A stretch of DNA of 46,837 nucleotides from Candidatus Binatia bacterium (GTDB lineage Bacteria > Desulfobacterota > Binatia > UBA12015), in assembly GCA_029243485.1 (NCBI GenBank), contig JAQWRY010000025.1, positions 1 to 46,837 on the forward strand, read 5' to 3'. Each line of letters starts with the position of its first letter. Within the stretch, counting starts at the first letter, position 1. Both the position numbers and the translations under genes were made by a program. Positions 1-46,837 of the stretch are shown piece after piece. The notes under the pieces are model-generated. The model was given only the letters and a program-made list of their open reading frames with translations. It made no database searches and was not told the origin of the DNA.

Positions 1-60
1 ACGTCGTGTCTTGCGCTGAATGTCGCGGACGACCTTCTCCGCGCTTTGTCCCTTTCCCAT
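1..60 (-). CDS. IS3-family transposase OrfA, N-terminal fragment (runs off window)
   Basis: The minus strand from 60 reads MGKGQSAEKVVRDIQRKTRR, the same as the start of the copy at 8735 apart from two substitutions. A good ribosome binding site (GGAGAA) lies just upstream of the ATG. OrfA of IS3-type elements is the helix-turn-helix subunit that binds the IS ends and is joined to OrfB by frameshifting; only 20 codons are visible, so I cannot say whether the rest is intact. Confidence 0.6.
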   Translation of the reverse strand, partial: MGKGQSAEKVVRDIQRKTRR

Positions 61-140
61 CGGATTCTCCTTCCGTTTGGGCCGGGAGTGTCTCTTATTT
101 CATCGACCTATTTGGTCCAACCGTCTCTGAACCCGAACAC
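1..140 (-). mobile_element. IS3-like insertion sequence, left end (copy 1)
   Basis: Reading leftwards from base 140, this stretch is about 94% identical (9 mismatches by eye in 140) to the plus-strand segment beginning near 8656. It holds the non-coding leader and first 20 codons of an IS3-type orfA. The match stops at about base 140, where the minus strand reads TGTTCGGGTTCAGAG, so that point is the likely outer IS terminus. The element runs off the window at base 1, so completeness cannot be judged. Family assignment rests on the orfA sequence of copy 2. Confidence 0.7.
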
Positions 141-279
141 CTGCCGCACCTCCGCCCGCCGGTCGGGCAAGGGGACCCGCCCGGGCGACGGCGGATCGGC
201 TAGCAGCCTGTGCTGCGCTCAGCGGGTCCAGCGCCATCCCTGGATTGACTAGGCCCGGACTAAAGTGGAACGGAGAAGA

Positions 280-984
280 ATGGAACCCTATCGGTCATTC
301 TGGGTACTGAGCACGATTCTGCTTCTCGTGACGTCGTGCACCTCGACGAAGGAATGGCACACGCAGGTCATGCACAGCGACGAGTCAGAGGATCTAGTCG
401 CCTTTGTATGGGAGTGGGAGATTACAGACAGCGAGGACCGAGTGATCACTGAGGAAGAGATCGGCCGCGACATTGATCGCGGGCTGAAAAAGTGGTCGCA
501 CGACTGGCGCATTCCGGCGATGAAAGCCTCTCAGCTGGTTCGGGCCGGGCAGCCGGAAGAAGCGGCCGAGTTCCACGCCCGAGCGCGGGAGATCTACTAC
601 CAGGATCCATATTGGGGTGAGCCTCTGGACAGCGCCTGGAATTCAGTCGGTACTGCGCTTCTCGCTGGGCCTTTGATCACCGCGATCGGCCAAGCTGCAA
701 CAGACGACGTTGTGCGCGAGATGCCGCCGGAGCCGAGCGAGACGACGTGGCTGCCGATCTACATCTGGGGGTCGCGGGTGATCTACAAGAAGGATGCACC
801 GGAGCCTGCGCAGCCTACGGAGCCCGGGATGGTCAAGCAGCTGAACGCACCAGCGGCGGTCGTTGCGACACCTCCGACGACGGTCGAGCGCCGGCTCGGT
901 GACCTCGACGACCTCAAGCGTCGCGGCGTCATCTCCGAAGCCGAGCACGAGGCGCAGCGCAACCGGATCCTCGAGGACCTTTGA
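280..984 (+). CDS. Lipoprotein with C-terminal SHOCT domain
   Basis: This is a secreted, lipid-anchored protein of unknown function. The N-terminus has a short charged region, a hydrophobic stretch (ILLLVTSC) and a lipobox cysteine, so it should be processed by signal peptidase II. The last ~30 residues (LGDLDDLKRRGVISEAEHE...) fit the SHOCT domain, a short amphipathic C-terminal motif usually linked to oligomerisation. The centre (residues ~40-190) is acidic, matches no family I recognise, and includes a glycine/alanine-rich stretch (VGTALLAGPLITAIG) that could be a membrane-active helix. I chose the ATG at 280, which has GGAG four bases upstream, over an in-frame GTG at 265. The gene stands alone, convergent with the large secreted protein on the other strand. 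Confidence 0.75.
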   Translation: MEPYRSFWVLSTILLLVTSCTSTKEWHTQVMHSDESEDLVAFVWEWEITDSEDRVITEEEIGRDIDRGLKKWSHDWRIPAMKASQLVRAGQPEEAAEFHARAREIYYQDPYWGEPLDSAWNSVGTALLAGPLITAIGQAATDDVVREMPPEPSETTWLPIYIWGSRVIYKKDAPEPAQPTEPGMVKQLNAPAAVVATPPTTVERRLGDLDDLKRRGVISEAEHEAQRNRILEDL

Positions 985-1528
985 GATCTACTTCGATCCG
1001 GCGGTACACCAACCGGCTCAGCGCACGCCAGTCGTTACACGGCGATTGCCGCCGGGAACTGTTGCAGCCACGAAGACGTGGGTACCTAGTGCCTTACCTA
1101 CGCCCCCCGGTCGGGAAACCATTGAGGGACCCGCTGCCGCCTGGACCCGAAAACTGGACCTCGCTCCAGGCTTCGCAGTCGCCGCTACCCGTCGACCCGG
1201 GCAAAGAGGCCGTTCATGTTTCCTACCGCCAGCCGAGGCCCGGCGGTAGCGCCATATTCGGAGGTCGGAAGCTAAAGGGAGGGAAGGGGGCGTCGCTCTC
1301 TCCGTCGAGGTATCGCCGAGAGGCTTCTCGAAAGCTTCGCTGAAAGTGCCAATACCGAGCAAGATACGCGCGCGTCTCGCTCGCGAGGTGATTGGCCCAG
1401 CAGATCATCCGGCGGCGCTTCTCGAACCACGGCGGCCTCGGGAGCTCGGCTCGCTGCTCCAGGAAGGTTCCAGGTCATTCTCGACCCCTCGACCCTCCAG
1501 ATGAAGGCCCAAAACGGGCGGTGGAAGA
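985..1528. other. Intergenic stretch without a recognisable gene
   Basis: These 544 bases separate two convergent genes. The open frames here have the arginine/proline-rich composition typical of GC-rich shadow reading and lack convincing starts. I saw no tRNA-like fold and no strong hairpin with a T-run. Confidence 0.6.
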
Positions 1529-3895
1529 TCAGGGTACCCAGGTCGATCGCGGCAGAATCCAGCCGTTCTTCTTCTGGGTCCAGGTGGTTCCTCGGGCGAA
1601 CGAATCCGCGCAGGTGTCCAGCCGGAGGTTCATGTCGGCCAGGGTTGCCTCGGCGCTGAATTCTCCAAAGCCCTTCAGGTTGTAGCGCCACCGATCGGCC
1701 TCGCGCATCGCGCAGAGTTGCACACGTTGCGTTCCACCCATCTTTTTTGCGGCCTTGTCGGAGTAGACCGCGCACTTCCCTCGCTGTTGCAGCTGGCCGG
1801 CTGCGACCGAGAAGCTCGTCACGGCACCGTTGGCGTTGGTGATCGCGAGGGAGAAATCACAAACCGTGGGATCGTAGCTCGCAAGCTCGAAGCCGCCCTG
1901 AACCATCAGATAGTCAAGCTTGCCCGGCTTGCGGCCGAACTTCATCTTCGACTTGTCGGGATGCATTCCGAAGGTGAGGCACGCAGGGCACGTGGCCCCG
2001 CCGCAGTCGATCTGGGTTTCGTCCTGGTTCAGAATGCCGTCGCTGCAGGTCGGCATGGCAGGGAAGCTCAGCGCGTGATCCTCGACCTCGCCGTCGAGCG
2101 CCGCCCCGGTCGGGGTCTGGATCGCGGCCTGGTCGGTGCTGGTTCGACAGCGCGCGAACGGCGGGTTGTTGACCTGCCCGGCCGGTGTCGTCCAGGTCAT
2201 GGTCAGGTTGCCGCTGGTGGCGGTCGAACTCTCGGTGTACTCGTCGGCCGTATCGAAGGTGCCGTCTTCGTCGAAGTCGACGTAACAACCGACGTACGCC
2301 GTGGAACCGGTGGTATTCACGACGCTGACCGTCACCGAGAGAGAGTCCGCCATGGTCGACCAGGCGAAGTTGCCCACCAGGCCGTCGGCATCGTCCACCG
2401 CATCGAGATCATCGCCCGTCGCGCCCGCACCGGGCAGACCATCGGACTCGTTGTCGATCAGCGCGCCCAGAAGGAGGCCGGGAACGACGCGGTGACGCGG
2501 TCCGTCGCTTGCGATCGTCGTCCCGTAGGTGTCAGGCGCGTCGCCAAAATCGGTGGGCTGGCTCGCCAGCGCGCAGCGCCCGCCGTCGTTCTGCACCGTC
2601 GTAGGGCCGTTCGAAAAGAGGACCACGTCGCCGACGACACCAGGGGTCGTGAGGTCGATGCGGTAGATATCCCCGTTCGAGTTGCATGAGGCGTACAGAA
2701 AGCCCTCGACGTCGAAGTACTGCGCTCCGTAAGCGTTCGCCGGCCACGGACATCGGGGCAGGACGTCCAGCACCTCGGTGGTCGAACCGGTGACGGGATC
2801 GGTGATGATGAGATCCTGCAAGGCCGACTCGTGATTCTGCACCGAGTAGAGCAGGCCGTCCTGGGGGTGCATGGCCAGGTCCGCCCCGGTTTGGGGGGAA
2901 ATGGAGACACAACCGGTGTCAGCCAACCCCGTCGCCGGGTCGATTCGAGACAGGTAGGTCGTCCGTTGGGGATTCACGTCGACCCAACACAGTTTTTTGT
3001 AACCGAAAAGAGTCGTTTTTCCATGGCTCTGCACAAGATAGCCATCGAGGGTGACGTCACCGGCGTTGAAAACCATAGAAGTCGGATCACCCCCATCGTT
3101 CAAATAGGGCAGCAGCACGCTATTCGAGTCCGAGGAGACCACGGTGATGCCGTTGGCCTGACTGTTCACCGAAGCCTGATCGAGGTTCGCTCCCCAGAGG
3201 TACCCGTCGAGCACGTCGAACCCGAATGCGTTGGTAACCCCGGTGCTGAGCGTGGCCAGCGGGCCGGTTGGGGTTCCGGTCGTGAGGTCGATCTCCCACA
3301 CTTCGGACGGATTCTGCTGAAGGAGCCAGGCTGTGTCGTCGCACGGAAACGACGGGCCGAGCAGGTAGTCGCCGAAGTCCTGGCCCAAAATGTCGGTACA
3401 CCCGAGGGACGTCCGACATGGCGCGAGCGTAAGGTCGATGCGGTTGGGAGTCGTCGAGATATAGTCGGACGGATCCTGGATCGTGCCCGATGTGACCGTG
3501 CGGGACACGGGGTCGGCCGTCGACTCGGTCGGCGGACAGGCCGTGAGCGCACCCACCGTCTCCCCGGCCGCCTCGTAGATGCGGTAGTCGCCCGCGGCGA
3601 GGCCGGCAAAGGAGTAGAGTCCGCCGCCCGACGTCGCGACGCTCTGGCAGGAGATGCCCGACACGTCGTAGAGCACGACGGTCACCCCGTCGATGCCGCT
3701 ATCGCCGCCAGTGAAGCTCAGGCTCACGTCGGCGTCGAGGTAGACCTGGCCTGAGATCGAGAACTGCGCATGGGCGGACGTTGGCATTGCGATGAGGAGA
3801 AGAAGGCCGACGAGTCCGGTCAAGACCGGCTTCCTTACGTGCAGGAGGGGGCCAGGGGACGAAATGTAGTCGGATTCGGGGTTCGAAGTGTTCAT
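1529..3895 (-). CDS. Large secreted protein with SdrD B-like and GEVED domains
   Basis: This predicted exported surface or extracellular protein has ~788 residues. After a charged N-terminus comes a signal peptide (GLVGLLLLIAMPTSAHAQ) with an AxA-type cleavage site. Residues ~45-170 resemble an SdrD B-like Ig fold (SISGQVYLDAD, then GIDGVTVVLYD). The next ~280 residues contain repeated propeller-like phrases (WEIDLTTG, SRIDPATG, YRIDLTTPG) and suggest a DUF6923-like module. The segment starting DFGDAPDTYGT and ending GEVEDHALSF is a GEVED domain, followed by a Cys-rich linker (CSDGILNQDETQIDCGG) common in deltaproteobacterial extracellular proteins. The C-terminal ~150 residues are unassigned. 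The ATG at 3895 has GAGG upstream; a TTG at 3919 would add eight residues. Function unknown; adhesion or surface display is inference. Confidence 0.85.
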   Translation of the reverse strand: MNTSNPESDYISSPGPLLHVRKPVLTGLVGLLLLIAMPTSAHAQFSISGQVYLDADVSLSFTGGDSGIDGVTVVLYDVSGISCQSVATSGGGLYSFAGLAAGDYRIYEAAGETVGALTACPPTESTADPVSRTVTSGTIQDPSDYISTTPNRIDLTLAPCRTSLGCTDILGQDFGDYLLGPSFPCDDTAWLLQQNPSEVWEIDLTTGTPTGPLATLSTGVTNAFGFDVLDGYLWGANLDQASVNSQANGITVVSSDSNSVLLPYLNDGGDPTSMVFNAGDVTLDGYLVQSHGKTTLFGYKKLCWVDVNPQRTTYLSRIDPATGLADTGCVSISPQTGADLAMHPQDGLLYSVQNHESALQDLIITDPVTGSTTEVLDVLPRCPWPANAYGAQYFDVEGFLYASCNSNGDIYRIDLTTPGVVGDVVLFSNGPTTVQNDGGRCALASQPTDFGDAPDTYGTTIASDGPRHRVVPGLLLGALIDNESDGLPGAGATGDDLDAVDDADGLVGNFAWSTMADSLSVTVSVVNTTGSTAYVGCYVDFDEDGTFDTADEYTESSTATSGNLTMTWTTPAGQVNNPPFARCRTSTDQAAIQTPTGAALDGEVEDHALSFPAMPTCSDGILNQDETQIDCGGATCPACLTFGMHPDKSKMKFGRKPGKLDYLMVQGGFELASYDPTVCDFSLAITNANGAVTSFSVAAGQLQQRGKCAVYSDKAAKKMGGTQRVQLCAMREADRWRYNLKGFGEFSAEATLADMNLRLDTCADSFARGTTWTQKKNGWILPRSTWVP

Positions 3896-4208
3896 CGGAA
3901 CTGCCTCACTGATCGTCAAAGGAAAGCGGGAGGGACGCGAGAAGCATCGCTACCGATATTTGAGATATCGCGCCTCAGCTTCTGCCCGCTATGCAGATTG
4001 GTCCAAGACGGTAGCCGACGTCAAGGCCTTTTTTGGCAGCATCGTGTCGCTTGCTTGCCATCTCACTCCCTCCTTCTCCGACCGACCTTCTCTAACATTC
4101 GGGCCGGACCGGTTTCGGGGGGAGGGTCAAGCCCATGAGGCAGAACGAGGCGCACGCATACGTCCGGTAAGGAGCCGTTAGGTCGGGTTGGAGCCAAAAA
4201 GGGGCTTC

Positions 4209-4697
4209 ATGTCGGCTATCCGCACCATGCACCGCTTGACGATTTCGACCCTCCTCCTGCTGCACACCTTCGCAACGCCGGCAGCGGCCGAGATCATCGG
4301 TCTTCTGGAGACCCCCGAAGGCTTCGCCTCCCAGGTCGGCAACGTTCAGGGCTGGGTCTACACCACGACACCCGGTGCGGAGCTGATCCAGCCCTTCGAC
4401 GTATTGATCGACGGCGTCAAGACCGGAGAGGTGCCCTGCTGCTCGGAACGCGGGGACGTGAACGAGGGCGACCCGAGCATCCCGCTTCGCACGGGATTCT
4501 CGGGCGTGACGAATTGGGCACGCGAGGCTGGAAGAGGCCCGATCACCGTGCAGGTCCGGGTACGCGACACGATGGGCGGGGAAGTCCTCCTCACAAACGC
4601 GAACGCACACAACGGGCTCGAACGGCCATCTCCAACGCAGGCGGGGTCACACTGGGGTACACAAAATGGAGATGACGACGAGACGCTCGTCCATTGA
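4209..4697 (+). CDS. Small exported protein of unknown function
   Basis: The protein has about 162 residues with a clear Sec signal peptide (LTISTLLLLHTFATPAAA). The mature part begins EIIGLLETPEGFASQVGN and continues QGWVYTTTPG; it is likely a small beta-rich domain and has a paired cysteine (PCCSERGDVNEGDP). I do not recognise a named family. The ATG at 4209 follows AAAAAGGGG, whereas a TTG at 4188 would add seven residues before the signal sequence. The C-terminus (GTQNGDDDETLVH) is acidic. The gene ends shortly before the terminator of the convergent tRNA-Arg gene. Confidence 0.65.
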   Translation: MSAIRTMHRLTISTLLLLHTFATPAAAEIIGLLETPEGFASQVGNVQGWVYTTTPGAELIQPFDVLIDGVKTGEVPCCSERGDVNEGDPSIPLRTGFSGVTNWAREAGRGPITVQVRVRDTMGGEVLLTNANAHNGLERPSPTQAGSHWGTQNGDDDETLVH

Positions 4698-4706
4698 ACA
4701 TCCCCC

Positions 4707-4742
4707 AAAACGAAGAAACCCCCCGGTTTCCCGAGGGGTTTC
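4707..4742 (-). terminator. Intrinsic terminator of tRNA-Arg
   Basis: A perfect eight-base-pair stem (GAAACCCC/GGGGTTTC, 4715-4722 with 4735-4742) with a 12-base loop is followed on the minus strand by TTCGTTTT. It lies six bases beyond the 3' end of the minus-strand tRNA-Arg, the right place and orientation for a rho-independent terminator. The stem could also stop plus-strand reading from the upstream gene, though that side lacks a T-run. Confidence 0.75.
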
Positions 4743-4747
4743 AACCA

Positions 4748-4821
<74 letters not shown>

Positions 4822-4956
4822 GCAGGCAGGTCGGCTACCTAGCCATAGGCTAGCGCAGTGTCCAGTCGGAGTGAAACTTCTCTAGTGAATCGAGAAGCCT
4901 TGCAGCGGCGCCTGCTTCACAGGTATCAGGTGGGGACACAGGAGGCAGTCACGCGC

Positions 4957-5045
4957 GGAGAGATGGCCGAGTGGTCGAAGGCGCGCGCCTGCTAAGCGCG
5001 TAAACGGTTTACCCCGTTTCGAGGGTTCGAATCCCTCTCTCTCCG
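4957..5045 (+). tRNA. tRNA-Ser (anticodon GCT)
   Basis: This 89-base class II tRNA has acceptor stem GGAGAGA/TCTCTCC with discriminator G, anticodon stem GCGCG closing loop CTGCTAA, a long variable arm (AAACGGTTTACCCCGTTT) and T-arm GGGTTCGAATCCC. It reads AGC/AGU codons. CCA is not encoded. It marks the left edge of a 5-kb zone of decayed genes whose right edge is another serine tRNA at 10187. Confidence 0.97.
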
Positions 5046-5339
5046 TTTCCTTTCGCCTCCCATCGCCCGTCGCCAGCACGCCGGGTCCGCCACAGCACGG
5101 GGCATGGCATCCCTGCACGGTTGCAAGTGGATGCAAATGCGACCGATCGGCCCCCAGGCGCCGGAGCAGGTGCGTCATCCGCTATTTCCGGGTTCCGAGC
5201 GCCCAAAAGCGTAGTCTTTTTGGGTGCCCTTCGGCTGATGCTCGGGCAGGCGCGGCACGGGGCCCCATGGGCTCCGCCACAAGCCGGCGGACCGCTCTTC
5301 GGGCCAACCGCGGCACGAAGCTTGGAGTAGTGGGGAACC

Positions 5340-5555
5340 ATGAGTGACCCCAATCCCACAGACACCGACGCTTTCCTCCTGAATCTCGAAGAGCACGAGT
5401 TCATCCGGGTCGGTGCCATGCTGGGGCTTCGAGCACGGCCGTCCACGACGCATGACGTGGCGCTGGTCGATCAGTTCCTCGACAGAGACTTCCTGTTCTG
5501 CGGCTCGAAGAAACAGGTCCTCGTCACCTCCACACCCGACCTCCCCCCCCAATAA
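5340..5555 (+). CDS. Small hypothetical protein
   Basis: The 71-codon frame starts at an ATG preceded by GTGGGGA. The product is acidic at its N-terminus (MSDPNPTDTDAFLLNLEEHE) with plausible amphipathic composition (DVALVDQFLDRDFLFCG), unlike the arginine-rich noise around it. I recognise no domain. It lies in a region of gene decay, so it may be a truncated remnant. Low confidence that it is expressed. Confidence 0.35.
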   Translation: MSDPNPTDTDAFLLNLEEHEFIRVGAMLGLRARPSTTHDVALVDQFLDRDFLFCGSKKQVLVTSTPDLPPQ

Positions 5556-5847
5556 TCAAGACGGTGGCCCACACCGCTGCGGGCTCCTCTCGGTCTACGA
5601 CGGCCGGAGGAAGCTCGCTGCCCGCACGGGTGCTGCTCTGCTCCCCTCCCCTCCGCAGAGCGGCGCCCGTGTGACCCCGCCTCTCGCCCCGGGTGCCCTT
5701 ACCGACCCACGGTAAGGCCTCGCGCTCGGTGAGTTGGCGGAGCGTCGCTTCATGTAACGCCCGCACGCAACCGAGCCGAAGCCGCATAATAGCTTTGTCC
5801 ACCACCTGATCTTCAGTTGGCCGGTGTCCAAAAACGACTCGGCGACT
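5556..5847. other. Gap with no supported gene
   Basis: About 290 bases with only shadow-like frames on both strands. It lies immediately downstream of the GNAT remnant and contains nothing I can name. Confidence 0.5.
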
Positions 5848-6128
5848 TTACCGGAGGAACGGCGACAACGTGCCGACGCGGTCGTAGAGCCACCGACCGG
5901 TCTCGTTGAAGTGCTGCGTGAGCCAGTAGAGCGAGGGACTCCCCCCCTCTGCTGCCGCGTAGACGGCCTCGATCAGGGCACAGCCGCCGCTCGTGCCGCG
6001 AAGACCTTCGTCGACGCAAACACCTCTTCCGGCACGGACGTCTCGTAGAACTCCAGATACAGCGTCCAGAGACGACGCCATTCCGCCTCGTCCGCGGCCC
6101 AAATCAGCCGGAGGACATGGGTACCCAC
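5848..6128 (-). pseudogene. GNAT-family N-acetyltransferase remnant (internal deletion and frameshift)
   Basis: Two minus-strand frames together make the two ends of one GNAT protein. The first (about 6128-6010) reads EWRRLWTLYLEFYETSVPEE, the typical opening of small acetyltransferases. The second (about 6030-5848) reads VDEGLRGTSGGCALIEAVYA and then YWLTQHFNETGRWLYDRVG, which is motif A (acetyl-CoA pyrophosphate loop) and motif B plus the conserved ending of the family. The ~60-70 residues that normally lie between them, including the central sheet, are missing, and the reading frame changes at the join near 6030. The likely original ATG (6118) is also out of frame with what follows. GNAT enzymes transfer acetyl groups to amines; this copy cannot. 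Confidence 0.72.
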
Positions 6129-6188
6129 GGCTTCCACGTAGGCCACCGGGTGCAGGACGGCGGCAAACGCGGGTGCTAGGGCATCTCC

Positions 6189-6635
6189 ATGATCGAAAAG
6201 ACCATCGCCGATTGGCACGCCTGCCTTCGCGGGAACCTCGAAGGGGGGATCGACGCCCTCCTACACGATGACTGCGTGTTCTACTCCCCGGTCGTCTTCA
6301 CTCCGCAGCGCGGCAAAGAGATCACCAAGATGTACCTCGCCGCGGCGGGCGCCACTCTCGGCGACGGGGAGGGCGAGGGCAAACCGCCGGTATCGAGCGA
6401 CGCAACCGACGGCGAGAAGAAGGGGTTCCGCTACACGAAGGAAGTTCTCTCCGGGAACCACGCCGTGCTCGAGTTCGAAACCGAGATGGGCGGCAAGTAC
6501 GTGAACGGCGTCGACATCATCACGTGCAATGACGAGGGCAAGATCGTCGAGTTCAAGGTGATGATCCGACCGCTCCAAGCAATCAACATGCTCCACCAAC
6601 AGATGGCCCAGATGCTGGAGAAGATGAAGAGCTGA
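6189..6635 (+). CDS. NTF2-like / SnoaL-like domain protein
   Basis: This 148-residue single-domain protein has the features of the SnoaL-like NTF2 superfamily. The N-terminal helix is MIEKTIADWHACLRGNLEGG, followed by the characteristic DDCVFYSPVVFTPQRGKE loop, a central helix, and strands ending VNGVDIITCNDEGKIVEFKV. The fold is a curved sheet forming a small-molecule pocket; members range from ketosteroid-isomerase-like enzymes to ligand-binding proteins. Substrate cannot be read from sequence. The start ATG lacks a strong Shine-Dalgarno match. It appears to be the one intact enzyme-like gene between the GNAT and racemase remnants, and no operon partner is visible. Confidence 0.85.
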   Translation: MIEKTIADWHACLRGNLEGGIDALLHDDCVFYSPVVFTPQRGKEITKMYLAAAGATLGDGEGEGKPPVSSDATDGEKKGFRYTKEVLSGNHAVLEFETEMGGKYVNGVDIITCNDEGKIVEFKVMIRPLQAINMLHQQMAQMLEKMKS

Positions 6636-7030
6636 TCCCCGCTTCGGGAACGGGACGTTCATGTCCCCGATGCAGGACGCGTCCGGCAGCGAGATCAGTG
6701 CCGGATCGATCCCGCCGACGTCGATCACGTCGCAAAGGGTCTGAGCGGAGACATTGTAGAGCGTTGATAGTTTCGGACGCTCGGCGAGCAACACTCCGGT
6801 TGCAGCGAGACTCCGGGTACGACCGCAGGCGCGGCACTCGATCGCGATGAACGCGATCTCGTTGAGGTCGTTGATGCGATTCAGGCCCGGATCGACACCC
6901 CCCCGTCCAGCCGGACGTCGTACGCGCGAGCGGCCCTCTCGTCGATCGCCTCGACCTGGTTCGGGTTCGCGTCGAAAGTCGCGAGCGTGCCGCACGAGCA
7001 GGCGATCAGGTCGCCTTCAATGAGCTCTGT
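6636..7030. other. Degenerate stretch with protein-like but broken frames
   Basis: No complete gene is seen. The minus strand between about 6895 and 6645 reads in natural-looking protein (NEIAFIAIECRACGRTRS, then STLYNVSAQTLCDVIDVGG). It has one CxxC pair, but the frame runs on into the antisense of the NTF2-like gene and lacks a proper end. This looks like a fragment of a lost gene; I cannot name its family. Confidence 0.35.
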
Positions 7031-7366
7031 ACACGCGGGGTCGCGGGCGCAGCCGTCGGCAAGAGCGTCGACCGCATCCTCGCTGCGAAGGATCTCCTCA
7101 AGCACAAACTCACGGGCGCGATTCCCAGAGAAGACGCGACGTTCGGCGACCCCACCGACAACGCATGGACGACGCTGTGCCTGTACTACGACGACGTCCT
7201 CGAGGCATCGTATCCGGTCGCGCCCCACGCATTCCGGTGGAAAGCCCTCTCCCAAGGCGCCCGTCGTACTGGTGAAGGGCCTCGGGGCCGCACTGCCCGA
7301 GGCGCAGGTACCAGTCCCCGGAACGGTCGCCTCGATCCGCGCGCAGATCTCCGAGTTCGACCATGA
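7031..7366 (+). other. Start-less open frame, possible gene fragment
   Basis: In the plus frame that ends at a TGA near 7366, bases ~7050-7265 encode sequence of normal protein composition (GKSVDRILAAKDLLKHKLTG, then AWTTLCLYYDDVLEASYPVA). No ATG, GTG or TTG is found upstream in that frame for over 100 bases. The sequence turns arginine- and glycine-rich noise after about 7265. It is most simply the inner part of a decayed gene; no family recognised. Confidence 0.3.
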
Positions 7367-7600
7367 GCACGACGCGGTGGGTGACACCTGCGAACTGCGC
7401 GACTGCGGACAGCTGCCGCAGGACGCCGAGCTCCGTGTGGAGGCTCATGTCCGAGTGGCTCACGACCCGCTCGGCCTGGCTGATCATGGGCGAGCGGATG
7501 AGGGACATCGGCGCCTCCACGCCAGCGCGACGCATCGCTTCGATATTCTCGATCCTGGAGCCGCCGAGCCCCGCGACGCCCGTGAAGTTCCCTTCGCAGT
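7335..7600 (-). pseudogene. Alanine racemase N-terminal-like (YhfX/Orr-type) enzyme fragment
   Basis: The minus strand carries a stretch strongly reminiscent of the fold-III PLP-dependent alanine/ornithine racemase family: GGSRIENIEAMRRAGVEAPM, SLIRSPMISQAERVV, SLHTELGVLRQLSA and VTHRVVLMVELGDLR. These correspond to residues ~60-150 of a ~380-residue TIM-barrel enzyme. The N-terminal segment with the PLP lysine is absent upstream of about 7600, and after LGDLR the frame dissolves, so only about a quarter of the barrel remains. Such enzymes racemise amino acids, but this remnant lacks the catalytic lysine and cannot act. The enclosing open frame is longer (7110-7685) but its flanks look non-coding. 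Confidence 0.68.
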
Positions 7601-8229
7601 AGACGGCCGCAGTTCGGACCGCGCTAGGCTGTCGTGTCGTCGCTCGCTCGAGGAAATATTGGCCCTGGGACTCCTTGCGGCGCAAGCCGATGAAACCGAC
7701 TCGTTGCCGCCCGGAACCTACCGCTCAGACGTCTGGATACGAGAACCTGCGGTTGCCCCGCGGCGGGGCCTTGCCCTCGCCGAAGGCGCTACGCGCTTTA
7801 CCGACCGCTCTGGTCCCGATCGCGGGCGACAGCGAGGCCGACCGGGCTTCTCGCGATTCGAATCGCCGATCGAGCGTAGGAGTTCGGGCAGAGCACGCCT
7901 GGGCCGACCCACATCGGGTCGGAGGGAAGCGCGCTGGAAGGGGCTCAATACGAACTCCTATAAACGGCAGCCTCGCGCCGGTGGGGTTACAAGCGAGTAA
8001 CGTTGCAGAGCGGCACAGCCGGACGACCGAGGGCGCGCGAGAGGGAAGCCCGGCCGTGAGCACTGCCCGCAATGCAACAGACTTCTTGTATCGTGTACGA
8101 AACGGGTCCATCGTCTCTTCGCCGGAACGAGCAAACCTTGCGACGTTCTCCGCGAAGAACATGAGCCTCCCGACCCATCGTCGCCCCGACGTCCGAGAGG
8201 AAGCTTCCTATGAAGGGGCCGCTGCGTAG
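7601..8229. other. Gap without a recognisable gene
   Basis: About 630 bases in which all open frames are arginine/serine/proline-rich and lack supported starts. Given the remnants on either side, it is probably decayed sequence. No RNA gene or hairpin with a T-run was seen. Confidence 0.5.
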
Positions 8230-8430
8230 ATGTTGAACCAAACGGATCGATGCAGGAATCAGAACCACCTGCGCCAAGATGCCCCGGTGAGGCACTGCCC
8301 CCAATGCGGGTCCGTGGTGAACGACGCCGTCGGCAGCCAGAACTGCCCCGGCACGCAGCACGACGAGCAGCGCCGACGCCAGAGCTTCTATTGCGTGGAT
8401 TGTGGCGAGCAACTCCGCGCGCCTGGGTAA
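8230..8430 (+). CDS. Small double zinc-ribbon protein
   Basis: This 66-residue protein has two CxxC knuckles: RHCPQCGSVVNDAVG near residue 22 and SFYCVDCGEQL near the C-terminus. Four cysteines suggest a single treble-clef or ribbon zinc site. Between them is a basic stretch (QHDEQRRRQS). I recall similar short conserved proteins in deltaproteobacterial genomes but no assigned function; nucleic-acid or protein binding is the usual inference. The ATG has AAGGGG about 11 bases upstream. It lies next to recombinase and IS remnants, so an accessory origin is possible. Confidence 0.5.
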   Translation: MLNQTDRCRNQNHLRQDAPVRHCPQCGSVVNDAVGSQNCPGTQHDEQRRRQSFYCVDCGEQLRAPG

Positions 8431-8474
8431 AGGTTCGCAACGAAACCGAGACTCCGGTTCACGCTGCCGGGTTC

Positions 8475-8610
8475 GACTGCCCGAGTGCGGCGCGCGATCC
8501 CGTTCGATCGGGAGGGAGGGGGGGAGTCCTTCAGCGGGTCGCCCGAGAGATCCTCGGCCACAAGACCACTTCCGGCTGGGACCGTTGCCGGGTCGTGCCA
8601 GCGACCTCGT
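8475..8610 (+). pseudogene. Tyrosine recombinase C-terminal remnant
   Basis: The frame reading RVAREILGHKTTSGWDRCRV at about 8535-8597 matches the end of the intact recombinase downstream (SVAQKILGHKTDSVWRRYRI), including the conserved GH. The nucleophilic tyrosine has become cysteine (WDRC for W..Y). Upstream residues (SAARDPVRSG) look like the degenerate partner of the HxxR helix. Everything before that is lost. It ends within ~50 bases of the IS end at 8656, so the IS may have landed beside or in this older integrase gene. Confidence 0.75.
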
Positions 8611-8655
8611 CCTGTCTGGAAACCCTGCCCGCGGCGTCATGCGGCCTCTCGGCAG

Positions 8656-8899
8656 TATTCGGGTTCAGAGACGGTTGGACCAAACAGTCCGATGAAATAA
8701 GAGACACTCCCGGCCCAAACGGAAGGAGAATCCGATGGGAAAGGGAGAAAGCGCGGAGAAGGTCGTCCGCGATATTCAGGGCAAGACGCGTCGTCGTTTT
8801 TCGGCGGAAGAGAAGATCCGCATCGTCCTCGAAGGACTGCGCGGCGAAGAGAGCATTGCCGCTCTATGCCGCCGAGAGGGGCTGGCCCCGAATCTCTAC
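8656..8899 (+). mobile_element. IS3-like insertion sequence, left end (copy 2, truncated)
   Basis: This copy of the IS end at 1-140 is in opposite orientation, with identity beginning at about 8656 and continuing past 8790 where copy 1 leaves the window. It carries the leader, a strong ribosome binding site (GGAAGGAGAA) and about 55 codons of orfA, and then stops matching the OrfA family. There is no orfB and no right terminus, so this copy is dead. Confidence 0.75.
8735..8899 (+). pseudogene. IS3-family transposase OrfA, truncated
   Basis: The first ~55 codons encode a recognisable OrfA helix-turn-helix: RRRFSAEEKIRIVLEGLRG, then ESIAALCRREGLAPNLY. In full elements LY is followed by a conserved aromatic/Trp segment and a leucine zipper; here it changes to RARLDDEGRKQQKREAVRRA. 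The frame stays open without a stop into the tyrosine recombinase, giving a 480-codon artefactual fusion. I treat the recombinase as starting at its own ATG (9005). Confidence 0.75.
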
Positions 8900-9004
8900 C
8901 GGGCTCGATTGGACGACGAGGGCCGGAAGCAACAAAAGCGGGAGGCCGTGCGGCGTGCACGGGCCCGCGCGAAGAAGGCGACTCGACGCAAGAGGAGCTG
9001 GACG

Positions 9005-10177
9005 ATGCCCAGGAAGAAGAAAGCGCCTAGACGCTCCTACGGAGCCGGCCAGATCGAGCTCCGACCAAGCGGCTACTATGGACGCTACTTCCGACCAGTC
9101 CTGATCGACGGCAAGATCGAGAGCAGACGCCGGGTCGAGCCTCTCGGCACCTTCGACGAGGCCGAAGCGGCCCGAATCCTGGACGAGCGCGTCCGCGCGG
9201 CGCAGCACTCACTGCCGATCTCACGACCCGAGACGGCGACCTTCACCGATGCAATCGACGCGATCCGCCGCGACTACACCCTCCGCGGCCTTCGCTCGTG
9301 GCCAGACGCCGAAAGGCGGATCCGAAAGCACCTCGCGCCGCACTTCGCGAGGCCCCGCGTAGTCGAGATCACCAGCGCCGACGTTGATCGCTACATCGAA
9401 GCCCGCCTCGCAGCTGGAGCCTCGCCTGCCAGCGCGAACCGCGAGACCGCCACGCTCCTCCGCATGTTCAACATCCTGAGCCGCGAGAAGCGCCTCGAGC
9501 CCCGTCACGTCCCGGCGATCCGAAAGCTCCCGGAGCCCGATGCCCGCCAGGGCTTCATCGACTCGGACGAGATCGAACGCATCCTCGCGAAGCTCCCGGA
9601 CTACCTCCGCGGCCCGGTCTCCTTCACCTACGGGAGGGGTGCCCGCATCAGCGCCGAGGTTCTCGCGATGCATTGGACCTGGATCGACCTCGAGGCTGGC
9701 GATTTCGGCCGCGTCACGATCCCGGCCACGGCAGCCAAGAACAAGACCGAGCGGACGATCTACCTCACCTCCGAGCTGCGAGCCGTGATCGACGCCGCTC
9801 GCACCGACCACGACCACCTCTTCCCGGAGTGCCCATTCGTCTTCCAGCGCGCGGGACAGCGGATCCGCTCGATGCGAAACGCCTGGGACAAGGCCTGTCG
9901 TGACGCCGGCCTCCCCGGCAAGCTCCGCCACGACATGCGCCGCAGCCATGCCCGAAACCTCGACCGTGCCGGCGTCCCGCAGTCAGTCGCGCAGAAGATC
10001 CTCGGCCACAAGACCGACTCTGTCTGGCGGCGCTACCGCATCGTCGCCGACGAGGACCTCCAGGACGCCGCGCGCCGGATGTCGCGACCGGATGTGGGTG
10101 TTAATGAGGTACGAACCGTCACCGAGACCGTCACCAAACCGGGATCGGACGCAGGAGACACGCCAACAAAACACTGA
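9005..10177 (+). CDS. Tyrosine recombinase / phage-type integrase
   Basis: This 390-residue site-specific recombinase would cut and rejoin DNA at paired attachment sites through a 3'-phosphotyrosine intermediate. An N-terminal AP2-like/arm region (residues 1-70) leads to a SAM-like core-binding domain (~75-170) and the catalytic domain (~185-360). The catalytic set is visible: R214 in GARISAEVL, a lysine at about 245-247, H309 and R312 in RHDMRR, H335 in ILGHK and nucleophile Y344 in WRRY. The first arginine motif has one extra residue before the glutamate compared with the usual RxxE. The ATG at 9005 has GAGGAG upstream. The gene ends nine bases before tRNA-Ser(TGA) on the same strand, the sort of site these enzymes use. 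The long C-terminal tail (360-390) is unassigned. Confidence 0.9.
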   Translation: MPRKKKAPRRSYGAGQIELRPSGYYGRYFRPVLIDGKIESRRRVEPLGTFDEAEAARILDERVRAAQHSLPISRPETATFTDAIDAIRRDYTLRGLRSWPDAERRIRKHLAPHFARPRVVEITSADVDRYIEARLAAGASPASANRETATLLRMFNILSREKRLEPRHVPAIRKLPEPDARQGFIDSDEIERILAKLPDYLRGPVSFTYGRGARISAEVLAMHWTWIDLEAGDFGRVTIPATAAKNKTERTIYLTSELRAVIDAARTDHDHLFPECPFVFQRAGQRIRSMRNAWDKACRDAGLPGKLRHDMRRSHARNLDRAGVPQSVAQKILGHKTDSVWRRYRIVADEDLQDAARRMSRPDVGVNEVRTVTETVTKPGSDAGDTPTKH

Positions 10178-10186
10178 GATATCTAT

Positions 10187-10275
10187 GGAGGGGTGGTCGA
10201 GTCAGGTCGAAGGCACCGGTCTTGAAAACCGGCAGGGTGTCAAAGCCCTCGTGGGTTCGAATCCCACCCCCTCCG
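10187..10275 (+). tRNA. tRNA-Ser (anticodon TGA)
   Basis: This 89-base class II tRNA has acceptor stem GGAGGGG/CCCCTCC with discriminator G, anticodon stem CCGGT/ACCGG around loop CTTGAAA, a long variable arm (AGGGTGTCAAAGCCCT) and T-arm GGGTTCGAATCCC. It reads UCN serine codons. CCA is not encoded. An eight-T run follows directly (10276-10283). The preceding integrase gene ends nine bases upstream, so the 5' half or flank of this tRNA may be an attachment site. Confidence 0.97.
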
Positions 10276-10282
10276 TTTTTTT

Positions 10283-10609
10283 TCAGCCGCCGGCCGCCGG
10301 GGCGTACCAGATCGGAGACGTCCAGACGCGCCCCTGAATCGTCTTGGGCGGGCGAGCCTCGCAGCATGCCTCAAACCCGTCGGTCACGGTCTCCGGCGCC
10401 GTCGAGCCAACCCTTCGCGATCTGCAGCCGCTGGCCGTATGAACGTGGGTATCCCCGAAGAGCGGGCGACGGAGGGCATCGAACTGGTCGCACGCGGACC
10501 GCTCTCCGCCGCACCGGGGCGACTCGCAAGCGGTCTCGACCTTCGCATCGCGGCACCTCGTCAAGCACACCACCAAGACCACGAACGGGCCGACGAGCCT
10601 GCGCACCAT
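10283..10609 (-). pseudogene. DUF3604 protein collapsed to its two ends
   Basis: The minus-strand frame starts at an ATG (10609) with a lipoprotein-type signal sequence, then reaches ALRRPLFGDTHVHTASG, the conserved metal-binding opening of DUF3604 proteins (PHP-like, normally ~600-700 residues). Within 20 residues the same frame reads PKTIQGRVWTSPIWYAP, the conserved ending of the family. Between them, in another frame (around 10430-10375), is LQIAKGWLDGAGDRDRRV, an internal C-terminal motif of the same family. The gene has thus lost several hundred codons by at least two internal deletions, leaving 108 codons. A product, if made, would be a short lipoprotein without an active site. Confidence 0.78.
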
Positions 10610-11492
10610 GCTGATGTGCTCACCTTCGCCTCGGCCACCTCGCCCCTTCAAGGTTGCCGGGCTATGAGGCCTCTGATCGGACACGAAGGAGCATTTTCGA
10701 ACGAATGTTTGACGCACCCGACTTCTGCCCCCCCCCCGGCCTGCCCGCCGCCGAGACGCGGGCTGATTCACACGAAACCGGTAGTGGCTCCCACGCCCGG
10801 CCGAAATCAGCAGAAGCTCCCGTGCCGGCAGGTGGCCAAGACGAACCATCGAAGGCGCCCCAACAAAACTGCCACGAGAGTGACGAGTAAAGAACACGCC
10901 GAGATTGGGGAACCTCCCTAGCTTCAAGGACACCGCGAAAAGTCCTTTTAGCGTGGGTCCGCCTCGGTTGCGCCCCGCCCCCAGCATCACATGAGCGTGC
11001 GATGGCGCACCCCGGTCGTCGGCCGTAGTCTGGTTTCGATGGCGAATGACTCGCCCTCAAAGCAGGACGCTAACGACCCGTATGCTCTCGACGACCACTC
11101 TCACGGCAGCGCTGCTCGTTCAGGTGAGAGCCGCACAGCAACGATCTTCAACCAGGCCCAAAACGCCTGCGAAACTAACGAGCCACCGCTCGCGGCAAGC
11201 GACTTCACGGTAACCAACACGCCGTCCGACCCCGGGAACGCGGGGTGCGGAAGGCAGAAGGCGGACTGCAACATCCCGAACGACCCGACGGCCTGCGTGG
11301 ACAATGCCATCCAGACCTCGAAGGACCTCGGCAGAGAACAGTTTGCGACCTCCGATCTCGCCTTCTGCCTCAACGTCTGCTGAGAGGCGGCGACACCGGC
11401 TCGTGCGGGCTCCGCAACCAGCGGATGCGGGTGCGCAGCCTGCGAGTCCCCCACCTTTGCGAACCCACGGACCAACCCCTACCGTGGAAGGC
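10610..11492. other. Gene-poor stretch
   Basis: About 880 bases with no gene I can support. A plus frame ending at 11383 (ending ATSDLAFCLNVC) has a few cysteines and near-normal composition at its end. A different frame nearby begins MLSTTTLTAALLVQV like a signal peptide. The two could be parts of one decayed exported protein, but no family is recognisable. Confidence 0.45.
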
Positions 11493-11714
11493 GTGGCATC
11501 TGAAGTAGAGAACGAAGCGCCGGCCGAGGCGGAGCGGCCCGACGACGAACTCCGACTGGGAGACCTCGTGGTGCTCATGGCCGAGCCGGGCCCCTTCACC
11601 GTGGTCGAGTTGGACCCGCCTGTCGTGACCATCGAGTCGCGCTACGGGCAGCGACGCCGGGTAAATGAGGTCACGCTTCGCCGCGTCACGGATGAGCCTC
11701 CTATCAACACCTGA
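11493..11714 (+). CDS. Small SH3/KOW-like domain protein
   Basis: This predicted product of about 73 residues has an acidic N-terminal tail (EVENEAPAEAERPDDE) followed by a compact beta domain: LRLGDLVVLMAEPGPFTVVE, then TIESRYGQRRRVNEVTLRRV. The 'GDLVVL...GPFTVVEL' pattern resembles small SH3-like proteins of the YodC/DUF2158 kind, whose role is not established. No ATG fits; GTG codons at 11484 and 11493 are the plausible starts, with GGAAGG between them, so the start is uncertain. The gene is convergent with the beta-helix gene. Confidence 0.5.
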   Translation: MASEVENEAPAEAERPDDELRLGDLVVLMAEPGPFTVVELDPPVVTIESRYGQRRRVNEVTLRRVTDEPPINT

Positions 11715-11723
11715 GCGCTCCAC

Positions 11724-11776
11724 CCCGGGCAACCCCCGGGCCCGCACGAGCGGCTTCTAGAAGCTTGTCCTAGAAG
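11724..11776. other. Two hairpins between convergent gene ends
   Basis: CCCGGG at 11724-11729 can pair with CCCGGG at 11735-11740. CTTCTAG (11754-11760) can pair with CTAGAAG (11770-11776), the latter spanning the stop codon of the beta-helix gene. Neither has a T-run, so these are terminator-like structures at best. Confidence 0.3.
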
Positions 11777-13824
11777 TTGCCGCCGCCGGCGCCGAACGAG
11801 AAGGTCGCGCCGTCTGAGCGGTTGCCCTGATCGTCGACGTTCCCGGCCGCGATCGAGAACTCGTGGTCCACGTTGTCCGCGGCGACATTCGTGTCGAAGT
11901 TGTTGCCGCCGACTGTGATGTCGAAACCCATCCCAAAGTTGTCGTTCGAGGTGTTCGACTTGAAGTCGAAGGTATCCTCGTCGACCTGGAACCCGTCCAT
12001 CAGGTTCGCCTCGGCATCGTTCGACTCCACGTTGCTGTCAAAGCCCATGAACAAGAAGCCGTGGCCGAGGTTGCCCTGGTCTGTCAGCGAACCGGCACCG
12101 TTGTTGTTAATATCGTTCCCGATACCGCTGATCACGTAGCCGTGGCCGGCGTTCTCGTCGCTTCGGTTCGTGGTGATGTTGTTGCCATCGCCGGAGACGA
12201 CGATCCCGTTTCCGTCGTTTAGCTTCACCGAGTTGGACTCGACCTTCGAACCCGCCGACGCGATCTGCATGCCGTCGCCACTGTTGAAGCGAACGTCGCT
12301 GTCCTCGATGAGATGCGGGCCGCCTTCCGCAAGGATGCCAACGAGGTTGCCCTCGACTTCGCAGCGGTTCACGCGAACGATCTGACCGTCCCCGTCGCCA
12401 TCCGAACCGAGGATGTGAATCCCGATGCTCGGGAACGGCTCGGAGCGCAGCGCGCGGCAGTCGTTCAAGGTGCTATCATCACCCGACATCTCGAAGCCGA
12501 TCGCATTTCGATCCGCCTTCACGTTTGCGACGACGACGTTCGCGCTGGTTGTGCGAACGCCCGCCTCGCGGTTCCTGCGGATGGTGAGATCCTCCACGCG
12601 CAGGCCGTCGTTACTACCGGAGTCACCGATGCCCACCGCGTAACGCTGGATCGCGCGGAACCGGGTGATCGTCACATTGGTCGCACCGTGCGCGAGGAGA
12701 ATACCCGTGCCAGTCCGGTTCGAACTCCTCGAGGGTCCCGTTAGATCGTAGTCGCCACGCGCATCGATCGTCACATCCGAAGCCGACACGATCAGCCCGA
12801 TCGAGCCGAGGCCGGCCGGGCTACAGTCGAGCTTCGCGTCGAGCCGCACCTCGTCGTCGGAGCCGAAGAAGGCCGCGTCGAGGGTCTGCCCGCAGTCGAC
12901 GGTCGTCGCGGTGAGACTCGGGTAGAGCGTCGCCGCGGCAGGCTCCGTCGGGCCACCAACGCTGCCGCCACCGGCGCTCTCGCTGCATTCCGAGAAGAAG
13001 ATGCCGTTCGTGACGTTTACGCTCTCCTCGTAGAGCCGATCCGTGAGGTCGCCCGCAAGGCCGCCGACGGTATTCCTGCCAGCGGGACAGCCGATCTCGG
13101 TCAGCAGGTCCGAGTGGAGGGTGGGATCATCGTCGTCCTCTTCGTCGTTACACTTCGCCAGCAGACCATCGTTTAGGTCGTCGAGTACGAGCGCTAAGCA
13201 GTCAATCACCTTGGGGTCGTTCGGAAGACCGGTGATCTCGTCGATACACGGCTCTTCACCGCTCTTTCGCTGCGCATTCAGCTCACACTTGACGACGCAC
13301 TTGGAAAGATCATCCGCCCCGTCTTCCACGAGCCGAGCCAGCTTCGCGGCACAGTCCTCGGCTTTGCCCGAAATCGCACCGAGCGGGCGCGGGCAGCCTG
13401 CGTACGACGTCGAGTACAGGTTGGCGTCGAGCGCGCGCATGCGAGCCGTCGTCCCCAGCGCATCGTTCAACACGAACTCCTTTAGAGTCGTGTCTTCCCG
13501 CTGGCCGTGCGGACAGATCGCACGCAGCGCGGCGTCGTTGCACTTCTTCACTTCGCGGCGCAGCTTGTCGGCGGCCTTGTCGAGGTCGTCGAGGACATCC
13601 TCGTCGGTTGCGCAGTCCATGCGCTCGTCGTCCTTCAGGCTGTCCACCTGACAGTCACTCATCACCTCGGCGGCGTCGCCGACGTAACGCTTGAAGGCCT
13701 TCCCGGCCCGCTTCGAACAGATCTGGAGGGCAACGGCTGACTGCGCCGACACGATCGCGGGGACGAGCAGCCACGCCGCTGCGAGCGCGCAGAGAACCAG
13801 GCTGCTTTTGAGACGAATGGACAC
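11770..13824 (-). CDS. Secreted Cys-rich protein with right-handed beta-helix domain
   Basis: This protein has ~684 residues. The GTG at 13824, preceded by AGGAG, begins a clean signal peptide (SIRLKSSLVLCALAAAWLLV, then PAIVSAQ); a longer upstream open frame would bury it. Residues ~25-300 are an acidic, cysteine-rich helical region (CQVDSLKDDERMDCATDED, CVVKCELNAQRKSGEEPC) whose cysteines could form disulfides. From ~residue 330 on are repeated short turns rich in Asn/Asp/Gly (NVVVANVKADRNAIGF, NGIVVSGDGNNITTNRSDEN, NDGNGI...), the ladder pattern of parallel beta-helix, NosD/pectate-lyase-like folds. It is probably an extracellular adhesin or polysaccharide-interacting protein; no catalytic set can be named. 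Confidence 0.85.
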   Translation of the reverse strand: MSIRLKSSLVLCALAAAWLLVPAIVSAQSAVALQICSKRAGKAFKRYVGDAAEVMSDCQVDSLKDDERMDCATDEDVLDDLDKAADKLRREVKKCNDAALRAICPHGQREDTTLKEFVLNDALGTTARMRALDANLYSTSYAGCPRPLGAISGKAEDCAAKLARLVEDGADDLSKCVVKCELNAQRKSGEEPCIDEITGLPNDPKVIDCLALVLDDLNDGLLAKCNDEEDDDDPTLHSDLLTEIGCPAGRNTVGGLAGDLTDRLYEESVNVTNGIFFSECSESAGGGSVGGPTEPAAATLYPSLTATTVDCGQTLDAAFFGSDDEVRLDAKLDCSPAGLGSIGLIVSASDVTIDARGDYDLTGPSRSSNRTGTGILLAHGATNVTITRFRAIQRYAVGIGDSGSNDGLRVEDLTIRRNREAGVRTTSANVVVANVKADRNAIGFEMSGDDSTLNDCRALRSEPFPSIGIHILGSDGDGDGQIVRVNRCEVEGNLVGILAEGGPHLIEDSDVRFNSGDGMQIASAGSKVESNSVKLNDGNGIVVSGDGNNITTNRSDENAGHGYVISGIGNDINNNGAGSLTDQGNLGHGFLFMGFDSNVESNDAEANLMDGFQVDEDTFDFKSNTSNDNFGMGFDITVGGNNFDTNVAADNVDHEFSIAAGNVDDQGNRSDGATFSFGAGGGNF

Positions 13825-14040
13825 GCGAGTAAGACTCCTGTTTTTCGTACTCGCAGCATCGAGAAGGATCAGGGGCCGTGGGGAGGCCGAGGGGTCGGAT
13901 GCGGTCCGCTGCGCTGGCCGATGATTACGCAAGCGACGTGCCACGAACAAGGCGGAAAGTGCAGAAAAATCAGGGCCTTTCTCCCGCCGAAGCCTTGCAG
14001 TTGCGCACGATCTTGCGAATCACGTGTACGCGACCACGCA

Positions 14041-16152
14041 TCAGCGTGGGAAGGCGGCTGCCACGCCTCCGTCGACAGGCAGGGTCGCGCCCGTGGTCGG
14101 AGTCTGATTCGAGGCAAAAAAGACTACAGCGCGGCCTACATGGGCTCCAGAGATTATCGCGTGAAGTAGGTTCCGCTTCCGGTAGTGCTCCTGGAGCTCG
14201 TCCGCTTCGATGCCTTTCGAGGCAGCGCGGTCAGCGCCGATCTCGTTCCACAATCCAGAACGTGTCTCACCCTCTGAGAATACTGCGTCAGCATTGATCA
14301 TGTTGACCCGGATACCGGCCGGAGCGAGCTCGATGGCGGCGACCTTGCCGAGTTGGTGGCCCGCGGCCTTGGAAGCGCTGTAGGCGCCGAAATCCGCCCC
14401 CGGCCCGAACACGTTCTTCGAGGCCTGCACGATGATGTTGCCGCCGGTCCCCTGCGCGCGAAGCACCCGAGCGCCCGACTGCATCGTGTGAAAGTAGCCC
14501 CCGAGGTTCACGTCGATCACTTTGTCAAAGCGCTTGGGGTCGGTGTCCACCAAGGACCCTACGTGCGCGATTCCGGCGTTCGGCACGACGATGTCCACGC
14601 CGCCGAACTGCCGGCTCGCCTGGTCGAACGCCGCCTCCACCGACGCCGGGTCCGTGACGTCCATCTTGACCGTCGAGCAGCCTGCACTCCCCGCGATCTC
14701 GGCGACGCGTGCGTGCGCCTTCTCGAGCCCCGCTTCGTCGATGTCGGCGAGGACCACGTGCGCTCCTTCACGCGCGAGCTCGAGACACACCCCGATGCCG
14801 ATGGCTCCGGCCGCGCCGGTCACGAGAGCCACCTGACGTGACAGCGACTTCTCGACCGCCTTGCCGAGCTTCGCCTGCTCGAGGCTCCAGTACTCCATGT
14901 CGAAGAGATGGCCGTCGTCGAGCGCTTCGTAGCTCCCGGTGCGCTCGGCCTGCGATTTGATGCGCAGCGTGTGCTCCGTCAGATCCCCTGCGATGCGCGC
15001 GTCCTTTGCGGATTTCCCCGAACAGAACACACCGATGCCGGGCAGGAGCACGACGCGCGGGTCGGCGTCGAGCTTCGTGCGTTCGATCTTCTTCGCAGCG
15101 ACCTGCGCGTCGAAATACGCATCGTAGCGCGCGCGGAACGCGTCGATCGCGGCGCGCAGCTGGTCGCGGATCGAGTCGTCGTCCCCGGAGAGATTCAGAT
15201 CCGGCACGAATACCGGCGTCGCCTTGGTTCGAATGACATGGTCCGGTGTAAGCGGTCCACGTTCCGCGAGTGCTGCTGCGGTTGGCTCCGCGAGCAACGC
15301 CAGAAGGTCGTTCGAGACGCGGTAGTCGAGCACCATCCGTCGATACGGCTGATTCGCCCCGGGCGTTGCGGTCGCGAGAAGGCCCCGGAGAATGGGGGCC
15401 ACGCGCGACGCACGGGCCTGCGCCTCTTGGGCAGACGCGACCGAACTGCCGACCGAAATCGGCTTCGCCTTCAACGCGAGGAACTTTTCGGCGCGATCGA
15501 CGACTTCGATCGTCCGCTCGTAACTCGTGCGCGCGTCGCCGGCGAACGTGAACAAGCCGTGCTTCAGGAGGACCATGCCCTCGGCCTCGGGCTGCTTCTC
15601 GAACATCTCGGCCGCGAGTTTCGCGAGGTCGAATCCGGGCATCACGTACGGGACCAGCACCAGCTTGTCGCCCAACGCCTCAAGTACGAGATCGGCGCCG
15701 CCCGGCTGATTGGTCAGCGCGAGGATGGCATCCGCATGCGTGTGATCGATGAACGTGTGCGGAAGGAACGCGTGCAGCAGCGTCTCCACGGACGGGTTCG
15801 GCGACTTCGAATCGAAGAGTCGGATGCGCTGCTGATTCACCATCTCCTCGTCGGAAAGGCCGGGCAGCGATCGCAGGGCACGCAGAGGCTCGAGGGCCAG
15901 GGCGGGTAGTCCCGGAGGCTCGATTGAATCGAGGTCCCAGCCGCTCCCCTTCACACACAGAGCGTCTACCTTCTCGCCTAGGACCGTCTCCTTCACGATC
16001 TTCACCGACGTATTGCCGCCCCCGTGCATCACGAGGTCCGGGTCCTGGCCGATCAGCCGAGAGGTGTAGACCCGCAGCGCGAGGGGCTCTCCCCACTGCG
16101 CATAGCGATCTCGATATTCCTGGGCTTCGGTGTCTGACCAGCGGCTCTGCAT
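14041..16152 (-). CDS. Bifunctional class II aldolase / short-chain dehydrogenase
   Basis: This 703-residue two-domain enzyme is of the rhamnulose-1-phosphate aldolase/alcohol dehydrogenase (RhaD/YuxG) type. Residues 1-~420 are a class II aldolase domain with the phosphate-binding loop HGGGNTSVK and the metal-binding HTHAD. Residues ~430-703 are a Rossmann-fold SDR with TGAAGAIGIG for NAD(P), PNAGIAH, and the YSASK catalytic tyrosine/lysine with a serine 12 residues before. Together they would cleave a sugar-1-phosphate to dihydroxyacetone phosphate and an aldehyde such as lactaldehyde, then oxidise or reduce the aldehyde. The exact sugar is not readable. The ATG at 16152 has AGGAG nine bases upstream. 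It follows der by 71 bases but its role is unrelated, and no kinase or isomerase partner is in view. Confidence 0.92.
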   Translation of the reverse strand: MQSRWSDTEAQEYRDRYAQWGEPLALRVYTSRLIGQDPDLVMHGGGNTSVKIVKETVLGEKVDALCVKGSGWDLDSIEPPGLPALALEPLRALRSLPGLSDEEMVNQQRIRLFDSKSPNPSVETLLHAFLPHTFIDHTHADAILALTNQPGGADLVLEALGDKLVLVPYVMPGFDLAKLAAEMFEKQPEAEGMVLLKHGLFTFAGDARTSYERTIEVVDRAEKFLALKAKPISVGSSVASAQEAQARASRVAPILRGLLATATPGANQPYRRMVLDYRVSNDLLALLAEPTAAALAERGPLTPDHVIRTKATPVFVPDLNLSGDDDSIRDQLRAAIDAFRARYDAYFDAQVAAKKIERTKLDADPRVVLLPGIGVFCSGKSAKDARIAGDLTEHTLRIKSQAERTGSYEALDDGHLFDMEYWSLEQAKLGKAVEKSLSRQVALVTGAAGAIGIGVCLELAREGAHVVLADIDEAGLEKAHARVAEIAGSAGCSTVKMDVTDPASVEAAFDQASRQFGGVDIVVPNAGIAHVGSLVDTDPKRFDKVIDVNLGGYFHTMQSGARVLRAQGTGGNIIVQASKNVFGPGADFGAYSASKAAGHQLGKVAAIELAPAGIRVNMINADAVFSEGETRSGLWNEIGADRAASKGIEADELQEHYRKRNLLHAIISGAHVGRAVVFFASNQTPTTGATLPVDGGVAAAFPR

Positions 16153-16223
16153 GGAAACTCTCCTGGATGTTCTCTTGAGATGCTGATGGACTGTCGGCGG
16201 TCACGCGCCCCGCCGTGAGCGCC

Positions 16224-17702
16224 CTACCGGCGCCCCTTCTTGCGGGGCTCCCGCCTGCGCTGCTTGCTGCGCGGCTCCGGGGTGGTCGGCGCCTGCCGAT
16301 CGTTCTTGGCAGCGACCCGGATGCGAATGCGAAGCGGCACCCCGATTAGCTCGAACTCCTCGCGCAGGATGTGTCGCAGGTAACGCTGATAGCTCTCGGC
16401 GAGTTCGCCGCCACGGTTCAGGAAGAGGGCCATCTCCTGGGGCGCTCGCCGGATCTGGGCCGAGTAACGCACCTTCACCGACTTGTTCCGCACGAGCGCC
16501 GGGGGCTGGTTCTCGACGGCCCGGTGCACCAACTCGTTCAGGCGGGGCGTCGGGATCTTGCGGCGATACCCCTTCACGACCATGTCGAGTGCCTGGTAGA
16601 GCGTGCGCATCCCGGTCCCCTCGAGCGCACTGATGCGCACGAGCGGCAGCGGTGGCCACTGAGGAAGACGGGCCGCGATCTGGTCGTGGCATTGTTGCGC
16701 AGCGAGCTGCGGCGCGAGATCGACCTTGTTCACGGCGATCACGAGGCCACGGCCACGTCTCCAAGCGAGGTCGGCCAACCGCATGTCCTGGTCGGTCACG
16801 CCGACCGTCGCGTCGATCACGAGGACGGCGACTTCCGTCCGCGCGAGCGCGCTCAGCGACGAAGACGCGGCAAAGCCCTCGATGTCCTCGACGATCCGGC
16901 TCGGCCGCCGGAGTCCGGCAGTGTCCACGACCAGGTACGTCTCTCCACCGTGCTCGATCTCGACGTCCAGGGCATCGCGCGTAGTCCCGGGCTTCGGGTC
17001 GACAATGGCGCGATCGTAGCCCACCAGCCGATTCAACAACGACGACTTACCCGCGTTCGGCCGACCGATGAGCGCGACGCGCGGGGGCCCCGTCGGCTCG
17101 GGGTGCTCGGGCTCTTCGGCCCCCTCCAACTCGTCGTCGAATCCCGGCTCGGGTTCCGGCTCGGGCTCCGGTGGCGTGAACGGCGAAACCTGAGCGCCAA
17201 CCGCCGCCACGCACTCCCAGAGTTCCCCCAGGCCACGGCCGTGCGCGGCAGAGACTCCGACAATCTCGTCGGCCCCGAGAGCGGCGAACTCCGCCAGGCG
17301 ACTCTCGTGCTTTACCTGGTCGATCTTGTTCACGGCGTAGATCACCGGCTTGCCCAGCGTCCGCAGACGCCGCGAGACGGCCTCATCCGCGGCCGAGAGC
17401 CCGCCCTGCCCGTCGAGCAGATGGACGATCACGTCCGCATCCGCGAGGACGACGTAGGTGCGGTTGTGGATGCGCTCTCCGAGGCTGCCGCTCAGCGGGG
17501 CCTCTTCGATACCGCCGGTATCGATGAGCTCGATCCGCCGACCGTCGCGTTCTATCTCGGCGCGGTTCTCGTCCCGCGTGACGCCGGGCGTATCGTGAAC
17601 GATCGCCTTGCGACGTTTCAACAAGCGATTGAAGAGCGTCGACTTGCCCGCGTTCGGTCGGCCGGTGATCGCGACGATCAGCGGCCGTGCTTCGGTCGTC
17701 AT
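16224..17702 (-). CDS. der: Ribosome assembly GTPase Der (EngA)
   Basis: Der is an essential tandem GTPase that acts in assembly of the large ribosomal subunit. Two G domains are seen: G1 GRPNAGKST with DTGG and NKID in the first (residues ~10-165), and GRPNAGKSS with DTAG and NKVD in the second (~215-385), then a KH-like C-terminal domain. The linker between the G domains is unusually acidic with a proline-glutamate repeat ([20 protein letters not shown]). The C-terminus is a basic tail ([13 protein letters not shown]). The ATG at 17702 overlaps the era stop as ATGA, indicating translational coupling; an upstream frame extension is not needed. It is the last gene of the long minus-strand operon. 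Confidence 0.96.
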
Positions 17703-18592
17703 AAACCCAGCTCCGACAGCGCGCGTTCCCTGGTGAACCACCGAGCGTCTACCTTCACGTGGAGGTCGAGATACACGCGCACGCCCAGGAAGCGCTCGAG
17801 CTCCAAGCGGGCGCGCATCCCAATCTCCTTCAGTCGCGAGCCCTTGTCACCAATCACGATGGCCTTCTGAGACTTCCGGCCAACCAAGATGGAGGCGGCC
17901 ACGACGACGAGGTTCTTCCCCTCGCGCTCCTCGAAAGCCTCGACCTGCACCGCGCATTGGTAGGGAACCTCTTCGTGAGTTCCGAGAAGCAGCTGCTCTC
18001 GAATCATCTCAGCAGCGAAGAACCTCTCCGGGAGATCCGTCTGCGCGTCCGCCGGGTACAGCGGCGGCGAGACCGGCAGGCCTTCGCGGATGGTACCGAG
18101 CAGGTCGTCGACGTTCTCGCCCGTCTTCGCACTGATCGGGACAATGTGCCGCCCCGGCGCGATGTCCGCGAGCTTCTGCATCAACGGCAGGAGGTCGGGC
18201 TTCTTCGCGCGATCAATCTTGTTCACCGCGACCACGAGCGGCCGCGACTCAGCGGTAAGATCGCGGCCGACCTTCTCCTCCGCAGCCGCAACGCCGGATT
18301 CCGCGTCGACAATCCATACGACGACGTCGGCATCCGCCGAAGACTGCTGCGCGACCTTATTCATCCGCTGGCCGAGGAGGTTCCGCGCATGGTGCAGGCC
18401 AGGTGTATCGACGAAGAGATACTGCGCGTTGGGGCGCGACTCGATCCCGAGGATCCGGTTCCTCGTCGTTTGCGGCTTCGGTGTCACGATCGCGAGCTTT
18501 CGCCCGAGAACCTTGTTCAGCAGCGTCGACTTGCCGACGTTCGGCAGCCCAATCAGGGCGACGAAGCCCGCACGGTGTTCTTGTTCACTCAT
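17699..18592 (-). CDS. era: 16S rRNA-binding GTPase Era
   Basis: Era binds the 3' end of 16S rRNA and helps mature the small ribosomal subunit. The 297-residue protein has the G domain ([12 protein letters not shown], effector TTRNRI, DTPG, NKID) and a C-terminal KH domain with [20 protein letters not shown], the RNA-binding turn. The ATG at 18592 gives the normal length; the open frame extends 65 codons further but only as antisense-like sequence within rnc. It overlaps rnc by eight bases and der by four. The rnc-era pairing is common in bacteria and joins rRNA processing to assembly. Confidence 0.96.
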
Positions 18593-19325
18593 CGGATCCT
18601 GAGCCCTCTCCTGCCGTTCGTTCCGCATCGAGGAACTCGAGGGCCTCGCGCGCCGCGAATTGCTCCGCGAGCTTTTTACTTCCACCGGTTCCCGTTCCGA
18701 GAACCCGACCGGATAGCGCCACGCGACTCTCGAAAGCCTTCGCGTGGTCCGGGCCGGTCGTACCCAGAAGTGTGTAGTCCGGCGCACGCCGAAAGTCCCG
18801 CTGCGTCCGCTCCTGCAGGCGAGTTTTGTAATCTCCCAGATCGTCGTCCGATGCCTCGTCCAGCGGTCTCTCTATCTCACCGGCGAACGCCCGGAGCACG
18901 ACGTCGGTCACGGCCCCGTATCCCCCGTCGCGGTAGACCGCTCCCACCACGGCCTCGAACGCTCCCGCGAGAATGGACGTCTTCCCGCGCCCACCGGTCT
19001 TCTCCTCGCCCCGCCCCATCGACAAGCAGGGACCGAGCGACAGCTTCTCCGCCCGCGACGCGAGGGATTGGGCGTTCACGAGGGCGGCCCGCCGCCGTGA
19101 GAGACGTCCTTCATCCGCATCGGGCCACGCTTGGAACAGGAGGTCGCTCACGACGAGCCCCACGACGGCGTCCCCCAGGAACTCCAACGTCTCGTTGTGC
19201 TCGCCCTGCCGTGCGGTGGCCGAGCAATGGGTCAACGCGGCGCGCAGAATCGGCTCTCGGGAGAACCGGTAGCCCAGACGCCCTTCGAGGCCGGCGCGCA
19301 GCTCCGGATTTAGTGTGCGATCCAT
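18585..19325 (-). CDS. rnc: Ribonuclease III
   Basis: RNase III is a dimeric double-strand-specific endoribonuclease for rRNA and mRNA processing. The catalytic domain carries the signature NETLEFLGDAVVGLVVSD and the second acidic site GAFEAVVGAVYRDGG. A double-stranded-RNA-binding domain follows from about residue 158 (DYKTRLQERTQRDF, then GTGGSKKLAEQFAAREALEF). The length of 246 is typical. It overlaps mnmA by 16 bases upstream and era by eight downstream. Confidence 0.96.
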   Translation of the reverse strand: MDRTLNPELRAGLEGRLGYRFSREPILRAALTHCSATARQGEHNETLEFLGDAVVGLVVSDLLFQAWPDADEGRLSRRRAALVNAQSLASRAEKLSLGPCLSMGRGEEKTGGRGKTSILAGAFEAVVGAVYRDGGYGAVTDVVLRAFAGEIERPLDEASDDDLGDYKTRLQERTQRDFRRAPDYTLLGTTGPDHAKAFESRVALSGRVLGTGTGGSKKLAEQFAAREALEFLDAERTAGEGSGSDE

Positions 19326-20455
19326 CCGCCCCCCAGAACGCGTTCCCCGTCATACCAGACCGCCGCCTGGCCGGGAGTGACTCCGGGCGTCGGCTGGTCG
19401 AACTCGACGCGTGCCGTCTCGCCATCGACGTGCACCGTACAACTGACCGGTTCGTGACGATGTCGAAGCCGCACGGAAGCGCGCCCGGGGCGCGGCGCAT
19501 CGGTCCAGCGGACGTCACGCACAACGAGGCCGTCTCGATCGAGATCCGTCCGCGTTCCCACCACGACCGTCCCGGTGTCGCCGTCGATGGCCGTGACGAA
19601 GCGCGGCTCGGAAGCCCCGCCGCCGAGCCCTCGTCTCTGGCCCACCGTGAACTGATGAATGCCGTCGTGACGCCCGATTTCGTGGCCGCCGGCATCCTGC
19701 AGGACCCCGGGCCGTCGTTGCTGCGGGTCCAGTTCCCTCTCGACGAAGTCGCTGTAGCGCTCGCCCGCCACGAAACAGATGTCCTGGCTCTCGGGCTTGT
19801 TCGCGACGGGAAGCGACAACGCCTCCGCGACCCTACGGACCTCCGGCTTCTCGAGACGCCCAACGGGGAACAGCGTCCGTCCGAGCTCCTGCTGACCGAG
19901 CGTGAAGAGAAAGTAGCTCTGATCCTTTGAGGCGTCGCGACCGGCGTACAGCGCAAAGACGCCGTCTTGCCGCCGGATCCGCGCGTAGTGCCCGGTGCCC
20001 ACGGCGACCGCGCCGACGGTCTCCGCGTAGTCCCAGAAGGCGTCGAACTTCACATCGCGGTTGCACAACGTGCACGGGTTCGGGGTTCGGCCCTCCGCGT
20101 AGCCGGCCACGAAGCGGTCGATCACCTTCTCCTGGAAGACGTCACGGAGGTCGACGACATAGTGCGGGATGCCGAGACGCTCGGCCGCGCGCCGGGCGTC
20201 GTCGAAATCGTCAAGCGAACAGCAACCGCGGTGTCCATCTGCCCGCGCGGACGAGGTGCCGAGCCGCATCGAGACTCCCACGACGTCCAGTCCGGCCCCT
20301 CGCAGCATCGCGGCGGCAACGGCGCTGTCCACACCGCCCGACATCGCAGCAACGACGCGCGCGCCGGGAGCCAGATGCTCGGAGCCGATCTCGCTCGGAT
20401 CCAACGCACGGCCCGCGACGGCGCCGAAGGCCTCGGCGATCTCTTCAGGCCGCAT
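19310..20455 (-). CDS. mnmA: tRNA-specific 2-thiouridylase MnmA
   Basis: MnmA adds sulfur to C2 of the wobble uridine of tRNA-Lys, -Glu and -Gln, using ATP and a persulfide sulfur donor. The PP-loop SGGVDSAVAA is at residues 39-48. The first catalytic cysteine is in TPNPCTLCN (C131 by position) and the second in ESQDICFV. The ATG at 20455 gives 381 residues, the usual size; a longer open frame upstream runs antisense-like inside the desulfurase gene. The two genes overlap by 11 bases, and the desulfurase is the natural sulfur source, so the pair probably works as a unit. Confidence 0.95.
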   Translation of the reverse strand: MRPEEIAEAFGAVAGRALDPSEIGSEHLAPGARVVAAMSGGVDSAVAAAMLRGAGLDVVGVSMRLGTSSARADGHRGCCSLDDFDDARRAAERLGIPHYVVDLRDVFQEKVIDRFVAGYAEGRTPNPCTLCNRDVKFDAFWDYAETVGAVAVGTGHYARIRRQDGVFALYAGRDASKDQSYFLFTLGQQELGRTLFPVGRLEKPEVRRVAEALSLPVANKPESQDICFVAGERYSDFVERELDPQQRRPGVLQDAGGHEIGRHDGIHQFTVGQRRGLGGGASEPRFVTAIDGDTGTVVVGTRTDLDRDGLVVRDVRWTDAPRPGRASVRLRHRHEPVSCTVHVDGETARVEFDQPTPGVTPGQAAVWYDGERVLGGGWIAH

Positions 20456-21605
20456 CGTGCGCCCCCGCGGCCCGCGCGGCCCTCTTGTCGCGCGCCGCGC
20501 AGACGACGTCCACGACAATACGCGCCGCAGCCTCGGCGTCGGCGCGTTCGAGTTCCGGCCCGAACGAGAGCCGCAACGCACCCAAGGCGACATCGTCGTC
20601 GCATCCGATGGCACGAAGCACGTGCGACGGCTCCGGGGCCGCTGCCGCGCAGGCGGAACCCGTGGACACCGCCACGCCCTGAAGATCGAGAGCGACCGCC
20701 AGCGCATCCCCTCGCAGGCCGGGAAAGGCGACGGCAAGCGTACCGGGCAGACCGTCCGCCGTACCGAAGCGCTCGATCGGAGCGGCGGCCCCGCTCACGA
20801 GGGCCCAAACCGATTCCTTGATGGCGCGGACCCGGGTCGCGTACGCCTCGCGCTCCTCTAAGGCCAGTCGCGCCGCACAACCGAAGGCGACGATACCTGC
20901 CGCGTTCTCCGTGCCGGCGCGGCGCTCGCGCTCTTGGGGCCCGCCAACCAGGAGCGCCTCCGGCGTCACGTCTCGACGCAGCACGAGCGCGCCGATGCCC
21001 GCCGGAGCACCGAGCTTGTGCCCCGAGATGCTCAGCAGATCGACGTCGGCCGCGGCCACGTCCACGGGAAGCTGGCTGACGGCCTGGACCGCATCACTGT
21101 GCACGCGCGCATTCGGATTCGTCTCGCGGACGGCAGCGACGATCTCTGCGATGGGTTGGACGGCGCCGATCTCACCGTTCGCCCAACCGATGCTCACGAC
21201 CGCGGTCTCGGGCCCCACGGCGTCCGCCACCACGCTTGGCGTGAGGACGCCGTCTGCGCCCGGAGACAGCATCGTCACGACCGCTCCCTGGCGGTGCGCC
21301 GCCTCGGCGGACGCGAGAACCGACGCGTGCTCGGCCGCATTCGACACGATTCCATCTCCCGAACGGGCGAGACCCCGGACTGCGAGGTTGTTCGCCTCGG
21401 TGCCGCCGCTCGTGAACACGACGTCGGCCGGCTGCGCGCCGACCAGGCGGGCGACGGACGCACGCGCCTCCTCGATCGCAGCACGCGTTCGTCTTCCGGC
21501 CGAGTGTAGGCTCGACGGGTTGCCCGCCGGCGTGCGAAGCCAGTCGGCCAACACCGCAGCGACCTCGGGGCGCACGCGCCCCCCGGCGTTGTGGTCCAGG
21601 TACAT
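20445..21605 (-). CDS. Cysteine desulfurase (IscS/NifS family)
   Basis: This PLP enzyme converts cysteine to alanine and leaves a persulfide on its own cysteine. The N-terminus MYLDHNAGGRVRPEV is the family start. The cofactor region is TSGGTEANN, the PLP-binding lysine is in SISGHKLGAP, and the active cysteine is in VSTGSACAAAAPEPSHVL. At 386 residues it is a complete class I (IscS-like) desulfurase. It is between cysE, which makes the cysteine precursor, and mnmA, which uses the sulfur. No iscU or iscA is adjacent, so a tRNA-thiolation role is favoured over a general Fe-S role; that is inference. Confidence 0.93.
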   Translation of the reverse strand: MYLDHNAGGRVRPEVAAVLADWLRTPAGNPSSLHSAGRRTRAAIEEARASVARLVGAQPADVVFTSGGTEANNLAVRGLARSGDGIVSNAAEHASVLASAEAAHRQGAVVTMLSPGADGVLTPSVVADAVGPETAVVSIGWANGEIGAVQPIAEIVAAVRETNPNARVHSDAVQAVSQLPVDVAAADVDLLSISGHKLGAPAGIGALVLRRDVTPEALLVGGPQERERRAGTENAAGIVAFGCAARLALEEREAYATRVRAIKESVWALVSGAAAPIERFGTADGLPGTLAVAFPGLRGDALAVALDLQGVAVSTGSACAAAAPEPSHVLRAIGCDDDVALGALRLSFGPELERADAEAAARIVVDVVCAARDKRAARAAGAHDAA

Positions 21606-21609
21606 CGGC

Positions 21610-22335
21610 CTACTTCTTTAGCAGATGAAGGTCGCCTGGCGCTTCGTCGCCCGAAGCCGGCTCGGCCGCGGCGGCGGCCTCGCCCTGCAGCTCCGTGACC
21701 CGCTTTTCGAGACTTTCTATCTGCTCAGTCAGACTCGAGATCGTCCGGACCAGCGGATCCGGGAGGGCCGCGTGGTCGAGACTAAGAAGCGGGCGGCCGC
21801 TCTCCGAATGCTGCCCGCTCTCCTTCACGATTCGGCCCGGTACGCCGACCACCGTGGCGTGGGGAGGCACCGAGTCGACCACCACCGAGCCCGCCCCGAC
21901 GCGGCTATGGCGCCCGATCGTGACCGGCCCCAGAACCGTCGAGCCGAGCCCCACGACCACGTAGTCCTCGATGGTCGGGTGCCGCTTCCCGCGCGTCAGG
22001 CTCGTCCCGCCAAGGCTCACGCCCTGGTAGATCAGGACGTCGTCTCCGATGATCGTCGTCTCGCCGACCACGACACCCATCCCGTGATCGATGAAGCAGC
22101 GTCGCCCGATTTCCGCGCCGGGATGGATCTCGATCCCGGTCACGAATCGAGCAAAGGACGACATCACCCGCGGGACCAATCGCAGCCCGCGACGCCATAG
22201 GGGATGCGCGAACCGGTGTGAGATCAGCGCGTGCAAGCCCGGGTAGCACAGGAGGATCTCCACGACGGAGCGAGCCGCCGGATCGCGCTCGAACGCGACC
22301 AGAACGTCCTCTTTCAGTCTAGACCAAATGGGCAT
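21610..22335 (-). CDS. cysE: Serine O-acetyltransferase
   Basis: CysE transfers acetyl from acetyl-CoA to serine, the first step of cysteine synthesis. The N-terminal helical part ([20 protein letters not shown]) is of the short bacterial type, and from ~residue 68 on are hexapeptide repeats of a left-handed beta-helix. These include the catalytic [13 protein letters not shown] and the glycine-rich GVSLGGTSL. The C-terminal ~60 residues form a predicted coiled coil ([20 protein letters not shown]), longer than in the short CysE forms, possibly for oligomerisation. It ends four bases before the desulfurase start. Confidence 0.95.
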
Positions 22336-22358
22336 CGCTCGTCCCGCTCCACGCGGAC

Positions 22359-23966
22359 TCAGGCGGAGTTCGTCGCAGACGCCGCCGCGGCGCGCTTGTC
22401 GTCTTTGTACAGCTTGAAGTCGATCGCGTCCACGAGAGCCTGATAGCTCGCGTCGATGACATTCGGGGACACGCCAACGGTCGTCCAGTGCCCGTGCGAG
22501 TCGTGCGACTCGACCAATACGCGAACCATCCCCTCGGTTCCCTGCTTGTCATCCAAGACGCGCACTTTGTAGTCGACCAGACGCATCTCTTCTATGGCGG
22601 GATAGAACTTCGAGAGCGCCTTTCGCAACGCGGAATCGATCGCATTCACTGGGCCGTTGCCCATCGACGCCGTATGCTCGAGGCGCCCGTCGGGCCCCCG
22701 CACCTGGATCGTCGCCTCCGCGATCGGATCCTCATCCTCGGAACGCTTCTCGTTGATCACGCGAAAACCGACCAGCTCGAAATGGCGAAGCTTCGTCCCC
22801 TTGATGGCCTTCTGCAGGAGCAGCTCGAACGACGCATCGGCACCCTCGAACTGGAAGCCCTGATGTTCGAGCTCCTTCAGCTCCTTCAGGAGCGCGGCAA
22901 CCTTCGGCTCGAGCTCGGCCGGATCGATGCCCAGCTCCTTGGCCTTATAGAGAAGATTCGAACGGCCGGCCTGATCCGAGACCAGAACCCGCTGGTGGTT
23001 GCCGACGATCTCCGGCGCGATGTGCTCGTAGGTTTCGGCGTGACGGCGGACCGCCGAGGCATGCAGTCCCGCCTTATGCGCGAAAGCGCTCCGCCCGACG
23101 TAGGCCTGCTGCTTGTTCGGCTCACGGTTGGCGAGCTCATCGACGAAATGCGCCAGCTCGGTAAGGCTCTGCAAGGCTTCTTCCGTGACACAGTCGTAAC
23201 CGAGCTTGAGCTGCAGGTTCGGCACGATTGAAACGAGGTTTGCGTTCCCGCAGCGTTCACCGACCCCGTTTACCGTCCCCTGCACCTGCACGCATCCGGC
23301 CTGCACACCGGCGATCGAATTCGCGACCGCCATCTCTCCGTCGTTGTGACAATGGATACCGAGCGGCGTCTCGACCAGGGCTCGCGCCGCCTCGACGCCG
23401 GCCGTGATGTCGCCCGGCAGACTTCCGCCTCGCGTGTCGCAGAGGCAGAGCAGCGTCGCACCACCGTCGGCGGCCGCCTTCAGGCACTTGAGCGTGAACT
23501 CCGGACGCGCGGCCCACCCATCGAAAAAATGCTCCGCGTCGAAGATCACCTCGTCGAGGTTGGCTCGCAAGTGGCGCATCGTGTCGTGGATGATGTCGAG
23601 GTTCTCTTGCTCGCTCACGCGCAACGCCTCGCGCACGTGTAAATCCCACGTCTTGCCGACGACGCAGGCCGCGCTCGTGCCGGCCTGTAGAAGCATCGCC
23701 AGGTTGTCGTCCTTGTCGGCTTGGGTTCCAGCGCGGCGCGTCGAACCGAACGCCACCACAGTCGCGGTCTTCAGACCGAGCGCGAGAGCGGGCGCAAAGA
23801 ACGCCGCGTCGCGCGGGTTCGAGCCTGGCCAGCCGCCTTCGATGTACTGCACGCCGAAGGCGTCGAGGCGTTCGGCGACGGCGAGCTTGGATTCCACCGA
23901 GAGATCGACCTCCTCGCCCTGGCATCCATCGCGCAGAGTCGTGTCGTAGATCTGGACCGGCTTCAT
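22359..23966 (-). CDS. cimA: (R)-citramalate synthase
   Basis: CimA condenses pyruvate and acetyl-CoA to citramalate, the threonine-independent route to 2-oxobutyrate and isoleucine. The 535-residue protein opens with [20 protein letters not shown], the HMGL-like barrel motif, and contains the metal-binding [12 protein letters not shown] and [11 protein letters not shown]. The C-terminal third ([20 protein letters not shown] ...) is the LeuA-type regulatory domain. Length and the DTTLRDG variant fit the CimA clade of the LeuA family better than isopropylmalate synthase or homocitrate synthase. The ATG overlaps the lysC stop as ATGA. Feedback inhibition by isoleucine is expected from the family. 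Confidence 0.93.
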
Positions 23967-25192
23967 GAGGCGACCTTCCCGTCGCCCACCAGGCGATCGT
24001 GCAGAACTCGCGTCGCGAGTTCGACGTACTTGGAGTCGATCACCACCGACACCTTGATCTCGGACGTTGAGATCATGTGGATGTTGATGCCCTCGGCTCC
24101 GAGAATTTCGAAGATCCGCGCCGCAACTCCGGCGTGGCTCCGCATCCCGAGCCCGACGACCGAAACTTTCGCGATGTCGCCTTCGGTGAGCGGCTCTCCG
24201 GCGCCGACCTCGGTGCTCACGGCGCGCACGATCTGGAGCGCCTTCTCGACGTCGTTGCGCGGGACGGTGAACGTCATGTCCGTCGTGCCGTCGGCGGACA
24301 CGTTCTGGATGATCATGTCGACCACGATGCCCTGCTCGGCAATCGGAGAGAAGATGTGCGCCGCGAGGCCCGGCTGATCCGGGACGTGAGGGAGCGTGAT
24401 CTTCGCCTGGTTGCGATCGAACGCAACGCCAGAGACCAGCACATCTTCCATGTTCGACTCCTCGGGAACGACCCATGTTCCCGTCTCTTCATTGAAGCTC
24501 GAGCGCACGTGCACCCGCACTCCGTATCGCTTCGCAAACTCGACCGAGCGGATCTGGAGCACCTTGGCCCCGAGGCTCGCGAGCTCGAGCATCTCTTCGT
24601 AGGACACCCGCTCGAGCTTCCGGGCCTCCGGAACGACCCGCGGGTCGGTCGTATAGACCCCATCGACGTCCGTGTAGATCTCGCACGCGTCTGCGGACGT
24701 CGCCGCGGCGATCGCGACGGCGGTGGTATCGGACCCGCCGCGGCCGAGCGTGGTGATGTCGCCCGCTTCGTTCACGCCCTGAAAGCCCGCAACGATCGCA
24801 GCGCCCCCCTCGTCGAGAAACCCGCAGAGGTTGTCGCCGTCGATCGAGCGGATCCGCGCGCGACCATGATCCGCGTCGGTGTGGATCCGAATCTGATGTC
24901 CGAGAAAAGAGCGTGCCCGCGTCCCGCGGTGGTTGAGCGCGATCGACAAGAGAGCCGCACTCACCTGTTCACCGCTAGCGATCACGACATCCGTCTCACG
25001 AACTTGGGGCTCCTTACAGATGCCCCCTGCGAGTTCGAGAAGCCGGTTCGTCTCTCCCGACATCGCCGAGACGACGGCGATCACGCGATTCCCGGCATCC
25101 ACAGTCGCAGCGACTCGCCGTGCGACGTCCTGGATGCGCTCGATCGAGCCGACGGACGTGCCGCCGTACTTCTGTACGACCAAGGGCTTCAT
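23963..25192 (-). CDS. lysC: Aspartate kinase
   Basis: Aspartate kinase phosphorylates aspartate as the first step toward lysine, threonine and methionine. The start [20 protein letters not shown] has the KxGGTS catalytic motif. The kinase domain runs to ~residue 245, with [15 protein letters not shown] and the nucleotide site [12 protein letters not shown]. Two ACT domains follow ([20 protein letters not shown] and [20 protein letters not shown]), which should bind lysine and/or threonine for feedback control. At 409 residues it is the monofunctional type. The ATG at 25192 overlaps tsaE's stop as ATGA. Confidence 0.96.
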
Positions 25193-25653
25193 GCCCAAGC
25201 GCCCCCGAGAGCCTGAAGAGCGATGGCCGCGCGGGCCCCTCGCGCTTCCAGCCGCAGCTGCCGCTCGGTCTCGCCCGGGCCCGGCTCGATCTCGATGACC
25301 AACGCGTCGAGGTCCTCGCTGTCGACCAACTGCTCGAACCACTCCACGACCGCCACGCCGTCACCGTCGAGCAACTCCGCCAGCCATTCCGGGTCGGGAG
25401 GCGAGTCGCCGTGGCGGTAGAGGTCGATGTGAGCGATCGGAAGCCGACCTTCGTACTCGGCCGCCGTGAGAAACGTGGGGCTATGGACGTCTCGCTCGTC
25501 GACGCCGCAGCCACGGGCGATCCCGCGGACGAGCGCGGTTTTTCCGGCACCCAACGGGCCGATCAGACCGACGATCGCGCCTCGACCGAGGACGCCGGCC
25601 AGGCGTTCACCGAATCCTTCGGTCTCGCCTTCGGATGTGGTCTGCACATTCAC
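25189..25653 (-). CDS. tsaE: tRNA threonylcarbamoyladenosine biosynthesis ATPase TsaE
   Basis: TsaE is the ATPase that drives the TsaB-TsaD complex to form t6A37 on ANN-decoding tRNAs. The Walker A motif is [17 protein letters not shown]; also present are SPTFL, AHIDLYR and VVEWFE, the family landmarks. Starts are ambiguous: the frame opens at a TTG (25707), but a GTG at 25653 gives 154 residues, the usual size, and begins just before the conserved region. It lies downstream of nnrD, a neighbour pair seen in many bacteria. Confidence 0.92.
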
Positions 25654-25745
25654 GCTCGCAGCACGATAGCAACCACCCGTGGGTGGTGCACCGGCGCGGG
25701 ACGCCAAATCCGCCTGCAGCCACGGGCGTGGAAACGCGCGCCGGG

Positions 25746-27320
25746 TCAGGCAGAGGCCGCCGAATCAGACCTGTGCAACTCCTCCCGAGCGGGCGGAAGC
25801 TCATCGGCCAACTCCGACGCGAGAAGGCCCGCACTACCGAAACGCCGGGCGAGGCGGTCCCCGGCGAGGCCGTGGAGGAAGACCCCAAGCCGCGCGGCGT
25901 CGAAGGCATCCACGCCCTGGCCCAGCAGACTCCCGATCAGTCCGGCGAGCACGTCGCCCGTCCCGGCCGTCCCCAGGATCGGCCCGCCGTTGAGATTGAC
26001 CCCGACGCGCCCGTCCGGCGCGGCCACGAGCGTGCCGCTGCCCTTGAGGACGACGACGGCACCGGTCCGCTTCGCGAGATCGAGCGCCGTCCGCCGACGC
26101 TCCGCCTGGACCTCCTCGATCGACGCCCCGACCAGACGCGACATCTCACCGGGGTGCGGCGTGAGCACGACCGGCGCGCGGGCCTTCCGCAGAACCTCCG
26201 GCCGATCGGCGAGCGCGTTCAAGCCGTCGGCGTCCAGCACCATCGGTACGCGCGCACGCTTCACCAGCGAACTCACCAGACGGGCCACCGACGGCGTGGT
26301 GCCGAGCCCCGGACCGATCACGAGCGCCTTCTTTCCCGCGAGACGCTCCGTCCACTGCGCGACGGAGAATCGGTCTTCCACAGCCGACGTCATGACCTCC
26401 GGCAGGCACGCCGCGATCAGCGGCTGCACGGCACTCGGGCAGGCGATCGTCACGAGACCCGCTCCGGCGCGAAGAGCACTCCGCCCGGCGAGCACCGCGG
26501 CGCCGCTCGTACCGACGGCGCCGGCCACGAGCAGGAGATGGCCGTGCGTACCCTTGTGACCATCCGCCACCCTGCGCGGGAGCAGCGCTCGCATCGAGGT
26601 GGTGTCCGAGCCGACCGGCAGCGGCGCCTCTTCATCAAAGGCCTCCTCGGCGAGACCGATCTCCACCAGTTCAAGCTCTCCGACCCACGGCCGCGCGACC
26701 GGCAGCACGAGACCGAGCTTGGTGGCGCCGAGTGTGTACGTGAGATCGGCGCGCACGGCGGTGCCGAGCGGCACGCCCCGATCGCCGTCGAGACCCGACG
26801 GCAGGTCCACGGCGACGACCGGCGCACGACGTCCACGCTTTGCCTCGCGCGCGTTGATCGCGTCGAATGCCTCGGCCATCGCGCCCTGCACTGGACGCCG
26901 AAGCCCCGTTCCCAGAACACAGTCCACGATGAGGCCACTAGCGGCGACGGCCGCCGACAGCTCGAGCCGCACCGTGGTGCTGCGACCCTTGCCCAACTCC
27001 AAGGTGCGGCCACGCCGGCGGCGCCAACGGTCTAGGTTGGCTTTCGCATCGCCCGCGATGCGCGAGGCATCCGTCAGGAGTGCGACCCGCACGCGGTAGC
27101 CCCGCGTGGCCAGGCGCCGCGCGATGACGAAACCGTCGCCACCGTTGTTCCCCGCCCCAACGACCACGAGAACTCCGCGGTTGCACGCAGCCGCGGAGCG
27201 ACGGTGGAGCCGGTCCGCCACGCCCTGCCCCGCGCGCTCCATGAGCTCGAGTGACGGCGTCCCAAGAGCGATCGTGCGGGCGTCGAGCCGACGCATCTGT
27301 TCCGAAGTCACCAGACGCAT
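25746..27320 (-). CDS. nnrD: Bifunctional NAD(P)H-hydrate epimerase / ADP-dependent dehydratase
   Basis: This enzyme repairs hydrated NAD(P)H. The N-terminal half (residues 1-~215) is the YjeF_N epimerase, starting MRLVTSEQMRRLDART with GAGNNGGDGFVIARRL for the cofactor and the catalytic aspartate in VDCVLGTG. The C-terminal half is the YjeF_C/ribokinase-like dehydratase, with GTHGHLLLVAGAVGTSGAAV, TPHPGEMSRL and the nucleotide/catalytic loop GTAGTGDVLAGLIGSLL. The ATG at 27320 gives 524 residues; the upstream extension (74 codons) reads as shadow. It lies 49 bases after glmM. Confidence 0.95.
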   Translation of the reverse strand: MRLVTSEQMRRLDARTIALGTPSLELMERAGQGVADRLHRRSAAACNRGVLVVVGAGNNGGDGFVIARRLATRGYRVRVALLTDASRIAGDAKANLDRWRRRRGRTLELGKGRSTTVRLELSAAVAASGLIVDCVLGTGLRRPVQGAMAEAFDAINAREAKRGRRAPVVAVDLPSGLDGDRGVPLGTAVRADLTYTLGATKLGLVLPVARPWVGELELVEIGLAEEAFDEEAPLPVGSDTTSMRALLPRRVADGHKGTHGHLLLVAGAVGTSGAAVLAGRSALRAGAGLVTIACPSAVQPLIAACLPEVMTSAVEDRFSVAQWTERLAGKKALVIGPGLGTTPSVARLVSSLVKRARVPMVLDADGLNALADRPEVLRKARAPVVLTPHPGEMSRLVGASIEEVQAERRRTALDLAKRTGAVVVLKGSGTLVAAPDGRVGVNLNGGPILGTAGTGDVLAGLIGSLLGQGVDAFDAARLGVFLHGLAGDRLARRFGSAGLLASELADELPPAREELHRSDSAASA

Positions 27321-27369
27321 GTCGGGTCCTCGCACGGCGGCGCGAGCGAATCCAGCGTTCGAGAAAAAC

Positions 27370-28740
27370 CTACGAGGCGCCTTCGCTCTCGCGGATCGCA
27401 TCCGCGATCCCCTCGGCGTGAGAGCGCACCTCGCCCTCGTGTTCTCCCTCGACCATGACGCGGATGAGGGGCTCCGTGCCGGAGGCCCGAACCAGCACGC
27501 GGCCGCGATCCCCGAGACCGCCCTCGACCTCCTGGATCGCACCGGCGACCTTCGCGTCGGCCGTGACGTCCCGGCGCTCGCGCACGCGCACGTTCACGAG
27601 AACCTGCGGGTAGCGCGTCATCGCTTTCGCGAGTTCCGACAGGGGCCGCTGCGCGCCGACGAGGATCGACAGGATCCCGAGTGACGTGATCAGTCCGTCC
27701 CCAGTCGTATTGTGATCGAGGAAGATGATGTGGCCGGACTGCTCTCCGCCGATGTTGGCGTTGCGCCTGCGCATCTCCTCGACGACGTAACGATCACCGA
27801 CGGGAGTGCGGACGAGCGAAACACCCATCTCACGCAAGGCGACCTCGAGGCCGAGGTTTGACATGACCGTGGCGACCACGGCGCCGTTCTTCAGCGTCCC
27901 ATTCTGCGACATCTGGTGGGCGGCGATCGCGAGAACCTGATCGCCATCGACCAATTGCCCCTTTTCGTCGACGAGTAGACACCGGTCGGCGTCTCCGTCG
28001 AGCGCGAGCCCGACGTCGGCCCCGACCTCGAGTACGCGCTTCTGCAGCGCCTCGGGGTGCATTGCACCGCAATGGTCGTTGATGTTCTCACCATCGGGTT
28101 CGCAACCGATCGTCCAAACCTCCGCACCGAGTTCTTCCAGAACCTCGGGCGCGACCTTGTAGCCGGCGCCGTTCGCCGCATCCACGACGATCTTCAGCCC
28201 GTCGAGCGTTCGATCGCGCGGGAACGTAGTCTTCGCGAAAACGTTGTAGCGGCCGAGAGCGTCGTCGATCCGGAAGGCCTTACCAACGTCGCCGGCGGTC
28301 GGCCGGAGGTGATCGATCGATCCGGCAAAGACCAGGTCCTCGATCTCGGCCTCGACCGCGTCGGGCAACTTGAATCCGTCGCGAGCGAAGAACTTGATGC
28401 CATTGTCCTGAAAGGCATTGTGCGAGGCGGAGATCACCACGCCCGCATCGGCGCGCAGGCTGCGAGTGAGGAACGCAATTCCGGGCGTCGGCATCGGGCC
28501 GACGAGAAGGACATCCACGCCCATCGAGCAGATTCCGGAGGCCATGGCGGTCTCCAACATGTAGCCCGAAACTCGGGTATCCTTACCGATGAGGATCTTG
28601 TGCCGCCTCGGGCTCTCGCGGAACACGTGCGCCACGGCCCGACCCAGTCGCAGAGCGACCTCGGAGGTCATCGGGTCGGCATTCGCCACACCCCGAACTC
28701 CATCGGTACCGAACAGCTTTCTTTTCGTCGTTTCGCTCAC
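27370..28740 (-). CDS. glmM: Phosphoglucosamine mutase
   Basis: GlmM converts glucosamine-6-phosphate to glucosamine-1-phosphate for UDP-GlcNAc, and so for peptidoglycan and LPS. The N-terminus [15 protein letters not shown] is standard. The phosphoserine loop is VVISASHN with the catalytic Ser at about 106, the metal loop is DGDADR, the sugar loop GGEQSGH and the phosphate site [11 protein letters not shown]. It starts with GTG overlapping the cdaR stop (GTGA). In other bacteria GlmM is encoded with CdaA/CdaR and can modulate c-di-AMP synthesis, and the order here is the same. Confidence 0.97.
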
Positions 28741-29765
28741 TGGTTCTCCTCGGGCGCAGGCAGGGGTAGCGCGGGCATCAGTGGCCCCACCAGTTCTCTA
28801 TCGGCCTCTTGGGCCTCGGGCTGCAGCGTCACCGTCGGGGGCTCGAGTCGTAAGACCTCGTAGCCCGGCGGCAGCGTGACCAGGGGACGCACCTCTACCG
28901 CCGCCCGTCCTGCCAGCGCCGCCGTATCGACGTACGCGGCCCCGGGCGCCAACTCCAGGGAGCCTATCTCCACCGCCGGCCCGCGAACGACGATCCGGAC
29001 CCGGTCCGGCTCTGCGACCCAGTGCCCCTCGGACCCCTGAATCTCGAGCGCCACGTTGTCGAACGTCCTCTCGGAGAGCTCGCGTTCGACCACGATCTGG
29101 ACCGCGATCGTCGGCTGCCGGAGCTGCACCAGGCCACCGGGCCCGAGCAGGTCCAACGTCCGTTCGTTCACACCCGGCTGTAGCGTTGCGAGGTCGAGCG
29201 CCTGAGTCTCGACCTCGGTCACCGCCGCGACTCGACCCCTCGGACCTGTCACACCGACCTCAGACGGGAGGAGCTGCTCCTCGACGACCTTGAGGCCCGG
29301 CTCCATCTCGCCGCGGGAGTCGAGACGGATGGGTAGCTTCCGGCGAACCAGCCGGTCGATCGAGAGACTCACGCGCGATGGCGTGACGCGGTTCACCTCG
29401 ACGCTTCTCGGCAGCGCGAAGTCCTTCGCGTTGAGCGTGTACGTCGCGACGCCCGGCTGCACGCCGGCCAGGTCCAGAGACGTCTGCAGGCTCTGCGCGT
29501 CGATGCTCGACAGCATCAGCCCCGAACCGCTGACGCGGACTTCGATGTAGTCCGGCGCCGTGCTCGTGATCACCATCCCCGCGGGGACATGGATCAGATC
29601 GAGACGGACACGAAGCGTTCGCTCACTCGTGCGCGCGCCGGCGTTCACGAAGAACCAGAGGCCCGAAGCCAAGAGGAACGCAAGCAACCACGTTCCCAGA
29701 TCGGCCCAGGAGGGGCGCAGGAACGTCTGGAGAATCCCGCGAGGGGCTCGTCCCGTCGGCTTCAC
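28737..29765 (-). CDS. cdaR: YbbR-domain membrane protein (CdaR-like)
   Basis: This is the probable membrane partner of the diadenylate cyclase. A transmembrane helix near the N-terminus ([20 protein letters not shown]) is followed by ~300 residues of tandem YbbR beta repeats in the periplasm, with phrases such as [19 protein letters not shown] and [16 protein letters not shown]. There is no catalytic motif. The GTG start overlaps cdaA by four bases (GTGA), and glmM follows the same way. The symbol is by analogy with Bacillus/Listeria CdaR; its effect on the cyclase here is inference. Confidence 0.88.
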
Positions 29766-30511
29766 GGCAACGCCAACTGCGCCAACGTCGTCCGGAGACT
29801 GCCAGCGTCCATGTCGCGGGTGATTCGCCCCTCTCGCACGAGCGAGATCTGACCCTCTTCTTCGGAGACCACGATGACCGCCGCGTCGGTCTCCTCGGTC
29901 AGGCCGATTGCGGCGCGATGTCGTGAGCCGAGAGACCGGCTGACGACCGCGCTGGTCGTCAGCGGCAGGAAGCAGCCGGCCGATGTGATGCGCCCCCGGC
30001 GAACCACGACCGCGCCGTCATGGATCGGCGACGAGGGCAGGAAGATCGAGACGAGCAGCTCGCGGCTGACCCGCGCGTCGAGCGGCGTGCCGGCCTCCAG
30101 GTACTCGCTGAGACCGACCTCGCGCTCGAAGGCAATGATGGCACCGACGCGTTTTGTCGCGAGAAGAACGGCCGCGCGCGCGACCTCTTCGATCATCTCG
30201 TTGCGGCGTTGGCGATCCCCACCGAACAGGGTTCCGCGACCGACCCGCGTGAGCGCTCGCCGGATGTCGCTCTGAAACAGGATGACTATGACCAGCAAAA
30301 TCGACGAGAGGAAATTGCTGAGAATCCACGAGAGTGTGTACAGCTCGAAGTACTGCGACGCGGAGAACAGGGCCGCGACCATGAGCATGCCGATCAACAT
30401 CTGCACGGCGCGCGTGCCGCGGATCTGGTTGATCAGCCAGTAAATCAGACTCGTGATGATGAGGATGTCCGCGAGGTCCGCGAGTCGGACGTTGTCGAAC
30501 AGCCCCTCCAT
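29762..30511 (-). CDS. cdaA: Diadenylate cyclase CdaA (c-di-AMP synthase)
   Basis: CdaA makes c-di-AMP from two ATP at the membrane. The protein has three N-terminal transmembrane helices (within residues ~12-80; e.g. ILLVIVILFQ) and a DAC (DisA_N) domain. The catalytic DGA is at 165-167 (SPIHDGAVVV) and RHR at 197-199 (LGSRHRAAIG), so it should be active. Length 249. It lies three bases after folP and four bases into cdaR. Targets of the messenger in this organism (potassium or osmolyte transport in others) are not seen in the window. Confidence 0.95.
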   Translation of the reverse strand: MEGLFDNVRLADLADILIITSLIYWLINQIRGTRAVQMLIGMLMVAALFSASQYFELYTLSWILSNFLSSILLVIVILFQSDIRRALTRVGRGTLFGGDRQRRNEMIEEVARAAVLLATKRVGAIIAFEREVGLSEYLEAGTPLDARVSRELLVSIFLPSSPIHDGAVVVRRGRITSAGCFLPLTTSAVVSRSLGSRHRAAIGLTEETDAAVIVVSEEEGQISLVREGRITRDMDAGSLRTTLAQLALP

Positions 30512-30514
30512 CGC

Positions 30515-31378
30515 TCAGGCCTGCTCGCCTTCCAGAAGGGCGAGTGCCCGTCGGGTCGGACCGACGTCGTGCGCCCGGACCAGCACCGCCCCACGCTCTG
30601 CGGCGAGGACCGCCGCGGCGAGCGATGCCTCGAGGCGGTCGTCCGATGTCGTCTCGCCGAGGCCCGCACGGCGCATGGGAGCAGCCAGAAAGCTCTTGCG
30701 CGACAACCCGATCACGACCGGAAGACCGAGCACTGCGAGACCGCCCAGGCCGAAGAGCAGCTCGCGGCTCGCCGCCGCGCCCTTGCCGAACCCGATTCCG
30801 GGATCGATCCAGATGCGAGATTCGTCGACCCCGGCCGCTCTAAACGTGGCAACCCGTTCGGCGAGCTCCGCCGTCACCTCCTGGACGACGTCGTCGTAGC
30901 CCGGTGCATCCCGCATCGTCGCCGGGGTTCCGCGGATGTGACCGATGATGATGGTCGCACCGGAGTCCGCGATCGCGTGGGGCATGTCGTCGTCGAGCAG
31001 GCCGCCGCTCACGTCGTTTACTATCGTCGCTCCGGCCAAAGTGGCTGCACGCGCGACCGACGCCTTGTAGGTGTCGACCGAGACGGGCAGGTTCGCGTGC
31101 GCGCACCGCGCGGCTTCGATTACCGGAAGGACCCGAGCCAGTTCTTCTGCGGCCGGCACCTCGCAGGCCCCGGGGCGCGTCGACTCACCGCCAACATCGA
31201 GAACATCCGCCCCCTCGGCGACCATCGTGCGAATATGATCGGCCGCCGACTCCGGGCCGGGAGCCCGGCTGGCGGGATGAAATGAGTCCGGCGTGACGTT
31301 CACCACACCCATCACGCCGATGCGCCGCCCCGAAGCCTGCCAGGGCAGATCACCTTTGGGCACAGCCGCAAGCGTCAC
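30515..31378 (-). CDS. folP: Dihydropteroate synthase
   Basis: FolP joins para-aminobenzoate to dihydropterin pyrophosphate in folate synthesis and is the target of sulfonamides. The TIM-barrel motifs are all visible: MGVVNVTPDSF, VLDVGGESTRPGA, VSVDTYK, IVNDVSGG, RIWIDPGIGFGK, IGLSRKSFL and RAHDV. I chose the GTG at 31378 (287 residues, just after the ftsH stop); the frame is open further upstream, where an ATG at 31456 would overlap ftsH by 38 bases. The start is therefore uncertain by up to 26 codons. Confidence 0.93.
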   Translation of the reverse strand: MTLAAVPKGDLPWQASGRRIGVMGVVNVTPDSFHPASRAPGPESAADHIRTMVAEGADVLDVGGESTRPGACEVPAAEELARVLPVIEAARCAHANLPVSVDTYKASVARAATLAGATIVNDVSGGLLDDDMPHAIADSGATIIIGHIRGTPATMRDAPGYDDVVQEVTAELAERVATFRAAGVDESRIWIDPGIGFGKGAAASRELLFGLGGLAVLGLPVVIGLSRKSFLAAPMRRAGLGETTSDDRLEASLAAAVLAAERGAVLVRAHDVGPTRRALALLEGEQA

Positions 31379-31418
31379 GCGCGAGGGCGTGCTGAATTCG
31401 CGTCGAGAAGACGACGGT

Positions 31419-33260
31419 TCAGGCCGTGGCCGGAACCGGGTCGCCGCCATCCCCATCTCGGTACGTGTCGACCAGCTCGTCGATCTCCGCCGTATCGAGA
31501 ACCTCGCGTTCGAGAAGAGCCTTCGCGATGGCATGCAGCACCTTCACGTTGGTAGTCAGCAAATCCTTCGCGCGCTCGTAGCCACGCTGGATCAGGCCTC
31601 GGATCTCTACGTCGATCTCGTTCGCGGTCCCCTCGGAGTAGCCGGGCGTCTGATTGAAATCCCGCCCGAGGAACACGTTTTCGTCGCTGCTGCCGAATGT
31701 GATGGGCCCGAGCTTCTCGCTCATGCCCCACTCGCAGACCATCTTGCGCGCGAGTTCCGTCGCACGCTCGAGGTCGTTCCCCGCGCCGGTCGTGACCTGA
31801 CCGAGAACGATCTCTTCTGCCGCGCGCCCGCCGAAGAAGATCGCAAGATTATCTTCGAGACGATCCTTGCTCGCCGTGTGGCGGTCATCGGACGGAACCT
31901 GCTGCGTGAGGCCGAGGGCCATGCCCCGGGGGATGATCGTGACCTTATGCACCGGATCCGCACCCGGAAGGAGCTTCGCCACGAGTGCGTGACCGGCCTC
32001 GTGGTAGGCCGTGTTCCGCTTCTCCTCGTCGCTGATGATCATCGAGCGACGCTCGGACCCCATCATGACTTTGTCTTTGGCCAGCTCGAAGTCTTGGTGC
32101 TCGACCTTCTCTTTGTTCATGCGAGCAGCGAGCAGCGCGGCCTCGTTCACGAGATTCTCAAGATCAGCGCCCGAGAACCCCGGAGTGCTACGCGCGAGGA
32201 TCTCGACCAAGACGTCGTCCGACAGAGGCACACGACGCATGTGGACGTTGAGAATCCCTTCGCGGCCCTTCACATCGGGACGCGGCACGATGACTCGACG
32301 GTCGAAGCGTCCGGGACGCAGAAGAGCCGGGTCGAGGACATCGGGGCGGTTCGTCGCTGCGATGAGGATGACGCCTTCGTTCGATTCGAACCCGTCCATC
32401 TCGACCAGCAGCTGGTTCAGAGTCTGCTCACGCTCGTCGTGACCACCGCCGAGTCCGGCACCGCGGTGCCGCCCCACGGCGTCGATCTCATCGATGAAGA
32501 TCAGACAGGGAGCGTTCTTCTTTCCTTGGATGAAGAGATCGCGGACGCGGGAAGCGCCCACGCCGACGAACATCTCGACGAAGTCCGAGCCGGAGATCGA
32601 GTAGAACGGAACCCCGGCCTCGCCCGCGATGGCGCGCGCGAGAAGCGTCTTTCCGGTTCCGGGCGGCCCGACGAGAAGCACCCCCTTGGGAATGCGACCA
32701 CCAAGCTTCGTGAACCTCTTGGGATCCTTCAGAAAAGCGATGATCTCTTCGAGCTCTTCTTTGGCTTCCTGCACGCCCGCGACGTCGGCGAAGGTATGCT
32801 TGTCCTGCGATTCGGAGAGGAGCCGCGCGCGACTCTTTCCAAACGACATCGCCTTGCCGCCTCCGGCCTGCATCTGGCGCATGAAGAAGATCCAGACGCC
32901 GATCAAGAGCAGCATCGGGAACCACTGCACGAGCAGAATCACGTACCAGGGGTCGCCATCCTCGGGCTTCGCCTGGATCTGAACGTTCTTGTCACGCAGC
33001 CGGGTGACGAGCTCGCTGTCGCCGGGGTCGTAGGTGCTGAAGCGCTCCCCATTCTGGAAGCGACCACGGATCACCTTGCCCTGGATGACGACCTCCGCAA
33101 TCCGGCCCTCATCGAGCGCGGCGGAGAAATCGCTGTAGTCCCGTTCGGGATCTCTCACCTGCTGCTTGCTGAAAATCTGGAACAGCAACAAGAAGAGCAG
33201 CCCCAACACGAGCCACAACGCCAAATTACGTGAGAACTGATTCAATCCCGACTTACCCAA
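31419..33260 (-). CDS. ftsH: ATP-dependent zinc metalloprotease FtsH
   Basis: FtsH is the membrane-bound hexameric AAA+ protease that removes damaged membrane proteins and some regulators. There are two transmembrane helices (residues ~12-31 and ~106-126) flanking a small periplasmic domain. In the AAA+ domain, Walker A is GPPGTGKT (198-205), Walker B IFIDEIDA and the second region of homology [20 protein letters not shown]. The zinc site is HEAGH (420-424). The start is a TTG at 33260 overlapping tilS by eight bases; an in-frame TTG at 33245 is also possible. Length 613, typical. Confidence 0.97.
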
Positions 33261-34671
33261 ATTCCACCCGAAACTCTTGTGTTTCTAGCACGCTGCCCAA
33301 ATGGCGGCAATTGATTCGCTCGGCACGAAGCCGCATCCGCCTCGTTGTACTCGGGCCCGGCAGCACGGTGCTATCGATCGCGACGCCAGGCACCCACACT
33401 ATATCGGCACCTCTCGTAACAACCGCAAGCCGAGACCGCTCGGCCCGGGGAATTCGCTTATCGATGAACAGGTCCGAGAGCTTCCTGCGGCCGGCCCGGA
33501 GCCGGATCCGGTCGCCCGGGCGGACCGTACGGACCGTCAGGGCCCCCTCCACCCGGGCCGCATCCACCACCACCTCGGCGGGCGGGGTCCCACTGCCTGC
33601 GGCCGCCGGGAGGGCCTCCGCAGAGAGCCGCCAGCCGGATTCCAGTTCCACGGCCCCCGGCGTCCCCCACGGGCGATCCTCGCGAGCCGCCGGGTGAACG
33701 GCCCCCGCCGGGCCGCATCGAAGCCGGTCGTAGCGGCGCTCCACCCGGTACCCGTGCAGATCGGTTCCGTCCGACGGGCCGCCGCCCCGCGCGATGCGAA
33801 CGACGGCCCCGACCTGCGCCCGGGTTGGCCTCGCCCCACGCCTGGAAAGCCAAGAGTGCACAAGGCGGCCCGCACCCGCACCGGCCGACACCACCGCCGC
33901 CACGGCAAGGTCCCCTTCGCTTTGCCGGTCGAGGACCTCTGCGATCCAGAGATCGGCCAGCCTGGACTCGACGCGAAGGTCTCCCGCGAGGAGTGCAAGC
34001 CGTTCCGACATGTCGACGCCTAGTTCGCCCGAGAGAGCGGGGAGGACGTCGTGCCGGATCCGGTTGCGTGTGAATCTCGGGTCGAGGTTCGACGCGTCCT
34101 CGACCCACGTCCCCCCGACATCACGCAGGTACTGGACACACTCCGCGCGGCGGCGCTTCAGCAAAGGCCGGATTACACCATCTTCCCGCCGCATCTCCAT
34201 CGCCGCGATCGACCGGGCACCGCCGCCACGCGCCAGCCGGTGCAGGACCGTCTCCGCCTGATCGTCGAGAGTGTGGCCGACGGCGACCGCCTGTGCCCCG
34301 CTCGCCTCCGCGATCCGAGCGAAGAAGCGAGCCCGGGCATCGCGCGCGCGCGCCTCCAGGTTGGACGAGGAAGACGACCCGAGGCCGTCGGCCCTTTCCT
34401 GGTGCGACGGCAGCCCCCATTCCTGCGCACACGACGCCACGAAGGCGGCGTCACGATCGGAGTCTTCGCCGCGAAGACCGTGGTCGAGGTGCGCCACATG
34501 AATCTCGAGCGGAAACCGGTGGCGCGTTCCAAGCGCGCGGAGCACGGTCAGGAGCGAGATCGAATCGGCCCCACCGGACACGCCCACCACGACGACCTCG
34601 CCCGCATGGAGCAGGTCCCCCTCGACGAGGTCTCGGAGCACCTCCGCCTCGAACCGGTATCCGGGATCCAC
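33253..34671 (-). CDS. tilS: tRNA(Ile)-lysidine synthetase TilS
   Basis: TilS turns C34 of tRNA-Ile(CAU) into lysidine, changing its identity from Met to Ile; it is essential in most bacteria. The PP-loop is [12 protein letters not shown] (residues ~30-41), followed by [10 protein letters not shown] and [18 protein letters not shown] of the N-type ATPase, and [10 protein letters not shown]. The C-terminal domain (~360-450) is the substrate-binding region. It starts with GTG at 34671. A tRNA with a CAT anticodon lies 25 bases upstream on the same strand. Confidence 0.95.
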
Positions 34672-34696
34672 GGGCGAAGCTTAGCACGACGGGGAA

Positions 34697-34769
34697 TGGC
34701 GACGGGCGGAATTGAACCGCCGACTCAGGGATTATGAGACCCTCGCTCTACCAACTGAGCTACGTCGCC
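34697..34769 (-). tRNA. tRNA with CAT anticodon (probably elongator tRNA-Met)
   Basis: This 73-base tRNA has acceptor stem GGCGACG/CGTCGCC with discriminator A, D-arm AGCTCAGTTGGTAGAGC, anticodon stem AGGGT/TCCCT around loop CTCATAA (a U-U pair at 31-39) and T-arm GGCGGTTCAATTCCGCC. CCA is not encoded. It lacks the mismatched acceptor end of initiator tRNA. Elongator Met and Ile2 (the lysidine substrate of the neighbouring tilS) cannot be separated with certainty by eye; Met is favoured. Confidence 0.9.
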
Positions 34770-34832
34770 CCCGGTTTTCCAGCGAAGCGCCTCGTTAACA
34801 ACGCACCGGCAGATTGTCGACTGGAACCGGGG

Positions 34833-35561
34833 CTACCGGGTGCACCCGAGTTCGGCCGAAACCTCCCTAACCGAGACGTCCGGCGAGCCGCGCTTCACCT
34901 GGTGCAGGAGCTCCCCTGTCAAATCCAGAGCCGAGAGCCTCCCCCCGTAGACACATCCCGTATCCATGCCGACCCGGCGGGCCGGCGAGAAGTGGACGTC
35001 CCGCTGTGGGGTATGCCCGAACATGACCGTCTCCGGGAAGGCGTGCTCCGCCGCGAAGAACTCCTCGCGGATCCAGAGCAGGTCGTCGGCGTGCTGATCC
35101 GCCAGAGCGACGCCCGGGCGGACCCCCGCGTGGACAAACGCCCACGGACCCTCGGTATGGGAGAGCACCAGCGCCTCGCGGAAGAACGCGATGTGATCCT
35201 CGGACATCCGCAAGCGCATGTCCTCGGCGAGATCGCCGCGGGCATCCGGGTCGACGCCGTAGCTCATCAGAGTCGCAGCGCCTCCCGCCCGCACGAAGAT
35301 CCCGCCGTGCGTGCCGCCGAAGCCGAGAAAGTCCAGCAGCATCTCCTCGTGGTTTCCTCGCAGGAACACCGTACGCGGGAGGGCGCGCTTCAGGTCGAGC
35401 ATCAGGTCGATCGTCTGCGCCGACGCATCCCCGCGGTCGATGTAGTCGCCGAGGAAGACGAGCCGGTCCGCCTCCGTCAGCGCGAGCGAATCGAGAAGTC
35501 GTCCGAGCTCCATCAGGCAGCCGTGAATGTCCCCGATGCACAGGACCCGACCTTCACTCAT
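34833..35561 (-). CDS. Calcineurin-like metallophosphatase (PrpE/PphA type)
   Basis: This phosphatase has two metals, with the motifs in order GDIHGC (residue ~10), GDYIDRG (~38), GNHEEML (~69), a histidine in VHAGVRPG (~142) and MFGHTPQRD (~180). Length 242 fits the bacterial protein Ser/Thr phosphatase subgroup, which includes PphA and diadenosine tetraphosphatase ApaH; the lack of a long ApaH tail favours the first. The substrate is unknown. The ATG at 35561 overlaps the meaB stop (ATGA), so the two are translated together. Confidence 0.9.
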   Translation of the reverse strand: MSEGRVLCIGDIHGCLMELGRLLDSLALTEADRLVFLGDYIDRGDASAQTIDLMLDLKRALPRTVFLRGNHEEMLLDFLGFGGTHGGIFVRAGGAATLMSYGVDPDARGDLAEDMRLRMSEDHIAFFREALVLSHTEGPWAFVHAGVRPGVALADQHADDLLWIREEFFAAEHAFPETVMFGHTPQRDVHFSPARRVGMDTGCVYGGRLSALDLTGELLHQVKRGSPDVSVREVSAELGCTR

Positions 35562-36538
35562 CCCTCATCCTCCTCGTCCGATACTCCGAGCACGCGAGCC
35601 AACGCACTCGGGTCCGCCAACGTTTCGAGAGCCGCGGAGTAAGGATCGGTATCTCCAGCCTTCAGGCGCTGCGCGGTCGCCGCAAGTGCTTCTGAGTCGA
35701 GCGCCCGCTCGAGGCGCAGCGAAAGCTCGTCGCGCAGGATCTCGAACCACTCCTGCAGCCGCCCCTCGGCGTCGTCCACGTGTGGCTGCTTTGCGCGCGC
35801 CTCCTCGTGCGCGTCGATGGCGGCCGCGAGCTCGTCCACGCCGGTCCCGTCCGTGCCTTGGGTGAGCAGCACGGGCACCTGCCAGTTCGCATCCGGGCGA
35901 AGTTGGAGCATGACCTCGAGCTCATTCTTCAGGCGCCGTGCACCATCGCGGTCGGCCTTGTTCACGACGAAGATGTTCGCAATCTCGAGCAGACCGGCCT
36001 TCATCACCTGAATGGTGTCGCCCGCTTCGGGCACGAGCACCACGAGCGTGGTCTGCGCGAGGCGCATGATGTCGAGTTCGGTCTGGCCCACGCCGACCGT
36101 CTCCACGAGGATGTCGTCGAATCCGAACGCATCAAGCAGGTGCACCACCTCCCGCGTCGCCCGCGCGAGTCCGCCGTGGCGACCGCGGGTGGAGAGACTC
36201 CGAATGAACACGCCCTCGTCGAGGAAGTGGTCCTGCATCCGAACCCGGTCGCCCAGGATGGCCCCGCCCGAGAAAGGGCTCGAGGGATCGACAGCCACGA
36301 CACCCACGCGCCGGCCCTGCTTGCGAAGCAGGCCGATGAGCTTGTCCGTGAGGGTCGACTTGCCGGCGCCCGGGGGGCCGGTGACACCGAGGACCCGGGC
36401 GCGACCACACTTCGGGTACAGCGCTCCCATGAGCCGCGGGACGTCCGGCGCGCGATTCTCGACGAGCGTCATGAGGCGCGCCAACGCGCGCCGATCACCC
36501 GAGGAGAAACGTTCGAGTGTGTTCTGCAGGTCGCTCAC
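35558..36538 (-). CDS. meaB: Methylmalonyl-CoA mutase-associated GTPase MeaB
   Basis: MeaB (ArgK family) is a G3E-type P-loop GTPase that loads and protects the B12-dependent methylmalonyl-CoA mutase. Motifs: Walker A GPPGAGKSTLTDKLIGLLRK, VAVDPSSPFSGGAILGDRVR, the metal-coordinating and switch region FVVNKADRDGARR, and ETVGVGQTELDIM. The GTG at 36538 has GGAG five bases upstream and gives 326 residues; an ATG at 36553 is an alternative. It overlaps the end of lipB by 44 bases. No mutase gene is in the window, so its partner must be elsewhere. Confidence 0.94.
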   Translation of the reverse strand: MSDLQNTLERFSSGDRRALARLMTLVENRAPDVPRLMGALYPKCGRARVLGVTGPPGAGKSTLTDKLIGLLRKQGRRVGVVAVDPSSPFSGGAILGDRVRMQDHFLDEGVFIRSLSTRGRHGGLARATREVVHLLDAFGFDDILVETVGVGQTELDIMRLAQTTLVVLVPEAGDTIQVMKAGLLEIANIFVVNKADRDGARRLKNELEVMLQLRPDANWQVPVLLTQGTDGTGVDELAAAIDAHEEARAKQPHVDDAEGRLQEWFEILRDELSLRLERALDSEALAATAQRLKAGDTDPYSAALETLADPSALARVLGVSDEEDEG

Positions 36539-37244
36539 CGTCGCTCCGCCCATCCTCACTAGAAACCGTATCATCGACCGGAAGCTCAGCCGGGTCGAGC
36601 GGTTTCGGAACCCATCGTTTTTCCGTCCGCACGGCAACGCCGCGGGCGACTCGTGCCGCCACCGCCTCGAGGTCCGGCATCGGCCCTCGGCGCAACGACG
36701 CGAGGCTCGTCACCTTGACGCCCACGAGCCCACAGGGTGCGATCCCGTCGAACCCGCGCTCCGCACGTTCATCCACGTTCAGCGCGAAGCCGTGCAGGGT
36801 CACTGCGCGCCGCACGCCCAGACCGATGGAAGCGAGCTTACGCGGCGCTTCGCCGTCCGACGTGCTCCACACCCCGGGGTAGCCCGCCCGGGGCATTGCT
36901 CCGATGCCCAGGCTCAGAGCGACATCACACAGCGCCTGCTCGACCGCGGAGACGAAGCTCCGCACACCACGACCGCGAGACGGCAGCTGGCACACCGGGT
37001 AGCCGATCAACTGCCCGGGACCGTGGTACGTGACGTCGCCGCCGCGATCCGTCCGCACTACAGGCCGGTCCGGACGCTCGACGCCTTCCGGCACCGAGGC
37101 GTTTCGGCCCACCGTCAGAACCGGGGGATGCTCGAGAAGGAGAAGCAGGTCGTCGATGCCGCCGCGCGCGCGCATCTCGGCAAGCCGCGTTTGCATGCGG
37201 CGAGCCGAGTCGTACTCGACGCGACCGAGAAAGCACCAACGCAT
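36495..37244 (-). CDS. lipB: Octanoyl-(acyl-carrier-protein):protein N-octanoyltransferase
   Basis: LipB moves octanoate from ACP to lipoyl domains, the first step of lipoate assembly. Motifs: HPPVLTVGRNA, RGGDVTYHGPGQLIGYP (substrate tunnel), GYPGVW, the lysine in RKLASIGLGVRR, and the catalytic cysteine in IAPCGLVGV. The ATG at 37244 gives 249 residues. The C-terminal ~30 residues extend beyond the usual end and overlap the meaB start by 44 bases on the same strand. No lipA is in view. Confidence 0.95.
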   Translation of the reverse strand: MRWCFLGRVEYDSARRMQTRLAEMRARGGIDDLLLLLEHPPVLTVGRNASVPEGVERPDRPVVRTDRGGDVTYHGPGQLIGYPVCQLPSRGRGVRSFVSAVEQALCDVALSLGIGAMPRAGYPGVWSTSDGEAPRKLASIGLGVRRAVTLHGFALNVDERAERGFDGIAPCGLVGVKVTSLASLRRGPMPDLEAVAARVARGVAVRTEKRWVPKPLDPAELPVDDTVSSEDGRSDGERPAEHTRTFLLG

Positions 37245-37296
37245 ATTCCCCACGTTGGCTGCGATACCCACCCGGTCCGGACCCCGCAAGAACCTT

Positions 37297-38676
37297 TCAG
37301 AACTCGCCCATCAATCCGTGGCGACGCATCCGCCGCCAAAGCGTCACGCGCGAGATCCCGAGCTCCCGCGCCGCGGCCTCCCGACGCCATCGATGTCGCC
37401 CGAGCAGACGCTCCAGTTCCTCCCGCTCCACCTCGTCGGGAGAGCTCTCCGCCACGACCGTCGCCCGCCGATCGGAGCCCCGCGACGCCGAAGACGGCAG
37501 CTGCCCGAGAGCCGACGCCCAGCCGGCACGCCAGCCGGCGACGTCCGCCACAGCCCTTGCCCGCTCGACGAAGTTCTCCAACTCCCGGACGTTCCCGGGC
37601 CAATCGTAGAGCTCCATCCGAGCGAGGTCCGCGGCGAGAGGAAGCGCTCGCCCGCTCGCGCCCGGGAAACCCTCGCCGCGCCCTCCGCGCTTCAGGAGGT
37701 GCGCTACGAGAAGGGAAAGATCGGACGGCCGCTCACGCAGCGGCGGCACCCTGACACGAAGCACGTCGAGCCGGTAGAAGAGGTCGCGCCGGAAGGTGCC
37801 CTGCTGGACCATCGACTCCAGGTTCCGATTGCTGGCGGCAAGGATTCGCACCTCTGCCGTCCGGAGGCGAGCCGTCCCAACGGGCCGATACTCGTGCTCC
37901 TGAATCAGTCGGAGAAGCTTCCCTTGGATCGACGCGGGAAGATCCTCGACCTCATCGAGCATCAACGTTCCGCCCGAGGCATGCTCCACCAGGCCGGCAC
38001 GGTCGGAGCCCGCGCCGGTGTACGCCCCGCGGACGTGCCCGAACAACTCGGCTTCGGCAAGGGCTTCGGGCAAGGCGCCGCAGTTCACCGCAACGAAGGC
38101 CCCCTTCGCCCGCGTGCTCTCTCCATGGATCGCCCGCGCGACGAGTTCCTTTCCGACGCCGGTTTCCCCTTCGATCCGCACGGGCGCGAGGCTCCGCCCG
38201 CACCGGCGAACCTCTGCGCGAACCGCGCGCATCTGCGGGCTCGCCCCGACGAGTGTCGACTCGGGTCCCACCCGCCGTGCCGCCACCAAGTCGCCGAGGA
38301 GTCCGGCGACCCCGTCGACCGCGCCGCCGCCCTTAACGAAGTAGTCGAGGGCTCCCGCATGCAGCGCGCGCACCGCAGTGCGCGCCGAGCCATCGGCCGT
38401 AAGCAGGACAAACGGGACCTCCTCCCCGCGTCGGCGCAGCCCGCGCACGACGCCGAGCCCATCGCCGTCCGGCAAAGAGACGTCGAGCACCAGCACGTCG
38501 ACCGGTGAGGACTCGACCCGAAGCGTTGCGGCTTCGAGCGACTCCGCCGTCTCTATCCGCAAGCCCGGAACCCGGTCACGAAGCGCCGCGACCAGGACCG
38601 CCGTATAGACGAGGTCATCATCGACGACGAGCGCCGTCGGTCGGTCCGGCGCGCCCCTATCCTCTACTCGTTCCAT
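37297..38676 (-). CDS. Sigma-54-dependent response regulator (NtrC family, GAYTGA variant)
   Basis: A 459-residue bacterial enhancer-binding protein. The receiver domain (residues ~12-130) has the phospho-acceptor D65 (VLVLDVSLPDGDG), acidic pair DDD at 19-21, LLTADGS and DYFVKG lysine. The AAA+ domain has Walker A GETGVGKE (170-177), the sigma-54 contact loop reading GAYTGA (217-222) instead of GAFTGA, Walker B GGTLMLDEVEDLP and the PPLRERPSDL motif. A Fis-type helix-turn-helix ends it (AAARELGISRVTLWRRMRR). The receiver's DxxxGGG insert (FVKGGGAVDG) is glycine-rich. No histidine kinase is adjacent on this strand; the kinase-like genes lie divergently at 39.4 and 42.5 kb. Confidence 0.93.
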   Translation of the reverse strand: MERVEDRGAPDRPTALVVDDDLVYTAVLVAALRDRVPGLRIETAESLEAATLRVESSPVDVLVLDVSLPDGDGLGVVRGLRRRGEEVPFVLLTADGSARTAVRALHAGALDYFVKGGGAVDGVAGLLGDLVAARRVGPESTLVGASPQMRAVRAEVRRCGRSLAPVRIEGETGVGKELVARAIHGESTRAKGAFVAVNCGALPEALAEAELFGHVRGAYTGAGSDRAGLVEHASGGTLMLDEVEDLPASIQGKLLRLIQEHEYRPVGTARLRTAEVRILAASNRNLESMVQQGTFRRDLFYRLDVLRVRVPPLRERPSDLSLLVAHLLKRGGRGEGFPGASGRALPLAADLARMELYDWPGNVRELENFVERARAVADVAGWRAGWASALGQLPSSASRGSDRRATVVAESSPDEVEREELERLLGRHRWRREAAARELGISRVTLWRRMRRHGLMGEF

Positions 38677-39008
38677 CGTTCACCACCCCGGGACGCCACC
38701 CTCGATTCGCGCGCGACGCTACCACGGGAGGCAGGCGGGTCCGGCCTGCACGCGAGACAATGAAGACGCGGTCGCACCCGGGGTGCACCGCGACGGGCGG
38801 GGCCGGCCTGCTTCGACCGGCCCCGGCGCGTCCCCCGGCCCCCTAGGCGGACCCCATGTCGCGCCCAAGCGACCCCCTCACCCAGAAAGCCAACGCAAGT
38901 CGTACGCCAGCGGGAACCGCATGGCAGGCGCTCGCTCCGCACCAAAAGTGGAACGGGTCGTTTCTCCGGCGCGAGCGAACCGTTACGAGAAAGGAACCGA
39001 GCGTTTCA
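38677..39008. promoter_or_regulatory. Divergent intergenic region with inverted repeats
   Basis: This 332-base gap separates the minus-strand activator gene from the plus-strand signalling genes. It contains a perfect eight-base-pair inverted repeat GGGGCCGG/CCGGCCCC (38799-38806 with 38817-38824, 10-base spacer) and a compact dyad GCACCCGGGGTGC (38774-38786). These could be operator sites or transcript hairpins. I found no GG-N10-GC sigma-54 promoter with the expected flanks. Confidence 0.4.
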
Positions 39009-39365
39009 ATGTCCCCCACCGTTCAGCCCCCCGCGGCGAGAAAGCGCCAACCAGTGCGCCAGTGGTATAAAAACCTCCCGCTGATGGCGGGCCTCGTCCT
39101 GATTGCCCTCGGTTTAGGCAACTGGATCACCGGCTCGATACGAACGGCCGAGCACGCGCAGCAAATCGAGGAATCTCTCCAGGCGCCGTCACGCGGAGGT
39201 GTCTCCAGCAAACGGCCGAGCGCAGAGGAAGTCGAGATTGCACGCGTTCGGATGGACTTCTACCACGTCGTTGCGAGCGGCGGTCGTCTCATGACGGCAG
39301 CGGGATTTCTTTTAACGACATTCGGCCTTGCGCGTTCCTTGCGGCCGCGGGCAAGAAAGGGATGA
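39009..39365 (+). CDS. Small two-span membrane protein
   Basis: The predicted product of 118 residues has a basic N-terminus, a first transmembrane helix (LPLMAGLVLIALGLGNWITG), a ~50-residue hydrophilic loop (EHAQQIEESLQAPSRGG, VEIARVRMDFYHVV) and a second helix (RLMTAAGFLLTTFGLARSL), then a basic tail. No family recognised. The ATG at 39009 is favoured; an ATG at 38856 would add a poorly composed 51-residue tail. Its stop overlaps the next gene's start (ATGA), so the two are translated together. It could anchor or sense for the fusion protein; that is inference. Confidence 0.7.
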   Translation: MSPTVQPPAARKRQPVRQWYKNLPLMAGLVLIALGLGNWITGSIRTAEHAQQIEESLQAPSRGGVSSKRPSAEEVEIARVRMDFYHVVASGGRLMTAAGFLLTTFGLARSLRPRARKG

Positions 39366-40840
39366 CCGAGCGGACACGGCAAGCACTCCTGCATATGCCC
39401 AAGGCGACGAACCTCATACTGCCAGCGGGACGCTCTTCAATCGGCAAACCCGAGTCCTGGCCCCTCCTTCCAGATGCCGCGAGGATCCTCGCGCGCGTGG
39501 CGCCTAGCTCCATCCCGGTGCTCTGCCTGGGCTCCAGCGGCACTGCGTTCGCGCGGCTCGCCGGGAGCGTGCATCGCGCAAGTCAGCGCGTGCGACTCGC
39601 ACGCGTCGACCTCAGACGCGAGGGAGCCGGCGGCATTCTCGCGTTGCCGCACGGGTCCGAAGCTTCCTATTTGACGCTTGCGCTCGACGGGCTCGAGGCG
39701 CTCGATGACTCGGGACAGGGCACCCTCGCCTCCTATCTCGACGAATCGTCCCCACGCCTCATCTGCGCGACTCGAGTCTCAGCGGAGGACCTGACGGGAA
39801 CCTTCCGCGCGGACCTGCTGGGACAGCTCTCGACGGTCACCGTGGACACACCAGCGCTGCGCGAGCGCGGGCGCGAAATCGGTAGCCTCGCCTCCGAGCG
39901 CATCGCGATGCTCGCGCGCGAGATCGACCTTCACGAGGCCCCCACACTCACCGAATCGGCGACCGCCGCCCTCGCCTCCCACAACTGGCCCGGAGACGTG
40001 ACCGAGTTCGATGCCGTCCTGCTCGCGACCCTATTGCGCGAACCGCCCTCTGCGACGATCGAGGCCAGCGACCTCCTGTGGCCCCGCCAACCCGCGGCCC
40101 TTTCCACCTCGACCCCGTCGGCGACGATTCGCCCGCGCGACTCCGAACCGCCACTGACGCCTTCGCTCCCCGAGCCGCCTCGCGAGACGGTCGCAGCCCC
40201 GCCTCTGGACGCGGCCGCGGAGCCCCTCGACACGCTCGAGTCCGTCGCGGTCGAACTCGCCCATCAGCTGAAGAACCCCCTCGTCACGGTCAAGACGTTC
40301 GTGTCGAACGCCGAACGGATGGATCACGAGGAGATGACCCGGTTCCGGGAGATCGCGCTCGAGGGAATCGACCGGATCGACGGCCCCCTGGACCAGATCC
40401 TGGACTTCTCCCGGCTCCCCGGTTCGACCGACGATACCCTCGAAGTGGCTCTGGAACTGACGAAATCTCTGGAATCGGTCGCCCCGAAGCTCGACGCCAA
40501 AGGCATCTCCGTCCAGGGGATCCCGCCGAGCCTGCTCCCGGCCCGGGGGTCCACGGCGAACCTCGACTTCGCCCTCTCGACCCTCACCCAACACATCGCC
40601 GAGACCATCGAGCCGCAAAGCATCCTCATGATCGCCCGCCCATCGGCGGACCTCGTTCTCCTCCACTACCGCGAATCCGGCGCCTCGACGCACCTCCGAG
40701 GAGCCACCGGAAACCCCGATTCTAGTTTTCCTCTCGCCCTGTTGCTGGTAAGAGGCGCCCTCACACGGATGGGTGGTGGCCTCCGGACGAGCCACGCGCA
40801 TACGGAGGTGACGGTCGAGTTGTCCTTCACCCCTGCGTAA
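39362..40840 (+). CDS. Degenerate sigma-54 AAA+ domain fused to histidine-kinase-like module
   Basis: A 492-residue protein with an unusual layout. Residues ~45-225 align in order with the AAA+ core of NtrC-type activators: PVLCLGSSGTAFARLAGSVH in place of the Walker A helix, LTLALDGLEAL for Walker B, LICATRVS for sensor I, FRADLLGQLSTVTV, PALRERGREI and NWPGDVTEF. But the P-loop lysine is Phe63, Walker B has DG for DE, and the ~25-residue GAFTGA loop is missing. A proline-rich linker (~245-285) leads to a HisKA-like helix pair with H301 in ELAHQLKNPLVTV. The C-terminal ATPase-like part (~395-490) ends with a recognisable LALLLVRGALTRMGGGLR yet lacks the N-box asparagine and G-box glycines. 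No receiver and no Fis helix-turn-helix. Most likely a non-ATP-hydrolysing regulatory or scaffold protein; phosphorylation through H301 by another kinase is possible. Confidence 0.8.
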   Translation: MTERTRQALLHMPKATNLILPAGRSSIGKPESWPLLPDAARILARVAPSSIPVLCLGSSGTAFARLAGSVHRASQRVRLARVDLRREGAGGILALPHGSEASYLTLALDGLEALDDSGQGTLASYLDESSPRLICATRVSAEDLTGTFRADLLGQLSTVTVDTPALRERGREIGSLASERIAMLAREIDLHEAPTLTESATAALASHNWPGDVTEFDAVLLATLLREPPSATIEASDLLWPRQPAALSTSTPSATIRPRDSEPPLTPSLPEPPRETVAAPPLDAAAEPLDTLESVAVELAHQLKNPLVTVKTFVSNAERMDHEEMTRFREIALEGIDRIDGPLDQILDFSRLPGSTDDTLEVALELTKSLESVAPKLDAKGISVQGIPPSLLPARGSTANLDFALSTLTQHIAETIEPQSILMIARPSADLVLLHYRESGASTHLRGATGNPDSSFPLALLLVRGALTRMGGGLRTSHAHTEVTVELSFTPA

Positions 40841-40890
40841 CGTTCACGGGACCATCCGCTCGCGTGTGAGAAAGCGAGGTACCTGCTCTC

Positions 40891-42324
40891 ATGTCCACAC
40901 ATCCCCAGGGCGCACCCACGGACGATACCGAGAGCGTCAAACGAACACGCCGGCCGCACGTACTGGTCGTGGACGACGAAGCGGGGATTCGCGAATCGCT
41001 CCGGATCATCCTTAGGGACGAGTTCGAGTTGTCGTTCGCAGAGACCGGCGAAGAAGCGCTTCGCAAGACTTCCATCGAGCAACCGGACGCCGTCCTCCTC
41101 GACATCGTCTTACCGGGGATGGATGGCATCGCCACCTTGGAACGCCTTCGGGCAGAGGTACCGCACACCCCCGTCGTGATGGTCACGGCGACGCGCACCC
41201 TGAAGACGGCCGTGACCGCGATCAAACTCGGCGCGTACGACTACGTCCAGAAGCCGTTCGACCTCGACGAGCTGAAGGTCCTGCTGGGCAATGCAGTGCG
41301 CACGTCCGCCCTGCAGCGCGAAGTCGACGAACTCCGCGCGGAAGTCGGTCGCCGCTACCAGGTGGGCAACATCGTCGGTCGGTCCAAGGGGATGCAGGAC
41401 GTCTTCCGAACCGTCTCGATGGTGGCGCCGCTGCGCACCACCGTGCTGATTACGGGAGAAAGCGGAACCGGCAAGGAACTGATCGCCAAGGCGCTACACT
41501 ACCAGAGCCCGCGCGCCGGCCGCCCGATGACAGCCATCAACTGCGCCGCGATTCCGGAATCGCTGCTCGAGAGCGAGCTCTTCGGGCACGAGCGCGGCGC
41601 GTTCACCGGGGCCGACACGAAGAAGCTCGGCCTCTTCGAGTTGGCCAACAACAGCACGATCTTCCTGGACGAGATCGGCGAGCTTCACCCAACCGTGCAA
41701 GCCAAGCTGCTGCGGGTCCTGGAGACCGGAGAGTTCATTCGCGTCGGTGGCACCCGCTCGGTGTCCACCGACGTGCGCATCGTCGCGGCCTCGAACCGGA
41801 ACCTCGAAGAAGGCTCGCGCGACGGCTCGTTCCGGGCGGATCTCTACTACCGCCTGAACGTCGTCTCGATGCACCTGCCGCCGCTTCGCGAACGGCGCGT
41901 AGATCTCGCGCTCCTCATCCGGCACTTCGCGCAGGCCAAGGCCGTCGAACTCGGGATCCCCGAGCGCACATTCGCACCGAAGACCATCGACCTCCTCCTT
42001 CGCTACCGCTGGCCCGGGAACGTCCGCGAATTGGAGAACCTCGTCGAGCGACTTCTGGTCCTGGCGACGCAAGGACCGATCACGCCCGAGGAACTCCCGG
42101 TCGGGATGCGCGAGGCCCCCACCGGGAGCCCCGAGGACGTCCGCGCCGCCGTCCTCCTCGGAACCAAGAGCCTCTCCGACGCCGTCGACGGCTTCGAGCG
42201 CGACATCATCTCCTTGGCGCTCCAGGTGGCCGACTTCAACCAGACGCGAGCGGCAGAGCGATTGGGCACGACACGACGCATCCTGAAGTACCGAATGGAC
42301 AAGCTAGGAATCGGCGAGCGCTGA
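40891..42324 (+). CDS. Sigma-54-dependent response regulator (orthodox NtrC family)
   Basis: A 477-residue enhancer-binding protein. The receiver carries D71 (AVLLDIVLPGMDGI), DDE at 28-30 and YVQKPFD lysine. The AAA+ domain has Walker A GESGTGKE (189-196), the GAFTGA loop (236-241), Walker B STIFLDEIGEL and the arginine-finger region FRADLYYRLNVV; all are standard, so it should hydrolyse ATP and remodel sigma-54 polymerase. The Fis helix-turn-helix (FNQTRAAERLGTTRRILKYR) binds upstream activator sites. It is in the same orientation as the fusion protein 50 bases upstream and the receiver-kinase 216 bases downstream. Confidence 0.96.
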   Translation: MSTHPQGAPTDDTESVKRTRRPHVLVVDDEAGIRESLRIILRDEFELSFAETGEEALRKTSIEQPDAVLLDIVLPGMDGIATLERLRAEVPHTPVVMVTATRTLKTAVTAIKLGAYDYVQKPFDLDELKVLLGNAVRTSALQREVDELRAEVGRRYQVGNIVGRSKGMQDVFRTVSMVAPLRTTVLITGESGTGKELIAKALHYQSPRAGRPMTAINCAAIPESLLESELFGHERGAFTGADTKKLGLFELANNSTIFLDEIGELHPTVQAKLLRVLETGEFIRVGGTRSVSTDVRIVAASNRNLEEGSRDGSFRADLYYRLNVVSMHLPPLRERRVDLALLIRHFAQAKAVELGIPERTFAPKTIDLLLRYRWPGNVRELENLVERLLVLATQGPITPEELPVGMREAPTGSPEDVRAAVLLGTKSLSDAVDGFERDIISLALQVADFNQTRAAERLGTTRRILKYRMDKLGIGER

Positions 42325-42506
42325 TCGCCCGGCTCCGTCGACCGCGCAGGTGCGCGGGCGCGCCGTTCATTCTTCGCGACCTCGCACGAAATTGTACGGC
42401 AAATCGCTGCGTTGCGTCACTTCAACCGCGACCGGACCGTCGAACGAATTCCCGCGCTTTCTACGGATCTGCCGGCACCTGCGAAGATTCGGCGGAACCA
42501 CTCCAA

Positions 42507-42522
42507 TGGCACACGGTGTGCA
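42507..42522 (+). promoter_or_regulatory. Candidate sigma-54 promoter (-24/-12)
   Basis: TGGCACACGGTGTGCA matches TGGCAC-N5-TTGCA with the exact GG-N10-GC spacing and one mismatch in the -12 box (GTGC for TTGC). The same bases form a perfect dyad (GCACAC-G-GTGTGC). It lies 18 bases before the ATG of the receiver-kinase gene and after a sigma-54 activator gene. The leader would be very short, around eight bases, which weakens the case. Confidence 0.35.
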
Positions 42523-42540
42523 TCTTGGGTGGCCTTGCGC

Positions 42541-43650
42541 ATGAACAACCACAACCAGGTCCTAGTAGTGGACGACGAGGACGGCCCTCGTGAGTCCCTG
42601 AAGATCATCCTCAAGGCCGAGTTCGGCGTAACCGCCACGGAGAGCGGATCCTTAGCCCTCGAGCTCTTGCGAAGGACCGAGGTCGACGTCGTCTTGCTCG
42701 ACCTGACGATGCCCGAAGACCTCTCGGGCACGCAAACCCTCGAGGCGATCCGCAGCTCCGGAATCGACGTCGAGGTCGTCGTGATCACGGGTCAAGGTGC
42801 ACTCGATACCGCGGTCGAATGCCTGCGACTGGGAGCCCGCGACTACATCGCGAAGCCCTATCGCGCAGAGGACGTTCGCGCCGCGGTCCGGTCCGCACTC
42901 GCCGCTCGGACCGCGCGAAAACGCGCGAGTGAGATGCGCGGGCACTTGCTCGAGAATCTCTCGCACGAGTTTCGCACCCCGCTGCACGCGATCACCGGCT
43001 ACACCGAAATCTTGTCGGACGAGGCAAGCGAGACCCTGTCGAGCGAGCAACTTCGCGCGCTCGCCCGTATCCAACTCAATTCCGAGAGGCTCCTATCTTA
43101 TATCGAAGGCCTGTTCTTTCTCGCCGAGCTCGACGCCGGGGAGACGCCGGCCAATGCCCGTGAGTTCGCCGTCCGCCCCTGGCTAGAGCAACTCATCTCT
43201 CCGATCCGTCGCGACGCCGACCAGAACGGCGTGATCATCGAGATCGTCTGCGACAACGCCCTCACCGGGTACGCGCATCCCGAAACCCTGGCGCGCCTCA
43301 TCAGTGCGCTGACGTATGCCGCAGCGGACCAGCCGTCCGGGGGGACCATTCGGGTCGTTGCCCAACGCACCCACGAGGCCTTCCATCTGTCGATCGATCC
43401 CGGTCGCGGCGTCGCCGGCGTGTCGGTCGGAACGCGGTCCAGCGAGATCAGCGACCTGAATCTCTCCGATCCGCTCGCCCAAGAAGTCATCGTGCGCGCC
43501 GCGGCAAGTCTGAACGCGAACATCGCCACCGAACTCGACGGCGGCTCGATCCTCCGAATCCACTTGGAGATCCCTATCCAACCGGCGGCCACGACTCGGC
43601 CCCGAACGCCGACGCCACACCACTCCGGCGTGGCCCAGCAAGCGCGATGA
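42541..43650 (+). CDS. Receiver-histidine kinase hybrid with eroded ATP-binding domain
   Basis: A 369-residue protein. The receiver is first: DDED at 11-14, D54 in VVLLDLTMPED, K105 in DYIAKPY. HisKA follows, with H142 in ENLSHEFRTPLHAITGYTEI, a normal H-box. The HATPase region (~210-345) keeps one DPGRG-like G1 but has no N-box asparagine (ARLISALTYAAAD) and no GLGLA-type G2, so ATP binding is doubtful. No membrane helix and no DNA-binding domain. The ATG at 42541 is preferred because the upstream frame reads as leader. The gene is coupled to the following one through ATGA. With a receiver and a usable histidine it might act as a phosphotransfer protein rather than a kinase. Confidence 0.85.
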   Translation: MNNHNQVLVVDDEDGPRESLKIILKAEFGVTATESGSLALELLRRTEVDVVLLDLTMPEDLSGTQTLEAIRSSGIDVEVVVITGQGALDTAVECLRLGARDYIAKPYRAEDVRAAVRSALAARTARKRASEMRGHLLENLSHEFRTPLHAITGYTEILSDEASETLSSEQLRALARIQLNSERLLSYIEGLFFLAELDAGETPANAREFAVRPWLEQLISPIRRDADQNGVIIEIVCDNALTGYAHPETLARLISALTYAAADQPSGGTIRVVAQRTHEAFHLSIDPGRGVAGVSVGTRSSEISDLNLSDPLAQEVIVRAAASLNANIATELDGGSILRIHLEIPIQPAATTRPRTPTPHHSGVAQQAR

Positions 43651-44327
43651 AGAGGGCAGCCTTGCGGTTCATTCATTGCGAGCAGTGCCGCGAGACCGTG
43701 CGAATCCCGCTCGAGAACGTCGAGCCTGCCACCGCGGACGACTTCCGCGAGAGGCACGCGTCCTGCCGGCTTCGAATCTATGAACCGACCGGCCGCGCCG
43801 AAGCGTCCGGAACCTGGCAGGACCCAATGTCCACGCGGCGGCTGGAAGTTCGCGGCGACGACGGCCTGGCGATGGCGGTGGCGGCGCGGCGGCTTCTGGC
43901 CGAGCCGCTCGTCTGGCACATCGAGCAACAGGAATGCGAAGAGGAGCTCGAGGTCGAACTCGACCGCGCCCTGTTCTGGGCCTCCGTCGATCGGACATTG
44001 TACCCGAGTCACCTGCCGAAACGGACGCTAGAGGAGTGGGCGACCCAGCTCGAGCACTTCGCCCGGAGCGCCCGGCCCGAAGACATCGTGCTCCTCGAGG
44101 ACGACCCCCGTTGCGGCAACGCCACCTTCGCCTGCTTCACGATCACGGCCCGTGCACGGCTCGAATCGGGCCTGGCGGCCTTCGGGTTCGACGCCGAGAC
44201 CCAGTCCCGCCTCGCCGCCCTTTTCGACCAGGAGCTCTTCCCGCCCCTGCGGGTGGAACGTCGCCTGGTGCCTGCCAAGCCGTCGGCCCGCGCCGAGCCC
44301 GGCGCCCAGCCCGCCTTGACCCGGTAG
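43647..44327 (+). CDS. Unknown protein with N-terminal Cys/His cluster
   Basis: A 226-residue soluble protein of unknown family. Near the N-terminus C11 and C14 (HCEQCRETVRIP) and H37/C41-type residues (RHASCRLRIYEP) could form a zinc site. The rest is an acidic alpha/beta domain (WHIEQQECEEELEVELDRAL) and an alanine-rich helix (SRLAALFDQELF). The ATG overlaps the receiver-kinase stop by four bases, so it is part of the signalling transcript. A role in that pathway is inference. Confidence 0.75.
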   Translation: MKRAALRFIHCEQCRETVRIPLENVEPATADDFRERHASCRLRIYEPTGRAEASGTWQDPMSTRRLEVRGDDGLAMAVAARRLLAEPLVWHIEQQECEEELEVELDRALFWASVDRTLYPSHLPKRTLEEWATQLEHFARSARPEDIVLLEDDPRCGNATFACFTITARARLESGLAAFGFDAETQSRLAALFDQELFPPLRVERRLVPAKPSARAEPGAQPALTR

Positions 44328-44350
44328 CCGCACCTCGGTTAATTCGAGGT
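44316..44350 (+). promoter_or_regulatory. Possible sigma-70-type promoter and dyad before cofG
   Basis: TTGACC (44316-44321) and GTTAAT (44338-44343) are 16 bases apart, with five and four of six bases matching the -35/-10 consensus. The -10 lies in the loop of an inverted repeat ACCTCG/CGAGGT (44332-44337 with 44345-44350), which would suit an operator. The -35 overlaps the end of the upstream gene. Speculative. Confidence 0.3.
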
Positions 44351-44391
44351 CTAGCGCCGTGCACGCCCCAGGGGCCGCCGGCGGGTGAACT

Positions 44392-45573
44392 ATGGACGTC
44401 GTCGAGACGGCTCGAGGGTGGCGCCCCCTGGATCGCGCCGAGGCAATCGCCGCGCTCGACGCCAGTGGGCCCGCGTTGGACGACCTCCGCGCCCGGGCCG
44501 GAGCCCTGCGCGACGCCGGCAAGGGCCGCCGGGTCAGTTACTCCCGCAAGGCCTTCTTCCCAATCACCAATCTCTGCCGAGATCGCTGCGCCTACTGCAC
44601 CTTCCGGCGAGATGAAGGTGAGGACGGCGCCTGGACCATGTCTCCGGACGAGATCGGCGACTGGTCCGAACGCGCCCGACGTCTCGGATGCCGGGAAGCC
44701 CTGCTCTGCCTGGGAGACCAGCCCGAAGCGGTTTCACCTGCGTACCGCGAATGGCTCACGGGGCAGGGTCACAAGAACACGATCGAGTACGTGGAGCGCG
44801 CGAGCCGGATCTCTCTCGAGCGAGGCCTGCTGCCGCACTCCAACCCCGGCATCATGAGTGCTGAGGAACTCGCGCTACTCCGGCCGGTCAATGTGAGCCT
44901 CGGCATGATGCTCGAGACGACCAGTGAGCGTCTGCGCGGCAAAGGCCAAGCCCACTACTACGCGCCGGACAAGGACCCCGCGCTACGCCTGGAGGTCCTC
45001 GAGAACGCGGGCCGTCTGAAGATCCCGTTCACGACAGGATTGCTCATGGGCATCGGCGAGACCCTCGAAGAGCGGGTCGATACGATCTTCGCCATCGGCG
45101 AGGTCCACCGGAAGTACGGCCACATTCAGGAAGTCATCGTGCAGAACTTCCGCGCGAAGCCCGAGATCCCGATGGCCACCAGCGACGAACCGGACGAGGT
45201 CGAACTGGCCCGAACCGTCGCCATGACCCGGCTGGCCCTCGGACCGGAGATGAACGTCCAGGTGCCACCGAACCTGTCCCCGGACGCCATCGCTTATCTC
45301 CTGGACAGTGGAATCAATGACTTCGGCGGCATCTCGCCGCTCACCCCGGACTTTGTGAACCCCGAGGCCCCGTGGCCCCACCTCGGCGCCCTGGCCAAGG
45401 CCTGCGAGCGAGCCGGCTATGAGCTTCACGAGCGTCTGGCGCTGTACCCCGAGTACATCGACCGCCCCGAGTTCCTCGACCCCGCCCTGCGAGAGCGTGT
45501 CGCCGAAGAATGGGCTACTATTCAGCGCATGGAAGACGCCGCGTCCGATTCGGCCCAGGAGGTCGCACCATGA
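44392..45573 (+). CDS. cofG: FO synthase subunit CofG (radical SAM)
   Basis: With CofH, this enzyme makes 7,8-didemethyl-8-hydroxy-5-deazariboflavin (FO), the chromophore of coenzyme F420. The radical SAM cluster is C62, C66, C69 (TNLCRDRCAYCTFRR). Other family landmarks are EALLCLGDQPE, PHSNPGIMSAEE, FTTGLLMGIGETLEERVD and QNFRAKPEIPM. Length 393 is typical of the stand-alone CofG seen in archaea and cyanobacteria rather than the fused FbiC of actinobacteria. The ATG has GGTGAA upstream. Its stop overlaps the cofH start (ATGA). Confidence 0.95.
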   Translation: MDVVETARGWRPLDRAEAIAALDASGPALDDLRARAGALRDAGKGRRVSYSRKAFFPITNLCRDRCAYCTFRRDEGEDGAWTMSPDEIGDWSERARRLGCREALLCLGDQPEAVSPAYREWLTGQGHKNTIEYVERASRISLERGLLPHSNPGIMSAEELALLRPVNVSLGMMLETTSERLRGKGQAHYYAPDKDPALRLEVLENAGRLKIPFTTGLLMGIGETLEERVDTIFAIGEVHRKYGHIQEVIVQNFRAKPEIPMATSDEPDEVELARTVAMTRLALGPEMNVQVPPNLSPDAIAYLLDSGINDFGGISPLTPDFVNPEAPWPHLGALAKACERAGYELHERLALYPEYIDRPEFLDPALRERVAEEWATIQRMEDAASDSAQEVAP

Positions 45574-46799
45574 ATACTCCCATCGAAGAGGTCCGAGCCC
45601 TCTTGCCCGACGGCGCGCCCCTCGAGCGAGCGCTGGCACCTGCAAGCGCCCCCGTCCGTGAAATCCTCGATCGCGCCCTCGAGCAGCGGGACGTCGAGGC
45701 GGCCGATGTCCCGGTCCTGCTGCGCCTCGAGAACGACGACCTGCGCGCACTGATAGCGGCCGCCGATCACATCCGTCGCGAAGACGTCGGCGACGAAGTC
45801 ACGTATGTCGTGAACCGAAACATCAACTTCACAAACATCTGCTTCGTGAACTGCCAGTTCTGCGCCTTCAAACGCCAGCGCTGGGAAGACGACGCGTACG
45901 ACCATGGGATGGACTCGATCCTCGCGAAAGTCGAAGAGGCCATCGCACGCGGCGCGACCGAAGTCTGTATGCAGGGCGGCATCAACCCGCAGATGAGCGC
46001 GTTCCACTACCGCGACGTTCTGGTCGCCATCAAGACCGCGTTCCCGCAGATCCACATGCACGCATTCTCCCCGATGGAGATTCTCTACGGGTCCCGGCGG
46101 ACCAACATGTCCTTCGAGGATTACCTCAGCATGCTGCGCGACGCCGGCCTGGGGAGCGTCCCCGGCACGGCCGCCGAGATCCTCGACGACGAGATCCGCG
46201 AGATTCTGTCCCACAAAAAGGTCGACGTGGAAACGTGGGTCGACATCATCTCGACCGCCCATCGCGTCGGCATCCCGACGACGTCGACGATCATGTATGG
46301 ACACGTCGAGAACCTCGGGCACATAGCGGCCCACCTCGACCTCCTGCGGAAGATGCAACGCGACACCCATGGTTTCACCGAGTTCGTGCCGCTGCGGTTC
46401 ATCTACGAGAACACGATCCTGTACCAACGCGGACTCGTGAAGCCGACACCGCAGGGCGCGCCCGATCTCCGCATGTACGCGACCTGCCGCCTGTTCTTCC
46501 GCGGCGACATCGACAACCTCCAGACCTCCTGGGTCAAGCTCGGCCACGAGCTCTCGGCCCTCACTCTGGCCGCAGGCGTGAACGACTTCGGTGGTACCCT
46601 CATGGAGGAGAGCATCTCCCGCGAGGCTGGCGCCGATGCAGGCGAGTACACGACAGCAGAGGAGATCGAGGACCTCATCCGTTCGATGGGGCGTACGCCG
46701 CGCCAGCGCTCGACCCTTTACGGCGAACCCGCGCCAACCGGCGCGACGGTCGGATCGACACCCGACACGGCCCCGATCGACAGCTCCGTCGGCGCGTGA
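45570..46799 (+). CDS. cofH: FO synthase subunit CofH (radical SAM)
   Basis: CofH forms the tyrosine/aminoribityl-uracil adduct that CofG closes into FO. The radical SAM cysteines are C91, C95 and C98 (NICFVNCQFCAFKRQ). Family features: EVCMQGGINPQMSAFHY, HMHAFSPMEILYGSRRTNMS, PGTAAEILDDEIREILSHKK and TSTIMYGHVE. The 409-residue length fits CofH; MqnC and MqnE of the futalosine route are close relatives, but the neighbouring cofG settles the choice. The ATG at 45570 is inside the cofG stop, and its own stop (TGA) overlaps the next gene's GTG. Confidence 0.95.
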   Translation: MNTPIEEVRALLPDGAPLERALAPASAPVREILDRALEQRDVEAADVPVLLRLENDDLRALIAAADHIRREDVGDEVTYVVNRNINFTNICFVNCQFCAFKRQRWEDDAYDHGMDSILAKVEEAIARGATEVCMQGGINPQMSAFHYRDVLVAIKTAFPQIHMHAFSPMEILYGSRRTNMSFEDYLSMLRDAGLGSVPGTAAEILDDEIREILSHKKVDVETWVDIISTAHRVGIPTTSTIMYGHVENLGHIAAHLDLLRKMQRDTHGFTEFVPLRFIYENTILYQRGLVKPTPQGAPDLRMYATCRLFFRGDIDNLQTSWVKLGHELSALTLAAGVNDFGGTLMEESISREAGADAGEYTTAEEIEDLIRSMGRTPRQRSTLYGEPAPTGATVGSTPDTAPIDSSVGA

Positions 46800-46837
46800 G
46801 GCCAGCACGCATCGGAAAGGTCACGCTCCTCGCGGGT
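46796..46837 (+). CDS. cofD: Probable cofD, first 14 codons (runs off window)
   Basis: A GTG overlapping the cofH stop (GTGA) opens VRPARIGKVTLLAG. The KVTLLAG ending is the start of the nucleotide-binding loop of CofD (2-phospho-L-lactate transferase), whose proteins typically begin with a K-(V/I)-T-x-LAGGVGG motif. CofD attaches a phospholactyl-type side chain to FO, the next step after CofG/CofH. Only 14 residues are visible, so the assignment leans on context. Confidence 0.55.
   Translation, partial: MRPARIGKVTLLAG

Follow-up and report, generated by a model that had tools for sequence, protein, structure and literature searches.

The gene at 39362-40840 of the window, the whole stretch of 46,837 nucleotides that was analysed, is one member of a conserved bacterial family whose proteins join a worn-out activator motor to a worn-out sensor kinase, with only the phosphate-handling histidine site still intact, and its neighbour is the activator that it probably restrains. 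It is under purifying selection, and the copy in the window represents its reduced end: members of the family often carry a pseudo-receiver at the N terminus and lie downstream of an intact kinase gene. The gene and the parts of its product (the fusion protein) are as follows.

39362-40840, + strand: gene for the fusion protein of 492 amino acids, with a dead sigma-54-type AAA+ domain, a linker, a HisKA/DHp domain and a dead catalytic (CA) domain.
39449-40096, + strand: sigma-54-activator-type AAA+ fold and lid, residues 30-245, with Phe63 in place of the P-loop Lys, DG at Walker B and no GAFTGA loop.
40088-40225, + strand: Pro-rich linker, residues 243-288, predicted to be disordered (pLDDT <50), with the highest dN among the parts in three of three comparisons.
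40226-40417, + strand: DHp/HisKA helical hairpin, residues 289-352, from Pfam and the model, with H301 and N305 invariant in 65/65 relatives and Gln302 at +1.
40262-40264 and 40274-40276, + strand: codons of H301 and N305, the invariant pair.
40424-40837, + strand: Bergerat-type CA fold of the model, residues 355-492, without N-, G1- and G2-box residues.

An alternative start is possible at M12 (ATG 39395), where the same-genus copies begin in the alignment. The first-pass annotation, which was made from the sequence alone, had described a broken sigma-54 activator core fused to a kinase-like module, and this domain reading is correct: a dead sigma-54-type AAA+ domain is joined to a kinase-dead HisKA/ATPase module. 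The NtrC-type motifs lie where they had been placed, beginning with LGSSGTAF, in which F63 occupies the position of the P-loop Lys, and LALDGLEAL, with D109-G110 at Walker B, and continuing through LICATR, FRADLLGQLS, PALRERGREI and NWPGDV; no GAFTGA segment was found on reading the sequence. The Pro-rich linker and the H-box are also borne out, H301 lying within ELAHQLKNPLV, as is the ATPase-like tail, in which comparison of alignment columns found no N-box or G-box residues. The position +1 to the phospho-His is Gln302 and not an acid.

We used Pfam and AlphaFold2 to assess the domains independently of these motifs. Pfam matches Sigma54_activ_2 at residues 42-166 (E=4.5e-7, above the cut-off), AAA_lid_14 at residues 167-238 (E=2e-5; 24.7 bits, just under the cut-off of 27) and HisKA (PF00512) at residues 299-352 (E=4.1e-7), with no match to HATPase_c or to any HTH family at E<=1. 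None of the 25 NCBIfam families listed for the fusion protein scored above cut-off, and the same holds for the best 25 of 40 listed for the homologue at locus L041. The AlphaFold2 model, built from 33 aligned sequences, has a mean pLDDT of 81.6, exceeding 90 across most of the AAA+ part and falling below 50 at residues 243-289. It contains a sigma-54-type AAA+ fold at about residues 30-245; the outcome that would have undone the earlier reading, a model with no such fold, did not occur. Residues 30-246 of the model match FlrC (VIA Z 19.2, rmsd 5.0, 209 residues aligned) and PspF (VIA Z 18.9, rmsd 4.2, 211 aligned), and Foldseek ranks VpsR top for this part, with PspF next.

Residues 355-492 of the model adopt a kinase CA fold (VIA Z 16.1 to the ThkA catalytic domain). 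Modelled alone, the DHp-CA part has a pLDDT of 84.5 and matches ThkA and VanS with VIA Z scores of 16.3 and 16.1; its top Foldseek matches are HK853 chains, many of them out of HK853-RR468 complexes. The profile of this part aligns with ZraS, a kinase that pairs with the NtrC-class regulator ZraR, across positions 3-215 of 216 (E=2.3e-24). ChpT and Spo0B are named neither among the 21 PDB sequences matched by the profile at E<=1e-6 nor among the 50 Foldseek/VIA matches listed for the DHp-CA model. By model and alignment, the fusion protein has a DHp hairpin with its His and a degenerate CA-like domain, as kinase-dead DHp phosphotransferases do.

The homologue search recovered the same fusion in 65 distinct full-length relatives; these are the relatives that the searches reached, they differ in the last 300 residues and they include close pairs. 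Incomplete members (L052, L068, L069 and L071) were excluded, as were L025 and L062 for runs of N. Full-length relatives within the genus are 53-68% identical to the window copy, and those in seven of the ten other genomes of the family 34-46%. Across the window's class, probably Candidatus Binatia, 60 of 118 sampled genomes of at least 80% completeness match at E<=1e-55, with one copy each, as do 45 of 84 high-quality genomes at the same threshold. Outside the class but in the same phylum, 13 of 143 sampled genomes match at 2e-65 or better; all 148 genomes of the phylum profile search match at 1e-20, mostly via ordinary activators, and only matches at or below 2e-65 were counted. We rejected a mobile or defence gene: PADLOC matches only the AAA+ part of RtcR-type regulators, and four plasmid records match only the AAA+ part of the fusion protein.

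The pattern of conservation is uneven along the protein. The phospho-His, the Asn at +4 and the next Pro (P306) are each present in 65/65 relatives, and the AAA+ lid retains W209 in 64/65, G211 in 63/65 and E215 in 65/65. The P-loop Lys is kept in 16 and a motif search found GAFTGA in none. An acid stands at +1 to the phospho-His in 48 relatives (45 E and 3 D; the rest are 9 Q, 6 R, 1 H and 1 K), the 17 losses comprising all 11 members of the window's own family and six others. In the CA domain the essential N-box Asn survives in 6/65, the G1 Asp in 0/65 and the second G2 Gly in 0/65; Pfam finds HisKA in all 29 relatives searched and HATPase_c in one (E=3.2e-5).

In 41 of the 65 relatives a receiver-like part, counted where at least 120 residues precede the P-loop, stands before the AAA+ domain, which is the domain order of NtrC. 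Its phospho-Asp is absent in 38 of these (30 G, 4 N, 2 A, 1 E, 1 P) and present in three, a count that supersedes a smaller set of 28 relatives in which the Asp was missing from 26. The Pfam Response_reg family scores above its cut-off in L117 and below it in L041, and is not listed at E<=0.1 in L054, L015 or L105. The pseudo-receiver is a feature of the relatives; the window copy has no receiver part.

We used the Nei-Gojobori method to compare the gene with three same-genus copies, obtaining dN/dS values of 0.33, 0.25 and 0.41. The DHp domain has the lowest dN in all three comparisons and the lowest dN/dS in two; in the third (L036), dN/dS is 0.40 for DHp, 0.30 for AAA+ and 0.70 for CA. Values for the AAA+ domain span 0.28-0.39. 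It had been conceivable that homologues would carry Lys and GAFTGA at the broken positions, making this copy only a local mutant, but GAFTGA is absent from every relative although the Lys is kept in some. We rejected a local mutant or a decaying gene on the strength of the 65 open frames, the dN/dS of 0.25-0.41 and the invariant H-box.

The fusion gene lies in the following row of genes.

38856-39365, + strand: small protein that, as judged by eye, has two apparent transmembrane (TM) segments and probably starts at ATG 39010.
40891-42324, + strand: NtrC-type response regulator with receiver, AAA+ domain with GAFTGA and Fis HTH, the predicted partner.
42541-43650, + strand: receiver-HisKA protein (gene 4), CA boxes lost in the window's family; start at TTG 42412 in the list of open reading frames.

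In the window, the gene for the small TM protein overlaps the fusion gene by ATGA. A link between the fusion protein and the activator encoded next door, already suspected in the first pass, is backed by synteny: of the 61 loci with sufficient flank, 60 (all but L065) have an NtrC-type regulator gene downstream, on the same strand and starting within 700 nt. The receiver Asp is kept in 55/55 of the NtrC receivers examined (of 62, the rest being missed by the search pattern), and the window genome encodes sigma-54. Of the 52 loci with flank, 30 have a sensor kinase gene immediately upstream, and the two such kinases tested by Pfam, those of L049 and L122, are of 7TM-GAF type with intact HATPase_c. 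The phospho-His, +1 acid, +4 Asn, N-box Asn, G1 Asp and second G2 Gly are present in 34/34 upstream kinases, a count in which intact kinases are favoured because they were picked by a profile of 16 upstream kinases. At a threshold of at least 375 bits, 24 of the 43 loci with sufficient flank have a receiver-HisKA gene after the NtrC gene; 31 of 43 exceed 100 bits, of which seven matches of 167-189 bits were dropped because the one inspected (L122) is a receiver-HD protein, and the count would miss genes broken by assembly error or lying farther off. In 15 of these receiver-HisKA genes, all from loci outside the window's family, the CA boxes do not vary.

The window's family, with 11 distinct members, forms a subset of its own. 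An upstream kinase was not found in the ten members with flank, no member has a receiver part before the AAA+ domain, and the +1 acid is lost in 11/11. The CA boxes of gene 4 are gone in the six readable members, and a small TM protein motif lies upstream in 9/11, compared with none of the other 54 loci. Because no intact CA domain was found in the cluster of this family, phosphate would need an outside source.

The partner NtrC is itself unusual. Of the 60 loci in which its GAFTGA loop is readable (the other two of the cluster set of 62 are not), 50 have N, D, S or H in place of the second Gly, whereas 4 of 23 control activators have N or D there; the controls are a small best-match sample of the 30 best-scoring activator loci in three genomes from which two cluster members and five unreadable loci were removed. 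In the window's family the Gly is present in 8 of 9 readable partners versus 2 of 51 elsewhere, and because this family is one clade the reversion counts as one evolutionary event. At the same Gly of NorR, the substitutions G266D and G266N escape repression by its repressing domain, according to the accessible text of PMC2941729. An external brake on NtrC would make sense because these N and D variants escape repression; the Gly in the NtrC of the window's family means that this hair-trigger argument is not applicable to the window copy. The link with GAFT(N/D)A activators yields an evolutionary prediction that is testable in E. coli.

Rows of a histidine kinase, a second histidine kinase and an NtrC gene occur in several Verrucomicrobia and Kiritimatiellae and on one Lentisphaerae contig (together PVC). 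Three of the PVC second kinases have HisKA and intact HATPase_c in Pfam, with PAS in two and GAF in one, and, as judged by eye, a receiver-like N terminus. In a tree of DHp domains (158 rows, 84 columns, a quick search without bootstrap, with 75 of 155 inner branches open and long-branch warnings), the upstream kinases, 34 in all (SH-aLRT 98), fall together with 27 of the 39 PVC first kinases (86), whereas the fusion proteins lie on the opposite side, together with the PVC second kinases. Twelve PVC first kinases are also on that side, ten there and two amid the second kinases; the labels first and second follow gene order in the locus, so that a cut contig can lead to a wrong label. The tree thus gives moderate support to a grouping of the fusion protein DHp with the second kinases of HK-HK-NtrC operons, and because of this placement the fusion protein looks, on moderate evidence, like a second kinase that has broken down and in which a dead activator motor has taken the place of the sensor. 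A simple fusion of a duplicated NtrC with a duplicated upstream kinase is weakened, the two DHp lines being apart in the tree.

Our leading reading, which we hold tentatively and at somewhat less than an even chance, is that the fusion protein is a kinase-dead partner that takes phosphate from the adjoining NtrC, to which it is docked via its dead AAA+ copy; here we infer every biochemical activity, partner and direction. The protein would not be expected to autophosphorylate, because its CA domain is without ATP-binding boxes, or to drive sigma-54 promoters, because the P-loop Lys, the GAFTGA loop and an HTH are all missing. Its DHp domain, presumably dimeric, would dock on the receiver of phosphorylated NtrC and, with its phospho-His and +4 Asn intact, strip the phosphoryl group by phosphatase action or by reverse transfer to H301, acting as a brake or sink for NtrC~P. 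The dead AAA+ domain would serve to bind a protein, in the simplest case by recognising the AAA+ domain of NtrC itself, and would thereby direct the brake to the right partner. This reading centres on NtrC~P because the His and the +4 Asn kept in 65/65 relatives serve HisKA phosphatase and phosphotransfer chemistry. Kinase activity is excluded as far as sequence can exclude it.

In CrdS and related HisKA proteins, kinase activity requires the +1 acid, which phosphatase activity does not, and the Asn or Thr at +4 is required for phosphatase and dispensable for kinase activity, as the accessible part of PMC3510030 describes. The conserved His contributes to HisKA phosphatase activity without being essential for it and has no bypass in phosphotransfer, and only 0.9% of HisKA domains are without it (excerpts of PMC12632262; for its role in phosphatase versus transfer compare those of PMC7005713 and PMC5727384). 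Because phosphatase activity can dispense with the His, its presence throughout the family fits transfer at least as well, and because so few HisKA domains are without it, its retention alone says little. Conservation of the +4 Asn may be structural, because it is also complete in the upstream kinases.

Several observations touch on the brake from either side. For it are the retention of H301, N305 and P306 in 65/65 as against loss of the +1 acid in 17/65, the N-box Asn and G1 Asp counts of 6/65 and 0/65 versus 34/34 in the upstream kinases, the NtrC gene downstream in 60/61 loci, the lowest dN in DHp in 3/3 comparisons, the ZraS-matching profile and the HK853-RR468 matches in Foldseek. Against it, PhyT and ChpT, the kinase-dead DHp-CA proteins described in the sources seen, are phosphotransferases, and the accessible text on PhyT reports no phosphatase activity in vitro (PMC5898713); in addition, the +1 acid is still present in 48/65 relatives, and the L036 comparison gives a higher dN/dS in DHp (0.40) than in AAA+ (0.30).

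The main rival to the brake is a forward phosphorelay, in which the fusion protein would be a histidine phosphotransferase passing phosphate from a receiver loaded by a kinase elsewhere (that of gene 4 here) to H301 and on to NtrC. We consider this rather unlikely; it is strongest in the window's family because no live kinase domain was found in the cluster there: there is no intact CA domain, no upstream kinase in the ten members with flank, and the gene-4 boxes are lost in six, whereas the Asp is kept in 6/6 gene-4 receivers and in the 55 NtrC receivers. PhyT, with HRxxN in its DHp and an ATPase domain that is degenerate, takes phosphate from SdrG and gives it to PhyR in the accessible account (PMC5898713), and HR is present in 6/65 relatives. 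The alpha-1 helices of the NtrC and gene-4 receivers are somewhat alike, with a mean identity of 0.43 over 26 pairs and 0.67 in the window against 0.22 for three control receivers, which is suggestive at most, as many of the pairs fall within the control maximum of 0.47. Against the relay stand the finding of a receiver-HisKA gene in only 24/43 loci, an intact upstream kinase in 30/52 loci that could serve NtrC directly, and the lack of Asp in 38/41 of the fusion proteins' own receiver-like parts. A hetero-dimer of the fusion protein with the live upstream kinase through their DHp domains, shifting its balance of kinase and phosphatase activity, would place that neighbour at the centre. The kinase has intact boxes and an H-box like that of the fusion protein (AHEIRNPLVAIRTF in L041), its frame overlaps that of the fusion gene in several loci, and in six f8 genomes it is the best DHp-confined match among those listed. 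However, it is missing from 22/52 loci with flank, including ten of the window's family, the closest match in the window genome to the upstream kinase of L041 is 37% identical over the kinase core, and the DHp lines of the two proteins separate in the tree, which leaves this arrangement quite improbable.

Conservation peaks in the H-box (His and +4 Asn) and not in the motor residues. This points to phosphoryl chemistry, which brings the phospho-relay scaffold proposed in the first-pass annotation nearer than the hexamer cap it also proposed. A ring role for the AAA+ domain as a hexamer cap is possible from its sequence, because the lid is conserved too (W209 64/65, E215 65/65). As a full explanation, a poison subunit or cap, with the dead AAA+ domain joining the NtrC hexamer to block or tune it and DHp serving dimerisation or recruitment, seems unlikely to us. 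It would account for an AAA+ fold and lid kept, at a dN/dS of 0.28-0.39, despite loss of the motor, and for the NtrC-like order of the receiver-like part in 41/65 relatives, and it has a parallel in FleQ-FleT, a hetero-oligomeric activator pair whose FleT is without receiver and HTH (in the accessible text of PMC7175178 and PMC7277832). Yet the invariant residues include catalytic ones of DHp, which a cap does not need, and a DHp dimer has no obvious match to a hexamer. A still active kinase with a divergent CA domain, or a merely decaying gene, is the least probable of all: the CA fold is kept in the model, HATPase_c is matched in one of 29 relatives and the +1 acid in 48/65, but the G1 Asp (0/65), the second G2 Gly (0/65) and the N-box Asn (6/65) speak against activity, and the open frames, dN/dS of 0.25-0.41 and invariant H-box against decay.

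A bolder reading would make the dead copy of the activator motor the address label of a kinase-dead phosphoryl handler, in which case such proteins would form a new class that controls sigma-54 activators in trans; we think this unlikely as it stands. In its favour, most sampled loci pair the fusion protein with an activator bearing the NorR-freeing loop residue (N or D), and in the window's family the cluster's intact kinase domains were lost as a set. If true, a full two-component protein would have been rebuilt from broken parts, with the histidine site alone working.

The first-pass annotation knew of no described family with this architecture, and a literature search by titles and the starts of abstracts, which covered neither subscription papers nor preprints, likewise found no description of it. 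In their accessible text, surveys of sigma-54 activators (EBPs) class them by receiver, other sensor and HTH, with no class having a kinase-type tail (PMC3162934, PMC7175178), and of two listed papers that name both Sigma54_activ_2 and HisKA, PMC8895600 presents them, in the part seen, as domains of separate proteins. A close kinase-side parallel is PhyT (formerly PhyP) of Sphingomonas melonis, which shares an HxxxN DHp, a degenerate ATPase domain and a gene at the locus of its regulator, and has a negative regulatory role; it differs in being membrane-anchored, with a putative sensor domain, the partner PhyR and HR in place of HQ, and the excerpted text mentions no AAA+ part for it, whereas the fusion protein has one (PMC5898713).

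NtrB/ZraS-type kinases resemble the DHp-CA part, whose profile matches ZraS over its full length, but the fusion protein differs from them in having no ATP boxes, Gln for the +1 acid and a dead AAA+ domain replacing the sensor. We know of no AAA+ or receiver part in ChpT or Spo0B and of no kinase-like part in FleT; VpsR, TyrR, DhaR and HupR are DNA-binding regulators. ChpT and Spo0B have a dimeric DHp, and the CA-like domain of ChpT cannot use ATP, as predicted for the fusion protein (accessible text of PMC3433190). VpsR, TyrR, DhaR and HupR are sigma-54-type AAA+ relatives that share a broken GAFTGA (excerpt of PMC3162934), whereas the fusion protein has no HTH match and has a DHp-CA tail. 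FleT of Rhodobacter sphaeroides is likewise an activator-type AAA+ protein that works with a partner activator; unlike the fusion protein, it is described as a second sigma-54 activator in the available portions of PMC7175178 and PMC7277832.

Gene 4 has its own counterpart in HsfB of Myxococcus xanthus (HsfB-HsfA), which has the same receiver-kinase build and an NtrC-like regulator as its partner; the source excerpt describes HsfB as a kinase, whereas gene 4 has lost its CA boxes. LvrB of Leptospira also appears by name among the matches listed. The PVC second kinases (Verrucomicrobia, Kiritimatiellae and relatives) share with the fusion protein the operon position and the side of the DHp tree, but in the three tested by Pfam differ in having no sigma-54 AAA+ domain and an intact HATPase_c. 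Pseudo-kinases, pseudo-receivers and degenerate sigma-54 activators are thus known separately; their combination, conservation and operon appear new. A fusion of such known dead parts, tied to one regulator in 60/118 genomes of the class and 13/143 elsewhere in the phylum, provides a natural test of two questions: what function a DHp domain has once kinase activity is gone, and whether a live activator ring can be affected by a dead AAA+ subunit.

At most cluster loci (designated by L-numbers), the GAFTGA loop of the partner NtrC, the regulator encoded downstream of the fusion gene, reads GAFTNA, GSFTDA or GAFTDA instead. Among loci with a readable motif, the second Gly is replaced by N, D, S or H at 50 of 60; in the window's family, this position is Gly in 8 of 9. 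The NtrC-type genes listed comprise two example partners and a second regulator in the window, oriented away from the cluster:

L041:8547-9956, partner NtrC gene
L056:8439-9818, partner NtrC gene
window 37297-38676, (-) strand, second NtrC-type regulator, motif GAYTGA

L065/L129 is the sole locus with flanking sequence where the downstream NtrC is absent. An MreB-like gene, judged by eye, lies upstream there.

The genes on either side of the fusion gene–NtrC pair in the window are:

window 38856-39365, start probably 39010, conserved small protein that carries the motif FYHVVASGGRL and apparently has two membrane segments
window 42541-43650, receiver-HisKA gene without CA boxes

The small-protein gene shares an ATGA overlap with the fusion gene, and its product, present in 9 of the 11 members of the window's family, has no Pfam match over the cut-off and no NCBIfam match. 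The CA boxes of the receiver-HisKA gene are gone in six family members (the window, L032, L034, L036, L037 and L038) and intact in 15 relatives outside the family. In the distant family of L122, a receiver-HD protein (L122:8102-9229) follows NtrC in place of receiver-HisKA. The L034 record (CAMBZJ010000025.1), which carries a window's-family cluster, is titled as a Klebsiella pneumoniae MAG, a label that is probably wrong.

The gene order HK–second HK–NtrC, with a similar H-box, occurs at L072, L073, L079, L090 and L098, loci from Verrucomicrobia, Lentisphaerae and Kiritimatiellae; there, HATPase_c is intact in the second kinase in all three cases tested.
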